Origin: Candidatus Competibacter sp.
GTDB lineage: Bacteria > Pseudomonadota > Gammaproteobacteria > Competibacterales > Competibacteraceae
NCBI GenBank assembly: GCA_029624815.1
Contig: JARSSH010000025.1
Coordinates: 1-64,000, forward strand
Length of the DNA: 64,000 nucleotides
Reading direction: 5' to 3'
The translations under genes were made by a program, and so were the position numbers. Shown piece by piece: positions 1 to 64,000 of this stretch. Positions within the stretch are counted from its first letter, which is position 1; each line of letters opens with the position of its first letter. The notes beneath the pieces were generated by a model that saw only the letters and a program-made list of their open reading frames with translations, ran no database searches and was not told the DNA's origin.

Positions 1-352
1 TGGCGATGACTTCCGGGTCTGACTCAATGCGCTCCTCGGTCGCGCGGCGGGCTTCGTACTCGGCGTGTCGCTCGGCTTTACGTTCCTCCGTGGCCTTGAT
101 GGCTTCGTTCCCCAGATACGCATCAACGGCTTCAAGCGTGCTGGCGACGGATTGCAAGTGCAGGAACACGCCGCGCCGGACTTGAGCCGAATCGTAAAAT
201 TCGCCCTTCTCGTCGGAAAACAGTTCCGAAACCAGATGCAAGGTCGAGACGCAATTGCCCAGCGCGTCACGGATGTTGTTCGGGCGAATGTGGGTGTCGT
301 CCGCGAATGGATGGACGAGGAGGATTTCACTGCGAGGGGGGCTACTGGCCAT
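1..352 (-). CDS. Unknown protein, C-terminal end cut by the window edge
   Basis: An open minus-strand frame starts at ATG 352 and runs off the left edge after about 117 codons. A GGAG Shine-Dalgarno lies 7 nt upstream of the start. The visible protein begins MASSPPRSEILLVHPFADD and becomes a highly charged, probably helical stretch rich in Glu, Arg and Ala (about residues 85-115), which suggests a coiled coil. I do not recognise a family. It follows a 46-codon frame after 2 nt and is the last gene seen of the element's minus-strand run. Function cannot be assigned. Confidence 0.6.
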   Translation of the reverse strand, partial: MASSPPRSEILLVHPFADDTHIRPNNIRDALGNCVSTLHLVSELFSDEKGEFYDSAQVRRGVFLHLQSVASTLEAVDAYLGNEAIKATEERKAERHAEYEARRATEERIESDPEVIA

Positions 353-354
353 GA

Positions 355-495
355 TCAGTCTCCAATCGATTCAAGAACGAACCGGCGTGGGTGCCGGGAA
401 CTGGCGGGGCTAGGAAACCGCGATAGAGAGCGGCGCGCGGCATCGCCGGCGGCCAGGGGTTCTAAGTCAATGGTTTCTGTGGCAAGGAATGCCAT
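355..495 (-). CDS. Possible 46-aa small protein in the element
   Basis: ATG at 495, preceded by a GGAG-like site about 9 nt away, opens a 46-codon frame whose TGA stop lies 2 nt before the start of the next minus-strand gene (352). The tight spacing and ribosome-binding sites suggest a translated gene in an operon. The product begins MAFLATETIDLEPLAAGDAA and has a basic, Ser/Pro/Arg-rich second half. No family is recognised. The short length means it could be chance. Confidence 0.4.
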   Translation of the reverse strand: MAFLATETIDLEPLAAGDAARRSLSRFPSPASSRHPRRFVLESIGD

Positions 496-548
496 GGGCA
501 AATACTCCAAGAATGGGAAGGGATTAATGTGGGCCAGACCAAGGCAAA

Positions 549-755
549 TTATTCAAGGTCGGCCGGACTCCCTTCGCTCTGAAGAAGCGGCGCCACAATC
601 GACTGGATAGCGGACAATGTGGCGAAAAAACTATGCGGGATTTCGCCACCGGCGTTACTGACGTGATAAGCAGTGGTACCGGCATCCTCGACGGCAATCA
701 GGATATGGCCGAGAGCTTGGCGCAATTGTTCGGCCATATCTGCGCGATTAGCCAT
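549..755 (-). CDS. Small unknown protein, translationally coupled to the upstream HTH gene
   Basis: The frame could be read from further upstream, but ATG 755 is chosen: GAGAGG lies 6 nt before it, and the start overlaps the stop of the upstream HTH gene by 8 nt, a typical coupled arrangement. The 68-aa product begins MANRADMAEQLRQALGHILI, is acidic at its C-terminus and is predicted helical with no signal peptide or membrane segment. Small partners of this kind are common beside AlpA-like regulators in integrated elements. The function is unknown. Confidence 0.6.
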   Translation of the reverse strand: MANRADMAEQLRQALGHILIAVEDAGTTAYHVSNAGGEIPHSFFATLSAIQSIVAPLLQSEGSPADLE

Positions 756-1020
756 GGCGCACCTCTCGCGCTTGCAACTCCGAAGTCGAACGTACTCGCC
801 TGCTGGCAGTGCTCTCGATATATTCCAGGAGGTCTTGTTTTGAGTACAGTGCGTGGCGCCCCAGCTTGCGAAATGCCGGCCCGTCACCAGATAAGGCTTT
901 TCGCTCCATCCAAGAAACGGATTTGTGGAGTACCTTGGCAGCCAGCGCGCGCGAAACCGAAGCTTCTGGCGGTAACCGCCAAAAATCGGCAAGGGGATGG
1001 GAGGATTCGGAAGGAATCAT
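748..1020 (-). CDS. AlpA/excisionase-like helix-turn-helix protein
   Basis: The 90-aa protein has a winged helix-turn-helix of the MerR/excisionase type at about residues 20-70: an N-terminal recognition region (SRALAAKVLHKSVSWMERK), then the hallmark GPAFRKLGRHALYSKQDLL strand-turn-helix. AlpA/Xis-like proteins bind DNA near element ends and promote excision or control integrase and cargo genes. The start at 1020 has AGGTG 7 nt upstream. Three 18-bp-spaced repeats lie directly upstream (1091-1152) and could be its binding sites. A role in excision is inferred from family and context. Confidence 0.75.
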   Translation of the reverse strand: MIPSESSHPLADFWRLPPEASVSRALAAKVLHKSVSWMERKALSGDGPAFRKLGRHALYSKQDLLEYIESTASRRVRSTSELQAREVRHG

Positions 1021-1090
1021 GACCGCACCTCGTTGTTGTTAAGGTGCGATCAGGTTAGCGCGGGATTACAGGTCGTGCTGCAATTGCTGG

Positions 1091-1152
1091 CAAATAGAAA
1101 ATTGCAGACAAATAGGGAATGGCAGACAAATAGGAAACAGAAATGCTATTTG
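1091..1152. repeat. Iteron-like 18-bp tandem repeats plus one inverted copy
   Basis: The heptamer CAAATAG occurs at 1091, 1109 and 1127, exactly 18 bp apart. The last two units are close matches over the full 18 bp (CAGACAAATAGGGAATGG and CAGACAAATAGGAAACAG). An inverted copy, CTATTTG, follows at 1146-1152. The array fills the 142-bp gap between the AlpA-like gene (start 1020) and the end of the upstream gene (1163). Such arrays are typical of multimeric operators, Xis sites or replication iterons. Which of these it is cannot be told from sequence. Confidence 0.8.
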
Positions 1153-1162
1153 CAAAATCGGG

Positions 1163-1726
1163 TTATTCATCGCTCACGAACGGTGATAATGCCGTTTTCA
1201 AGTGTCGCTCAATAGTGCGCTTATCCTTTGGTAATGGAAATCGCTCTTGTGAGTCTTTCAGAAATTCTTCAACTGCTAAATCGTCGGGTTGTCGATCTCC
1301 ATAGTAGAGCTGCCACAATGCAGCGAGTATTTGATAAACTCCCTGCTTTTCTCGATTGTGTAGGCGGTCTTGTCTCTCAGGAAGGGAGTCCTGATAATCA
1401 GAGTTTAACATATCAATAAATGCTGGCTTTTCCTTTCTGCGCTTTGCAAAAGAAACCAATTCCTCGACGGTAAAATAATAATCGTATTGATTTATTGGAG
1501 TTGGTCCTAAAGCTGTTTCGATTTTGAATGTGTTACGCAATACTTTGTTACAGAATTTTAGTCGCCCTGCTTCCGCAGCATTCTGAAACATTCTTGAAAT
1601 GGTCATAACCGATTTCGTTACTTCGGTATTCGGATCAAAGTGTGGTGGGTTTAGTAAGTCCAGCCCGAGCCAAAGAAGAGCAGACTGAGTTTGGTCAAAG
1701 ATATCTTCTGGATTGATAGATTGCAT
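1163..1726 (-). CDS. AT-rich gene of unknown function in the element
   Basis: The start is placed at ATG 1726 because a perfect GGAGGT lies 7 nt upstream; an upstream TTG at 1741 would overlap that site. The 187-aa product begins MQSINPEDIFDQTQSALLWL, looks soluble and largely helical, and ends in a charged stretch (KDKRTIERHLKTALSPFVSD) that could bind nucleic acid. Base composition is clearly more AT-rich than all neighbours, pointing to a separate origin. It shares no motif I can name. The position between the repeat array and hicB fits an accessory or element-maintenance gene, but this is only context. Confidence 0.65.
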   Translation of the reverse strand: MQSINPEDIFDQTQSALLWLGLDLLNPPHFDPNTEVTKSVMTISRMFQNAAEAGRLKFCNKVLRNTFKIETALGPTPINQYDYYFTVEELVSFAKRRKEKPAFIDMLNSDYQDSLPERQDRLHNREKQGVYQILAALWQLYYGDRQPDDLAVEEFLKDSQERFPLPKDKRTIERHLKTALSPFVSDE

Positions 1727-1827
1727 GAACGCCACCTCCAACGTCGAACCTTCTTGAAAGGAATCCCGCCCGACCCGGTGAAGGTGAACCGGGGTTTCGA
1801 CTCGCGAGGTCTAGGACGGGAGTAAGG

Positions 1828-2037
1828 TTATGCGGCTTTTCGGGAAGGTTCGGGTAGCGTTCGGTCCATGGCCAGTGCTGCGCTGATCCACAGCTTCATC
1901 GCGGTTTCCATTTCCTGCACGGCCTCATGCGGTGTATCGCCGACCGCGCTACAGCCCGGCAAGTCCGGTGCAATGCAGATAAACGCCTCGCTACCCTCGT
2001 CCCAGAATACTTCCAGTGGATACTTGTAGGGATTCAT
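1828..2037 (-). CDS. hicB: HicB-family antitoxin
   Basis: The 69-aa protein has the HicB partial RNase H-like fold: YPLEVFWDEGSEAFICIAPDLPGCSAVGDTPHEAV, with the typical DLPGC and the following helix (EMETAMKLWISAAL). HicB neutralises HicA and usually represses the operon. There is no long C-terminal DNA-binding domain, so this is the short form. ATG 2037 overlaps the hicA stop in an ATGA, with GAGGAT 6 nt upstream, so the two are translationally coupled. The gene order (toxin first, antitoxin second) is normal for hicAB. Confidence 0.88.
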   Translation of the reverse strand: MNPYKYPLEVFWDEGSEAFICIAPDLPGCSAVGDTPHEAVQEMETAMKLWISAALAMDRTLPEPSRKAA

Positions 2038-2288
2038 GCGTCATCCTCGTAGCAATCCATCATCTTGAGTAATTGTCGCGCCTGATACTCGGCAATCAAC
2101 CCGTTGCGGTTTTGAAAATTCAGGATTGTCGGTTCGCCGTCCCGTCCGTAGACCCGGTGCGACCCTTCGCCGCCGCGCAACACGAATCCGATGCTTTCGG
2201 CCGCCTTGCAGGCATCCTCGAAGCGAACGGCCTTGGGATTGCGCCGGATCGCGGCCAGCCGCTTATCGCGCCGTGTCAAGACTGGCAC
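2034..2288 (-). CDS. hicA: HicA-family mRNA interferase toxin
   Basis: The 84-aa protein matches the HicA double-stranded RNA-binding-like fold: VRFEDACKAAESIGFVLRGG followed by the catalytic histidine in EGSHRVY (about residue 44). HicA cleaves mRNA independently of the ribosome. The start is a GTG at 2288, which overlaps the 3' end of the integrase gene by 26 nt and has no clear ribosome-binding site, so the exact start is less sure. It pairs with hicB (ATGA overlap). Location directly after the integrase fits a role in stabilising the element, an inference from such modules elsewhere. Confidence 0.87.
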   Translation of the reverse strand: MPVLTRRDKRLAAIRRNPKAVRFEDACKAAESIGFVLRGGEGSHRVYGRDGEPTILNFQNRNGLIAEYQARQLLKMMDCYEDDA

Positions 2289-3573
2289 TCCGGCTCGCCG
2301 CTCGTGCCTGCACCGACGCGGCGTCCAGTTTCACCACCGGTGCCGATTCTTTCAGCCCGGCGCACTTCAATATGAAATCCTCGATTTGCCGCATGGGTTC
2401 CCGCAAGTCCTCAATGCCGACCTGCACGTAGCCGCTAGTCACGTCGCCGCCGGCACTGTGGTTCAGCAGCCGCTTGAGCGTGTAGGCGGACAGCGACCGC
2501 TCCAGGTGGACGCTAGCGATGCTGGCGAAGGTGCGCCGTAGATCGTGGCAGCGAAACTCCACGCCGCTGTCTTGGCAGATCGCCAGCACCGCCTTACGAT
2601 GGTTCAGCAGGTGTCCAGTCTTGTTATCGGCCGGGAACACGAACGGCGAGGTCCGATTTTGCTGGCGCCGTTCCAGCAGTTCAGCCAGCCACGGCCCGAC
2701 CGGCAGGACGTGCGTCTTGTGGTTCTTGGTATCGGGGAAGGTCACTTTGGCGGCATCCAGATCGACCGCGCTCCAAGTCAACCGCGCCGCCTCTTGTTCT
2801 CGACAGCCGGTCAACAGCAGGAACGCGCAAAAATCTCGGACCGTGTTTCGATGGGTGGAATCTTCCGGCTTGTGTTCCAGCGCCGCAAACCATGCCTTAA
2901 GCTGATGCGGTTCGATATGGCGGGTCCGGCGTTCGATGCGATGCCATTTTCGCAGCACCGATAGCCGCGTTACCGGGTTTGATGGAATCAGCGGCTCACC
3001 ATCCGATGTGCTGTACTTCTCCATGGCGAAATTGATCACGGCACGCAAAATCCGAAAATGCCGGTTCGCTGTAGCCAACCGTGGTTTGGGTGGTGTCCCT
3101 GCCTCGACCGGCGACCTGGGCGCACTCAGTGCGGTAAATCGCCGCTCGATCATTGTGCGGTTGATCGCCGAAACCGGGGTGTCTCCCCAATCCGCGAACG
3201 CCAGCTTCATCGTCTCCTGGTAGCTGGCGACCGTTCGCGGTGACAGGTGGCGCTTGTCCAGGTAAGCGGCGAACGCCTCCCTCAAGGTGATGCCGCGCAC
3301 CTTCGCCGCTTGTTTTTCCGCATTGATGTCGATGCCCTGCACCAGTTCGGACAGGTTCTTGACGGCCAGCTTGCGCGCCTGATCGGGGGTGAGTGGACCG
3401 TACTTGCCGAGCGTCGCCCGGACCGTTTTCCCGGCGACGCGGCGTTGCACGATGAAAGTTTTCGCGCCTTTGGTCACCCGCAACCCGTAGCCGGGTAACT
3501 CATCATCCCAGTATAACGCCTGTCCGGTCTCTGGCAGCGGCAGGCTGTCGATGCCGCGTTTGGTCAGTTTCAT
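2263..3573 (-). CDS. Tyrosine-recombinase integrase of the element
   Basis: This 436-aa P4-type integrase starts at ATG 3573, with GAGGAA 6 nt upstream; a longer frame to 3615 lacks such a site. Residues about 1-95 are the DUF4102-type arm-binding domain (LPGYGLRVTKGAKTFIVQRR), about 100-190 the core-binding domain, and about 220-395 the catalytic domain. The catalytic set is visible: Arg258 in TGCREQEA, His343-x-x-Arg346 in CHDLRRTFAS, His372 in LLNHSAGG and nucleophile Tyr382 in GYVQV. The enzyme should catalyse site-specific integration and excision at tRNA-Lys. All catalytic residues are present, so it is probably active. Confidence 0.93.
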   Translation of the reverse strand: MKLTKRGIDSLPLPETGQALYWDDELPGYGLRVTKGAKTFIVQRRVAGKTVRATLGKYGPLTPDQARKLAVKNLSELVQGIDINAEKQAAKVRGITLREAFAAYLDKRHLSPRTVASYQETMKLAFADWGDTPVSAINRTMIERRFTALSAPRSPVEAGTPPKPRLATANRHFRILRAVINFAMEKYSTSDGEPLIPSNPVTRLSVLRKWHRIERRTRHIEPHQLKAWFAALEHKPEDSTHRNTVRDFCAFLLLTGCREQEAARLTWSAVDLDAAKVTFPDTKNHKTHVLPVGPWLAELLERRQQNRTSPFVFPADNKTGHLLNHRKAVLAICQDSGVEFRCHDLRRTFASIASVHLERSLSAYTLKRLLNHSAGGDVTSGYVQVGIEDLREPMRQIEDFILKCAGLKESAPVVKLDAASVQARAASRSASLDTAR

Positions 3574-3744
3574 GGGCGGTTCCTCGACAAACAAACTACG
3601 GTCCGTTGTAAGCACAGTGTAAGCAGGATGTAAGCAGTTCGGTAAGGCTAATTAAGGCTTATTCTAATATACTGATGAAATAATCACAAGATTTTAAACG
3701 GTTTTTAAGGCAATGTAAGGTTAGTTCAAACCGTAGAAAGGGAA

Positions 3745-3790
3745 ACTTTTAATCTGTTGGTCGTGCGTTCGAGCCGCACACGGCCCACCA
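3745..3790 (+). other. tRNA-Lys(TTT) 3' fragment, element attachment site
   Basis: This 46-bp stretch matches the 3' part of a tRNA-Lys: anticodon loop CTTTTAA (3746-3752, anticodon TTT), variable region, T arm with GTTCGAG, acceptor strand ACGGCCC and encoded CCA. The 5' half is absent: bases before 3745 do not pair with the anticodon stem and no matching GGGCCGT acceptor strand lies upstream. Integration into a tRNA 3' end leaves such a fragment at one border and rebuilds the complete tRNA at the other, which must lie left of this window. The identity block starts at the anticodon loop, a known crossover position for integrases of this class. Confidence 0.85.
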
Positions 3791-3798
3791 ATGAAGAC

Positions 3799-3833
3799 AA
3801 GGGGTTGGGGGGAATCCCGACCCCTTTCTCTTT
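3799..3833 (+). terminator. Intrinsic terminator of the original tRNA-Lys gene
   Basis: An 11-bp stem (AAGGGGTTGGG at 3799-3809 with CCCGACCCCTT at 3816-3826, one G-T pair) and 6-nt loop is followed by TCTCTTT. It lies 8 bp after the tRNA CCA end, so it is probably the chromosomal terminator of the interrupted tRNA gene. Confidence 0.7.
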
Positions 3834-4012
3834 GCCGGTTGTCCACTGGCATGTTCATTGAGAAACAGGCGCTGGCGGTTGTTCACAACAAGTTTTCCTG
3901 TGCACCCGTGGTCGATTCGGCTTGTTGACTGGTCATTGACGAGGGGGCAGGCAAGATTTTCGATGGGGCGCCTTTCACTTCATACCCCGTGCCAGCAAGC
4001 CGAATCCGCCGT

Positions 4013-5518
4013 TTATTCCGATTCCGCCATCGCGTCCCGCATCACCCGCCGCAAGCGTAGCCGGTCGAGAAATTCATTCACGGCGTTTTCCCACTGCGGC
4101 CATTGCTTGGATTCGGTCGGCCAGCCGGCGGCGGCTTCCTCGCTGAATTCCGGCGGCAGCCAGCGGGCGAAACCGCGCAAGGCGCTGGCCAACCACCAAT
4201 CCGGCTGTTTGTCCTGGCGAATTCGCTGGCGGACCTGTTCCAGTACCGCCTGACCCAGTTCGACGCTCCAGGGCCGTTCGACGTGGCTCAGCACCACCAA
4301 CGCCGATGCCCGACCGCCGCCCGAAGATTCACGCAGCAGTGCCAGCAGATAAGCCTCGAATCGCGCCGGCGGCAGAATGTCGGCTAGGGCGGCGGTCAAG
4401 GTGGCATGGTCGGGATGGAGCGGCAGCAAGGCTTCAGCCCAGTCGGCGTCGCGATGCCGGTGCGTCGCCAGCACCCATCCGTCCAGCAGGGCTTGCCGCC
4501 ACTCGCCATCGCGGCTGGCGGCCAGAATTTCCGCCGGGGTTCGCCGCCACTCCCGACACCAGGTCGCCGGTGGCGTCGCGGCAACGATCTGGCTGAGCCG
4601 CCAGGCTTTCTCGCCCAGTTTCGCGAAGGAGGGCGGATCGGTGATGCCGTCGCGGCGCAACGCGGGCTCGCCCTCCGGCAAGTCCGCTTCCAGGCGGTCG
4701 CGCTTCAGCAGACCGGCGGGTCGAAACCGCAGCAGCCGCAAGGCTCGGGCGGTCAGTTCCCGGCTCAGTCGGGATTGCGGCAAGCGCGCCAGCAGATCGG
4801 CTGCGGCGCGGGCAACCTCGCCGTTGCGGTCGTCGAGCACGGTTTCCAGCAGCGGCTCGTCGGACGGATTCAGTCCGGTAATCAGTGTCTGGATGAATTC
4901 GCGCCGGTGGCGGACCAGTTCCTCGCTCCAGGTCGCGGCCAGCAGTTCACGCCCATGGTCCGGCCGGGTCGCCCGCAACTGGCGCAACAAGGCCAGCCGT
5001 TCCTCGAAATGGCCGGTTTGCCAGATGGTCTCGTCGGTGGTCTCGACGGCATAGCTCCAGGCCGGATTGTGTCGGGCCAGCCAGCGCCCGCGCCGGCCCA
5101 GCACCGGCAGCAATGCCGGGCGCAGGGCGGTCTGTTTCGCCCCGGCGTCCAGCAGCGCCGGCAAGCATTCCTCGGGCACGCGCCGCCCGACCGCGCCCAA
5201 CGCGGCCAACCATTCCGGTAACAGTTCCGGATCGTGGCCTTGCAGCAACAGGGTGAGGTGCTGGCGAGCCAGTGGGCCGCAATCGGGCGCGGCATCCGAC
5301 TCGCAAGGTGGCGACAGGGGTTGGCGATCGGTGGCGAGTTGCCACCCCGCCCGCCGCCACAGCGCCATCCCTCCCGCCGCGCGCAGCAGCGCGCCTTCGC
5401 GATCATCCTCGTCCAGCCGACCGAGTATTCGACCCAGAGCGCCCTCACCGCCGGAGATCGATGGGGCCTGCCGTTCGGTGCCCAGCAGGGCGCAAGTCAC
5501 CAGTTCCCGCCATGCCAT
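4013..5518 (-). CDS. DUF5691-type protein of unknown function
   Basis: The start is placed at ATG 5518, with GGAGG 8 nt upstream and 13 nt after the stop of the SWIM gene. The 501-aa product begins MAWRELVTCALLGTERQAP, a conserved opening in the DUF5691 family, and is built of helical, Leu/Ala/Trp/Arg-rich repeats resembling HEAT-like solenoids. No catalytic motif or membrane segment is visible. In many bacteria this family is encoded next to a SWIM zinc-finger protein and often a MoxR-type AAA ATPase and VWA protein. Only the SWIM partner is present here. The biochemical role is unknown; a scaffold function is a guess from the repeats. Confidence 0.75.
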   Translation of the reverse strand: MAWRELVTCALLGTERQAPSISGGEGALGRILGRLDEDDREGALLRAAGGMALWRRAGWQLATDRQPLSPPCESDAAPDCGPLARQHLTLLLQGHDPELLPEWLAALGAVGRRVPEECLPALLDAGAKQTALRPALLPVLGRRGRWLARHNPAWSYAVETTDETIWQTGHFEERLALLRQLRATRPDHGRELLAATWSEELVRHRREFIQTLITGLNPSDEPLLETVLDDRNGEVARAAADLLARLPQSRLSRELTARALRLLRFRPAGLLKRDRLEADLPEGEPALRRDGITDPPSFAKLGEKAWRLSQIVAATPPATWCREWRRTPAEILAASRDGEWRQALLDGWVLATHRHRDADWAEALLPLHPDHATLTAALADILPPARFEAYLLALLRESSGGGRASALVVLSHVERPWSVELGQAVLEQVRQRIRQDKQPDWWLASALRGFARWLPPEFSEEAAAGWPTESKQWPQWENAVNEFLDRLRLRRVMRDAMAESE

Positions 5519-5531
5519 CGTCACGCCTCCG

Positions 5532-6860
5532 TCAAAAGGCCGTGAATCGGCCATCGCGCCAGCTACTCAGTGGCCAGAATTGCTGGCCGTTCCATTCGCC
5601 GAATATGGTCAGGGGCGACCCACCGCTACAGGCCAGCAAGCGCCAGGCATCGGCGAAACCGGGATGGCACGGCAGCAGCTTTGCGGCGGCGTCGCGCAGG
5701 CGCCAGGCTTCGGACTCACGCCGCACCGGCAAGACCTCGGCCACGGCCGCCGGCAGCACCGCCAGCCACGGTTGCCGCGCCAGCGCCGCGGCGTAGCCGT
5801 CCAGCAACGCCGCGCCGTCGGCCAGCGCGGGAGGCATTCCCCGGTCTTCGACGGTGACGGCATGGCGCAGTAGCGCCCGTTGCGGATAGGCGCTGGGGAA
5901 GAAACCGAGATCCGCCTCCAGCCAGGTTCCTGGCGCGGCCATGGGCGGCATGGGCTGGCTCTGGTGGGCGAAATCCAGCACCAGCGCCAGTCGGTCATGG
6001 TTCCGACCCCACAGCCAACTGCGCCGCATCCGCATCTGCTCTTCCTCGTAGGCGCGCTGACCGACCATTAGCCACCGATCGTGCAGCCAGGCGTCCTCCG
6101 ACAAATCCGCCTCTTGCCAGCTCCAGCCGATGCGAGAGCGAATGTCGGCCCGCAGCGGTTCCGGCAGGGTATCGAGCCGGCGGTGGCCCTCCAGCAACAG
6201 ATACAGCGACCCCAGTTGCGCCAGCAGGCGCTCGCCCCAACCCTCGCCACTGGCCGGGATGCTGGCCAGCTCCCGCAGCCAGTTGGCCAACCCCCGCGCC
6301 TGCGCGTCCCACAGTCGTTCCGCCATGCCGTCCCAGTAGCGGGCAGGTTGCTGCTGGGCGTGGGCCAGCCCCTGCCGGACCAGATCGCGCAGCCAGCGCT
6401 CCAGTTCCTCCAGCCCGATCTCGACCTTGCGCTGCCGTTCGACGCTCCGTTTGTCCCTGGCCGCCGCCCGTTTGGCCTGCTGTTCCGGGTCGAAGTCGCT
6501 GTCGGGCCGGGTCTTGGCGGCCTTGCGGCGGGCGGTTTGCTCCCGTTTGGCCAGCCATTCATTCAGCCAGGCGGGCGGCTCGCCGGCGGGAACGGCTGCG
6601 GGTTGATTGGCGGCGAACAGCAGCAGTCCCAACGTGTGCTTGCAGGGAAACTTGCGGCTGGGGCAGGTGCATTTGAACGCGGGTTCGGCGGGATCGACGC
6701 AGACTTGATAGAGGGCGCTGCCCTTGCATTCACCCCACAGCGCCTGGTCGTTTTGACCGACCGTTGCCCATTTGCCGGGTCGCGCCAAGCCACGGGCGGC
6801 TTTCACGGAGGCATCGTCCGGGGCAAGGGCGATGACTTGTTCGGTGGTCAGGGAGGGCAT
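5532..6860 (-). CDS. SWIM zinc-finger domain protein
   Basis: The 442-aa protein carries a SWIM finger near residues 60-76: [12 protein letters not shown] gives the CxCx(n)CxH ligands. SWIM domains bind DNA or proteins. A highly charged, probably coiled-coil stretch follows (about 95-150, Lys/Arg/Glu-rich), then a Trp/Leu-rich C-terminal region without known motif. It is transcribed just ahead of the DUF5691 gene, with 13 nt between stop and start, so the two form an operon. The AAA and VWA genes often found with this pair are missing nearby. Function is unknown; a DNA- or protein-binding partner of DUF5691 is the inference. Confidence 0.82.
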
Positions 6861-7034
6861 GAGGCTCGCTCTGTTTTTGGAGGCGGCATTACATCGTCAG
6901 TTTATCATCCAGGCCGGAAACGGCGCGCGCCTTTCCAGGCCGGAAAGCGTTTGCGCGTCGATGGGAACCTATTGGAGTTTGTAAGCCACTCATGGAGAAT
7001 CGCCGCTTACCGCCTCGCCTGCTGGAAACCCGCC

Positions 7035-9119
7035 ATGACCGAGCCTCCGCACAGCAACAACAACCGCCTCATTCACGAAACCAGCCCCTATCTGCGCCAG
7101 CATGCCCACAACCCCGTGGACTGGTATCCCTGGGGTGAAGAAGCGCTGGACCGGGCCCGCCGCGAAGGCAAGCCGATCCTGCTGTCCATCGGCTATTCGG
7201 CCTGCCATTGGTGCCATGTCATGGCCCACGAATCCTTCGAGGACGAGGCCACCGCCCGAGCGATGAACGAACTGTTCGTCAATATCAAGGTAGACCGCGA
7301 GGAACGGCCCGATCTCGACAAGATTTACCAAACCGCCTTTCAAATGCTGCACCGGCGGGCCGGCGGCTGGCCGCTCACCATGTTCCTGACCCACGACGAT
7401 CATGTGCCCTTCGTCGGCGGCACCTATTTCCCCAAGACGCCCCGCTACGGGATGCCAGCCTTTACCGAGATCCTAAGCCGGGTCAGCGCCCACTACCGCC
7501 AGCATCAGCCCGAACTCCGCCAACAGAACCAGGCACTGCTGGAGGCCCTGCGCGCCGAAATCGCCACGCCCGCCGCGGGTGAACCGGCGGCCTTGGACGA
7601 TGCGCCGCTGCGGGCGGCGCGGGATGCGCTGATCCATGGCTTCGACCCAGTCAACGGCGGCTTCGGCGGCGCGCCCAAGTTCCCGCATCCCACCAGCCTG
7701 GAACGGTTGCTGCGGTGTTGGGCCGCCAGCGTCCGGGGCGACGCGCCGGACCGGCAAGCGGAAACCGTCGTGCTGTCCACCCTGCGAAAAATGGCGCTGG
7801 GCGGCATTTACGATCATCTGGGTGGTGGCTTCTACCGCTATTCGGTCGATGCCGAATGGCAAATCCCCCACTTCGAGAAGATGCTGTACGACAACGGCCC
7901 GCTACTGGCGCTGTACGCCCAGGCCTGGCGAGCGACCCAGACCCCGCTGTTCCGCGTGGTCGCCGAGGAAACCGGCGCCTGGCTGATGCGGGAAATGCAG
8001 GATCCGGCCGGCGGCTACTACGCCACGCTCGACGCCGACTCCGAGGGCGAGGAGGGCAAGTTCCATCTATGGACTCCCGATCAGGTCCGCGATCTGCTGA
8101 GCACCGAGGAATACGTCGCGTTTGCGGTCTGTTACGGTTTGGAGCAGCCGCCGAATTTCGAAAACCAGTCCTGGCATCTGCGACTGGCTGTCGAAATTCC
8201 CGAACTGGCCAGTCGCTTGGGGGTGGCGCCGGCGCAGGTCGGCGAATGGCTGGCCGCCGCCCGACGCAAGCTGTTCGAAGCCCGCTCGCAACGCATCTGG
8301 CCGGGCCGCGACGAGAAAATCCTGACCGCCTGGAATGGTTTGACCATGCGCGGCATGGCGATCGCCGGCCGCCATCTCGGACGGGCGGATTTCGTGGCTT
8401 CGGCGGAGCGCGCCCTGGATTTCATCCGCGCCCGGTTGTGGCGGGACGGCCGGCTGCTGGCGGTCCACAAGGATGGTCAGGCACGTCTGAACGCCTATCT
8501 GGACGACTACGCCTTTCTGATCGACGGCATCCTGGAACTGCTGCAATGCCGCTGGCGGGATGGCGATCTGGACTTCGCGCTGGCCTTGGCCGATGTGCTG
8601 CTCGAGCAGTTCGAGGATCGCGGGGCCGGAGGATTCTTTTTCACCGCCACCGATCACGAGGCGCTGATCCAGCGGCCCAAGTCGGCGCACGACGACGCCT
8701 TGCCGGCCGGCAACGGCATCGCCGCGCAAGTGTTGTCGAAGCTGGGCCATCTCACCGGCCAAACCCACTATCTGGAAGCCGCCGAGCGGACCTTGCGTTG
8801 GGCCTGGCCAATGCTCGAACAGCTTCCCAACGCCTGCAATGCCGTACTGGCGGCGCTGGAGGATTTGCTCGCACCGGCGCAAACGATCGTGTTGCGCGGC
8901 CAGCCCGAGGCGTTGGCGGAATGGTGGGAGCGGTGCGCCCGGCCTTACGCCCCGAACCGGTTGACGCTGGCCATCCCCGCCACGGCCGCCGTCCCCGCCG
9001 GTTTGCTGGCCGAACGACGGGCGGGCGCGGCGCCGGCGATCGCCTACATCTGCGCTGGGCTGGAATGCCGGTCGCCGCTCGCGACACTCGATGCCCTGGA
9101 GCGGGAGTTGGCCCAATAA
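7035..9119 (+). CDS. YyaL/DUF255 thioredoxin-fold protein with glycosidase-like domain
   Basis: The frame is open far upstream, but ATG 7035 gives the family-typical start ([20 protein letters not shown]), so the product is 694 aa. Residues about 10-175 form the DUF255 thioredoxin-like domain with a redox-like CHWC in [13 protein letters not shown]. The remainder is an alpha/alpha-barrel-like domain resembling six-hairpin glycosidases and N-acylglucosamine epimerases. The family (bacterial YyaL, human SPATA20) is widespread and lacks a firmly known reaction. The gene diverges from the SWIM gene, with a 174-bp region between them holding the promoters. Length fits the family. Confidence 0.88.
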
Positions 9120-9307
9120 CCGGCCTCTTCGCGCCGGATGCCGATGTTGGAGAGAAAAGACACCCGCGCGACGGCCGGTCGCGCCTATAATTGGGGGCAT
9201 GATCTTCGGATCGAGGCCAGAACCCAACATTCTTCCTGGCAAATCCGCGGGTTTCCAGGGAGGCATACATTAAAAACCATGACTTTTTTTGAAGAGGGCA
9301 CGTGACC

Positions 9308-10072
9308 ATGACCGCTCATCTGTACTTCTCGCTGATTCCCGAGGCGCTGATCGTATCCATGCTGCCGCCGGAACAGTTCGGGCAATACTACGCGACCGGC
9401 CACAAATACAAATCCAAGGGGCAGGCGATCTTTTTCGAGGTCGACCCCGCCTTCCGCAACGAATTTTTCGATGTCGAGGATGCGCTCAAGCGCTGCGTGC
9501 CGCATCCGGATGGGGCGCCGAAAAACTCGGTTTACATCTCGATCTACCGGGTGCTGGAGCATATTCCCACCAGCGCGCTGGGCAAATTGTATTTGAGCAC
9601 CGCCTACGGCCATACCCTGGGTTTGGAGCGAGGCCCGATCGCGCCGCGCGAAGCGCCGACCCTGCACATGTACCAGGATCTGGCGCCGGTCAACAGCCTG
9701 GTGGTCAGCACGCAAGACCCGGTGACCTACTATCAGAGCGTTACCAGTAAGCCGGCCAAGTTCATCCGCTTCCCTGGCCTGTGCTTCGTCGAACTCGGCC
9801 TGGGCGCGCTGGCGAGCGATCCCGAGAACGGGCCGGTGGGCGATCTGCCCTATTCGTTCATGCACCACCTGCGCGAAGCGCTGCTGGAACTGGAGCCCAA
9901 TAACAAGCGAACCAAGCTGGTGCATCGGGTTCATTCCCTGGAATTCCCGTACCGCATGATCAAAAGCGGTTTTTACATCGGCAACGGCGATGATTTGGCG
10001 TTCTACGCGATGCCGTCGCACGAAGCATTGCGCCGCGAACACAATAGCTGGTGGCGTTCGGCCAACCTGTAA
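9308..10072 (+). CDS. Conserved-looking protein of unknown function
   Basis: ATG 9308 is preferred over GTG 9302 because GAGGG lies about 10 nt before it. The 254-aa product begins MTAHLYFSLIPEALIVSMLP, has no signal peptide or clear membrane segment and contains several aromatic clusters (QFGQYYATGHKYKSKGQAIF; YHLREALLEL-like helices). No family is recognised. It stands alone after the YyaL gene and before a strong hairpin (10080-10108), so it is probably monocistronic. Codon use and GC match its neighbours, so it looks native. The ordered sequence and clear ribosome-binding site make it a real gene. Confidence 0.7.
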   Translation: MTAHLYFSLIPEALIVSMLPPEQFGQYYATGHKYKSKGQAIFFEVDPAFRNEFFDVEDALKRCVPHPDGAPKNSVYISIYRVLEHIPTSALGKLYLSTAYGHTLGLERGPIAPREAPTLHMYQDLAPVNSLVVSTQDPVTYYQSVTSKPAKFIRFPGLCFVELGLGALASDPENGPVGDLPYSFMHHLREALLELEPNNKRTKLVHRVHSLEFPYRMIKSGFYIGNGDDLAFYAMPSHEALRREHNSWWRSANL

Positions 10073-10079
10073 AAAAGAT

Positions 10080-10108
10080 GACCGCCGCCGGGATTCCCGG
10101 TGGCGGTC
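10080..10108. terminator. Bidirectional intrinsic terminator between convergent genes
   Basis: A perfect 13-bp stem (GACCGCCGCCGGG, 3-nt loop, CCCGGTGGCGGTC with one G-T pair) lies between the convergent genes ending at 10072 and 10134. The A6 run at 10071-10076 becomes a T6 run when read from the minus strand, so it should stop the response-regulator transcript best. Confidence 0.85.
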
Positions 10109-10133
10109 TCGTATAGCTCCAGACCGATGTCGG

Positions 10134-12704
10134 CTAATGTTGCAGGTTCGGGCTGATCCGCGGGCAACATGCGACCAGTTCCGTCAGCGGGCGCGGTTTA
10201 CCCACCCCATAGCCTTGGGCGTAATTCACGCCGATGGTGCGCAGCTTGGCCAGAATCTGATCGTTTTTGACAAATTCGGCGATGGTTTCCATGCCCATCA
10301 AATGGCCGACCTCGTTGATGGAATGCACCATGGCCAAGGATACCGGGTCGTTGGCCATGTCCTCCACGAACATACCGTCGATCTTGAGAAAATCCACCGG
10401 AAGCTTCTTTAGATAGGCAAAAGACGACCAGCCGCTGCCAAAGTCGTCGAGCGCAAAGCGGCAACCGATGCTTTTGAGGGCGCCAATGAAATGCAACGCG
10501 CTGCTAAAGTTGGCGATAGCAGCGGTTTCGGTTACCTCGAAACAGAGTTTGCCGGTCAGGCTCCGCTTGTTCTTCAGGCGCCCCACCAGGTATTCCAGCA
10601 AGGCGCCGTCGCCAAGAGAAAGACCGGACAGATTGATCGAACACAACGACAGGTTATCGAGGTGACCGGGATTGTCGGACAGCCAATTCAGCGCCGTGCT
10701 CACTACCCAGCGATCCAGCTTGACAGCCAGATGGTAATGCTCGGCGGCCGGTAGAAAATTGCCCGGCAACACCAGTTGACCGAATTCGTCCTCCATGCGC
10801 AGCAGCAATTCGTAGTGATAGCCTTCGAACCGGTCCATGGTGGGCACGATCGGCTGGAAGGCGAGCTGGAAGCGGTTTTCTTCCAGCGCCCGATTGATAC
10901 GCGCCACCCAATGCATTTCGCCTTGACGGCGGGAAAGCTCGGTATCGTTTTCGGTATATAGATGCGCGCGGTTGCGGCCGGCGTCCTTGGCGGCGTAACA
11001 GGCGCTGTCGGCGGCGCTGAGCACGCTGCCGGAGCTTTCGCTGGCGGCGTTGATCGACACCACGCCGATGCTCGCCCCCACATGGAAGGTTTTGTCGCCC
11101 CAGGCAAAGCGAAAATCGCTGACCGCCCGACATAGCGAGTTGGCCACCCGCATGGCGTCTTGCAGCGAGCAGTACTCCATGAGCACGCCGAATTCGTCGC
11201 CTCCCAGCCTCGCCAGCATATCCTGCTTGCGTACCCGCGCCTGCAGGATGCGCGAAAGCTGACGCAACAGCGCATCGCCGGCCACATGCCCACATGTGTC
11301 GTTGATGATCTTGAACTGATCCAGGTCGAGGTAGAACAGGGCGTGTTCGACGTCCTGTGTACGGGCGCATTCCAAAGCCTGCTGCAAGCGCAGCTCAAAC
11401 GTGCGGCGGTTGGGGAGTTCAGTGAGCGAATCGTGGCTGGCCTGATGGACGAGCTGCTCGGAAAGCAGTTGCGCTTCGGTGTTGTCCAGCCACGAACCCA
11501 CCAGTTCCACGGGATGGCCTTCGTGATCGCAGATCAGGCGCACGGTATCCCGAATCCAGCGCCAGCCGCCGTCGCGGTGGCGCAAGCGATATTCGCAACT
11601 GGTTTGGACGTACTCATCCTCGCAGTTCTGGCTGTGCTTGAAGCGCAAGCGATCCTCCGGGTGCACCAGATGTTCCCACAGGTGCTCGTCGGCGAGCAGA
11701 TCTTCCGCCCGATAGCCCAGTAAATCGCCGATGTTGGAACTGATGAAGTTGAGCGGCCGGCTGGAGTAGGGATCGCGCGAGTAAATGACCGCGGGGCTGG
11801 CGCTGACCACATGCTCCAGGCGGGCGCTGGCCTGGAGCAAGGCTTCCTCGGCCCGCCGGCGGCTGGTGACATCGCGAGCCACCAGGTAGCTGCCGGTGAA
11901 GCGGGCTTCCGAACCATTGCCTGAAACGATCGGAAAGGCGGTTACCTCGGCGACGATAAAAGGCTCCAGGGTCGGGGCGTCGTGCTGGAAAGCCGCTTGG
12001 CGTAGAAAACGCCACTCCGCAAGCTGGGGTTCCCTCACCCCCGCGGCCAAGCGGCGCAATAGGGACGCCACTTTGTCCCGATCCGGCGGAGCCGCCAAAC
12101 AGGTCAAGGGTCGATTCACCAGGATGTCGGTTTCGAAACCGAGCAGCGTTTTTACGCGCTCGTTGAGATAGGAAAAGCGCCCCTCCACGTCCAGCATGAA
12201 AATGAGGTCGGGGGAGTGATTGACCAGGAAGCGATGCAGGCGTTCGGACGCCTCGACGCGATCCCGCATCAGACGGTTGGCCCGCTCCAGCCGCAGCTTG
12301 CGAGTCGCGTTGGCAATGCTGGCCAGCAATTCATCGGGGCCAAACGGCTTGCGCAGGTAATCGATGGCGCCCCGACGCATGGCGGCGGTTGCTTCAACCA
12401 CCGAGGTCGTGCCGCTGATCACGATAACCGCCATGTCCAAACAGCGCTCAATCGCGAAATCCAAGACCGCCGCGCCGCCGATGCCCGGCATCCCCAGGTC
12501 CAGCACCAGCAAGTCGTAGCGATTCTCGGTCAGCTGCGTCAAGGCCGCCGCGCCGCCGCCGGCCACCGCGGCGACATAACCATGGGCTTCAAGCAACTGT
12601 TTGAGACTGGCCAAGAGACCGAGTTCATCGTCCACGACAAGAACCGAAAACGGTTCGTCCGGATCCCCCTCACTACTGTCGGCACCCTTCAGCAGCTTAA
12701 TCAA
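10134..12704 (-). CDS. Response regulator with PAS-PAS-GGDEF-EAL (cyclic-di-GMP turnover)
   Basis: The 856-aa cytoplasmic protein has a receiver domain at about 18-135 (phospho-acceptor Asp in VLDLGMPG, Lys in LRKPF), two PAS domains (about 150-275 and 290-415), GGDEF (about 425-580) and EAL (about 600-845). The diguanylate cyclase signature RLGGDEFGVLME is intact, with an inhibitory-site RKQD five residues before GGDEF. The EAL domain keeps the metal-binding set in variant form: ELLLR for EALLR, SINLS, EVTETA, LDDFGSG, LKIDG and ETIAEF. Both activities are therefore possible. It lies downstream of an HDOD-histidine kinase on the same strand, its likely phospho-donor; no separate membrane sensor is encoded here. 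Confidence 0.93.
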   Translation of the reverse strand: MIKLLKGADSSEGDPDEPFSVLVVDDELGLLASLKQLLEAHGYVAAVAGGGAAALTQLTENRYDLLVLDLGMPGIGGAAVLDFAIERCLDMAVIVISGTTSVVEATAAMRRGAIDYLRKPFGPDELLASIANATRKLRLERANRLMRDRVEASERLHRFLVNHSPDLIFMLDVEGRFSYLNERVKTLLGFETDILVNRPLTCLAAPPDRDKVASLLRRLAAGVREPQLAEWRFLRQAAFQHDAPTLEPFIVAEVTAFPIVSGNGSEARFTGSYLVARDVTSRRRAEEALLQASARLEHVVSASPAVIYSRDPYSSRPLNFISSNIGDLLGYRAEDLLADEHLWEHLVHPEDRLRFKHSQNCEDEYVQTSCEYRLRHRDGGWRWIRDTVRLICDHEGHPVELVGSWLDNTEAQLLSEQLVHQASHDSLTELPNRRTFELRLQQALECARTQDVEHALFYLDLDQFKIINDTCGHVAGDALLRQLSRILQARVRKQDMLARLGGDEFGVLMEYCSLQDAMRVANSLCRAVSDFRFAWGDKTFHVGASIGVVSINAASESSGSVLSAADSACYAAKDAGRNRAHLYTENDTELSRRQGEMHWVARINRALEENRFQLAFQPIVPTMDRFEGYHYELLLRMEDEFGQLVLPGNFLPAAEHYHLAVKLDRWVVSTALNWLSDNPGHLDNLSLCSINLSGLSLGDGALLEYLVGRLKNKRSLTGKLCFEVTETAAIANFSSALHFIGALKSIGCRFALDDFGSGWSSFAYLKKLPVDFLKIDGMFVEDMANDPVSLAMVHSINEVGHLMGMETIAEFVKNDQILAKLRTIGVNYAQGYGVGKPRPLTELVACCPRISPNLQH

Positions 12705-12985
12705 AGCAGCACTCCCGGCGCCTCCGTGGGCGTTTTTGCGAGGACTGGAAGCGATCTGGCAACAATGCCACAGTCGGTATCGAATTATTATTCACGGCAT
12801 ACAAGCTATCGTTGCATGAGCAACGGTCGCGCAACCAATCGATAAAGGTTACACCAAAATAGAATTATTGCATCCTGTCGGAATCGACGAACGGGATTGT
12901 TCCAAGGAGCACGGGCGCTTGGGATCAATGGAGATCGGGCCGAGTCGCGACGGTCTGGCGCGAACCGGGAGGGCAACTCTTGCCG

Positions 12986-15193
12986 TCAAGCCAGCGGTAA
13001 CAGCACCGTAAATATAGAGCCGCCCCCGCCGTTCGGACGGCAGAGGGCTTGGCCACCCAATTGATCGGTCAAGTTCTTGACGATTGCAAGACCCAGCCCC
13101 GCGTGTCCATCTCCTTTCGTGCTGGCGACAGGCTGGAAGATCTTGGCGCACCAATGATCGGGCAGGCCCGGGCCGGTGTCGGCGACGGCTATTTCCACAT
13201 ACTGGCGCCCGTGTAGGTTGATCCGGTTCTGGGTGGACACGGTAATTGTCCCGCCTTGCCCCAAGGCTTCGGCGGCATTTCGGATCAGGTTGAGCAATAT
13301 TTGCCGGATGGTGTCGCGACCGCGCGGCAACACGGGGAGGGCATCCGCCAGACTCAGCTTCAGACTAATGCCGTGCGGCCGGCATAGCGCGTCGTCCAAC
13401 ACGCTCGCCAGGCCCTGAACGGTCTTGTTCAGATTGACCTCGGCATCCTCCAGTTCGGCGCCGCCCGGCTCGGATAGGCGCCGCAGGATGCGACCGATTC
13501 GCTCGGTCTCCTCTTGCAACACTTTCAATTCATCTCGGGCGGCCTGTTTCTCCAACCTGGCCTCAAGCAGAGGAAAGTAGTTGCGCATGATGGTGAGAGG
13601 ATTGGCGATCTCATGCAGTGCGGCGCGCAACTGCTGCCGTTCCAGCAATCGCCGGTCGTTTTGGGCGCGCTGTCGGTTTGCTTCGCGTTGCCGCCGTGGG
13701 TCGATCTCGGTGGTAACGGCGATCGCAAACAGCCGCAGCAAACGGGTGCGGGTGAGCAGGCGTTGGAGTTGCGCGCGCGAGATCCCCATGGCCAGCACAC
13801 CCAACGGGCGTTCAGCGCCCGACAACGGCAGGCACAGCACCCCGTCCGTTCCCCATAGCCGGCTCAACTGACGGTCGATCACCCCGACGGCTATTTCCGC
13901 GTCCAGAGAGTGGCAGATTCGTTGTTCCCGCAACGCCCGGCTGAGGCTGTTGACGGATCCATTGGGATCGACGGCGATCTGGCGCAGCATCTCCTCGGAC
14001 GCGCCGCATCGCAGCGTGCCGGTCTCCGGATTCGCAACAAAAAAACAGACTTCGGCGATATCGAATAGAATCGTCGCGCAGCGGGCGATGGCCTGCGCCA
14101 GCGCCGGTTCGCTGTCGGCGCCGTGTATTTCGCCGCGCGCCTCGTTCATCAGGGCCCGTTCGTGGACCGCCTGCCCCAGCCGATCCTGGGCGACCATGGC
14201 TTCCAGCAGAGCCGACTGCGTATCGGGTTGATCGACCCGATCAGCCGCGCCATCGCTCAGGATTCGCTCATGGGCCGCCTGAGCGAACGAGATGTCGCCG
14301 GGAACCGTGGTCATTTTGCGCCCACCGCCGGCCACCGACATGTCGATCCCCAAATCGGCGGCCAGATTTATGACCTCGCGTTCCGCCTCGAAGCGCGCCT
14401 GCCGCAACAGGGTCCGGTTCAAGCCCAGCAAACTGTCCGCACGGACAAAAGTCTCTTCCTGGGGATCTTCCTCCTGGCTTAGGGCGTTGGCTACGTGAAG
14501 CAGGCGTGGCAACGGATGGACGCCGCGCAATTCGCCCGCATCCAGATGATGGAAGCGAATGGCGTCGGCCAGAAACGAGGGCAACCGCCAGGTTTCCACC
14601 AGCGCCGCGCCCAGTTCGCAGTGATCCGTATCGAACAGACGCTGTTCCAATTCCGGGATCTCGCGCGGCGAGCGGGCGAGATGGCGAATCTCCTGCATGG
14701 CCGTAAACGCCTTGCCATGGCGGACGCCGATGACCAGTTTGCCCAGATCGTGCAGCAACCCGCACAAGTAGGCTTCCTCGGGTTCCGAGTAATCGATGAT
14801 GACGGCCAAGCGTCGGGCCAGATGCGCGCAGGTTAGGGAATGAAGCCAGAACCGATCCAGCGCCGACGCGGAGATATCGCGCAAGGGTGTAAGCGATTGA
14901 TGGATCGCGGTCGTGGCAACGATGCTTTTAGCGGTTTCCACGCCCAGCGCCGCAAGTGCGGATTCCAGGTTCGCCCGACGCGATGTCCCATCGCGGCATG
15001 AGGCCGAATTCGCTACCGCTAGCATGCGCGCGCTCAGGATCGCATCGTAACCGGTCAGTCGAGCCAGCTTCTGAATTCCGGCTCCCGTGCTCTCGAAAGC
15101 TTCCAGTAGTTCTCCGACCACAGCCGGTAAAACCGGCAGCGCCAGCAGATCGGTGCTATCGAAAGGAATATGGGAAGCAACGACTGCTGGCAT
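12986..15193 (-). CDS. HDOD-GAF sensor histidine kinase
   Basis: The 735-aa protein fuses an N-terminal HDOD domain (about 10-215; LLHDLGKLVIG and PVLPAVVGELLEAFE) to a GAF domain (about 330-480) and a kinase core. The H-box is HEIANPLTIM (about residue 535). The ATP-binding domain shows N-box LLNLIRNAAEAL, G1 DTGPGLP and G2 GLGLAIVKNL. There is no membrane segment, so it is a soluble sensor. HDOD domains act as protein-interaction or signalling modules. Downstream after 281 bp on the same strand lies a response regulator with GGDEF-EAL output, its probable partner. The start at ATG 15193 has only a weak ribosome-binding site. Confidence 0.9.
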   Translation of the reverse strand: MPAVVASHIPFDSTDLLALPVLPAVVGELLEAFESTGAGIQKLARLTGYDAILSARMLAVANSASCRDGTSRRANLESALAALGVETAKSIVATTAIHQSLTPLRDISASALDRFWLHSLTCAHLARRLAVIIDYSEPEEAYLCGLLHDLGKLVIGVRHGKAFTAMQEIRHLARSPREIPELEQRLFDTDHCELGAALVETWRLPSFLADAIRFHHLDAGELRGVHPLPRLLHVANALSQEEDPQEETFVRADSLLGLNRTLLRQARFEAEREVINLAADLGIDMSVAGGGRKMTTVPGDISFAQAAHERILSDGAADRVDQPDTQSALLEAMVAQDRLGQAVHERALMNEARGEIHGADSEPALAQAIARCATILFDIAEVCFFVANPETGTLRCGASEEMLRQIAVDPNGSVNSLSRALREQRICHSLDAEIAVGVIDRQLSRLWGTDGVLCLPLSGAERPLGVLAMGISRAQLQRLLTRTRLLRLFAIAVTTEIDPRRQREANRQRAQNDRRLLERQQLRAALHEIANPLTIMRNYFPLLEARLEKQAARDELKVLQEETERIGRILRRLSEPGGAELEDAEVNLNKTVQGLASVLDDALCRPHGISLKLSLADALPVLPRGRDTIRQILLNLIRNAAEALGQGGTITVSTQNRINLHGRQYVEIAVADTGPGLPDHWCAKIFQPVASTKGDGHAGLGLAIVKNLTDQLGGQALCRPNGGGGSIFTVLLPLA

Positions 15194-15438
15194 GGTTTAC
15201 GATGTCCCGCGCTTCTGGGTATTTCAAAATATTTTTGTACATGGTGCTAAAATATCGTTACCGATTCCATAAACTCAAGAAAAATCGTATGTTATTGATA
15301 CACAATCATCGATTTATTTGGCTGTAAGTTATAACGTATATTAATTGAGACTATAAACAGGTATCGCAACCATGAATTTCAAGTATCGACTTAGGGAAAG
15401 CATAAATCCTGCCATTGTTATTTTTTGGTCGCTATTGT

Positions 15439-15495
15439 TTAACTAATTGTTTTTTTGATGTATTTATGTAGCTACATTATCAAAAAACCAGTTAA
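15439..15495. repeat. Imperfect nested dyad
   Basis: Outer arms TTAACT/AGTTAA and TTTTTTGAT/ATCAAAAAA enclose a perfect 12-bp palindrome ATGTAGCTACAT. The arms are separated by unequal spacers, so the structure is an imperfect hairpin or a cluster of binding half-sites in the AT-rich region upstream of the HDOD kinase. Confidence 0.7.
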
Positions 15496-15568
15496 GCAAA
15501 TGGTCGCGACGATTATATGTCCAAAATAAAGACATAAGACATCATAAAGCGACAATATTATTGCCGAG

Positions 15569-15589
15569 ATCGGTTCAATTTGAACCGAT
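15569..15589. promoter_or_regulatory. 21-bp perfect palindrome, operator-like
   Basis: ATCGGTTCAA and TTGAACCGAT are exact inverted repeats around a single T at 15579. Size and one-base spacer are typical of a dimeric regulator site. It is 376 bp upstream of the HDOD kinase start, and no regulator gene is beside it, so the target is unknown. Confidence 0.6.
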
Positions 15590-15745
15590 GCGCGGGATGT
15601 GACTGGCGTGAACGGAGTTAAGGGGTTGAAGCGAGGGAGGGGGAATGCGTGGAGACTATATTGCTGCCGCCAATGCTAAACGGGAGCCTGCTTCGGGATG
15701 GGCGGCGTGGGTTACGCATGGCCGTGAGCGCCGCGCATTAAATAT

Positions 15746-15782
15746 AATGGATTGATTATAAATGATTTATAATCAATCCATT
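15746..15782. terminator. 37-bp perfect palindrome downstream of the lipoprotein gene
   Basis: Two 18-bp arms (AATGGATTGATTATAAAT and its exact complement) flank one G at 15764. It lies 103 bp after the stop of the minus-strand lipoprotein gene. Read from that strand it is followed by TATATTTAATG, so it could be a terminator, but the AT-rich stem is weak for that role. A recombinase site or protein-binding palindrome is equally possible. Confidence 0.5.
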
Positions 15783-15884
15783 CAACATGGAACCGCAGCG
15801 GAAACAAAAGGTGTTGACCGCCATCGCAAAGCACCCGTGCGTGACGGCCATGATCGATCCGGTTGTGCCGTCGCGCCAGTCCGC

Positions 15885-16274
15885 TCAATAATCAGGGGCA
15901 TAGTCATCGGGATAACCGCTGCCGTAGGCAGGTGGAGAGTCGTAATAATCCGAAGAGGGGGGACGATAGCGGTTGGGGGGTGGCGGAACAAAACCGGCAT
16001 CGTCATCGTAATATCCTTGATGCGTTTGCAGGTAATGGATTTGTTGGTCGCGGTAGTCCATTTGGCTGCCGACGGCGCTACCTATCAGTGCGCCGGCTAC
16101 GCCACCGACCACGGCGCCATCGTGGCGATCGATCTGATGGCCGATGACCGCGCCCGCCGTCGCGCCCATCAGCGCACCGTTTTGGGTGTGGTAGTATGGC
16201 GCGCCCGGTGGAGCGCAGGCCGCACTCAAGCCCACGGCCGCGGTCAGAAAGACGATCTTGAATAGCGTGCGCAT
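15885..16274 (-). CDS. Glycine-zipper outer-membrane lipoprotein
   Basis: ATG 16274 is chosen because GGAGT lies 8 nt upstream and it gives a proper lipoprotein signal (MRTLFKIVFLTAAVGLSAAC, lipobox LSAAC). The 129-aa product then has a glycine-zipper segment (GALMGATAGAVIG and GGVAGALIGSAVG, about residues 35-70) like SlyB/RcnB-type 2TM proteins. A Tyr/Pro/Asp-rich tail (about 90-129) follows. Such proteins sit in the outer membrane and affect envelope integrity, but the exact role varies. A longer frame upstream has no ribosome-binding site. It is monocistronic. Confidence 0.82.
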   Translation of the reverse strand: MRTLFKIVFLTAAVGLSAACAPPGAPYYHTQNGALMGATAGAVIGHQIDRHDGAVVGGVAGALIGSAVGSQMDYRDQQIHYLQTHQGYYDDDAGFVPPPPNRYRPPSSDYYDSPPAYGSGYPDDYAPDY

Positions 16275-16472
16275 GACAGGGACTCCAAGGCAACAAGGCG
16301 GGTAGGAAAAGACGACGTTCACCATTGCGAGGTTAACCGCCAGTGAGCGTGCGTTATTAAAAACCCACGGACGCCCACACTGGCTAAGAACAATATCTCC
16401 TCGGCAAGATGAATGTTGCCTGAACCCTGGGTCGCATGGATGATCCATGCGGCGCGTCATTCGACGGTCAGG

Positions 16473-17597
16473 TCAGATCAAGGTTTGCGGGTCGGCGTCC
16501 GCGGCAACCCTCGCCAGCAACTCCCGTCCGATCGCCGCCGCCCGCCAGCCGTGGCGTAACGGCGAATCTTCGCCCAGCAGTAGCTTCTCCACATCCCAGC
16601 GGTCGGCGATACATTGCGATGGGATGCGATAGTGGTCCGCGCGGGCTGCGATCAGCGCCAGCATCTCGTCCACCTCCGCGGCTTTTTCAGGCGGAAAACG
16701 AGGCCGGGGTGTCCGGATCGGCCATTGTTCCGGAGGTTCGGCGCGGGCGGCGGCGATGCGCGCCAGCAAGGGTTCCCCTTCTCGTTGCGCGGTGGTCGCC
16801 GGCAGGCCACGGATGCGCGATAGTTCGTCCGGAGTCTTCGGCATTCGCCGGGCCAGTTCGAGCAGCACCGCATCGTCGAGAATCCAGCGGCGCGGCCGGT
16901 CGTGCGTACTGGCTCGTTCCTCGCGCCAGGCTGCCAGCGCCCTTAATACCGCCCGCTGCACGCCGCGCAATCGGTTGTGCTCCCGAACCCGCCGCCAGAT
17001 TTCCCGCGGTTGCAAACGGTAACGATGAGGGGCTGCCAGTGCGGCGAAATCCTCAGCCAGCGCATCCAACCAGCCGCGCGCCGCCAGCGCCGCCTGTTGC
17101 CGTAGGTACAACTCCCGCAGATAACGCACATCGTCGGCTGCATAAGCCAGCCATTCCGGCGCCAACGGCCGGTGGCGCCAGTTGGCGCGCGTATGGGTTT
17201 TGTCCAGTTCCACGCCAAGCAGTTGTTGCACCAGGGCCGCATAGCCGATCTGGTTGCCATGACCCAATGCCAGCGCCGCCAATTGAGTATCGAACACGGG
17301 TGTCGGAACCGCGCCGCGCAGGTGGTGGAAAATTTCCAGATCCTGTTGGGCTGCGTGCAGCACCTTGGTCATCGCCGGGTCGTAGAGCAGATCCAGCAGC
17401 GGGTCCAGGGAGGGCAGCGCCAGCGGATCGATGCAGGCCACCTGGTCGGCGCTGGCGACCTGAATCAGACAAAGTTGTGGGTAAAAGGTCTGCTCGCGAA
17501 TGAATTCGGTATCCAGCGCCAGCCAGGCCGCGCCGCGCAACCCGGCGCAGAAGTCATTCAGCGCCGGCTGATCGACGATATAGAGCAGGTCGTTCAC
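16473..17597 (-). CDS. rnd: Ribonuclease D
   Basis: The 374-aa enzyme starts at GTG 17597, whose last two bases are shared with the moaC stop (GTGA overlap); this gives the same length as E. coli RNase D. The DEDD exonuclease signature is present: [10 protein letters not shown] (ExoI), [10 protein letters not shown] (ExoII) and [13 protein letters not shown] (ExoIII, with Tyr). Two HRDC-like helical regions follow. RNase D trims the 3' ends of tRNA and other stable RNAs. Translation is probably coupled to moaC. The frame continues upstream through moaC in another phase but has no support there. Confidence 0.93.
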
Positions 17598-18067
17598 GAA
17601 CGCCGCCAAGCGTCGGATCGGCCGCCGGTTTTTTCCAGCAGGCGAATATCGGTCAAGGTCATGCCGCGATCCACCGCCTTGCACATGTCGTAGATCGTCA
17701 GCAGCGCGACTTGCACCGCGGTCAGTGCCTCCATTTCCACCCCGGTGCGGCCATGAGTTTCCACGGTTGCCTGACAGCGAACGGTGTTTTGCTCCAGCAA
17801 AGGCTGTAAATCCACCGCCACACGGGTCAGGGTCAGCGGATGACACAGCGGAATCAGGTCGGCGGTGCGCTTGGCGCCCATGATGCCAGCGATGCGCGCC
17901 ACGCTTAGTACGTCGCCTTTGGCGTGCGTTCCAGTGACGATACGTTCCAGAGTCGTGGCTTGCATCAAAATACAGCCCTCGGCGACCGCGGTCCGGTGGG
18001 TGACGGTCTTGTCGCCGACATCGACCATGTGGGCTTCGCCGGCGGCATTGAAATGAGTCAGGGACAT
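17594..18067 (-). CDS. moaC: Cyclic pyranopterin monophosphate synthase
   Basis: The 157-aa protein aligns throughout with Moa[19 protein letters not shown] at the start, [19 protein letters not shown] in the middle and [20 protein letters not shown] near the end, including the catalytic Lys/His region. It converts the 3',8-cyclo-GTP made by MoaA to cPMP in molybdenum cofactor synthesis. No other moa gene lies nearby. It overlaps rnd by 4 nt and follows the hppA terminator, so it has its own promoter in the 18068-18106 region or is read through. Confidence 0.95.
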
Positions 18068-18106
18068 GACGGGGGAAGAGCGGGAAAGCGGTGCGAGAAA
18101 ATGGAT

Positions 18107-18131
18107 GGGGCGAGGATAATTTCCTCGCCCC
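18107..18131 (-). terminator. Intrinsic terminator after hppA
   Basis: On the minus strand a perfect 10-bp stem (GGGGCGAGGA / TCCTCGCCCC, 5-nt loop) is followed by ATCCATTTTC, 50 bp after the hppA stop. A second hairpin (18149-18175, TGCAAC..GTTGCA) lies between. Together they should end hppA transcription before moaC. Confidence 0.75.
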
Positions 18132-18180
18132 TCGACGATACTGGCGGATGCAACGGGCTTCCTGCCCGTGTTGCATGACC

Positions 18181-20226
18181 CTACATGGTCGCCAGCAACG
18201 GCACGATCAGCAACGCGACGATGTTGATGATCTTGATCAGCGGGTTGACCGCCGGGCCGGCGGTGTCCTTGTAGGGATCGCCGACGGTGTCGCCGGTCAC
18301 CGAGGCCTTATGCGCCTCCGAGCCCTTGCCGCCGAAGTTGCCGTCTTCGATGTACTTCTTGGCGTTATCCCAAGCGCCGCCGCCGGCGGTCATGGAGATC
18401 GCCACGAACAGGCCGGTCACGATAGTGCCCATCAGCAGGCCGCCCAAGGCTTTCGGACCGGCTTCGGGCCCCATCAGCCAAGCCATGCCGAACGCGACCA
18501 CGATCGGCGTCAACACCGGCAACAGCGACGGCACGATCATCTCCTTGATCGCCGACTTGGTCAGCAAATCCACCGCCCGCGAATAATCCGGCTTGGTGGT
18601 GCCTTCCATGATGCCGGCGATTTCCCGGAATTGCCGGCGCACCTCCATCACCACGCTGCCGGCGGCGCGACCGACCGCTTCCATCGCCATCGCGCCGAAC
18701 AGGAACGGGATCATGCCGCCGATGAACAGACCGATGATCACCACCGGGTCGGTCAGCTCGAAGCTAACCTTGATGTCCGCCAGCGCCAGCTTATGCTCGA
18801 AGTCGGCAAACAGCACCAGCGCTGCCAGTGCCGCCGAACCAATGGCATAACCCTTGGTCACGGCCTTGGTGGTGTTGCCCACCGCGTCCAGCGGATCGGT
18901 GATGCCGCGAATCTTCTCGTCCATGTCCGCCATTTCGGCGATGCCGCCGGCGTTGTCGGTGATCGGCCCGTAGGCGTCCAGGGCGACGATGATACCAGCC
19001 ATGGAGAGCATCGAGGTCGCGGCGATGGCAATGCCGTACAACCCGGCCCAAGAGTAGGACAGACCGATGCTCAGGCAGACCGCCAGCACCGGCAGGGCGG
19101 TGGCCTTCATCGATACCGCCAGACCGGCGATGATGTTGGTGGCGTGACCGGTGGTGCAGGCTTCGGCCAACTTTTGCACGGGGCTGAATTCAGTGGCGGT
19201 GTAATACTCGGTGAAAACCACCATGGCGGCGGTCAAACCCAGTCCGATCAGCGCCGAACCGTAGAGACCCCAGGGATGCTGATCGCCCATCAGCACGAAG
19301 ATGACGGGCAGGAAGGCCACCGCGGCGATACCGCCAGCCACGCCCAAACCGCGATACAGGGCATTCATGATCTTTTCGCCTTCGCGGGCCTTGACGAACC
19401 CGCAGCCGATGATCGAGGCGATGATCGACACGCCGCCCATCAGCAGCGGCAGGACAATGGCGTTCTGGGTGGAACCTCCGGTGAACATCAGACTGCCGAC
19501 CAACATGGTGGCGATGATGGTCACCGCGTAGGTCTCGAACAAGTCGGCGGCCATGCCGGCGCAGTCGCCCACATTGTCGCCCACGTTGTCGGCGATGACC
19601 GCCGGGTTGCGCGGATCGTCTTCGGGGATACCGGCCTCCACCTTGCCGACCAGGTCGGCGCCCACGTCGGCGCCCTTGGTGAAAATGCCACCGCCCAGAC
19701 GAGCGAAAATCGAGATCAGCGAACTACCGAAGGCCAGTCCGACCAGCGGGCCGAGATCGGCAACCGCGCCGCTGAATCCGCCCAGCAGCATGTAATAGCC
19801 GGCCACGCCAAGCAGACCCAGACCGACCACCAGCAGGCCGGTGATCGCGCCGCCGCGAAACGCCACTTCCAGCGCCGCGTTCAGACCATCGTGCGCCGCT
19901 TGAGCGGTGCGGACATTGGCGCGCACCGAGACGTACATACCGATGTAACCGGCCACGCCGGAACAGATTGCGCCGATGGCGAAGCCGATGGCCGACAGCG
20001 CGCCCAGAGTGAAGAAGATCACCACGCCGATGACCACGCCGACGATGGCGATGGTGGTGTACTGCCGGTTCAGGTAGGCGCGGGCGCCTTCCTGGACGGC
20101 GGCGGCGATTTCCTGCATCCGGGCGTTGCCGGCATCCTTGGCCAATACCCACTTAACCGATTGGACGCCGTAGACGAGCGCGCCGATGGCGCAGACCAAC
20201 GCAATGATCAATCCTACCGCCGCCAT
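18181..20226 (-). CDS. hppA: Membrane proton-pumping pyrophosphatase (K+-independent type)
   Basis: ATG 20226 is preceded by GGAGGAA at 8 nt, giving a 681-aa integral membrane protein with about 16 transmembrane segments. The family signatures are clear: [11 protein letters not shown] near the N-terminus, [19 protein letters not shown] and [13 protein letters not shown] in the PPi/Mg site. [14 protein letters not shown] has Lys where K+-dependent enzymes have Ala, indicating a K+-independent H+ pump. It couples PPi hydrolysis to proton export. The soluble PPase gene ppa lies upstream on the same strand, so two PPi-consuming enzymes are adjacent. A 16-codon frame overlaps the start region. Confidence 0.96.
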
Positions 20227-20264
20227 GACAAGGTTCCTCCAGGATGTGAATAACGTATCCGCAT
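20214..20264 (-). CDS. Possible 16-aa leader peptide overlapping the hppA start
   Basis: ATG 20264 has GGGAG 6 nt upstream and opens a 16-codon frame ([16 protein letters not shown]) that ends 12 nt inside hppA. The hppA ribosome-binding site lies within this frame, so its translation could control access to hppA. The short length makes it uncertain. Confidence 0.3.
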
Positions 20265-20524
20265 GATATTCTCCCAATTATTGTGCGATATTTGTTGTAT
20301 TTCGCGCGACTGGCCGGGCGAATCCCGGAACCCGACTTGGACGCGACGCCATGCCCAAGCCACCGGGCGGGGAATCCGGAGCGGCCTTTCAAGCTTCCCT
20401 AAGAATAGGTTAAGGATAACCATAACATACAGCCTGGATGGTCGGCGACCACCAGCGCGCGACCCGTTGCGACCGCACGGTGCGCGACAGCGACGAGAAG
20501 CCACAAGGCGGGCCGCCGCTTCAC

Positions 20525-21058
20525 TTATTTTTCCTGGTTATAGCGTTCCACGCTCTCCAGAATCTCGGCCTTGGCCTCTTCCAGACTGCCCCAGCCGTCG
20601 AGGCGGACCCATTTGCCGGAATCGAGATCCTTGTAGTGCTGGAAAAAATGGGCGATCTGATTCAACTGCGCCTTGGACATCTGTTCGACCGACTCGATAT
20701 GGTCGTACAGGGCGCATTCCTGCTTGATGGGCACCGCCAGCAACTTGGCGTCTCCTCCTCCTTCATCGGTCATTTTCAGCACGCCCAGCGGCCGGCAGCG
20801 CACCACGCAACCGCTGATGACCGGCAACGGGGCCACCACCAGCACGTCCAGCGGATCGCCGTCCTCGCAAAGCGTGTTGGGGATGTAGCCGTAGTTGCAG
20901 GGGTAGTGCATCGCGGTGTTCATGAAACGGTCCACGAACAGCGCGCCGGATTCCTTGTCCACTTCATACTTGACCGGGTCGGAATGCGCGGGGATTTCAA
21001 CGATGACGTTGAACTCGTCCGGAAGATTATGACCGGCGCCTACTCTGTCCAGAATCAT
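20525..21058 (-). CDS. ppa: Soluble inorganic pyrophosphatase, family I
   Basis: ATG 21058 (AGGCGAG upstream) gives 177 aa, almost the E. coli length (176), although the frame extends to 21142. Family I signatures are visible: [20 protein letters not shown], the metal-binding [10 protein letters not shown] and YDHIESV plus [15 protein letters not shown]. The enzyme hydrolyses PPi released by biosynthesis. It is followed on the same strand, after 298 bp, by hppA. The two products may divide PPi between energy conservation and simple removal; that is inference. Confidence 0.95.
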
Positions 21059-21217
21059 GGATCTCGCCTTTATATGTAGTAATGCCGCGTTGATAAGGAG
21101 AAGGATGCTTATACTACAACAAGGCCGGACGCTTGGCAGCATGGCGGCGCCAGCGCCTCGTGGGCAACATGCATTTCGCGGCGGACGGCGGCGTGGCGGT
21201 GGCGCGATGCTGGACGC

Positions 21218-21925
21218 TTAGCCACCCAAATAGGCTTTGCGAACCTCGTCGTTGGCCAGGAGGTTGGCGCCGGTGTCGGCCAGCACGATGCGGCCGTTTT
21301 CCAGCACGTAGCCGCGATCGGCCAGTTGCAGGGCGCGGTGGGCGTTCTGCTCGACCAGGAAGATGGTCACCCCTTCTTCGCGGATCTCCTTCAGAATCTG
21401 AAAAATCTGGGCGATGATGATCGGCGCCAACCCTAGCGAGGGCTCGTCCAGCAGCAGCAGGTTGGGCCGGCTCATCAGGCCGCGGCCGATGGCCAGCATC
21501 TGTTGCTCGCCGCCGGACAGGGTGCCGCCGCGCTGGTCGCGGCGTTCCTTGAGTCGGGGAAACAGGGTAAAAACCCGCTCCAGATCGGTTTCCAGCCGCG
21601 CCTTGTCGGCGAAGAAACCGCCCATTTGCAGATTTTCCCGCACGGTCAGGCCGGGGAAAATACGCCGCCCTTCCGGCACCTGCGCCAGCCCGCACTGCAT
21701 GATGACGTGGGTCGGCTTGTGGGTGATGTCCTGCCCCTCGAAAAAGACGCTGCCTTTCGTCGCCCGCGGCGAGCCGCAAATGGTCATGAGCAACGTGCTT
21801 TTGCCGGCGCCGTTGGCGCCGATCAGGGTGACGATCTCGCCGGGATGCACCTCCAGCGAGACCCCCTTGAGCGCCTCGATTTGGCCATAGAACGTATGGA
21901 CGTTGTCCAGCTTCAGCATCTTCAC
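21218..21925 (-). CDS. livF: Branched-chain amino acid ABC transporter ATPase LivF
   Basis: The 235-aa ATPase has Walker A GANGAGKST (about 37-45), signature LSGGEQQMLA, Walker B LLLLDEPSLGL and switch His in VEQNAH. It energises branched-chain amino acid import on the cytoplasmic face. It is the last gene of livKHMGF and overlaps livG by 4 nt (ATGA). Length fits LivF (about 235 aa). Confidence 0.95.
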   Translation of the reverse strand: MKMLKLDNVHTFYGQIEALKGVSLEVHPGEIVTLIGANGAGKSTLLMTICGSPRATKGSVFFEGQDITHKPTHVIMQCGLAQVPEGRRIFPGLTVRENLQMGGFFADKARLETDLERVFTLFPRLKERRDQRGGTLSGGEQQMLAIGRGLMSRPNLLLLDEPSLGLAPIIIAQIFQILKEIREEGVTIFLVEQNAHRALQLADRGYVLENGRIVLADTGANLLANDEVRKAYLGG

Positions 21926-22724
21926 TCTTCCCCCAAATACGCCTTGATCACCCGCGGATCGCTGCGGATTTCATCCGGCGTACCGGTGGCGATGGGCCGA
22001 CCGTACTCCATGACCAGGATCTCGTCGGAAATGCCCATGACCAAACTCATGTCGTGCTCGATCAGCAGCACCGCCACGCCGTGCTCGGCGCGCAGATCGT
22101 TGATGAGTCGGTCCAGATCGCGGGTTTCCTGCGGGTTGAGACCGGCCGCCGGTTCGTCGAGCATCAACAGCTTGGGATGGGTGATCATGCAGCGGGCGAT
22201 TTCCAGCCGCCGTTGTTGACCGTAGGCGAGATTGCCGGCCTCACGGTTGGCGACTGGGAGCAATCCGACCTTGTCCAGCCAAAACACCGCTCGCTCCAGC
22301 GCTTCGGCCTCGGCGCGACGGTAGTTGGGGGTTTTGAACAAACCGTGCAATAGCCGGGTTTCCAATTGCGTGTGCTGGGAAATCAGCAGATTCTCGACCA
22401 CGGTCATGGTCTTGAACAGTCGCACGTTCTGAAAGGTGCGCACCAGCCCCAGCCGGGCGATGCGATGGCTGCTCAGGTGGTGAATCGGCTGGCCATCGAG
22501 GGTCACGCTGCCGGTGGTCGGACGGTAGAAGCCACCGACGCAGTTGAATACCGTGGTTTTACCGGCGCCGTTGGGGCCGATAATGGCGAAGATTTGGTCG
22601 CGGCGGACGTCGAAGTTCACGGTGTCCACCGCCAGCAGGCCGCCGAAGCGCATGCTGAGGCCGCGAACTTCCAGCAGCGGGGATGGGGTGGGTTCGGCGG
22701 CGGCGGTCTTGCCGAGCGAGCGGC

Positions 22725-22728
<4 letters not shown>
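21922..22728 (-). CDS. livG: Branched-chain amino acid ABC transporter ATPase LivG
   Basis: The 268-aa ATPase carries Walker [10 protein letters not shown] (about 50-58), signature [13 protein letters not shown] and Walker [13 protein letters not shown], with switch His in [11 protein letters not shown], typical of LivG. Its first 15 or so residues ([17 protein letters not shown]) are an extra, weakly conserved extension. It overlaps livM by 4 nt (ATGA) upstream and livF by 4 nt downstream, so all four genes are translationally coupled. Confidence 0.95.
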
Positions 22729-23999
<1,271 letters not shown>

Positions 24000-24002
24000 G
24001 GC

Positions 24003-24932
24003 TCACACCTTTTCCACGTCCGGGCGGCCCAGCAAACCGCTGGGTCGCACCAGAAGCACCCCGATCAGCAGGGCGAACGCCACCACATCCTTGTATTCGG
24101 TGCGCAGGTACGCCGAGGCGAAACTTTCGGCCAGCCCGAGCACCACCCCGCCCAGCATCGCGCCCGGAATGCTGCCGATGCCGCCCAGCACCGCCGCGGT
24201 AAACGCCTTCAGGCCGGCGATGAAGCCGATGAAGGGATTGACCAGCCCGTAATACATGGACACCAGCACGCCCGCCACCGCCGCCAGCGCCGCGCCCAGC
24301 ACGAAGGTCAGGGCGATCACCCGATCGGTATCGATGCCCAGCAGGTTGGCCATGGCTCGATCCTGAGAGCAGGCCCGACAGGCCCGGCCCATCCGCGAGC
24401 GGGAGATGAACAAGGTCAACACCGTCATCGATACCACGGTGACCGCCGCGATCAGCACTTGCATGTAGGACAGGTAGACCTGAAACCCGTCTTCGGGTCC
24501 GAAGCGCCAGCCGCCGGTCAATACCGGCTGCATCGATACATCGCGGGCGCCCTGGCCAAGCTGCACGTAGTTTTGCAGGAAGATCGACACGCCGATGGCC
24601 GAGATCAGCGGCACCAGTCGGGGGCTGCCGCGCAACGGCCGGTAGGCCAGCCGCTCCACGGTCCAGCCGTAGGAACCGGTCACCAGGATGCTGACCGCCA
24701 GGGTCGCCAGAAGAATCAGCGAGATGCTGTCCACACCGAACAAGCCCAGCACGGTGATGACCAGCAGGCCGACGTAGGCCCCGATCATGTAGATTTCGCC
24801 GTGGGCGAAATTGATCATGCCGATGATGCCGTACACCATGGTGTAGCCGATGGCGATCAGCGCATAAATGCTGCCCAGGGTCAGGCCGTTGATCGCCTGT
24901 TGGATGAATTCGAGGAGGGAGGAACCGGACAT
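24003..24932 (-). CDS. livH: Branched-chain amino acid ABC permease LivH
   Basis: The 309-aa permease begins with LEFIQQAINGLTLGSIYALI, the hallmark LivH opening, followed by MVYGIIGMINFAHGEIYMIG. About eight transmembrane segments and the coupling loop (RACRACSQDRAMANLLGID) are present. It is encoded 84 bp after livK, which has no strong terminator between, so the operon is continuous. It pairs with LivM. Confidence 0.95.
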   Translation of the reverse strand: MSGSSLLEFIQQAINGLTLGSIYALIAIGYTMVYGIIGMINFAHGEIYMIGAYVGLLVITVLGLFGVDSISLILLATLAVSILVTGSYGWTVERLAYRPLRGSPRLVPLISAIGVSIFLQNYVQLGQGARDVSMQPVLTGGWRFGPEDGFQVYLSYMQVLIAAVTVVSMTVLTLFISRSRMGRACRACSQDRAMANLLGIDTDRVIALTFVLGAALAAVAGVLVSMYYGLVNPFIGFIAGLKAFTAAVLGGIGSIPGAMLGGVVLGLAESFASAYLRTEYKDVVAFALLIGVLLVRPSGLLGRPDVEKV

Positions 24933-25016
24933 GGACGCCGCATCCGAGGTGGTGGGGCAGGGGATGGGGGACAGGAGGCAGGTTGTGTTTTACCCGCGCC
25001 CCTGCGTCGAACGCTG

Positions 25017-26138
25017 TTACTTGACCGGCGTCTTGGTGGCGTCGGCGTGCCACTCGAAGATAACGAATTCAAACTCCTTCAGGTCGCCGTTGTCCTTGAA
25101 GGCCACGTTGCCGATCGGCGTCTGGAAACTGTTCTTGTGGATGTACTCGGCCAGTTTGACCGGATCCTCGGTTTTGGCGCCCTGAATGGCGTCGGCGATG
25201 ATTCGCACCGCCGAATAGGACGGCATCACGAACGGGCCGGTGGGGTCTTGGCCCTTATCCTTGAAGGCCTTGACCAGATTGGCGTTGGCGGGATCGGTGC
25301 TGAAATCGGCGGGCAAGGTCACCAGCAAGCCTTCCGAGGCCGGGCCGGCGATGGCGCTGATGTCTTTATTGCCGACGCCTTCCGGACCCATGTATTTGGT
25401 ATCGAAGCCCTGCTCGCGCGACTGGCGCAGCAGCAAGCCCAGTTCCGGGTGGTAGCCACCGTAGTAGACGAAATCCACTTCGTCCTTCTTCATCTTGGTG
25501 ATCAGGGCCGAGAAATCGGTTTGACCCTTGCTGATGCCCTCGAACAGCACCGGCTGGATACCGGCGGCCTTGACGGTCTTGTCGACTTCCTTGGCGATGC
25601 CCTCGCCGTACTGTTGCTTGTCATGGAGGATCGCCAGCTTCTTCGGTTTGATCTGGGTGGCGATATAGCGGCCGGCGGTTGGCCCCTGCTGATCGTCGGT
25701 GCCGATGGTGCGGAACACCATCCGATAACCCTGCTGGGTGATGGCGGGGTTGGTGGCGGCCGGAGTGATCATGAGGATGCCTTCCTCCTCATACAACTTG
25801 GAGGCCGGCTGGGTCGAACCGGAGCACAAGTGTCCGACCACGTATTTAATTTTGTCGTTGACGATCTGGTTGGCGACGGCGACCGCCTGCTTGGGCTCGC
25901 ACACGTCGTCGATCAGCACCGCTTCCAGCATCTTGCCGTTGACTCCGCCCTTGGCATTGATTTGCTCGACCGCCATCTTGGCGCCGCTCATTTGCATGTC
26001 GCCGTACTGAGCGACCGGGCCAGTGATCGGGCCGGCCACGGCGATTTTTACGGTATCGGCGGCATGCGCCACCCCGCCCAAAACCAGAACGACCGCGCCG
26101 ACGGCGGCGCTTAGAACATTACGGCTAAAAGTGTTCAT
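25017..26138 (-). CDS. livK: Branched-chain amino acid periplasmic binding protein
   Basis: ATG 26138 has GAGAGGA upstream and yields a 373-aa protein with a Sec signal peptide (about 1-24, ending VAHAADT). The mature part matches the LivJ/LivK fold: TVKIAVAGPITGPVAQYGD, then EPKQAVAVANQIVND and GHLCSGSTQPAS, with a disulfide-like Cys pair. It binds Leu/Ile/Val in the periplasm. It is the first gene of the transporter operon, and the 220-bp region upstream holds the promoter. Some members bind other amino acids or amides, so specificity is inferred. Confidence 0.93.
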   Translation of the reverse strand: MNTFSRNVLSAAVGAVVLVLGGVAHAADTVKIAVAGPITGPVAQYGDMQMSGAKMAVEQINAKGGVNGKMLEAVLIDDVCEPKQAVAVANQIVNDKIKYVVGHLCSGSTQPASKLYEEEGILMITPAATNPAITQQGYRMVFRTIGTDDQQGPTAGRYIATQIKPKKLAILHDKQQYGEGIAKEVDKTVKAAGIQPVLFEGISKGQTDFSALITKMKKDEVDFVYYGGYHPELGLLLRQSREQGFDTKYMGPEGVGNKDISAIAGPASEGLLVTLPADFSTDPANANLVKAFKDKGQDPTGPFVMPSYSAVRIIADAIQGAKTEDPVKLAEYIHKNSFQTPIGNVAFKDNGDLKEFEFVIFEWHADATKTPVK

Positions 26139-26358
26139 CAAGCGTCCTCTCTTCGTGATGATGGTTTCAATGGGTTTGACTGAATCCGCCACGGATGGGC
26201 GTTTGTATTTAACTGCTTAAAGAATTAACTAAATCCCCAGAGAGAACAAGCCGCGTTGAAAAATCGACGCAGGGGACGGTGCGAAAATACCGGAGATTCC
26301 AACGCGAAAACCTAAACCGCGCGATCCTCGCGCAAGCGCCTTCTCCCCGCCGACGACA

Positions 26359-27222
26359 TCAGCCCCGCAGGGTTGCCAGGATCGCGCGGGCGGCGTTCGA
26401 CAAGGTACGCCCCGTGTGTCGCATCATCCCCAAGGTACGCTCCAGCCGCAGCCCATCCACATTCAGTTCGAGCAGTTCCCCATCTCGCATGGTGCGCGGC
26501 AGCACGCTCCAGCCCAGCCCAACCGCCACCATCATCTTGATGGTTTCCAGATAGTTGGTGGAAAACGCCACCAGCGGCGTCACCCCTAGCCGTGCCAGGC
26601 CCTCCTCGATGAGTTGTCGGGTGAAGGTCGCCTCCCCTGGCAGAATGGCGGGATATCGGCTCAATCGTTCCGGTGCGACGGTGGTCCGCTCCGCCAACGG
26701 GTGAGCGGGCGAGGCGACCGCCGCCAACGGATCCGGCCAGAGCGGCAACGCTTCCAGTGGCGGTTCGACCCGTGGCGGCAAGGTAATGACCGCCAGATCC
26801 ACTTCGCCGCGCAGCACCGCCGCGCCGGCCAGCTCCGAATCCATGAACCGCATGTCCAAACGTACCTGGGGATAGCGGCTGGAAAAGGTTCGCAATACCG
26901 GCGGCAGGCGGTGCAAACCGATATGATGGCTGGTGGCAAGGACCAACGGCCCGGCGACGGCTCCGGATAAATTGCGCAGCGCCCGCCCGGTGTCGTCCAG
27001 CTCGGCCAGGATGCGCAGCGCCCGCGGCAGCAGCACGCCGCCAGCCTCGGTCAGTCGCACCGCCCGGCCCAGCCGGTCGAACAGCCGCGTATCCAGCTCC
27101 CCTTCCAGCGCCGCCAGGCGCTTGCTGACCGCCGGTTGGGTTAGGTGCAGCCGCTCGGCGGCCAGCGAAAACGAACCGCTGTCGGCGATGGTGACAAAAG
27201 CCTGCAAGCCGGCGATATCCAT
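26359..27222 (-). CDS. LysR-family regulator divergent from leuC
   Basis: The 287-aa protein has an N-terminal winged helix (about 1-60; LQAFVTIADSGSFSLAAERL and TQPAVSKRLAALEGEL) and a periplasmic-binding-like effector domain (about 90-287). It is divergent from leuC with a 128-bp gap, the usual place for a LysR regulator to act on both itself and its neighbour. A LysR gene beside leuC is also seen in Pseudomonas. Control of leuCDB by a leucine-pathway intermediate is a reasonable inference. No clean T-N11-A operator could be picked out by eye. Confidence 0.9.
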   Translation of the reverse strand: MDIAGLQAFVTIADSGSFSLAAERLHLTQPAVSKRLAALEGELDTRLFDRLGRAVRLTEAGGVLLPRALRILAELDDTGRALRNLSGAVAGPLVLATSHHIGLHRLPPVLRTFSSRYPQVRLDMRFMDSELAGAAVLRGEVDLAVITLPPRVEPPLEALPLWPDPLAAVASPAHPLAERTTVAPERLSRYPAILPGEATFTRQLIEEGLARLGVTPLVAFSTNYLETIKMMVAVGLGWSVLPRTMRDGELLELNVDGLRLERTLGMMRHTGRTLSNAARAILATLRG

Positions 27223-27350
27223 AGGGAACGAAGGTCGTTTTAGTCGGGACGATGGATGCTTTTATTTTATACGAATTATGAAAAATATGAATTTGCGTTA
27301 TCAATTGGCGCGTTTTAAGCTGGACGATATCTTGAGGCAGGAGGTAAGAC

Positions 27351-28754
27351 ATGGCCGGCAAGACCCTTTACGACAAGCTTTGGGACAGTCACTTGGTGAG
27401 GACCGATGCCGGCGGCACGGCGCTGCTCTATATCGACCGCCACCTAGTGCATGAGGTGACCTCGCCGCAGGCCTTCGAGGGCCTGCAACTGGCCGAACGC
27501 CGGCCGTGGCGTCTGGAATCCATGGTGGCCATGCCCGATCACAACACACCCACCGATCCCGGCTTCACCACCATCGCCGATCCGGTATCGCGCCTGCAAG
27601 TCGAAACCCTGGACGCCAACGCCCGCGCCCATGGTCTGCGCTATTTTCCCATCGGCGACGCCCGTCGCGGCATCGTGCATGTGGTCGGGCCGGAACAGGG
27701 CGCCACCCTGCCGGGCATGACCGTGGTCTGCGGTGACTCGCACACCTCGACCCACGGTGCGTTTGGCGCGCTGGCCTTCGGCATCGGCACCTCCGAGGTC
27801 GAGCATGTGATGGCGACCCAGTGCCTGATTCAGAAAAAATCCAGGACGATGCTGGTGCGGGTGGACGGCCGGACCCGGCCGGGCATCACCGCCAAGGATA
27901 TCGTGCTGGCGATTATCGGTCGGATCGGCACCGCCGGCGGCACCGGTCATGCCATCGAGTTCGGCGGCGACGCCATCCGGGCGCTGAGCATGGAAGGGCG
28001 GATGACGGTCTGCAACATGGCCATCGAGGCCGGCGCCCGCGCCGGCATGGTCGCGGTGGACGACACCACGCTCGCCTACGTCAAGGACCGGCCGTTCGCA
28101 CCGCAAGGCGAGGGATGGGAACGGGCGGTCGCGGCTTGGCGCGAGTTGCACAGCGATCCCGATGCCCGCTTCGACCGGGTGGTGACGCTGGACGCGACGG
28201 CGATCCAGCCGCAGGTCACCTGGGGCACTTCGCCGGAGATGGTGGCGGCGGTAGGCGGGCGCATTCCCGATCCCGCCCAGGAAAGCGATCCGATTAAGCG
28301 CGACGGCATGGAACGGGCGCTGCGCTACATGGGCCTGCGGCCGAATATGCCGATTACCTCGATCAAGCTGGATCGAGTCTTCATCGGATCCTGCACCAAC
28401 GGCCGCATCGAGGATCTGCGCGCGGCGGCGGCGGTGATCAAGGGCCGCAAGGTCGCGCCGAGCATCAAGCAGGCGCTGGTGGTGCCGGGTTCCGGCCTGG
28501 TGAAACAGCAGGCCGAGGCCGAGGGCTTGGACCGGGTGTTTACCGCCGCCGGCTTCGAGTGGCGCGAGCCGGGCTGCTCGATGTGCCTGGCGATGAACGC
28601 CGACCGTTTGCTGCCTGGCGAGCACTGCGCCTCGACCTCCAACCGCAATTTCGAAGGGCGGCAGGGGCAGGGCGGGCGCACCCATCTGGTCAGTCCGGCG
28701 ATGGCGGCGGCGGCGGCGCTGGCCGGTCATTTCGTGGACGTGCGGATTTATTGA
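27351..28754 (+). CDS. leuC: 3-Isopropylmalate dehydratase large subunit
   Basis: The 467-aa enzyme starts at ATG 27351 behind a strong AGGAGG. It has the aconitase-family [4Fe-4S] cysteines in [13 protein letters not shown] and [10 protein letters not shown], and the substrate loop [20 protein letters not shown]. With LeuD it isomerises 2- to 3-isopropylmalate. It leads the leuCDB operon, 11 nt ahead of leuD. Length equals the E. coli enzyme (466 aa). Confidence 0.97.
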
Positions 28755-28765
28755 GGAAGATGTCG

Positions 28766-29404
28766 ATGCAAGCCTTTACCCGACTCGACGGTCTGGTGGT
28801 CCCTTTGGATCGCGCCAACGTGGACACCGACGCGATTATTCCCAAGCAGTTCCTGAAATCGATCAAGCGCACCGGCTTCGGTCCCCATCTGTTCGACGAA
28901 TGGCGCTATCTGGATCACGGCGAGCCGGGCATGGACTGTTCGGAACGGCCCCGAAATCTCGATTTCCCCCTCAATCATCCGCGCTATGGGAAGGCGAGCA
29001 TCCTGCTGGCGCGGGAAAACTTCGGCTGTGGCTCCTCGCGCGAACACGCGGTCTGGGCGCTGGACGAATACGGCATCCGCTGCGTGATCGCGCCCAGCTT
29101 CGCCGACATCTTCTTCGCCAACAGCTTCAAATCGGGCCTGTTGCCGCTGCGGCTGCCCGTCGAGACGGTGGACCGGCTGTTCAAGGAGGTTGTGGCGCAA
29201 CCCGGCTACCGGCTAACCGTGGATTTACTGGCGCAGAGCGTGCTCACTCCCAAGGGCGCGGTGCTCGGTTTCCAGATCGATCCGTTTCGCAAGGAATGCC
29301 TGCTCAACGGCTGGGACGATATCGACTTGACCCTGCGCCATGCCGACGAAATCCGCGCCTACGAGGCGCGGCGGCGCCAGCAGGCGCCCTGGCTGTTTTC
29401 CTGA
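28766..29404 (+). CDS. leuD: 3-Isopropylmalate dehydratase small subunit
   Basis: The start is placed at ATG 28766, where GAGGA lies 8 nt upstream; the in-frame ATG at 28760 is too close to that site. The 212-aa product starts [20 protein letters not shown] and has [13 protein letters not shown] and [19 protein letters not shown] of the swivel domain. It pairs with LeuC. It lies between leuC and leuB in an operon. Confidence 0.96.
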
Positions 29405-29428
29405 ATTCCGCGGAGGGAGCGAACGCGC

Positions 29429-30508
29429 ATGACCCATAAGATTCTGGTTCTACCCGGCGATGGCATCGGCCCGGAGATCGTCGCCGAGGCGGCGAAAGTA
29501 TTGGAATGCCTGCGCCAGGAACACGGTCTGGATGCGGTGCTGGAATACGGTCTGCTGGGCGGTTGCGCGGTGGACGAACTCGGCGCGCCGTATCCGGAGG
29601 AGACACGCCGTCAGGCGCACGCCGCCGACGCCATCCTGCTCGGCGCGGTCGGCGGCCCCCGATGGGAGCAAATCGACCGGCCGTTGCGCCCGGAGCGTGG
29701 CCTGCTGGCGATCCGCGCCGACCTGGAACTGTTCGCCAACCTGCGCCCGGCGCTGCTCTACCCACAACTGGCGGCGGCGTCGGCGCTCAAGCCGGAGATT
29801 GTCGCCGGGTTGGACATTCTGATCGTGCGCGAGCTGAACGGCGACATTTACTTCGGCCAGCCGCGCGGCATCCGCACCCTGGACAGCGGCGAGCGCGAAG
29901 GCTTCAACACCATGCGCTACAGCGAGCCGGAGATCGAGCGAATCGCCCGCGTGGCCTTCGAGGCGGCCCGCAAGCGCCACCGCAAGCTGTGCTCGGTGGA
30001 CAAGGCCAACGTGCTGGAAGCCTCCGAACTGTGGCGCGAGGTGGTCGGGCGGGTGGCGCGAGAATACCCGGACGTGACCCTGTCCCATCTGTACGTCGAT
30101 AACGCCGCCATGCAACTGGTGCGCGCGCCCAAGCAGTTCGACGTGATCGTGACCGGCAACCTGTTTGGCGATATTCTCTCCGATTGCGCCGCCATGCTGA
30201 CCGGTTCGATCGGCATGCTGCCGTCGGCCTCGCTGGATCGCCAGGGCAAGGGGTTGTACGAGCCGATACACGGTTCCGCGCCCGACATCGCCGGCAAGGG
30301 CGTGGCCAATCCGCTGGCCACCATCCTGTCGGCGGCCATGCTGCTGCGCTACAGCCTGAACCAGCCGCAACTGGCCGGGCGGATCGAGGAAGCGGTCGGC
30401 CGGGTGCTGGATCGGGGTCTGCGCACCCTGGATATCACGGCGTCCGGCATGACGCCGGTCGGCACCCAGGCGATGGGCGACGCCGTGGTGGCGGCGCTGA
30501 TGGAATGA
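29429..30508 (+). CDS. leuB: 3-Isopropylmalate dehydrogenase
   Basis: The 359-aa enzyme shows the isocitrate/isopropylmalate dehydrogenase core: [17 protein letters not shown] at the start, [15 protein letters not shown] for substrate, [20 protein letters not shown] and [10 protein letters not shown] for metal binding. It oxidises and decarboxylates 3-isopropylmalate to 2-oxoisocaproate using NAD+. It follows leuD by 24 nt, and asd follows after 96 bp. Confidence 0.97.
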
Positions 30509-30604
30509 GCAGGCGAAGGCCGGGGTCGAGGGCAAGATCCTTATCGGGCGGGAAACTTCCGCTTTGGGCAACTTTTTGATGCTTGATCTATTCAAGGTAC
30601 GGCG

Positions 30605-31720
30605 ATGACGAAGCGAGTGGGTTTGGTCGGCTGGCGCGGCATGGTGGGTTCCGTGCTGATGGATCGGATGGTGGCGGAAAACGATTTCGCCCCGATCGAT
30701 CCGGTGTTTTTCACCACGTCCAATGTGGGTGGCCAGGGTCCGGCCATCGGTAAGGACATGCCAGTCCTGAAAGATGCCCGCTCCATTGCCGACCTGAAGG
30801 CGCTGGACATCATCGTGACCTGCCAGGGCGGCGATTACACCAATGAGATTTACCCGCAACTGCGCGCCGCCGGCTGGAATGGCTACTGGATCGACGCCGC
30901 TTCGACCCTGCGGATGAAGGACGACGCGGTCATCATTCTCGACCCGGTCAACCGCGAAGTGATCGAGGGCGCGCTGGCGCGAGGGGTGAAGAATTACATC
31001 GGCGGTAACTGCACGGTTAGCCTGATGCTGATGGGTCTGGGCGGATTGTTCGCGCACGGTCTGGTGGAATGGATGAGCGCCATGACCTATCAGGCTGCTT
31101 CCGGGGCTGGCGCCCAGAACATGCGCGAATTGATCCAGCAGATGGGCGCGATCCACGGCGCCGTGGCCAACCGCTTGGAGCAGCCCGCCTCGGCGATCCT
31201 GGAGATCGACCGCATCGTGGCCGATACTTTGCGGTCAAGCGATTTCCCGACCGCCAGCTTCGGCGTGCCGCTGGCCGGCAGCCTGATCCCCTGGATCGAC
31301 AAACAGCTCGATAACGGCCAAAGCCGCGAGGAATGGAAGGGCCAGGCCGAAACCAACAAAATCCTGGGACGCGCGGACCATCCCGTCCCCATCGACGGCA
31401 TTTGCGTGCGAGTCGGAGCGATGCGCTGCCATAGCCAGGCGCTGACCATCAAACTGACCCGAGCTGTGCCGCTGGACGAACTGGTCGAGATGATCGGCGC
31501 CGCCAACGACTGGGTGCGGGTAGTGCCGAACGAGCGCGAGATATCCATGCGTGAACTGACCCCGGCCGCCGTCACCGGCGCCTTGGCCGTGCCGGTCGGC
31601 CGCCTGCGCAAGCTCAACATGGGATCCCAATATCTGGGTGCCTTCACCTGTGGCGACCAGTTGCTGTGGGGCGCCGCCGAACCGTTGCGCCGCATGCTGC
31701 GCATCCTGCTGGAAGCGTAA
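30605..31720 (+). CDS. asd: Aspartate-semialdehyde dehydrogenase
   Basis: The 371-aa enzyme has the NADP-binding [18 protein letters not shown], the catalytic Cys in GGNCTVSLM (about residue 136) and [14 protein letters not shown]. It reduces aspartyl phosphate to the semialdehyde that feeds Thr, Met, Lys and cell-wall diaminopimelate. It is the gammaproteobacterial type (E. coli-like, 367 aa). A GC-rich hairpin follows (31741-31760). The leuB-asd-fimV order is conserved in Pseudomonas. Confidence 0.97.
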
Positions 31721-31740
31721 TTTCTCCCACCGATCGCTCG

Positions 31741-31760
31741 CCCACCGGTTCGCCGGTGGG
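31741..31760 (+). terminator. Hairpin after asd
   Basis: CCCACCGG and CCGGTGGG form a perfect 8-bp stem with a stable TTCG loop, 20 bp after the asd stop. The following T stretch is short (GGGGCTTT), so it may act as an attenuating or partial terminator. Confidence 0.6.
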
Positions 31761-31957
31761 TGGGGCTTTCCGCGCCGCTTCTCGAAACTACATCCAAATC
31801 GCGGAAATCCTCTGCATTAAGGAGTATCTTTAGGGGGAAGCTTTGAGAGGTTTCGACCACTCGAAGCGGGAAGGCCGCCGGCTCGATGCGCCGGTGGCGA
31901 TATCCAAGCCAATCCCGCCGGCACCGCAACGCTCCGGCGGCGGAATGGAGACAGTCC

Positions 31958-34234
<2,277 letters not shown>

Positions 34235-34257
34235 CGTTCTTCGATGGTCGGTGCTCG

Positions 34258-34283
34258 AACCCCTTCCATTGGAAGGGGTTTTT
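34258..34283 (+). terminator. Intrinsic terminator of fimV
   Basis: AACCCCTTCC and GGAAGGGGTT form a perfect 10-bp stem with a 3-nt loop, followed by TTT, 23 bp after the fimV stop and 20 bp before the convergent transglycosylase stop. Confidence 0.85.
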
Positions 34284-34303
34284 CATGGATCAACGTGGCG
34301 TTA

Positions 34304-35545
34304 TCAGCGTAAGCGAACGGTGTTGACCGTTTCGGCCAGCGCCAGCGCCCGGTCAGCGGTGCCGCGCTGCGTGAGGCGTAACACCGTTCCGGCCGGGAGC
34401 CAAACCAGGGTTCCCGCGGGGAGTGCAACCCGTCCGTTTTGTGCCGCGGGTTTCCATGCTTTGTTCAGATCGACCAGATCCCACGAGCTCACTTCGTAAT
34501 AACTGGCCAAGGTTGGCACGGATACCGTTTGCCGCAACCGGATCCGATCCAGATTGAGAGGGGGCTCGTAGCTGACACCTTCCGGGAAAAACAGATTGGG
34601 ATTACGGGCGACATTGCGAGCCGCCAAAAATTCGGTATAGAAATTCCGCGATGCAAACCCGAAACTGGATCCCGAGTAGCTCCGCACGATGGTGGCAATA
34701 TCGTTGCCGAAAGCCTGCTGGGCACGCTGCATGCCGCCGACTCCGTGATTGTACGAGGTCAGCGCCAGTGGCCAACTACCCAGTCGATCGTAGGCGTCTC
34801 GCAGATAGCGAGACGCCCCCTGCGCCGACGCCAGAGGATCGCGCCGCTCGTCCACGGCCGCGTTCAGCATCATGAATTGTCGTGCGGTGCCCGGCATGAA
34901 CTGCCACATGCCCACCGCGCCGACCGAAGAGGCGGCATGGTTCTGAAAAGACGACTCCACATGCGGCAAATAGGCCAGATCCTCGGGTAATCCGGCCTCG
35001 CGAAACACGCCGCGAAACGCCGCGTCGTAGCGACCGCTGATTTCCAGGCCCCGCTTGAATCGCTCGCGCATGCCTCGCTGGCTGCGTAGCCGCTCGCTGG
35101 CGCCGGCGATAGCGCCGGGACCACCGCTACCATTGCGGATATAATTCGCCAAAGCTTGTTCGGCCGGCATCAGCGGGATGTTGGCCGCCGATTTGAATTC
35201 CACTTGGCGCAACAGATCCTTCAAGGTTGCATAGTGCCCCTTGACGAAATCCTTCTGTTCGGCGGTTTGGCCTTCGCTCACCGAGCCGGGCAAGGTAATC
35301 ACCCCGTAGATGACATCCATATAGCGGTCGTCGTGCAGGGCAACCTGGTTGCGCCCCCAAACCCCATAGACTTTGCTCCAAAACTCAACCTGCGGTTGGA
35401 GTTCCGGCGGCGTTGGGAACACCGCATCGGAGGGTATGCTCGCGCTGGCTGGAAGTCTGACCGGCGTCGGCGCCGGATCGGTGGCGCAAGCAGCCAGCAC
35501 CAACAGTGTCAGAAGAACCAATGATCCGCGCAGTCGTGGTTGCAT
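34304..35545 (-). CDS. MltD-like membrane-bound lytic transglycosylase
   Basis: ATG 35545 is chosen because it gives a lipoprotein signal (SLVLLTLLVLAAC, lipobox LAAC); the frame extends further without such a signal. The 413-aa product has the SLT/goose-lysozyme core with catalytic Glu in LPHVESSFQNHA, then SSVGAVGMWQFMPGTARQ and ALTSYNHGVGGM. A LysM-like or variant C-terminal region (TVSVPTLASYYEVSSWDLVD) ends it. It cleaves peptidoglycan glycan strands. It is convergent with fimV and ends 20 bp from the fimV terminator. Confidence 0.87.
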   Translation of the reverse strand: MQPRLRGSLVLLTLLVLAACATDPAPTPVRLPASASIPSDAVFPTPPELQPQVEFWSKVYGVWGRNQVALHDDRYMDVIYGVITLPGSVSEGQTAEQKDFVKGHYATLKDLLRQVEFKSAANIPLMPAEQALANYIRNGSGGPGAIAGASERLRSQRGMRERFKRGLEISGRYDAAFRGVFREAGLPEDLAYLPHVESSFQNHAASSVGAVGMWQFMPGTARQFMMLNAAVDERRDPLASAQGASRYLRDAYDRLGSWPLALTSYNHGVGGMQRAQQAFGNDIATIVRSYSGSSFGFASRNFYTEFLAARNVARNPNLFFPEGVSYEPPLNLDRIRLRQTVSVPTLASYYEVSSWDLVDLNKAWKPAAQNGRVALPAGTLVWLPAGTVLRLTQRGTADRALALAETVNTVRLR

Positions 35546-35641
35546 CGAGGTTTTCTCCCTAGGTTGTTTCTTTGCGATCGCGTGCTTGGAGTGTGCTTGC
35601 GAGGATTGAAGGGAATGACCTGCTCCCATGGCTTATGGATC

Positions 35642-36406
35642 CTACCTGGCCAGAATGCCCGAAAAGTCCAGCTTCCAGCGACCATCGCCGCCGGGTGGCC
35701 CCAGCAGGTTCAGTGCTTGACGCAGAGCCTGGTTGCCGGCATCGCGGACAGCGGCCGACCCGCTAAAACGATAGCGGCCGTCGGGCGACACGTTCAAGGT
35801 TCCTTCCAGCTCCAGCGGCGCGTTGTTGTCCTTGACCATACCCTGGATGCCCACCCCCGCCGTCGCCGGACTCAGTTGCGCTACGAAATCGCCGAGATTC
35901 AGCTCTTGGCTCAACATGGCGCGCAGGTTAAGCAAATAAACCACGCCATAAGCCGATTGCGGCAAGCCGTCGGCGTTCAGGCTTAGTTCCCGCAAGCTGA
36001 ATTCCACCACTCCCTGTAGCGGCGATTTGGGCTGGCCGGCCAATGTGCTCAGCTTGACCAGCAGCAGGCGACCGCTGAAATCACGAAAACGTAGCCGGTT
36101 ACCCCATCCTATCGCGGCGTTTCCTATCAGTTTAGCTTCGGGATCGTCGACGTCCAGCTTGAATTCCAGCCATCCGCCCAGGAGGGCGAACGGTTGCCAG
36201 TCCCAATTCAGTCGTCTGACTGGCGTATCGCGCCAGTTTACGCCCCAGGCCGAACCTTTGATCGCCGTCCCGTCCACCGCTTGCACATCAAGATCGGGTA
36301 ACCGCTCGTCGAGCAGATCAAGCACCAAACCGGCCGGAGCCAGCAGCAGCAGAAACAATAAGAACGTCAGCAGGCCCAGCAGGCCGTAACCCAGGAAACG
36401 CTTCAT
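35642..36406 (-). CDS. gspN: Type II secretion protein GspN
   Basis: ATG 36406 overlaps the gspM stop (ATGA) and gives 254 aa with an N-terminal membrane anchor (FLGYGLLGLLTFLLFLLLL). The rest matches GspN: DVQAVDGTAIKGSAWGVNW and the C-terminal GPPGGDGRWKLDFSG. GspN is an accessory inner-membrane protein of type II secretion. It is the last gene of gspG-N. Confidence 0.88.
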   Translation of the reverse strand: MKRFLGYGLLGLLTFLLFLLLLAPAGLVLDLLDERLPDLDVQAVDGTAIKGSAWGVNWRDTPVRRLNWDWQPFALLGGWLEFKLDVDDPEAKLIGNAAIGWGNRLRFRDFSGRLLLVKLSTLAGQPKSPLQGVVEFSLRELSLNADGLPQSAYGVVYLLNLRAMLSQELNLGDFVAQLSPATAGVGIQGMVKDNNAPLELEGTLNVSPDGRYRFSGSAAVRDAGNQALRQALNLLGPPGGDGRWKLDFSGILAR

Positions 36407-36891
36407 GGCCGAACTCCCTGCAGGATGACGCGGGCGTTCACTAGGCCGGCGGCGTCGGTACGATCCACGCTTAGACTGACGATGGCAAGGCGGTGATCGT
36501 ATTCCAGCATCCCCAGCCAAGGGATCAGTTTGTCGAATTCGACCGCGTCCAGTTGGGCGCTAAGCTTGTCCTCGCCTTGTGGCGCAACTCGCTTCAGGGT
36601 GCTTGCCAGCCCGGCCGTCCGGGCGGTCTGATCCACCAGTGTCAGCAGGGAGCGACCGTCGCTGGCGGGGTGCGCGCCGGCGGCGGCGCTCAGACGCTTG
36701 ACCTCCCGCGCGGCCTGCCGCATCCAGATCAGGTCGGCGCGCTGCTCGGCGGTGCGCTGCTGAAGCTGGCGGTGGCTGGTCCAAAACGGTTTCCACACCT
36801 GCGCATAACACAGCAACAGCAGCAGCACCCCCAGTCCTCCGACGACCCACAGGCGCTCGCGGGTGCTCAAAGCTTCCCACCAGGCTTTCAT
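36403..36891 (-). CDS. gspM: Type II secretion protein GspM
   Basis: The 162-aa bitopic protein opens with a short cytoplasmic part (MKAWWEALSTRERLWVVGG), one membrane span (about 18-36) and a periplasmic ferredoxin-like domain. GspM forms the inner-membrane platform with GspL and GspC/F. It overlaps gspL (36888-36891) and gspN (36403-36406), both ATGA. Confidence 0.9.
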   Translation of the reverse strand: MKAWWEALSTRERLWVVGGLGVLLLLLCYAQVWKPFWTSHRQLQQRTAEQRADLIWMRQAAREVKRLSAAAGAHPASDGRSLLTLVDQTARTAGLASTLKRVAPQGEDKLSAQLDAVEFDKLIPWLGMLEYDHRLAIVSLSVDRTDAAGLVNARVILQGVRP

Positions 36892-38072
36892 GAAGGCGCT
36901 TTTTTCAGCGTGATTTTGCTTTCCATCTGGCCTTCCCGCTGGGTGGTGCGTATTTCCATGCGCAGCCCCGGTTGTTGATCAAACTGTTGCCGGAGCCGAT
37001 CCAGCACCGCGGGATCGCCTCCTTCCAGCGCCAGATCCAGTTGCCCGTCGCGGTAGCCAAGGCCGCGCAAGGCGACGCTCGGGAAATTGGCCAGCGGCTG
37101 GACGCCCTGGTAGAGCAGATCCAGGAATCCGCTGCCGCCTCTGGGCGCCAGCTCTCGCAGGCGGGTTTCCATTTGGGCCTTGGGGTTGACGATTCGGGTC
37201 GCGTCGGGTACGGCGTCCCTGTAGGTTCGTTCGATCTCGGCCCGCAGTGTCGTTAACTCCCGTTGCAACCGCCAGTGCTCGTACGCTTGCCCGACACCCT
37301 GCGCCAGCAGCGTTATTCCCGCCAGCAGCGCCGCCGCCCGCCAGGGTCGCAGCCAGCGGCCCCAATGCGCTTGCCGGCCGTAGGCGCCCTGCAGCAAATT
37401 CAGAATGGCGGTCGGCTGATAACTGGCCGCGAACAGCGCCAGTGGTTCGGCTGGAGCGTCTACCCGGCTGAGTTCGATCCCGGTCTCGGCCAGTTCCGTC
37501 GGGGGCGTTCCCCAAACACGCAGGCACCGAGGCTTGGCGTCACCGGTTTCGGCCAGTGCCCGATTAAGCAGCAGCGACAAATTGTCGCACTCGGTCGCGA
37601 AGCCTTCCCAGCGGCCGGTACGCACCAGCGCCCGCCGCTCTTCCAGGAACACGCTCCACTCGTCGATATGCCAGGGCAGCAGCAGCGGATCCGGAATGAC
37701 GGCGGTTGGCGCCAGCCCGGCCTGCTCGCAGACGTCCAGCCAGGCGCGCAGCAACCCCCGATCGACGACCGCTACCGGCAGATGGCCGTCATCCACCACG
37801 CCACCCAGGGCGAAATGCAGCGCCTCGATATCTTCGATTAGATAATCTTCCAGGGCGAATGGCACGGCCCGCGCCCAAGTGGAGCGCTTACGGCCGGGTA
37901 AAGCCAACCGGTGCAAGGTGACCGCCTCGCCCGGCGCGGCCAGCACCAGGCGTGCCCCGCCAGCCCGAACGGCCAAGTCGGTCAATGGGCCGCGCTGGAT
38001 CTCTCCATCGGGACGCAGCCATTCAGCCTCGTCGGCGGAAAAGAACCGGAAAAAACAGAGCGGGGCGGGCAT
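36888..38072 (-). CDS. gspL: Type II secretion protein GspL
   Basis: The 394-aa protein has the actin-like cytoplasmic domain (about 1-240), one membrane span (about 250-268, AALLAGITLLAQGVGQ) and a periplasmic domain with a RxxGY-type segment (ALRGLGYRDGQLDLALEGG). GspL anchors the GspE ATPase to the inner membrane. It lies 6 nt after gspK and overlaps gspM by 4 nt. Confidence 0.92.
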   Translation of the reverse strand: MPAPLCFFRFFSADEAEWLRPDGEIQRGPLTDLAVRAGGARLVLAAPGEAVTLHRLALPGRKRSTWARAVPFALEDYLIEDIEALHFALGGVVDDGHLPVAVVDRGLLRAWLDVCEQAGLAPTAVIPDPLLLPWHIDEWSVFLEERRALVRTGRWEGFATECDNLSLLLNRALAETGDAKPRCLRVWGTPPTELAETGIELSRVDAPAEPLALFAASYQPTAILNLLQGAYGRQAHWGRWLRPWRAAALLAGITLLAQGVGQAYEHWRLQRELTTLRAEIERTYRDAVPDATRIVNPKAQMETRLRELAPRGGSGFLDLLYQGVQPLANFPSVALRGLGYRDGQLDLALEGGDPAVLDRLRQQFDQQPGLRMEIRTTQREGQMESKITLKKAPS

Positions 38073-38078
38073 GTCGTC

Positions 38079-39251
38079 TCAATCCTGGTTGCCGAAACCG
38101 TGCCGCAGGACACGGACGCCGTCTTTATCGCGATATAACATACTGTATAACATCGCGCGCCCATCGCCCACCCGCGCCTCGGCCCGTAATAGAAAGTACT
38201 GACTGCCGACACTGAGATGGGCTTTCAATTCGGCGTTCACGGCGAGCTTGGCTGCGTTCAGAAATTTGTCCACGTCGTCGTAGCCCGCGGTGGGTCGGGT
38301 TTCCAGCAGGCGTTCCAATTCCTCTTCGTCCACGCCGTCGTCGCTGAGCGCCGCCAGCACCGGCGCCGACGCAGTGTTGACATTCAGCGCGGTGCCCGGC
38401 GGCAGGGCGCGGACATACGGTGCCAGCTTGTCGTAGGTTTCCCGATCCACACCCTTGACCAGCCGCAGTTCCGAAACGCTGGCGAAGGGCCGGTTGGCGG
38501 CCAGGTAAGCCGGATCCAGCACCATGTAATCGCTATCCTCGGCCCCGTCCGGAAACAGCGGGTCCAAGTTGGGATCGATCCAGTCGACGATCGCCTGGGC
38601 TAGCTCCGGTTTCAGTGCAAGGCTTTCCAGCAAGCGTTGCAGGACTTGCATCTGAGGCTGGTCGAGCCCTTCCTTCCCGGATTGCGATGGGTCGGGATTG
38701 GCTGGCGACTGGGGTATTGCTGGCGAAGGTTCCGCGGTGGCGTCCTCCGTCGCCGCCCGCGATTCAGCCTCTTGTTTCATGTCTTCCCCGGTAGGGCGAT
38801 CCCGGTCGTGATCATTGGGTTCGGGCCGCTGTCCGCCCGGCGCCGCTCGCCATAGGTTGTTGAGATTGAAACAGCTTTGCAGGTCGGTGATCTGGCCGGA
38901 AAGCTCGCCGCCATCGACCGGCAACAGCAGCGGCTTGGCCCATTCTTCATCGGGATGGTCGATCTCGTTATCCTGGCGGTCGCGCGCCAGGATGACCATC
39001 GCCCATTGTTCGAGGCCGAGCGTGTACAGTCGAGCCTGCTGCTGGTGCTGGAGCACGGTGCTGCGGCGGATCGCCAGTTGCTGCAAAGTCGCCAGACCGG
39101 TGGCGGTGACGCTGGCGAGGAAGACGATCAGCAGCACGGTGATCAGGGCGACGCCGATCTGACGGTGGCAAGTGCTTGCCGCGAGTTTCGGCGGCATGGA
39201 CGACCGGGCGCCGGGATCAACCGGCCAGAGGGAAAAGCCGGGTGATTTCAC
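38079..39251 (-). CDS. gspK: Type II secretion minor pseudopilin GspK
   Basis: The start is GTG 39251, overlapping gspJ by 35 nt, because a perfect GGAGG lies 6 nt upstream; ATG 39197 has no such site. The 390-aa protein has the hydrophobic prepilin segment GVALITVLLIVFLASVTATG and the large GspK globular domain with insert (QLAIRRSTVLQ, LNVNTASAPVLAALS). A Glu/Ser/Pro-rich insert sits at about 135-190. GspK caps the pseudopilus tip. Confidence 0.9.
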   Translation of the reverse strand: MKSPGFSLWPVDPGARSSMPPKLAASTCHRQIGVALITVLLIVFLASVTATGLATLQQLAIRRSTVLQHQQQARLYTLGLEQWAMVILARDRQDNEIDHPDEEWAKPLLLPVDGGELSGQITDLQSCFNLNNLWRAAPGGQRPEPNDHDRDRPTGEDMKQEAESRAATEDATAEPSPAIPQSPANPDPSQSGKEGLDQPQMQVLQRLLESLALKPELAQAIVDWIDPNLDPLFPDGAEDSDYMVLDPAYLAANRPFASVSELRLVKGVDRETYDKLAPYVRALPPGTALNVNTASAPVLAALSDDGVDEEELERLLETRPTAGYDDVDKFLNAAKLAVNAELKAHLSVGSQYFLLRAEARVGDGRAMLYSMLYRDKDGVRVLRHGFGNQD

Positions 39252-39834
39252 CCCAGTCCTCCAGTATCAGGCTGACTTCCACCGCCCGGGGCAATGCGGC
39301 GGAATCACGCCGCTCGGCTTCGCCGTCGGCGGCGGGCCATGGCCAGTCGTTTTTCCAGGTATCGTCCGCATCCAGAAACCTCACCTTGAACTCCCGCACC
39401 CGATCCAGTAACAGCGTTTCGCGCGGCTCGATCAGACCGCCCCGGTCCAACACCGGCCAGTACAGTCGCCACAGCCGACCCTCCCGCAGCCGGTACGCGA
39501 CCCGCTGCAAGGTCGCGCGCGGTTGACCGAGCGGATTGTCCCAGCCGGCACGGGTCAGCGCCAGGATGTCGCTGGCCAGCGCGCCACCCTGCAGGGCGGG
39601 TTGCGGCTCGCCATATTCGTCGCGGATACCGCGGGCCAGGGTTTGTTCGACATCCTGCTCCATGCGATAAACCGCCAGTTGAACCGCCGCCAGTCGGCGG
39701 CTTTGCTCCTCGACGGCGGCGCGGGTGAACAGCACGCTGCGCAGGCCGCCGTAGGCGGCGATGGCCATGATGGCGAACACCGCCAGGGCGACCAGCAGTT
39801 CCAGCAGGGTGAAGCCGCGCGTTGGGATATTCAT
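39217..39834 (-). CDS. gspJ: Type II secretion minor pseudopilin GspJ
   Basis: The 205-aa pseudopilin has a prepilin cleavage site G|FTLLELLVALAVFA near residue 8 and a C-terminal domain with IxxVxEFxVRFLD. It joins GspH, I and K at the pseudopilus tip. It overlaps gspI by 4 nt (ATGA) and gspK by 35 nt. Confidence 0.92.
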   Translation of the reverse strand: MNIPTRGFTLLELLVALAVFAIMAIAAYGGLRSVLFTRAAVEEQSRRLAAVQLAVYRMEQDVEQTLARGIRDEYGEPQPALQGGALASDILALTRAGWDNPLGQPRATLQRVAYRLREGRLWRLYWPVLDRGGLIEPRETLLLDRVREFKVRFLDADDTWKNDWPWPAADGEAERRDSAALPRAVEVSLILEDWGEITRLFPLAG

Positions 39835-40286
39835 GGCTTGGTCCCCGCCCCCCGTGGCGCGGGCGAGGGTGCGCGCTGGGGGATCTGACTCCCGGGCTGC
39901 GTCTGATCCGGTTTTTTCTCCGGTGGCCGGCCCTTGAATGCCACCAGCTTGCCGAGAATCGGGCCGGTTTCACCGGCCCGCACCGTGACCTCCAGGCGGC
40001 GCATGTCGGGGTCGTCGGTCTTGCCGAAGCGGGCCTCCCAGCGCCAGACGCGATTGGCGAGTTCGGCCTCGCCCTTGCGCGAGCCCTCATTGGGCCAGGC
40101 GGTCGGAGCAAGCAGCAGTTCGTTGACCTTATTGAGGGCGACCCAGCCGGCGAAGGTTTGGTCGCGCAGAGCGCCGACGGTATTGACGCTCTGGGTGGTC
40201 GCGCCGATGACCGCGCCCATGGCGATGGCCAGCACCGCCAGCGCCACCAGCACTTCCAGCAGGGTGAAGCCAATCGCGCGCTTCAT
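39831..40286 (-). CDS. gspI: Type II secretion minor pseudopilin GspI
   Basis: ATG 40286 overlaps the gspH stop (ATGA) and gives 151 aa with prepilin site G|FTLLEVLVALAVLAIA. A larger open frame upstream has no support. The C-terminal tail (about 118-151) is Pro/Arg/Gly-rich and looks disordered, beyond the usual GspI length of about 120 residues. Confidence 0.9.
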   Translation of the reverse strand: MKRAIGFTLLEVLVALAVLAIAMGAVIGATTQSVNTVGALRDQTFAGWVALNKVNELLLAPTAWPNEGSRKGEAELANRVWRWEARFGKTDDPDMRRLEVTVRAGETGPILGKLVAFKGRPPEKKPDQTQPGSQIPQRAPSPAPRGAGTKP

Positions 40287-40822
40287 CGCTCCACCGCGCC
40301 CGCCGCCAACCGGCCCAGGGCATCGCCAGCAATCCGGTACAAGGGCGCATCCGGGCCTTGCTCGTCGGCGAATCCGAGCACCGCGACGAATTCGGTGGCC
40401 TCGCCGCTGGCCAGCAGCAGCACCTGCGGCAGTCGGCCCGCGGCGGCGAGTTCCGCCGGCCGGTCGTCGACCCACAGCCCCAGGACAATATCCTTGGGCA
40501 ACTCGCGCCGGGTCAGGGTGGTCGCGGCGGCCAGCGGTTGCCACTCGTCCTTTTCGTTCAGGCTCAGGATCGCGTAACCGGTGCGGGTGAAGCGAATGCC
40601 GCGCGGTTCGCCGCGCAAAATGGCCTCTTGCTGGTGCAGCTCCACCAGCGCCGCCAGTCGTTGCCCTTCCTCCTTCAGTCGCTCCCGCGGCCCACCGCCC
40701 ACCGACAGCAGGGCGAAACCGGTCATGATGCCGATCAACAACATCACGACCATGACTTCGATCAGGGTGAAACCGCGCGGTGGCCAAGTCATCGGCACGG
40801 CTGGCATCGCAACACTCGACAT
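40283..40822 (-). CDS. gspH: Type II secretion minor pseudopilin GspH
   Basis: The 179-aa protein has the prepilin site G|FTLIEVMVVMLLIGIM near residue 17, then a GspH-like domain with the typical LALWVDDRPAEL-like region. It overlaps gspI by 4 nt (ATGA) and follows gspG by 27 nt. Confidence 0.9.
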   Translation of the reverse strand: MSSVAMPAVPMTWPPRGFTLIEVMVVMLLIGIMTGFALLSVGGGPRERLKEEGQRLAALVELHQQEAILRGEPRGIRFTRTGYAILSLNEKDEWQPLAAATTLTRRELPKDIVLGLWVDDRPAELAAAGRLPQVLLLASGEATEFVAVLGFADEQGPDAPLYRIAGDALGRLAAGAVER

Positions 40823-40849
40823 CCCACCGCCTCGTTGCTGGCGAGGCGG

Positions 40850-41317
40850 CTATTCGTCCAGGTTCCAGTTGCCGATATCGGCGTCCGTATCTTCGCCGCC
40901 TGGCTGGCCGTCGGCGCCAAGCGAGTAGATGTCGAGGTCGCCGTGCTGGCCGGGACTGAGGTACTGATAGGGCTTGCCCCAGGGATCCTTGGGCAGTTTG
41001 TCCAGGTAGCCGCCTTCCTGCCAGTGCGCCGCCTCAGCCGGTTTTTGCACCAGCGCTTCCAATCCCTGTTCGGTGGTCGGGTAACGGAAATTGTGCAGCC
41101 GGTACAGGTCGAGTTGATTCTTGATCACCCGAATGTCCTGCTTGGCCTTGACTACCCGCGCCTTGTCGGGATTGTCCATGATGCGAGGCACCACCACGGC
41201 GGCCAGGATGCTGAGGATCACCACCACGACCATCACTTCGATCAAGGTGAAACCACGCCAGCGGGCGAGTCGATCTTGCCGCCGAAGGCGATGGACTGCG
41301 AGTGCGGTTGCGAACAT
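40850..41317 (-). CDS. gspG: Type II secretion major pseudopilin GspG
   Basis: ATG 41317 has GGGGAGA 6 nt upstream. The 155-aa pseudopilin has a long basic leader before the cleavage site G|FTLIEVMVVVVILSIL (about residue 22). The GspG signature follows: YPTTEQGLEALVQKP, LPKDPWGKPYQYLSPGQHG and the calcium-binding SLGADGQPGGEDTDADIGNW. It forms the pseudopilus shaft. It opens gspGHIJKLMN; gspC, D, E and F are not in the window. Confidence 0.94.
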   Translation of the reverse strand: MFATALAVHRLRRQDRLARWRGFTLIEVMVVVVILSILAAVVVPRIMDNPDKARVVKAKQDIRVIKNQLDLYRLHNFRYPTTEQGLEALVQKPAEAAHWQEGGYLDKLPKDPWGKPYQYLSPGQHGDLDIYSLGADGQPGGEDTDADIGNWNLDE

Positions 41318-41361
41318 TGAATCTCCCCGAAATCCGATCCTGACGTTGGCTGGCGGACGCA

Positions 41362-41955
41362 TCAGGCGCGACCCAACCGGTAAAGGGCGATTTCACCCAA
41401 CAGGTTGGGCCACAGGCGCGGTCCCAGCCGGGGTTGGTGAGCGTGGTCCAGCACCATGCGCTGCAAGATGTCGATCCGCTTGCGCCGACACAAGGCCTCG
41501 AAATCGCGGATGGTAAACAGGTGCACGTTGGGCGTGTCGTACCACTGATAAGGCAAGGCCTTGCCCACCGGCATCAGGCCGTGCAGGGCAATTTGCAGCC
41601 GGCCGCGCCAGAAGCCGAAATTGGGGAAGGTGACGATACCCTGTCGGCCCACCCGCAGCATCTCGTCCAACAGCCGCTCGGTGTGCCGGACGGCCTGCAG
41701 GGTCTGGGTCATGATCACATAATCGAAGCTGCTGTCGCCGAAATCCTCCAGGCCCGCTTCCAGGTCGGCGTGAATCACGTTCACCCCGGCCTGAATGCAT
41801 TGGACAATATTGGCGCTGTCGATTTCCAGGCCGTAGCCGTTGACTTGGCGGTGCTCGCGCAGATAGGCGAGCAGCGCGCCGTCGCCGCAGCCCAAATCCA
41901 GCACCCGCGCGCCAGGACGGATCCATGCGCTGATCAGTTCCAGTTCAGGCCGCAT
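41362..41955 (-). CDS. metW: Methionine biosynthesis protein MetW
   Basis: ATG 41955 overlaps the metX stop by 11 nt and gives the usual MetW length (197 aa). It is a small class I methyltransferase-like protein with SAM site [15 protein letters not shown] and the MetW pattern [20 protein letters not shown] and [10 protein letters not shown]. MetW works with MetX in homoserine acylation; its exact role is debated. It is coupled to metX. Confidence 0.93.
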
Positions 41956-43159
41956 GGGCGTTGATCTCGACCGCGGGGGGAGTGATGGCGCAGGCGGGTT
42001 CGGGGGTTCGGCCGTTCGCTTCGCGGGCAACTGGAATCAGATAACCGCGCAACGCTTCATGATACAGCGGGATCGGCATCAAAAAAGCGTCGTGACCATA
42101 CTCCGAGGAAATTTCGCTGTAGCTGACCTCGCGGCCGGCCCGGACCAGCGCCCGCACGATCTCACGCGAGCGAGCCGGCGCGAATCGCCAGTCGCTGGTG
42201 AAAGAAATCACCAGAAAGCGCGCCTGCGCTCGATGGAAAGCCGCCGACAGATCTTGATCGAAGTCCGCCGCCGGGTCGAAGTAATCCAGCGTCTTGGTCA
42301 TTAACAGGTACGTGTTGGCGTCGAAACGATCGACGAAGGCCTTGCCTTGATGGCGTAGATAGCTTTCCACCTGGAATTCGGTATCGAAGTTGAAGTTAAG
42401 GGTGCCTTCGCGCAACTCGCGGCCAAACTTGGCGCGCATGCCTTCGTCGGACAGATAGGTGATATGGCCGAGCATCCGGGCGATCATCAGCCCGCGGCGC
42501 GGCACCACCCCGAATTCGTAGTAGTGGCCGTGATGGAAATCGGGATCGGAGATGATCGCTTGGCGCGCCACTTCGTTGAAGGCGATGTTCTGCGCCGACA
42601 GGCGCGGCGCGGCGGCGATGACTAGCGCATGACGCACCCGATCGGGATAGGTGATCGCCCATTGCATGGCCTGCATGCCACCCAGGCTGCCGCCGATCAC
42701 CGCCGCCCAACATCGGATGCCGAGCCGGTCGGCCAACCGGGCCTGGCTGCGCACCCAGTCCTTGACAGTGACGATGGGAAAATCCGGGCCGTAGGGTTTG
42801 CGGTTTTCCGGGTTGATCGAGGTGGGACCGGTGGAGCCCTTGCAACCACCCAGGTTGTTGCAACACACCACGAAGAACTCCCGGGTATCGAACGGCTTGC
42901 CGGGACCGATGCAGTTGTCCCACCAACCCGGCTTGTTCGGATCGGCGCCCTCGTGACAGCCGGCGGCATGATGGTCGCTGGAAAGGGCGTGGCAAATCAG
43001 CACGGCGTTGCTGTGGTCGGCGTTCAGCGTGCCGTAGGTTTCATAGACCAGTTCGTATTCCGCCAAGGACCGGCCACAATCCAGGGCCAGCGGTTTTTCG
43101 AACCGGAGGGTTTGGGGGGTGACCAAACCGACGGAATCCGGGGGGAAGTGATGCGGCAT
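41945..43159 (-). CDS. metX: Homoserine O-acyltransferase MetX
   Basis: The 404-aa alpha/beta-hydrolase-fold enzyme starts at ATG 43159 with AGGAGC close upstream. It has the nucleophile Ser in [12 protein letters not shown] (about residue 160), and Asp/His near the C-terminus with YGHDAFLMP. It activates homoserine for methionine synthesis. Members of this family use acetyl-CoA or succinyl-CoA; in gammaproteobacteria paired with metW, succinyl is common. I cannot tell which by eye. Confidence 0.94.
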
Positions 43160-43290
43160 AAGCTCCTGACCGTCGCGGTGTGTCCTTGGAGGTGATATCT
43201 GATGAGGGCATCAAGTCTAATCGGCCCGGAGTTTGGCGGCAACCGGGCGCGGGTTGAGCGCGCGAGCCGTTGGAAGCTGGAGCACGCTTT

Positions 43291-43635
43291 TCACGCTGGA
43301 GGGTTCCCGGACGCTTCTCCTTCACGGATCGATGCCAGACAGACTTCTGGATGCCCGGCGCAGCAATTCTCGGTCAGATAGCCGAGCAGGGCGTCGATCA
43401 CGGCGAAATCGGCGGAATAGATCAGCGAGCGGCTTTGCCGAATTCGCCGCACCAGACCCGCCTGCTGTAGCGTTTTCAGATGAAACGACAGGGTCGGCAG
43501 CGGCAGGCCGAAGCGTTCGCCGATCTGCCCGGCCGGGGCGCCGGCGGAACCGATTTCCACCAGATAGCGAAAGATGTCCAGGCGCGTCTCCTGTGCCAAT
43601 GCACCGAGCGCGGTCAATACGTCTGATTTTTTCAT
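43291..43635 (-). CDS. arsR: ArsR-family arsenic repressor
   Basis: The 114-aa protein has an ArsR winged helix (LSFHLKTLQQAGLVRRIRQSRSL, about 45-75). It carries an As(III)-sensing cysteine cluster after the wing: NCCAGHPEVC (about 95-105), the C-terminal site known from Acidithiobacillus-type ArsR. It diverges from arsC with a 212-bp gap whose right half is very AT-rich and should hold the arsC promoter and operator. As(III) would release it. Start ATG 43635 follows MKKSDVLTALGALAQ. Confidence 0.92.
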   Translation of the reverse strand: MKKSDVLTALGALAQETRLDIFRYLVEIGSAGAPAGQIGERFGLPLPTLSFHLKTLQQAGLVRRIRQSRSLIYSADFAVIDALLGYLTENCCAGHPEVCLASIREGEASGNPPA

Positions 43636-43847
43636 GATTTTTTCATCTTGGAAGCAAATACCGATCTGTCAAGGCCTGTAGCCAGCCAAACCGGGATATG
43701 CCCAATCGCGGCCGCGCGCCGGATTCAATGGCGCATCCCGGCACGCGATGACCGCTCCACCCCTTTGGATGCCCATTCGGCGGGATTGATTCGATCCATA
43801 ATTTTTATTATTTTAAAAATATAAAATGTTTGTGGAGCATCTCCCCA

Positions 43848-44360
43848 ATGAACGATCGCGCCTATAACGTGCTGTTTCTCTGCACCGGCAATTCCGCTCG
43901 CAGCATTCTGGCGGAAGCCATCATGAACCATCTCGGCCAGGGCCGCTTCCGTGCCTTCAGCGCCGGCAGCTTTCCCGCCGGCCAAGTCAATCCCTATACC
44001 TTGAAGCTGCTGGATTTGCAGGGCATTTCCACCGAGGGGCTGCGCAGCAAGAGCTGGGACGAGTTTGCCGCGCCCGATTCCCCACTACTGGACTTCGTAT
44101 TCACGGTTTGCGACAAAGCCGCCAACGAAGTGTGCCCGCTTTGGCCCGGCCAGCCGATGTCGGCGCACTGGGGCGTGGAAGACCCGGCGGCGGTGGCAGG
44201 CGACGATGCGCAAAAGATGCTGGCGTTCCGCAAGGCGCTGCGCGAGTTGGAAAATCGCATCAAGATTTTCATGAGCCTGCCCATCCGCTCGCTGGACAAG
44301 ATCAAATTGCAGTCCAAACTGGATGAAATTGGCCAAACCGTGCTGGAGCGCAACGCATGA
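43848..44360 (+). CDS. arsC: Arsenate reductase, thioredoxin-coupled LMW-phosphatase type
   Basis: ATG 43848 has GGAG about 10 nt upstream and gives 170 aa. The P-loop CTGNSARS holds the catalytic Cys, and the redox pair is visible in VCDKAANEVCP. The enzyme reduces As(V) to As(III), which the next gene exports. It overlaps acr3 by 4 nt (ATGA). A second, divergent copy follows downstream. Confidence 0.92.
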   Translation: MNDRAYNVLFLCTGNSARSILAEAIMNHLGQGRFRAFSAGSFPAGQVNPYTLKLLDLQGISTEGLRSKSWDEFAAPDSPLLDFVFTVCDKAANEVCPLWPGQPMSAHWGVEDPAAVAGDDAQKMLAFRKALRELENRIKIFMSLPIRSLDKIKLQSKLDEIGQTVLERNA

Positions 44361-45454
44361 GCGCGGCCTGCGAGGCCAACGCCAAAGCGGCGGAAGGCGG
44401 GCGACTGGGATTTTTCGAACGCTACCTGAGCCTGTGGGTAGCGCTGTGCATCGTGACTGGCATCGTGCTGGGACATTTTTTGCCCGGCCTGTTCCAGGTC
44501 ATCGGTAAGTTGGAAATCGCCCAGGTCAACCTGCCGGTGGCGGTGCTGATCTGGCTGATGATCATCCCGATGCTGGTCAAGATCGACTTTGCGGCATTGC
44601 GCGAGGTCGGCCAATATTGGCGCGGCATCGGCGTCACTCTACTGATCAACTGGGGCATCAAGCCGTTCTCCATGGCCCTGCTGGGCGGGCTGTTTGTCGG
44701 TGGGTTGTTCGCGCCGCTGCTGCCGGCGGATCAAATCGAGTCTTATATTGCCGGCCTGATTCTGCTGGCCGCCGCGCCCTGTACCGCCATGGTGTTCGTG
44801 TGGAGCCATCTGACCAGGGGCGAGCCGCATTTTACCCTGAGCCAGGTGGCGCTGAACGACGTGATCATGGTGTTCGCCTTCGGACCCCTCGTCGGTCTGC
44901 TGCTGGGACTGACTTCCATTGTGGTGCCGTGGCAAACCCTGTTCCTGTCGGTCGTGCTGTACATCGTCATTCCCCTGCTCATCGCCCAGACCATGCGCCG
45001 AGCCGTACTGAAAGCCCGGGGATCGGCGAGCCTGGCGCGGCTGCTTGAGATTCTCGGCCCGGTCTCGCTTGTCGCCCTGTTGACCACCCTGGTGCTGCTG
45101 TTCGGCTTCCAGGGCGAACAGATCGTGAAACAGCCGCTGGTCATCCTGTTGCTGGCGATTCCGATCCTGTTTCAGGTGTTTTTCAACGCCGGCCTGGCCT
45201 ACTGGCTCAACCGCAAGGTCGGTTCGCCGCACTGCGTGGCCGGTCCATCGGCCCTGATTGGGGCCAGCAACTTCTTCGAACTGGCGGTGGCAACCGCGAT
45301 CGTCCTGTTCGGCTTCGAGTCGGGCGCGGCGCTGGCCACCGTGGTCGGGGTGCTGATCGAGGTGCCGGTGATGCTGCTGGTGGCCCATATCGTCAACCGC
45401 AGCCGCGAATGGTACGAAAAGGGATCACGCATCCCGGCGACCCAAACTGTTTAG
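44357..45454 (+). CDS. Arsenite efflux permease, ACR3 family
   Basis: The 365-aa protein has about ten transmembrane segments and the ACR3 signature with conserved Cys in LAAAPCTAMVFVWS (about residue 145). It also has NDVIMVFAFGPL and GPSALIGASNFFELAVA. It exports As(III) using the proton gradient. It is coupled to arsC by an ATGA overlap. ACR3 is unrelated to ArsB, so the symbol arsB is avoided. Confidence 0.94.
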   Translation: MSAACEANAKAAEGGRLGFFERYLSLWVALCIVTGIVLGHFLPGLFQVIGKLEIAQVNLPVAVLIWLMIIPMLVKIDFAALREVGQYWRGIGVTLLINWGIKPFSMALLGGLFVGGLFAPLLPADQIESYIAGLILLAAAPCTAMVFVWSHLTRGEPHFTLSQVALNDVIMVFAFGPLVGLLLGLTSIVVPWQTLFLSVVLYIVIPLLIAQTMRRAVLKARGSASLARLLEILGPVSLVALLTTLVLLFGFQGEQIVKQPLVILLLAIPILFQVFFNAGLAYWLNRKVGSPHCVAGPSALIGASNFFELAVATAIVLFGFESGAALATVVGVLIEVPVMLLVAHIVNRSREWYEKGSRIPATQTV

Positions 45455-45473
45455 TTTTTCGTTGGAGGTTTCC

Positions 45474-45857
45474 ATGAAGACTCTCGAAATCGAGTGGCGT
45501 CACCTGGAAAAAGACGGGCGCACCTGCCTGCGCTGCTCCGACACCTTGCAGTCCCTGCAACAGGTGATCGCCCGGCTCGCCGTCGAATGCGGACCGCGCG
45601 GCGTGCGTGTCGAATACCGCGAAACCAAGCTGTTGTCCGAACAGTTGTCTCAGTCCAATCTTATTCTGTTTAACGGTATACCGCTGGAGTCGGTGCTACC
45701 GGGCGCTTCGGTGGCGGAAACCGAATGTCCGTCCTGTGGCGACCTTACCGGCCAGCCTGCGTTTTGCCGGACTGTTTCAGTTGGAGGCCATACGTTCGAG
45801 GCCATTCCCGCAGCCCTCGTCCGGCAGGCGGCCTGCGCTGTCGCCCAGTGCTGCTGA
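45474..45857 (+). CDS. DUF2703 cysteine-rich protein in the ars operon
   Basis: ATG 45474 is 4 nt after GGAGGT. The 127-aa protein starts MKTLEIEWRHLEKDGRTCLR and has about eight Cys in motifs CLRC, CPSC and a C-terminal CAVAQCC. DUF2703 has no known function; copies are found beside arsenic genes. The Cys pairs could bind As(III) or another thiophilic metal. That is inference from context and composition. Confidence 0.8.
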   Translation: MKTLEIEWRHLEKDGRTCLRCSDTLQSLQQVIARLAVECGPRGVRVEYRETKLLSEQLSQSNLILFNGIPLESVLPGASVAETECPSCGDLTGQPAFCRTVSVGGHTFEAIPAALVRQAACAVAQCC

Positions 45858-45921
45858 CCGAGACTGGGCATGTCCGTCCGGTCGCATTTACATCCTTCAT
45901 TCCCGCTCGAACCGTCGAATC

Positions 45922-46401
45922 ATGAACGTCCTGTTTCTCTGCACCGGTAATTCCTGCCGCTCGGTCCTGGGCGAAGCCACGTTCAACCATCTCGCGCCAC
46001 TCGGCTGGAAAGCGATGAGCGCCGGGAGCCATCCGACCGGCCAAGTCCATCCGCATTCGCTGGCCCTGCTGGCGCGCGAGGGCATCTCGACCAAGGGCTA
46101 TCGCAGCAAGTCCTGGGACGATCTGCCCGTCACGCCCGATATCGTGATTACGGTCTGCGCCAGCGCGGCGGGCGAGACCTGTCCGGCCTATCTGGGGCCG
46201 GTGCTGCGCGCGCATTGGGGCGTGGACGACCCGGCTCACGCCACCGGCACCGATGAGGAAATCGACGCGGCCTTCAGGCAAGCCTATCGGACGCTGCGCG
46301 TCCGCATCGAGGCGTTCTTCGCTCTGCCGCTGGCCGAGTTGCAAACCGACCGCGCGCGCCTGAAAATCGAATTAGACCACATCGGCACGCTACTGCCGTA
46401 G
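45922..46401 (+). CDS. arsC: Second arsenate reductase (LMW-phosphatase type)
   Basis: ATG 45922 gives 159 aa with P-loop CTGNSCRS and redox pair VCASAAGETCP. It is related to, but clearly different from, the first arsC (43848). The P-loop has Cys instead of Ala after Ser. It closes the operon. Why two reductases are kept is unclear: they may differ in electron donor. Confidence 0.92.
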   Translation: MNVLFLCTGNSCRSVLGEATFNHLAPLGWKAMSAGSHPTGQVHPHSLALLAREGISTKGYRSKSWDDLPVTPDIVITVCASAAGETCPAYLGPVLRAHWGVDDPAHATGTDEEIDAAFRQAYRTLRVRIEAFFALPLAELQTDRARLKIELDHIGTLLP

Positions 46402-46447
46402 CCGGCGACCCTGGTTGACGACCCGATCGAAGGATCGGCGACGCTTG

Positions 46448-46465
46448 GGACCACCGGACAAAACC
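46448..46465 (+). repeat. 18-bp direct repeat, left copy
   Basis: GGACCACCGGACAAAACC is identical to a copy at 49061-49078 in the same orientation. The two bracket the yedK-VOC-UmuD-LexA segment. It lies 78 bp before the transposase remnant start and could be an insertion-sequence end. Confidence 0.8.
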
Positions 46466-46525
46466 TCCGAGGAGCGGTCCACAGACGGAACTGATCCGGC
46501 TACTTGGCTACTTTGGTGAGTTCCA

Positions 46526-46606
46526 ATGCAACTGGAAGCTATTGCGCACCGCTTGCCCGAGGAGATTTGGGCGCGGTTCGAGCCGGTTTTGCCGGCTCGC
46601 ATCTAA
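46526..46606 (+). pseudogene. Truncated transposase N-terminus (IS5-like)
   Basis: A 26-codon frame (MQLEAIAHRLPEEIWARFEP, then VLPARI and stop) looks like the usual N-terminus of an IS5-type transposase and ends abruptly. No catalytic domain follows. With the 18-bp repeat upstream it is probably an insertion-sequence remnant. The match is short, so confidence is limited. Confidence 0.45.
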
Positions 46607-46675
46607 CGGCGTTCGAACCATCCACGCGCGCGGCGTGATCCAGCGCGCCGCCCGTGGGCTCAACTCCTTCAGGCG

Positions 46676-47350
46676 TCAGGAAGGAAGCGTCACCGCCGCC
46701 ATCAATTCCGGCCCGTTGTGGCGCGTGGCGTTCACCGCCGTTCCCACCGGCCAGATGCGTAACCGCTCGGGTGGACAGGGTATCAGCAACGGTTTCAGGT
46801 CAGCGGGATCGGTCAAGGTCGGATCAAGCCAGCGGGCCTCGTCCTGGGGATCGAGAATCACCGGCATCCGGTCATGAATTGGGGCGATCAGTGCGTTAGT
46901 GGTGGTGACCAGAATCGTACAGGATTCGAGAATCTGGCCGTCTCGTTCCCAGCGCTCCCACAGCCCGGCGAAGGCGAGCGCTTGCCCATCGGCCGGGGCG
47001 ATGCAATAGGGCTGCTTGCGCGTTCCGACCCGACGCCATTCGTAGAAGCCATCGGCGGGAATCAGGCAGCGCCGGCGGCGAAACGCCTGGCGGTAAGTGG
47101 GCTTGTCGGCCACGGTCTCGGCGCGGGCGTTGATGGTGCTGTAGGACGTGCGCGGTTCCGGCGACCAGGCGGGAATCAACCCCCAGCGCAGGGCGGCGAA
47201 CTCCCGCTGGCCGGCGGGGATAACCCGGATCGCGCCCACCGGCTGGCTCGGCGCGACGTTGTAGCGCGGCGTCAAGCGCGGCGCGGTCGAGAGCTGGAAG
47301 CGTTCGGCCAGCCTCTCGCCGCTCGTGCATTGGATGAACCGGCCGCACAT
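46676..47350 (-). CDS. yedK: SRAP-domain protein (YedK/HMCES type)
   Basis: The 224-aa protein opens with MCGRF, whose Cys2 forms the thiazolidine link to abasic DNA. It has the SRAP signature NARAE (about 78-82), PADGFYEW and HDRMP. YedK-type proteins shield abasic sites in single-stranded DNA and are linked with SOS genes. It is encoded on the same strand as the LexA/UmuD-like pair, 465 bp from the UmuD-like gene, with a VOC gene between. Confidence 0.94.
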   Translation of the reverse strand: MCGRFIQCTSGERLAERFQLSTAPRLTPRYNVAPSQPVGAIRVIPAGQREFAALRWGLIPAWSPEPRTSYSTINARAETVADKPTYRQAFRRRRCLIPADGFYEWRRVGTRKQPYCIAPADGQALAFAGLWERWERDGQILESCTILVTTTNALIAPIHDRMPVILDPQDEARWLDPTLTDPADLKPLLIPCPPERLRIWPVGTAVNATRHNGPELMAAVTLPS

Positions 47351-47372
47351 GGAGGGTCTTCGGGCGGGCGGC

Positions 47373-47759
47373 TCAGGGCATCCGATAGGTCATGGCGCTC
47401 AGCGTGGCCCCCTGCGGGTCTTGCAGCACGCAAAAGCGGCCAACGCTCGGGATGTCGGTCGGCGGATGAAGGAGTTTCCCGCCCAGTTCCTCCACCTGCC
47501 GGGCGGTGGCGTCCACATCGTCCACCGTGACGCAGACGCCCCAGGCGGGCGCCTTGCCGGTGCATGCCGACGTGGGGGCCATCATCCCGCCGACCGCTTC
47601 ACCGCCGACCTTCACCAGCGTGTAAGGCATCCCCGCCCCCAGGAACTCCTCGGTTTCCCAGCCAAATAAGGCGCTATAGAACTGTTTCGCGGCGTCGACA
47701 TCCGTGGTCATCAATTCGCTCCAGCTAAACGCGCCGTGTTTCATCAAGTCTTCGTTCAT
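47373..47759 (-). CDS. VOC-family (glyoxalase-like) protein
   Basis: The start is placed at ATG 47759, with GAGG about 9 nt upstream; ATG 47765 is too close. The 128-aa protein has two beta-alpha-beta-beta-beta modules of the VOC fold (GAFSWSELMTTDVDAAKQFY and GVCVTVDDVDATARQVEELG). Fold members include glyoxalases and resistance proteins; substrate is unknown here. It ends 22 nt before yedK starts, so the two may be cotranscribed. Confidence 0.85.
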   Translation of the reverse strand: MNEDLMKHGAFSWSELMTTDVDAAKQFYSALFGWETEEFLGAGMPYTLVKVGGEAVGGMMAPTSACTGKAPAWGVCVTVDDVDATARQVEELGGKLLHPPTDIPSVGRFCVLQDPQGATLSAMTYRMP

Positions 47760-47814
47760 GGTCATTGCCTCGTCGGTTGCAAACAGGGAGAAAGAAAAGC
47801 CAGCGATGCAGGGC

Positions 47815-48306
47815 TCAGGACGCCAGCCGCCCCGGCCACAGTCGGTGGATCGTCCAGCGCACCACGCCCCAGACCCGCACGGCCCGTCCCGAAACGTCCG
47901 ACCCGTGATCGGGGACGGAACGGGCCGCTTGCAACGCCCGCCGGCCCCGCTGGTCGCGGGCCACCCGCCGCAGCGCGAACGCGCCCTCGACCACCGCCAC
48001 CACCACGCTGCCGGTGCTGGGCACGGTGGCGCGATCCACCACCAGCAAATCCCCGTGATGAATGCCCAGCTCCCGCCAGTCATCCCCCTGGACGCGCACG
48101 AAAAACGTGCCCTCCGGGTTGTGGATCAGGTGCGTGTCCAGGCTCAAAGGCCGTTCGACCCGCTCGTCGGCGGGCGCGGGGAACCCGGCGGGAACGGGGG
48201 TGGCCAGCAGGGGCCAGCCGGACGCCGCCGGGGCGAGGTCCGGGTCCGGCATCCAGGACGGGCAACAGGCATCCAAGACCAGCGATTCAGCGACGGCGGC
48301 GCCCAT
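47815..48306 (-). CDS. UmuD-like protein lacking the catalytic Ser-Lys pair
   Basis: The 163-aa protein aligns without gaps to UmuD across residues 40-115. A cleavage-like Ala40-Gly41 precedes FPAPADERVERPLSLDTHLI. The catalytic Ser of UmuD (SGDSM) is Asp76 here (QGDDW), and the catalytic Lys (FTVKK) is Arg113 (FALRR). Both members of the peptidase dyad are therefore gone, so self-cleavage should not occur. It follows the LexA-like gene by 5 nt, with GGAG at the stop of that gene. No umuC follows. A role as a dominant-negative or as a substrate of the active LexA-like neighbour is inference. Confidence 0.85.
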   Translation of the reverse strand: MGAAVAESLVLDACCPSWMPDPDLAPAASGWPLLATPVPAGFPAPADERVERPLSLDTHLIHNPEGTFFVRVQGDDWRELGIHHGDLLVVDRATVPSTGSVVVAVVEGAFALRRVARDQRGRRALQAARSVPDHGSDVSGRAVRVWGVVRWTIHRLWPGRLAS

Positions 48307-48311
48307 GCGTG

Positions 48312-48899
48312 TTATCTCCGGTAGTTGCGAATCAAGCCGACCACCACCCCGAAGATCGACAAACGATCGCCGGGCCGAAGGATCGGATAGGCGGGATTGG
48401 CCGGTTTCAGCACGGCCGCGCCGTCCTCCACCGCCAAGGTCTTGAGGGTGAATTCGCCATCGACCACGGCGACGACCACATCGCCCGGCCGGGCGGGCGT
48501 ATCCCGCTCGACGACCACGCGATCGCCGGGGTGAATGCCGGCGTCGATCATCGAGTCCCCGGTGACCGGAATCAGCACGGTGCGCGACGGTTGCCGGATC
48601 AGCCAGGCGTCAATCGAACACGCCTCGCCGCTATCGCCGCTCAGGGCCGGCACCCCGGCCGGCACCGGCGCGTCGGCCAGCGGCCGCTCGAAAAAGCGGC
48701 TCGTGGGGGTCCAGCGCCCGGCCGGGGTGCGATCCAGAAACCCGGCGTCTTGCAACCGCTTCAACACCTTGCCGATCCCCGCCCGCGACCCCAGCCCCAG
48801 CACCGCTTGCAACGGTTCGTAGGCCGGCAGGCTGCGCCATTGGGCGTAGTAGTCCTGCAAGCGGGCCAGATAGGCGGCGTCGTCCGAAGGTCGCGGCAT
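48312..48899 (-). CDS. LexA-like self-cleaving repressor
   Basis: The 195-aa protein has a LexA-like winged helix (about 10-75; GIGKVLKRLQDAGFLDRT) and an S24 peptidase domain. A cleavage-type Ala81-Gly82 precedes it. The catalytic Ser116 (TGDSMIDAGI) and Lys153 (GEFTLKTL) are both intact. It should repress until RecA-stimulated autocleavage. A near-perfect dyad lies 13 nt upstream of its start. It is divergent in sequence from E. coli LexA in the HTH, so it may be a second, specialised repressor and not the main SOS regulator. The start has no clear ribosome-binding site. Confidence 0.87.
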   Translation of the reverse strand: MPRPSDDAAYLARLQDYYAQWRSLPAYEPLQAVLGLGSRAGIGKVLKRLQDAGFLDRTPAGRWTPTSRFFERPLADAPVPAGVPALSGDSGEACSIDAWLIRQPSRTVLIPVTGDSMIDAGIHPGDRVVVERDTPARPGDVVVAVVDGEFTLKTLAVEDGAAVLKPANPAYPILRPGDRLSIFGVVVGLIRNYRR

Positions 48900-48911
48900 G
48901 GGGTACCGGTA

Positions 48912-48933
48912 TTAGTAAACAAATGTTAACTAA
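48912..48933. promoter_or_regulatory. Probable autoregulatory operator of the LexA-like gene
   Basis: TTAGTAAACA, two bases, TGTTAACTAA: two 10-bp arms with one mismatch, 13 nt before the LexA-like start. The TTAG/CTAA ends resemble the TTAGTA-N-TACTA type of LexA box seen in Xanthomonas. Position and symmetry suggest autorepression. Confidence 0.65.
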
Positions 48934-49060
48934 CAATAGGCAGTGGAACCGTGGCTGTCAAGCGGTCGGTGCCGACGAACGAAGCCCCGCGGCGTCAGTG
49001 GGTGGGTGGGGGTGGTTCAGTCCCCCGGCAGCCCTCGATGGCCTCGATGATTGAAACTGA

Positions 49061-49078
49061 GGACCACCGGACAAAACC
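49061..49078 (+). repeat. 18-bp direct repeat, right copy
   Basis: GGACCACCGGACAAAACC, identical and co-oriented with 46448-46465. It lies in the 293-bp gap between the LexA-like start and rluB, which otherwise holds only the dyad and no gene. Confidence 0.8.
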
Positions 49079-49192
49079 CGAGCGGAGGAAGACGAGGCAA
49101 GCGGCCAGTTGAATCCAGTCGAGAGATCGCTTGGCGAAGCGATCCCCCCTACCGTGTGGGAGCGCCAAGCGGAGTCAGCGCGCCCCGGAACA

Positions 49193-50059
49193 TCACCGCT
49201 CGAACCGTCCCGGCTTCGGCGGGCGACGCGAACCGGATGCCGGGCTACGCCCACCGCGCGGCCGATCCGGCCAAATCCGCCCGGTGATCGGGGAGCGCCG
49301 CGATTGTGGCTTGGACGCGGGCGGCGGCGCATAGCCCACGGCTTGCAGCAACTCCGCCACTTGCCCTTCGTCCAGTTCATCCCAATGTCCCGGATGCAAG
49401 CCCCGTCGCAAGATCACCGGCCCAAAACGCACCCGGGTCAAGCGACTGACCGCGACGCCCTGCGATTCCCACAATCGCCGCACCTCGCGGTTGCGCCCCT
49501 CCTTCAGAACGACGTGATACCAATGGTTCGCGCCTTCGCCGCCCGCCTCCCGAATCTCATCGAAACGCGCCAATCCATCCTCCAGCGGCACACCCTCCCG
49601 CAAGCGCTTGAGCATGTCCGGCGTGACCTCGCCCAACACCCGCACCGCGTATTCCCGCTCGACTTGGGACGAAGGATGCATCAGCCGGTTGGCCAGCTCG
49701 CCGTCGTTGGTCAGCAACAGCAATCCTTGCGTATTCAGGTCGAGCCGGCCCACCACGATCCAGCGCCCGTCGCGCAAGGACGGGAGGTGTTCGAAGATCG
49801 TCGTCCGACCTTCGGGATCGTGCCGGCTGGCGATCTCGCCGACCGGTTTGTAATAGGCCAATACCCGCCGCTGTTGCCCGAAAGCGCGCACCTGGATCGG
49901 CTTCCCGTCGATCTCGATCTTCTCCGCGCCGTTGACCGATGCACCCAGTTGCGCTGGTACGCCGTTCACGCTAATGCGGCCTTGGCGAATCCATTCCTCG
50001 ATCTGGCGGCGGGAGCCCAGTCCCATGCTTGCGAGGAATTTCTGCAAACGTTCAGCCAT
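49193..50059 (-). CDS. rluB: 23S rRNA pseudouridine synthase RluB
   Basis: The 288-aa protein has an S4 RNA-binding domain (RLQKFLASMGLGSRRQIEEW, about 3-50) and the RsuA-family catalytic domain with Asp in GRLDLNTQGLLL (about 103). It ends in a basic, Gly/Arg/Pro-rich tail. It should modify U2605 of 23S rRNA. It overlaps scpB by 8 nt. Confidence 0.93.
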   Translation of the reverse strand: MAERLQKFLASMGLGSRRQIEEWIRQGRISVNGVPAQLGASVNGAEKIEIDGKPIQVRAFGQQRRVLAYYKPVGEIASRHDPEGRTTIFEHLPSLRDGRWIVVGRLDLNTQGLLLLTNDGELANRLMHPSSQVEREYAVRVLGEVTPDMLKRLREGVPLEDGLARFDEIREAGGEGANHWYHVVLKEGRNREVRRLWESQGVAVSRLTRVRFGPVILRRGLHPGHWDELDEGQVAELLQAVGYAPPPASKPQSRRSPITGRIWPDRPRGGRSPASGSRRPPKPGRFER

Positions 50060-50654
50060 CGGGCGATTCCGTTGAAGTGGTGGAATCCAAGGGCAAGGAG
50101 GCGATGCGGCGCTCCAGGTCGACCCCCATCGCGTCCAAATCGCGCGGGGCCGCCAACGGCGGCAGCTCGCTCAGGCTCTTGAGATTGAAATAATCCAGAA
50201 AAGCGCGGGTGGTGGCGTACAGGGCCGGACGGCCGGGCACCTCGCGGTGGCCGACCACCTTGATCCAGTCGCGTTCCTGGAGAGTTTTCATGATGCTGCT
50301 GCTCACGCTGACGCCGCGCACTTCCTCGATTTCGCCGCGAGTCACCGGCTGGCGGTAAGCGACCAGCGCCAGGGTTTCCAACAGCGCGCGCGAGTAGGTG
50401 GTGGCGCGTTCTTCCCATAACCGCGACACCCAGGGTGAAAACGCGCCGGGCACCTGCATGCGGAAGCCGCTGGCGACTTCGATCAGCTCCAGTCCGCGCC
50501 CGGCATAATCGGCCGCCAATTCGGCCAGCGCGGCGCGCAGCGCTTCCCGCTCGGGCTGCTCCGCTTCCGGAAAAACCCCCTTCAACCGCTCCAGCGACAG
50601 CGGTTCGCCAGCGGCCAGCAGCACCGCTTCCAGGATGGTTTTCAGCACCGGCAT
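50052..50654 (-). CDS. scpB: Segregation and condensation protein B
   Basis: The 200-aa protein has the two winged-helix domains of ScpB, with LKTILEAVLLAAGEPLSLERL at the start and LETLALVAYRQPVTRGEIEEV. It acts with ScpA and SMC in chromosome condensation. It overlaps rluB by 8 nt and follows scpA by 9 nt. The smc gene is also in this window (59302-62808). Confidence 0.95.
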   Translation of the reverse strand: MPVLKTILEAVLLAAGEPLSLERLKGVFPEAEQPEREALRAALAELAADYAGRGLELIEVASGFRMQVPGAFSPWVSRLWEERATTYSRALLETLALVAYRQPVTRGEIEEVRGVSVSSSIMKTLQERDWIKVVGHREVPGRPALYATTRAFLDYFNLKSLSELPPLAAPRDLDAMGVDLERRIASLPLDSTTSTESPDG

Positions 50655-50663
50655 CGCGTTCGT

Positions 50664-51449
50664 TCAACCCTGCCGGCGGAGATAGATCGGTGCGAACGGT
50701 TCGGCCTGCACCAGTTCCAAGACCGCCTCGCGCAGCAGCTCCAGCACCGCCAGAAACGTCACCACGATACCCATCCGGCCCTCTTCCGGCCGGAACAGCT
50801 CGGCGAAGGCGGTAAATCGCAGCGCATCCAGCCGTTCCAGCACCTGGCTCATGCGTTCGCGCACCGACAAGGTTTCACGTTGAACCGGATGGTGGCCGAA
50901 TAGCTCGGCGCGGGCCAGCACCTCGCGCAGGGCGTTCAGCAGGTCGATCAGGCCGACCGGCGGCGGCGGACGAACGCTTTCCCGGCAGGGCGGTTCGGCG
51001 CTGGCGACGAAGGTTTCGCGCTCCAGTCGCGGCAAGGCATCCAGTGCCCTGGCCGCCTGCTGAAAGCGTTCGTATTCCCGCAGGCGGCGCACCAGCTCGG
51101 CGCGCGGGTCTTCTTCCTCCGCCTCGGCCAAGGTCGGCTTCGGCAGCAGCAGGCGCGACTTGATCTCCGCCAGCCAGGCCGCCATCAGCAGATACTCCGC
51201 CGCCAGATCCAGCCGCATTTCCCGCATGAGCGCCAGGTAGTCCATATACTGCCGGGTGACGTCGGCGATGGGAATGTCGAGGATATTGAGATTCTGCCGT
51301 CGGATCAGATACAGCAGCAGATCCAGCGGCCCCTCGAAGGCCTCCAGAAAAACTTCCAGAGCATCCGGCGGGATGTAGAGATCCCGCGGCAATTGGGTGT
51401 AAGGCGCGCCGCCGACTCGGGCGAGCGGCGGCTGGGCGATGGTATCCAT
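50664..51449 (-). CDS. scpA: Segregation and condensation protein A
   Basis: The 261-aa kleisin has the N-terminal FEGPLDLLLYLIRRQNLNIL signature and a C-terminal winged helix that binds the SMC head. It links SMC and ScpB. It sits between trpS and scpB on the same strand. Confidence 0.95.
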   Translation of the reverse strand: MDTIAQPPLARVGGAPYTQLPRDLYIPPDALEVFLEAFEGPLDLLLYLIRRQNLNILDIPIADVTRQYMDYLALMREMRLDLAAEYLLMAAWLAEIKSRLLLPKPTLAEAEEEDPRAELVRRLREYERFQQAARALDALPRLERETFVASAEPPCRESVRPPPPVGLIDLLNALREVLARAELFGHHPVQRETLSVRERMSQVLERLDALRFTAFAELFRPEEGRMGIVVTFLAVLELLREAVLELVQAEPFAPIYLRRQG

Positions 51450-51497
51450 TCAACAGGAGATCGGCGGCGATCCGCCGGGGCGCGGCATACCGCGCCC

Positions 51498-52508
51498 CTA
51501 CCTTTGATCCAGCGGCAGGATACCGATGGCGCGCCGCAGTTCCTGTAAAAACGGTACGCTGTGTTCGCGCGCGCGCGCCGCGCCGCGCTTGAGAATCTGC
51601 TCGATGTGAGCGGGCGCTTGCAGCAGTTCCTGATAACGTTGGCGCGGTTCGCTCAACCGGGCGTTCAGGTATTCGAACAGGAACTGCTTCATTTCGCCCC
51701 AACCGATCCCTTGCGCGTAGCGGGCGCGCAGCGCCGCCGCTTCCTCCGCCGTGGCAAGGGACTGGTAGATCTGGAACAGCGTGCAGGTATCGGGGTCTTT
51801 CGGCGCTTCCGGCGGCAGCGAGTTGGTCTTGATCCGCATGATCAGCTTGCGTAGCGCTTTTTCCGGCTCGAACAGCGGGATGGTGTTGCCGTAGCTCTTG
51901 CTCATCTTGCGCCCGTCCAGCCCGACCAGAACCGCCGCCTTCTCGTCCACCACCGCCTCGGGCAAGACGAAATGTTCGCCGTACAGGTGGTTGAAACGGG
52001 CGGCGATGTCGCGGGCCATTTCAAGATGCTGGATCTGATCCTTGCCCACCGGCACCTTGCTGGCCTTGAACATGAGGATGTCGGCCGCCATCAGGATCGG
52101 ATAGCAGAACAGCCCCATGGTGACGCCCTTGTCGGGATCCTTGTCGGGATCGGCCATGTTCTCCGCCACCGCCGCCTTGTAGGCGTGGGCGCGGTTCATC
52201 AAGCCCTTGGCGGTGACGCAGGTGACGATCCAGGTCAGTTCCAGAATCTCCGGAACGTCGGTCTGGGCGTAGAAGATGACGTTGTCGGTATCCAGGCCCA
52301 AGGCCAGCCAGGTGGCGGCGACTTCCAGGCGGGAACGATGCACCAGCGCCGGATCCTGACACTTGACCAGGGCGTGATAGTCGGCCAAGAAGTAAAACGA
52401 TTGCACATCCCGCCGCCGGCTGGCCTCGATGGCGGGCAGGATCGCGCCGACGTAGTTGCCCAAATGCGGGGTGCCGGTGGTGGTAATGCCGGTGAGGGTG
52501 ATTTCCAT
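51498..52508 (-). CDS. trpS: Tryptophanyl-tRNA synthetase
   Basis: The 336-aa class I synthetase has the HIGH-like TPHLGN (about 13-18) and KMSKS at about 195-200. The length matches bacterial TrpRS. It charges tRNA-Trp. It lies between an M50 protease gene and scpA, as in Pseudomonas. Confidence 0.96.
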   Translation of the reverse strand: MEITLTGITTTGTPHLGNYVGAILPAIEASRRRDVQSFYFLADYHALVKCQDPALVHRSRLEVAATWLALGLDTDNVIFYAQTDVPEILELTWIVTCVTAKGLMNRAHAYKAAVAENMADPDKDPDKGVTMGLFCYPILMAADILMFKASKVPVGKDQIQHLEMARDIAARFNHLYGEHFVLPEAVVDEKAAVLVGLDGRKMSKSYGNTIPLFEPEKALRKLIMRIKTNSLPPEAPKDPDTCTLFQIYQSLATAEEAAALRARYAQGIGWGEMKQFLFEYLNARLSEPRQRYQELLQAPAHIEQILKRGAARAREHSVPFLQELRRAIGILPLDQR

Positions 52509-52535
52509 GATGGCCGCGAGCTTCCTGGTTCGGAA

Positions 52536-53189
52536 TTAGAAGAAGGAGAACAGGATCAGGATGAGGTGGCGAATACTGTTGACGATGGGCATCAGCACGT
52601 TGAACAGGCCAGCCGCCAACAACAGCACCAGAATGATCAAGCCATAAGGTTCGATCCGCGCCATGGCCAGGGCGAAGCGATCCGGTAGCACGCCGGCCAG
52701 CACGCGCGAGCCGTCCAGCGGCGGAATCGGCACCAGATTGAGCACGCCCAGCATGATATTGATATTGATCCCGTACCCTCCCATCAGCAACAGGGGTTCG
52801 CCCAACCATCGGAATCCGGCTTGCAAGTGGTAACCGATCACCATCATCAATCCCCAGCCCAGAGCCATGAGCAGATTGGCGCCCGGTCCGGCCAGCGCCA
52901 CCAGCGCCATGTCGCGCTTGGGCTGGCGCAGGCGGTGGTAGTTGACCGGCACCGGCTTGGCCCAACCGAAGATGAAGCCGCCGAACACCGCCAGTAGCGC
53001 CGGGACTAAAACCGTGCCGACCGGATCGATATGCCGCAACGGGTTTAGACTGAGCCGGCCCTGGGCCTTGGCGGTGGTGTCGCCGCAACGCAACGCCGCC
53101 CAGCCGTGCGCCACTTCGTGCAGGGTGATGGCCAGCAACAGCGGCGGCGCCAGCACGATGAGCAGTTGAACCGTGGTCAATTCTTGCAT
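52536..53189 (-). CDS. Site-2-protease-like membrane metallopeptidase (M50)
   Basis: The 217-aa integral membrane protein has the zinc motif HEVAH (about 23-27) and the third ligand in NLVPIPPLDGSRVL, with about six membrane segments. It is a compact M50B protease with no PDZ domain; its substrate is unknown. It lies 27 bp upstream of trpS. Confidence 0.92.
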   Translation of the reverse strand: MQELTTVQLLIVLAPPLLLAITLHEVAHGWAALRCGDTTAKAQGRLSLNPLRHIDPVGTVLVPALLAVFGGFIFGWAKPVPVNYHRLRQPKRDMALVALAGPGANLLMALGWGLMMVIGYHLQAGFRWLGEPLLLMGGYGININIMLGVLNLVPIPPLDGSRVLAGVLPDRFALAMARIEPYGLIILVLLLAAGLFNVLMPIVNSIRHLILILFSFF

Positions 53190-53222
53190 GGCGCGATTAT
53201 ACGCGGCCCGGCCGGGCGCGGA

Positions 53223-53843
53223 CTAGAGAAACGGGCTGGCGTCGCCCAGCCCCTGACGGATCAGTCGCGGCGTTTCTTCGGTCAGGTCGAGCACGGTGGT
53301 CGGCTCGTGCTGACCGGAACCGCTGGCAATGATCAGATCGACCGCGCCGGCCAGGCGTTCCCCGATTTCCTCGGGATCGGACAGCGGCCAGTCATCGCCA
53401 GGCAGGATCAGCGTGCAACTCATGACCGGTTCGCCCAACTCCGCCAGCAGGGCGCGGACGATGGCGTTGTCCGGCACCCGGATGCCGATGGTCTTGCGAC
53501 GGGGATGCTGCAAGCGGCGCGGCACCTCATGGGTCGCTTGCAGGATGAAGGTAAACGGTCCCGGCGTGGCGGCCTTGAGCAGGCGGTAACGGCGGTTGTC
53601 CACCTTGGCGTAAGTGGCGATCTCGGACAGATCGCGGCAGACCAGGGTGAAGTTGTGATGGCGGTCGGTCTGGCGAATGGCGCGGATGCGTTCCGCCGCC
53701 GCCTTGTCCCCCAGTTGGCAACCCAGCGCATAGCTGGAGTCGGTGGGATAGACGATCACGTCACCCTCGCGCAGTCGTGTTACCGCCTGCGCGATCAGAC
53801 GTGGTTGCGGGTTGGCGGGATGGATTTGTAAAACGCGGCTCAT
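53223..53843 (-). CDS. yciO: YciO-family protein (YrdC/Sua5 fold)
   Basis: ATG 53843 gives 206 aa, the exact E. coli YciO length. It aligns throughout: VIVYPTDSSYALGCQLGD, HNFTLVCRDLSE, PGPFTFIL, PRRKTIGIRVP and PTTVLDLTEETP. Members bind ATP/threonyl-carbamoyl moieties like TsaC, but YciO itself has no firmly known role. Confidence 0.93.
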   Translation of the reverse strand: MSRVLQIHPANPQPRLIAQAVTRLREGDVIVYPTDSSYALGCQLGDKAAAERIRAIRQTDRHHNFTLVCRDLSEIATYAKVDNRRYRLLKAATPGPFTFILQATHEVPRRLQHPRRKTIGIRVPDNAIVRALLAELGEPVMSCTLILPGDDWPLSDPEEIGERLAGAVDLIIASGSGQHEPTTVLDLTEETPRLIRQGLGDASPFL

Positions 53844-53985
53844 GGCCCTACTATTTCCATTCGTGGACGAAATCGATCGGGCAACTTGCCAGCCTGGCGT
53901 TGCCCGGTCAAGACGGCGGCGGTGAAGCCGCTCTTTTTTTTCCCTCACCGCCGCTGCCCGCATTCAATGGAACCTCGCTGCCGGC

Positions 53986-54537
53986 ATGAAACTGCTATTC
54001 GATTTTCTGCCCATTCTGCTGTTTTTCGTCGCCTACAAGCTGACGGATATCTATGTCGCCACCGGCGTGCTGATTGGCGTGACCCTGGCTCAGGTCGGCT
54101 GGATCTGGCTGCGAAAACGCCAGATCGAGAAACTACCGCTGTTCACGGCCGGGCTGGTATTGGTGCTGGGCGGCCTGACGCTCATTCTGCACGACCCGGT
54201 CTTCGTTAAATGGAAACCCACCGTGGTGAACTGGCTGTTCGCCCTGGCCTTTGTCGGCAGCCGTTTCATCGGCCGGCAAACCCTGCTGGAACGGATGTTG
54301 GGCGGCCAAATGGAACTTCCGGCCCGAATCTGGATCAACCTGACGTTTATGTGGGCTATTTTTTTCTTCGTCATAGGCGTGGTCAATTTATATGTCGCGT
54401 TCACGTTCGACGAAAACACCTGGGTCAACTTCAAGCTATTTGGGATGCTGGGCTTGACTCTGGTGTTCGTGCTGGCGCAGGCGGCCTACATGAGCCGCTA
54501 TATCAAAACCGACGATGCCCCGTCAAAGGAGTCCTGA
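53986..54537 (+). CDS. yciB: Inner-membrane septation protein A (YciB)
   Basis: The 183-aa protein has about five membrane segments and the family opening MKLLFDFLPILLFFVAYKL. YciB affects envelope synthesis and cell division. It starts an operon with yciI (3-nt gap) and a BolA-like gene. Confidence 0.93.
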   Translation: MKLLFDFLPILLFFVAYKLTDIYVATGVLIGVTLAQVGWIWLRKRQIEKLPLFTAGLVLVLGGLTLILHDPVFVKWKPTVVNWLFALAFVGSRFIGRQTLLERMLGGQMELPARIWINLTFMWAIFFFVIGVVNLYVAFTFDENTWVNFKLFGMLGLTLVFVLAQAAYMSRYIKTDDAPSKES

Positions 54538-54540
54538 TCC

Positions 54541-54843
54541 ATGCTATACGCTATCATCGGCCGCGATGTGCCGGGTACTCTGGAACAGCGGTTGGCGGCT
54601 CGTCCCGCTCATCTGGAACGCCTGAACGCCCTGCTCGCCGAGGGCCGGCTGGTTTTGGCCGGACCGCTGCCGGCCATCGACAGCCCCGACCCCGGCCCGG
54701 CCGGATTCCAGGGCAGTCTGGTGGTCGCTGAATTCGCCGCGCTGGAAGAAGCCCGCGCCTGGGCCGACGCCGATCCCTACGTGGCCGCTGGCGTGTACGC
54801 GGCGGTCGAGATTTACCCGTTCCGCAAGGTACTGCCGGCATGA
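54541..54843 (+). CDS. yciI: YciI-family protein
   Basis: The 100-aa protein has the YciI fold ([20 protein letters not shown]) with the conserved His in [11 protein letters not shown] and Asp in [13 protein letters not shown]. It is a small dimeric ferredoxin-like protein without firm function. It overlaps the next gene by 4 nt (ATGA). Confidence 0.92.
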
Positions 54844-55118
54844 CCGACCGCGTGGCCCTGATCGAGGAGCGGTTACGTGGCGCGCTGGCTCCCGAACGTC
54901 TGCAAATCATCGACGACAGCGCCGCTCACGCCGGCCACGCCGGCGCGCGCGAGGGCGGCCATTTCACCATTCATATCGTTTCGTCGGCCTTTACCGGCAA
55001 GACCCCGATTCAGCGTCACCGCCTCATCAACGCGGCGGTGGCCGACCTGATGCGCCGGGAAATCCACGCCTTGAGCATCAAAACCGCGATTTCTCCGGCG
55101 GAGCACGGTTTGCGTTGA
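54840..55118 (+). CDS. BolA-family protein
   Basis: The 92-aa protein shows the BolA fold: [13 protein letters not shown]-like loop ([15 protein letters not shown]), [11 protein letters not shown] and [13 protein letters not shown]. Family members act with monothiol glutaredoxins in iron-sulfur handling and morphology. It is coupled to yciI. Which paralogue (BolA or IbaG) is uncertain. Confidence 0.92.
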
Positions 55119-55185
55119 CAACGCAGTACGCAACCCCGGTCACATAGTCCTCTCCTGGAAACACCCAACCCCTGGAAACAACGAA

Positions 55186-56190
55186 ATGAATAAACCGCAC
55201 AAGTTGACTCTTCCGTTACTGGCGCTGTCCTCCGGCCTGCTGCTGTCCAGCGTGGCGCTGTCCGCCGACGACAAGAAAGCCGAGGCAACCCCCGCCGCCG
55301 CGCCCGCCGCCGTCAAGGCCGCGCCCGCCGCGCCCGCCGCGCCGCAAGCTGCGTTCACCATCCCCGATCCCGTCGCGGTGGTCAACGGCAAGGCGATTTC
55401 CAAGGCGGCCTTCGAGCAATATGCCCAACAGTTGCGCGGCAAGGCCAAGGTCGATTCGCCGGAAGCCAGCAAATCGCTGGTCGACCAACTGGTCATGGAA
55501 GAACTGCTGGTGCAGGAAGCCAACCAGCAGAAACTGGAAAACGACCCGCAAATTAAACAGCAGATGGAAATGATTCAGCGCAGCCTGCTGGCCAGCACCG
55601 TGGTGCGGCGGATGCTGACCGAGAACGCGCCCAGCGAGGACGCCATCAAGAAAGAGTATGAAACCGCCGTCGCGGCGATGAAGGGTAAGGAGTACAAGGC
55701 CAGCCACATCCTGGTGGACTCCGAGGACAAGGCCAAGGAGGTTATCGCCGACCTCAAGAAGGGCGGCGCGTTCGCCGAACTGGCCAAGGCCAAATCCAGC
55801 GACAGTTCCGCGGCCAACGGCGGGGATCTGGGCTGGTTCACGCCGAGCATGATGGTGCCGCCGTTCGCGCAGGCCGTCGCCAAGATGGAAAAAGGCAAGT
55901 ACAGCGAGGAACCGGTGCAGACGCCGTTCGGCTGGCACGTTATCCTGCTGGAAGATGTCCGCGACGCCAAGCCGCCGACCCTGGACGAGCTGCGTCCGCA
56001 GATCGCCCAAATGTTGCAGAGCCGGATGGTGAACGATTATCTGGAAAAACTGCGCGCTGGCGCCAAGATCGAAATCAGCGAAATTCAGGTCAGCGCGACC
56101 GAACCCGCCAAGGCCGAACCCGCCAAGGCCGAGCCCGCCAAGGCCGAGCCCGCCAAGGCCGAGCCCGCCAAGAAAGAAGAGAAGAAGTAA
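55186..56190 (+). CDS. Parvulin-type peptidyl-prolyl isomerase, periplasmic
   Basis: The 334-aa protein has a signal peptide (about 1-26), a Pro/Ala-rich spacer, a SurA-like N-terminal chaperone region (about 55-150) and a parvulin domain (about 163-265; YKASHILVDSEDKAKE, NGGDLGWFTPSMM, FGWHVILLED). The C-terminus is a run of AKAEP repeats ending in Lys/Glu. It should help fold outer-membrane or periplasmic proteins. The 15-bp coding repeat is odd. Confidence 0.9.
   Translation: MNKPHKLTLPLLALSSGLLLSSVALSADDKKAEATPAAAPAAVKAAPAAPAAPQAAFTIPDPVAVVNGKAISKAAFEQYAQQLRGKAKVDSPEASKSLVDQLVMEELLVQEANQQKLENDPQIKQQMEMIQRSLLASTVVRRMLTENAPSEDAIKKEYETAVAAMKGKEYKASHILVDSEDKAKEVIADLKKGGAFAELAKAKSSDSSAANGGDLGWFTPSMMVPPFAQAVAKMEKGKYSEEPVQTPFGWHVILLEDVRDAKPPTLDELRPQIAQMLQSRMVNDYLEKLRAGAKIEISEIQVSATEPAKAEPAKAEPAKAEPAKAEPAKKEEKK
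56101..56172 (+). repeat. 15-bp tandem repeat in the parvulin gene
   Basis: GAACCCGCCAAGGCC and near-identical copies repeat nearly five times, encoding EPAKA units at the C-terminus. The period is a multiple of three, so changes in copy number keep the frame. Confidence 0.9.
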
Positions 56191-56213
56191 TCGGTCGGGC
56201 GACGACGGTCTTT

Positions 56214-58285
<2,072 letters not shown>

Positions 58286-58288
58286 CTA

Positions 58289-59116
58289 TCAGAGCGGCTG
58301 CGCCCGCCGCTGCCGCTCCAGCTCGGCGACGTCGTCGCGCAAGCGCGCGAGTGCCTGATTGGTCATCCGGTTGCGTTGCTCGTCACAGATCAGTCCGCCC
58401 AATCTTTGCGCCAGTTGATCGGCGGTGATCACCAGCAGATCCAGCGCCTTCATTTCCTCGAGTGGGCCGGGTAGCTTCATGAATAGCAGCAGACCCGGCG
58501 TATGCAGTTCTTGCAGGGTTTTCGGCTCGAACGAGCCGGGCTTGCGCAGATGGGCGAGGCCAAGGATCGGGATATCGGCGGCTTCCGTCTCCGGGAACAG
58601 TTCGTACAGCCCCTCGGGATTCAGACGAAATCGTAGCGCCTCGGCCACGGCCTGGATTTTGGGGCCGTGAAAGAGTTGGTGGCGCGACGCCATCACGGTC
58701 AGCACCAACGTCATTTTTGGCGAGCGCGGCGCGGCGAATTCCTGTTGCGACTCTTGCGAGGGCGCGAGCGCGGCGGGTGGGCGCGCTTCGCTATCGTCGG
58801 TCGGTGCATCTGTCCCGACCGTCGCGGTGGACCCCTGGCGATTGATGGGCCGGATTTCCACATCCACCAGCACTTTGTCGGCCAAATGATGATCCGGGGT
58901 GATGCGGCCCAGCTCACCAAAATCATGCCCGCCGACCTCTCCGTCCGGCGGCGACGCTGGCGTGTCGCCCAGTACGGGCTCCTTGGAGAGCCGATGCCGG
59001 CGATTGCCAATCTCTTCCTTTAGATGCGAGCGAATGCCCCAGAGGTAGATCAGGATAACGATGATGGCTCCAACGCCCGCCAACAACCACTGTAACTGTG
59101 TTTTGTCCAATTCCAT
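58289..59116 (-). CDS. zipA: Cell-division protein ZipA
   Basis: The 275-aa protein has one N-terminal membrane anchor (WLLAGVGAIIVILIYLWGI, about 10-28), an acidic linker (about 40-130) and the FtsZ-binding domain (about 135-270; VLTVMASRHQLFHGPKIQ). It anchors the Z ring. The smc-zipA-ligA order is conserved in Pseudomonas. Confidence 0.93.
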   Translation of the reverse strand: MELDKTQLQWLLAGVGAIIVILIYLWGIRSHLKEEIGNRRHRLSKEPVLGDTPASPPDGEVGGHDFGELGRITPDHHLADKVLVDVEIRPINRQGSTATVGTDAPTDDSEARPPAALAPSQESQQEFAAPRSPKMTLVLTVMASRHQLFHGPKIQAVAEALRFRLNPEGLYELFPETEAADIPILGLAHLRKPGSFEPKTLQELHTPGLLLFMKLPGPLEEMKALDLLVITADQLAQRLGGLICDEQRNRMTNQALARLRDDVAELERQRRAQPL

Positions 59117-59301
59117 AAATCGAAAGCCTCAGATCGCGACTATCGCAATAATGAGATTATGTTGTGCTAAGAGGCCACAATGCCAAACCCCCATTACCAC
59201 CATTGGCGGGCAGGGGGTTGCAACCACCGTTTATACTGTAATCCTTACGCTTTCACAAACGACATCCACTCTTGCTCGATCACGACCCGCACGCCGGCCA
59301 G

Positions 59302-62300
59302 CTAGCCGGCCACCACCAGCCGCGCCGCCGCCTCGACATCGACCGCGACCAGCCGCGATACCCCAGGCTCCTGCATGGTCACGCCGGCCAAGTGCTCAGC
59401 GATCTCCATGGTTGCCTTGTTGTGCGTGATGAAAATGAACTGCACTCGCATCGACATATCGCGGACCAGCGCGCCGAACCGGCCGACGTTAGCCTCATCC
59501 AGGGGCGCGTCCACCTCGTCCAACAGACAAAACGGAGCCGGGTTGAGCTGAAAAATGGCAAACACCAAGGCGACCGCGGCCAATGCCTTTTCGCCGCCGG
59601 ACAGCAGGCCGATCGACCCGACCCGCTTGCCCGGCGGCTTGGCCATGATCGCCACTCCGGCATCCAGCACATCCTCGCCGGTCAGTTCCAGATGGGCCTG
59701 GCCGCCGCCGAACAGCCGGGGAAACAGCTCGCTCAAACCGGCGTTAACCCGCTCGAAGGTTTCCTGGAAGCGGGCGCGAGTCTCGCGGTCGATTTTGCGA
59801 ATGGCGTTTTCCAGGGTGGTCAGCGCTTCGAGTAGATCGGCGTTCTGGGCGTCGAGGTACTGCTTGCGCTCGGACAACTGGGCAAACTCCTCGATGGCCG
59901 CCAGATTAATGGACCCCAGCCGCTGGATGCGCCGCTCCACTTGCTCCAGCCGCCCCAGCCAGTCGTTTTCGGCCGCGGCCTCCGGCAGGGTAGGCAACAC
60001 CGCTTCCGGTTCGGCGGCCAACTCGCGCAACTGCTCGCGCAGATTCTGCTGGCGCACCCGCGCCTCGCTCAACGCCAACCGTTGTTCCTCGATCCGCTGG
60101 CGCTGGGTTTCGGCCTGCCGCTCGCGGTGAGCACGGGACTGTTCGCCGGCTTCCAGTGCCGCGTCCTGGGCTTCGAGGGCGTGGCGGGCTTCGCGCAGTT
60201 CCGCCTCGACCGCGAGCCGGGTTTCCAGGCAGCCGGCCAGTTCGTTCTCGATGGCGGCCCGCGTCGCGCTGTCATCGCCGGCGCGTTCCTCGGCCAACCG
60301 GGCCCGCCGCGTCTGCAACTGTTGCCGCTGGGCATCCAGTCTTTCCATGGCTTGGCCGGCGGCGTTGGCCCGCACCCTCTGGGTTTCGATGGCCGCCGCC
60401 TGATGGGCGGCCTTCTGGCGGGCGGTATCCGTCCGGGTACGGCACTGTTGGAGTTGCTCGCGCCGCCGCTCCCGGTCTCCGCTCAGTTCCACCTGTTCGC
60501 CTCGCAGGCTCTCCAGCGCCAGTTGCGCCTCCTCCAGTCGCAGCCGGGCCAGTTGCGCCTGCTCCCGATTCTGCTCGTGCTGATCATTCAGCTCGGCGAG
60601 CTCCTCCGCCAGCGCGGCGCGGCGGACGCGGGCTTGCTCCCAGCGTACCCGCGTGGTGTTGCATTCTCCTTGCAGGCGCGCATGGTCGCGATGGTCTCGA
60701 TCGACGGCCTGCTGGAGATCGCGGCGCTCGCGTTCGAGTTCGCGTTGCCGGGCGCGGAGTTGCTCCAGGTGCGTGGTTTGCCGTTCCAGCACTGCCGCGT
60801 CCGCATCGAGCGCGGCGACGAGTCGGTGGATTTCCCGCTCGCGAGCCAGTACCCCGTCACCGTCCCCTCGCGCCAGCCGCAGCCAGCGGCGCCCGCACAG
60901 TACGCCATCCGGCGTCACCAGCGTCTCGCCGTCGCGCAGATCCTCGCGGCGCGCCAGCGCCTCCGTCAGGGTGGTGGCGATGTCGACTCCGTGCAGCAGA
61001 CTGGCGAGCGGCCACGGCGCGCGCACCCGCGCGGCCAAACCCCGCGGCGGCGCTTCGTCTCCGCGTTCGGTCGGAAAGGTTTCCAACAGAGTCAGGCGAC
61101 CTTTCGACAATTCGGCGGCGGCGTGCGCCAGCGAGTCCAGGTTCGGCAGGCAGACCGCATCCAGCCAACCGGCCAGCACCGTTTCCACCGCCGCTTCCCA
61201 GCCGGGCTCCGCATCCACGCACTCCGCCAGTCGCGGCGCATCGGCCAGTCCTTGGGCGCGCAACCAGGCATCCGCCCCGCCTTCATGCCGGCCCAGCGCC
61301 GCTTCCTGCAAGGTCTGCAACGAGGTCAGCCGGCCGCGGCCGGCCAGTAGCCGTTCCTGCAACTCCCGCAGCGACGGCTCGGCCAGTTGCTGAGCTTCGC
61401 GGTTGGCGGCCAAGTCGGCCTCGGCTCGCGCCAGTTGCTCCTGATGGTGTTTCAGTTCGGCGGCGGCGGCCTGTTCGTTCGACCGCAACGCGGCAAGTTC
61501 CGCGTGCAGGTCGGCCTCGGCCAGTTGCTCTCGTTCGAGCCGCAATCGCTCCAGCCGCCGCTCGCTTTGCGGCAGTTGCCGCTCCAGGTGTTCGATCCGG
61601 GTTCGTTCCACTTCGGTCTGTCGCAGCATCTCGCCGTGGCGCTGGTTGAAGGTTTCCCAGACTGCTTGCCCCTCGTGCAACGCGGTCTCGGCGGCGGTCA
61701 GCGCGGCGGCGGCGCTCGCTTCTTCGCTCAACAGTCGAGTCAATTCCGGTCCGGCGGCGGCCAGCGCCGTCGCCAGATCGTCCCGCTGCTCCCGATCCAG
61801 CCGCCACTGTTCGTCCACCTGAGTCAGCACCGCCGTAATCTGGCCCCATTCCTCCTCGCGTCGCTGGCTTAGCTCGCGCTGGTGTTGCAGCGCCTGTTCG
61901 AGCCGGCTGATTTCCGCGCCGGCCTGGTAGTAACGGCCCTGACGGTCGTTGAACGCGTCGTTCAGTTCCAGGCGCCGGGCACGGCCGGTCTCCAACTGGG
62001 CTTCCAGTTGGCGCTGCTCGGCCAGCAATGCCTCCAGCGCGGTTTCCTCGCGGCGCAAAGCGCGTTCGCGGTCGCGGCCATCGGTTTGCAGGTCGCGCCA
62101 ACGCAGCGCCAGCAATTCGGCGCGCAGCCGGCGTTCCTCGGCGCGATAGCCGCGATATTGCTCGGCGGCCCGGGCCTGCCGCTGCAAGTGTTGCAGTTGC
62201 CGGCCCAACTCCTCGCGCACATCGGTGAGTCGATCGAGGTTTTCGCGGGTGTGGCGGATGCGGGTTTCGGTCTCGCGGCGGCGCTCCTTGTACTTGGAAA

Positions 62301-62808
62301 TGCCGGCCGCTTCTTCCAGAAAAACGCGCAGCTCGTCGGGTTTGGACTCGATCACCCGCGAAATCATGCCCTGTTCGACGATGGCGTAGCTGCGCGGCCC
62401 CAGTCCGGTGCCCAGGAAGATGTCGGCGATGTCGCGGCGGCGACAGGGCGCGCCGTTGAGGAAGTAGCTGGATTGCCCGTCACGGCCGACCAGTCGCTTG
62501 ACCGCGATTTCGCCATAGCCGGCCCAAGGTCCGCCCAGGCGGCCCTGGCTGTTGTCGAACACCAGTTCGACGGTCGCCTGTCCGACCGGTTTGCGGCTGG
62601 CCGATCCGTTGAAAATCACGTCGTTCATGCTCTCGCCGCGCAGACTGCGGGCCGAGCTTTCCCCCATGACCCAGCGCACCGCGTCGATGACGTTGGATTT
62701 GCCGCACCCGTTGGGGCCGACGACGCCCAGCAGGTTGCCGGGCAAATGCAGCACCGTGGGGTCCACGAACGACTTGAACCCCGCCAGCTTGATTTTGCTT
62801 AGCCGCAT
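59302..62808 (-). CDS. smc: Chromosome condensation protein SMC
   Basis: ATG 62808 gives 1168 aa, the family length. Walker A is GPNGCGKSN (about 33-41), the signature is LLSGGEKALAAVAL and Walker B PFCLLDEVDAPLD near the C-terminus. Two long coiled coils (about 170-500 and 650-1000) flank a hinge around 510-640. Partners ScpA and ScpB are encoded at 50052-51449. The longer open frame upstream has no start support. Confidence 0.95.
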   Translation of the reverse strand: MRLSKIKLAGFKSFVDPTVLHLPGNLLGVVGPNGCGKSNVIDAVRWVMGESSARSLRGESMNDVIFNGSASRKPVGQATVELVFDNSQGRLGGPWAGYGEIAVKRLVGRDGQSSYFLNGAPCRRRDIADIFLGTGLGPRSYAIVEQGMISRVIESKPDELRVFLEEAAGISKYKERRRETETRIRHTRENLDRLTDVREELGRQLQHLQRQARAAEQYRGYRAEERRLRAELLALRWRDLQTDGRDRERALRREETALEALLAEQRQLEAQLETGRARRLELNDAFNDRQGRYYQAGAEISRLEQALQHQRELSQRREEEWGQITAVLTQVDEQWRLDREQRDDLATALAAAGPELTRLLSEEASAAAALTAAETALHEGQAVWETFNQRHGEMLRQTEVERTRIEHLERQLPQSERRLERLRLEREQLAEADLHAELAALRSNEQAAAAELKHHQEQLARAEADLAANREAQQLAEPSLRELQERLLAGRGRLTSLQTLQEAALGRHEGGADAWLRAQGLADAPRLAECVDAEPGWEAAVETVLAGWLDAVCLPNLDSLAHAAAELSKGRLTLLETFPTERGDEAPPRGLAARVRAPWPLASLLHGVDIATTLTEALARREDLRDGETLVTPDGVLCGRRWLRLARGDGDGVLAREREIHRLVAALDADAAVLERQTTHLEQLRARQRELERERRDLQQAVDRDHRDHARLQGECNTTRVRWEQARVRRAALAEELAELNDQHEQNREQAQLARLRLEEAQLALESLRGEQVELSGDRERRREQLQQCRTRTDTARQKAAHQAAAIETQRVRANAAGQAMERLDAQRQQLQTRRARLAEERAGDDSATRAAIENELAGCLETRLAVEAELREARHALEAQDAALEAGEQSRAHRERQAETQRQRIEEQRLALSEARVRQQNLREQLRELAAEPEAVLPTLPEAAAENDWLGRLEQVERRIQRLGSINLAAIEEFAQLSERKQYLDAQNADLLEALTTLENAIRKIDRETRARFQETFERVNAGLSELFPRLFGGGQAHLELTGEDVLDAGVAIMAKPPGKRVGSIGLLSGGEKALAAVALVFAIFQLNPAPFCLLDEVDAPLDEANVGRFGALVRDMSMRVQFIFITHNKATMEIAEHLAGVTMQEPGVSRLVAVDVEAAARLVVAG

Positions 62809-62837
62809 AAGCGAGTCGGACGCGGACTCCGCACCGG

Positions 62838-63326
62838 TTAGGCTCGACGGATCAGCGGTTGCAGCACCGCTTCGATGGCGTCCAGATCCGGAATGATGAC
62901 CGGCTGGTCCTGATAGCGCGCCCAACAGAGGGCGCCCGGTTGGCGCAGATCGTCCGCCGAAACCTCCGGGTCCAGTTTGAGATCGTGGCGCGCCAGGTTG
63001 AGCGGCCGGGGCGCCGAGGTGCCCAGGATGCCGAAGTACGGCAGTTTGGTGTCGACGCCCAGAGCGTTCAGGATGATGATGCGGGAATTGAGATCGGCCT
63101 CGGGCGCCACCCGAAAAATCAGTTGCCCCAGGCTGATCAGGGGCGTGGTCAGATTTCGCCACAACATGGCGCCAACCACCCAATGCGGCGCCGTTTCGAT
63201 CCGCAAGGGCGTGGCGAACGGCAGGACTTCGACCACCAGGCTGTTCGGCAAAAGAAGTTGGCCACCCTGTAAGGCGACCAACAGGCAACGCAGATTCGCG
63301 GAGGCTTCTTCCATTACGGTATCCAT
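62838..63326 (-). CDS. CheW-like adaptor (ChpC type)
   Basis: The 162-aa protein is a single CheW domain: LLVALQGGQLLLPNSLVVEV, then WRNLTTPLISLGQL. CheW proteins couple receptors to CheA kinases. It lies 37 bp after a ChpA-like hybrid kinase end, matching the Pseudomonas chp order (ChpC), so it may serve a pilus chemosensory system. Other CheW types cannot be ruled out. Confidence 0.85.
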   Translation of the reverse strand: MDTVMEEASANLRCLLVALQGGQLLLPNSLVVEVLPFATPLRIETAPHWVVGAMLWRNLTTPLISLGQLIFRVAPEADLNSRIIILNALGVDTKLPYFGILGTSAPRPLNLARHDLKLDPEVSADDLRQPGALCWARYQDQPVIIPDLDAIEAVLQPLIRRA

Positions 63327-63363
63327 GCAAGGTGCTGAGGTGCTCGGATCTCGCCCACGCGCC

Positions 63364-64000
63364 TCAGGTAATCAGCTCCAGAGTGTGCTCGCCGAGGATC
63401 TTGCGGATCGACTGCATCAACTGTTCTTCTTGGTAAGGCTTGGTCAGATAGTCGTTGACTCCCAGCTTCATCGCCCGCTCGCGGTGCTTCTCGCCGCCGC
63501 GCGAGGTGACCATGATGATCGGCAGTTGCCGCAGGCGTGCCTGATTGCGAACATGGGCGAGCACTTCGAAGCCGTCCATGCGCGGCATCTCGATGTCGAG
63601 GATCGCCAGATCCGGCACTTGAGTCTGCAACATCGCCACCGCGTCCAAACCGTCCTTGGCCGTGACCACTTGGATGTTATGGCGCTCCAGGATGCGGGCG
63701 GTGACCTTGCGCATGGTGATCGAGTCGTCGATGACCATGATGCTGATTTTCTCCAGCCGGGCTTCCTGCCGCGCCATCCGCAGGGCGCGGCTTTCCGCCT
63801 GTTTCTGCTGTTGTGAGCCAATATTGCGCACCAGCGCCGCCAGATCCAATACCACCACCACTCGGCCATCGCCCAGCACGGTCGCCCCGGAAATGCCCGG
63901 CACGCTGTTGAACTGAGGGCCGACCGGCTTGACGATGATTTCCTGGTTGCCCATCACGGCCTCGACCTGGAGGGCGGCGCTGGCCTCGGCGCTGCGAAAC
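63364..64000 (-). CDS. ChpA-like hybrid chemotaxis kinase, C-terminal end
   Basis: The frame continues off the right edge. The visible 211 residues hold the end of a CheW-like domain (GISGATVLGDGRVVVVLDLA) and a receiver domain (about the last 120 residues). Its phospho-acceptor Asp is in LAILDIEMPRMDG and its Lys in YLTKPYQEEQ. CheA-CheW-REC fusions of this type are ChpA in the type IV pilus chemosensory system. The kinase core is outside the window. Confidence 0.87.
   Translation of the reverse strand, partial: FRSAEASAALQVEAVMGNQEIIVKPVGPQFNSVPGISGATVLGDGRVVVVLDLAALVRNIGSQQQKQAESRALRMARQEARLEKISIMVIDDSITMRKVTARILERHNIQVVTAKDGLDAVAMLQTQVPDLAILDIEMPRMDGFEVLAHVRNQARLRQLPIIMVTSRGGEKHRERAMKLGVNDYLTKPYQEEQLMQSIRKILGEHTLELIT

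Follow-up and report, generated by a model that had tools for sequence, protein, structure and literature searches.

The window, meaning the whole 64,000 nt stretch of contig JARSSH010000025.1, comes from a Candidatus Competibacter genome (G000) with a completeness of 99.97%. It carries two adjacent genes, here called A and B, that encode a LexA-like and a UmuD-like protein, and the following features were annotated at this locus:

48933–48961, minus strand: sigma-70-type promoter of gene A, TTGACA-17-TATTGT (sequence pattern).
48912–48933, no strand assigned: palindromic operator TTAGTTAACATTTGTTTACTAA, presumed binding site of A (sequence pattern).
48312–48899, minus strand: gene A, predicted LexA-like autorepressor of 195 aa, with a winged-helix N-terminal domain and an S24 domain.
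47815–48306, minus strand: gene B, UmuD-fold protein of 163 aa without the catalytic dyad (Asp76/Arg113), with Ala40-Gly41 present and a GV.RW...R.WP tail.
47373–47765, minus strand: VOC/glyoxalase-fold protein of 130 aa, 49 nt after B and likely in the same operon.
46676–47350, minus strand: SRAP (YedK/HMCES-type) protein of 224 aa, 22 nt after the VOC gene and likely in the same operon.

Re-reading confirmed both A and B at these coordinates on the minus strand, with a gap of 5 nt, as the original prediction had given them. The VOC gene follows B in nine loci of the family (Competibacteraceae), window included, and the order A-B-VOC-SRAP is also found at loci L104 and L115. The SRAP gene scores 250.8 bits with the SRAP domain profile; proteins of this type shield abasic sites. 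SRAP genes adjoin umuDC and LexA genes in other genomes (PMC3765255). Just downstream of SRAP, the translations of frames at 43830–46401 include ArsC-like low-molecular-weight phosphatases around an ACR3-like permease frame (44357–45454), and this is probably an arsenic resistance cluster. An Rfam match to int-alpA RNA (RF02996; 1749–1821, minus strand, 38.1 bits against a cut-off of 35.8) suggests that a mobile element of the integrase/AlpA kind may lie close to the window start.

Gene A has all the elements of LexA architecture, as judged by alignment, structural model and fold search. The dyad residues Ser116 (in GDSM) and Lys153 (in FTLK) and the cleavage site Ala81-Gly82 can be read from the translation, as first proposed, and none of the four varies in an alignment of 18 sequences. 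The AlphaFold model has three helices and a two-strand wing followed by an S24 barrel, and its top fold match is full-length LexA (3k2z, E = 3.7e-13, Foldseek). The protein scores 76.4 bits with Pfam Peptidase_S24, far over the cut-off, and 80.9 bits with the LexA equivalog TIGR00498, under its cut-off of 110.95. Complete A-B pairs of the family have an A with 72–91% identity to that of the window, and the residues for catalysis and cleavage are unaltered throughout. The third S24 match of the genome, C55, was set aside as a short, signal-peptidase-like frame without LexA architecture.

The operator shares its first base with the end of the -10 box and spans the expected transcription start of A, so that in silico A is the first gene of A-B-VOC-SRAP with an operator on its own promoter. 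At 13 other A-B loci of the family with readable upstream sequence a palindrome, in part imperfect, is equally placed. In the family pattern, the promoter is of the TTGAC type and its -10 box is immediately followed by a TTAGnGTACATTTGTACnCTAA-type palindrome. The A genes of Betaproteobacteria and Magnetococcales have different palindromes near their promoters. A search of the window genome with the operator pattern returned one site at up to three mismatches, a limit at which a regulon with more diverged operators would escape; the 18-base core at three mismatches was no commoner than a reversed control, and no operator was seen at recA. Since the operator is unique in the genome and lies on the promoter of A, A is most likely a single-operon autorepressor, and in relatives most of the strong sites likewise lie at the A promoter and rarely elsewhere. 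The lack of further operators at this limit in the window genome argues against a role for A as a global SOS regulator, and by this pattern A probably controls only A-B-VOC-SRAP.

Gene B scores 58.5 bits with Pfam Peptidase_S24, far over the cut-off, and its residues 30–115 align without gaps to residues 14–99 of E. coli UmuD (86 residues, E = 1.4e-16), somewhat further than the roughly 75 residues noted at first. In this alignment Asp76 stands at the position of UmuD Ser60 and Arg113 at that of Lys97, while Ala40-Gly41 lies at the cleavage position, all as originally described. The AlphaFold model matches UmuD' (1umu, E = 4.3e-7, Foldseek); residues 1–42 have pLDDT values below 50 nearly throughout, and the N-terminal arm is poorly conserved. 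Neither the UmuD model NF007621 (99.9 bits, cut-off 110) nor the HumD model NF051876 (71.3 bits, cut-off 120) is reached. Matches to phage umuD genes are partial, with about 34–54% identity over short stretches, and a phage origin was discarded. A sequencing error at the two dyad codons, which would have undone the original prediction, was excluded because relatives share the change and a Ser to Asp replacement takes at least two base changes: 14 of 15 other B sequences lack one or both dyad residues, and G030a, the nearest relative, carries the same Asp/Arg.

The family sample consisted of 39 Competibacteraceae genomes, with many incomplete assemblies among the relatives. A and B occur together in 13 of them (G000, G004, G005, G012, G016, G025, G026, G027, G029, G030, G033, G034 and G035), with two pairs each in G026 and G030, and this bears out the original view of a predicted active LexA-like protein paired with a UmuD-like protein unable to cleave itself. 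There are also partial arrangements: G019 has B at a contig edge, in G024 the operator and B are present but A is missing, G025 carries an additional A that lacks a B, and truncated B copies are present in G012 (C91) and G024 (C59). Locus L111 of G033 is a mosaic, with A 91% identical to the window A and B only about 50% identical and nearest to the B of G030:C5; judging by such sequences, the cassette seems to recombine between relatives. Across 16 B sequences the residues at the Ser position are D, E, C, S, A, S, S, E, A, T, A, A, D, A, D and S, and those at the Lys position R, A, R, K, R, R, Q, A, T, A, T, R, A, R, R and T. The original prediction had raised the question whether the Ser-to-Asp and Lys-to-Arg changes are conserved along with the LexA-like neighbor; the pairing is conserved, but the substituting residues vary. 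Positions 76 and 113 rank 8th and 17th in variability among 85, and the Ala-Gly site is intact in some proteins, Ser-Gly in others and gone in several. Because a sizeable share of the B family has lost or changed this site, the earlier suggestion that B might be cleaved in trans is not supported as a general role.

One rival explanation is that B is a decaying remnant, its dyad gone after the deletion of umuC, now drifting and carried along by a selected A, VOC and SRAP. This we consider improbable, although B evolves faster than A, its cleavage site is eroding and truncated copies exist. Each of the 15 full-length copies that were read has an open reading frame, and the 16 sequences, from proteins often only 45–60% identical, share 18 invariant positions (including G85-D86-L87, D91-R92, G147-V148, R150-W151, R155 and W157-P158). 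The dN/dS ratio is about 0.2–0.36 for B against 0.07–0.15 for A by NG86, a simple counting method that may overstate constraint in GC-rich genes, and the median pN/pS is 0.59 for B and 0.25 for A. For the B genes of G000 and G030a, pS is 0.62 and pN 0.25 (Fisher p = 1.4e-13), and since both lie in A-B-VOC-SRAP loci without umuC, they most likely diverged after its loss, with pN well under pS. The pairs G030b-G033, G025-G035 and G026b-G019 likewise have pN below pS (p from 6e-9 to 3e-7). By these counts B is under purifying selection, weaker than that on A and with the dyad positions exempt. A relative with an intact dyad had been named as a sign of a single decaying copy, and one was found: G034, the only one of the 16 B sequences with both Ser and Lys. 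It is, however, the first to branch in the family clade, which does not fit a single recent decay, and judged by the conservation of A and B together in 13 genomes, B is not a single decaying copy.

A search of species genomes at the protein level found an A homologue together with a UmuD bearing intact Ser/Lys in Betaproteobacteria (L035–L038) and Magnetococcales (L039), and in L036, L038 and L039 A, intact UmuD and complete UmuC are consecutive. Two relatives of the window genome carry umuC remnants directly after B. In G024 a break follows the first 73 umuC codons, and the 3' portion lies inverted close by. The remnant in G005 spans 40 residues, and a second, intact umuC stands 1.5 kb further on. 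An HNH-endonuclease-like frame, recognized by eye, lies between these two in G005 (L108:1529–2368, minus strand). No umuC remnant was found in the 64 kb window. Because of the intact rows elsewhere and the remnants after B in two relatives, the ancestral cassette is, as judged by gene order, one of LexA2-like repressor, umuD and umuC from which umuC was lost later, probably more than once.

In a tree of 49 UmuD-type sequences, well-supported branches force three changes between intact and dyad-less forms, and the dyad was lost at least three times independently, in Competibacteraceae, Magnetococcales and Cyanobium/Synechococcus. In two of these three the dyad-less UmuD lies beside a repressor with an intact dyad. 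The Magnetococcales loci L075 and L080 have an intact-dyad A followed by a B in which Ala replaces Ser, and umuC adjoins B in L075 and is 2.6 kb away in L080. Here the dyad-less UmuD (L075:4354–4722 and L080:4369–4725) seems to start near the UmuD' position, as a gene-encoded processed form. The Cyanobium/Synechococcus paralogues carry Ala/Arg (L040, L053, L058, L067, L071, L076, L078, L084 and L093), keep Ala-Gly and have no umuC directly behind them; L084 has a separate umuD with Ser/Lys, and umuC, 2 kb off. As umuC is present alongside the dyad-less B in G005 and Magnetococcales, loss of the dyad is not just a consequence of the loss of umuC, which further weakens the decaying-remnant explanation.

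The original prediction noted the absence of an adjacent umuC or error-prone polymerase, and a domain search extended this: no Y-family polymerase (IMS domain) was found in the whole window genome. With umuC missing from operon and genome alike, the locus is indeed not a standard SOS operon. The genome also has no PolB, a single copy of DnaE and no canonical LexA, and imuA-imuB-dnaE2 is absent after gene A at the window locus. With no translesion polymerase found in the window genome, the suggestion that B blocks one finds no target there. IMS matches are absent in 12 of the 13 genomes with A and B, and in six of the seven of those that are at least 93% complete. In the family as a whole, nine of 39 genomes have a Y-family polymerase domain, and the ten checked for PolB and DnaE all lack the former and have a single copy of the latter. 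Canonical LexA scores over the cut-off in two of 39 (G011, 237; G017, 234), neither of which has A and B. It seems that Competibacteraceae have lost most of the SOS response and translesion synthesis. B might still serve an unrecognized or horizontally supplied polymerase, such as a UmuC on another element, or DnaE in bypass. In G005 one contig carries both an intact umuC and a dyad-less B, which is in keeping with this, but the lack of Y-family and PolB polymerases in the window genome, and of Y-family domains in 12 of the 13, makes this reading a very remote prospect.

We give about an even chance to the reading that A and B are the remnant of a damage cassette, in which B is a non-self-cleaving UmuD that works without a translesion polymerase, likely on the replisome or RecA. 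A would repress only its own promoter, and upon DNA damage RecA filaments would trigger its self-cleavage at Ala81-Gly82, as in known families, switching on the operon A-B-VOC-SRAP. With the switch made at transcription by A, autocleavage of B would have become unneeded and the dyad could be lost; such redundancy is suggested by L075 and L080, where a dyad-less B that follows a predicted active A seems to begin at the UmuD' position. Deletion of umuC, probably repeated, would have left B as a damage-induced, non-self-processing UmuD-fold dimer that most likely restrains or manages the replicase (Pol III alpha or the beta clamp) or RecA by binding to it, with the neighboring SRAP protein, by analogy with its known relatives, shielding abasic sites. 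In E. coli, UmuD contacts both Pol III alpha and the beta clamp, and functions beyond its service to UmuC have long been proposed for it. Its grip on alpha relies on the N-terminal arm, and the poor conservation of this arm in B weakens the case for a replisome target. What makes such a target plausible is that catalytically dead E. coli UmuD S60A still binds Pol III alpha (PMC5342242), and an arm variant of S60A disrupts the alpha-beta contact (PMC5342242). Given that the pair is conserved across the family, the protease-dead UmuD probably serves a function in its own right.

Another possibility, which we think considerably less likely, is that B is a pseudoprotease partner of A, forming a heterodimer via the C-terminal strand and acting as corepressor or in cleavage control, and in some species being cut in trans. 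The more specific form of this, a two-protein S24 sensor in which a protease-dead former UmuD heterodimerizes with A and sets the threshold for DNA binding or cleavage, appears a little more doubtful still. The close adjacency of A and B in 13 genomes would fit a partnership, but descent from the cassette fully accounts for it. The C-terminal tail of B is invariant and lies in the region where S24 dimers pair; however, its GVVRW part is already present in the intact UmuD of L036 and L039, which has a UmuC partner, and so the tail need not contact A. Precedents include UmuDAb with its corepressor DdrR and gp7 with LexA (PMC11332147), Hex of phage 434, which is encoded with the repressor and blocks its RecA-mediated autocleavage (PMC3564112), and UmuD S60A, whose arms an active partner is able to cleave in trans (PMC5342242). 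Against these stand the missing Ala-Gly site in several B proteins, the B of G024 that has outlived A behind the operator, and the second A of G025 that has no B.

If B is a UmuD at work without a translesion polymerase, then a lineage that has no known polymerase of this kind, and keeps a selected, dyad-less UmuD behind a damage-responsive-looking promoter, is a natural case of separation of function, and it allows a direct test of the roles of UmuD beyond UmuC. UmuD autocleavage would, as the tree indicates, have been dispensed with at least three times independently. A literature search that had most subscription papers outside its reach turned up no description of a UmuD that lacks the dyad in a genome devoid of translesion polymerases.

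Among known systems, B shares with E. coli UmuD/UmuD', the Pol V subunit, the S24/UmuD fold, the long ungapped alignment and the Ala-Gly position, but differs in lacking the Ser-Lys dyad and any UmuC in operon or genome, in its longer and variable N-terminal arm, and in an extra RLWPGR tail. HumD of phage P1 is, like B, a UmuD homologue outside a normal umuDC operon, whereas B retains the N-terminal arm and scores below the HumD cut-off. The Cyanobium/Synechococcus paralogues, also with a replaced dyad, a retained Ala-Gly and no umuC directly behind, are of independent origin in the tree and have no adjacent A-like gene. In Acinetobacter, a genus without LexA, the S24 repressor UmuDAb has an N-terminal DNA-binding domain and a small partner, DdrR (PMC11332147, PMC4807011); UmuDAb controls several umuDC operons, and A apparently a single promoter. 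By its description DdrR is small and specific to Acinetobacter, whereas B is an S24 homologue; because of the S24 fold of B, the two are unlikely to be the same. HdiR of Lactococcus is LexA-like, as A is, and represses itself and a umuC homologue where LexA is absent (PMC8565304), but it clusters with phage repressors, and a second UmuD-like gene is not described there. A also resembles LexA2 of the lexA2-imuA-imuB-dnaE2 cassette (Pseudomonas putida type), a second type of LexA that seemingly governs only its own cassette; P. putida LexA2 controls its own operon (PMC3901139). The genes behind A are instead a dyad-less umuD, VOC and SRAP, with the polymerase absent, while on a Rhodanobacter plasmid an A homologue (42% identity) lies between SRAP and imuA-imuB-dnaE2.
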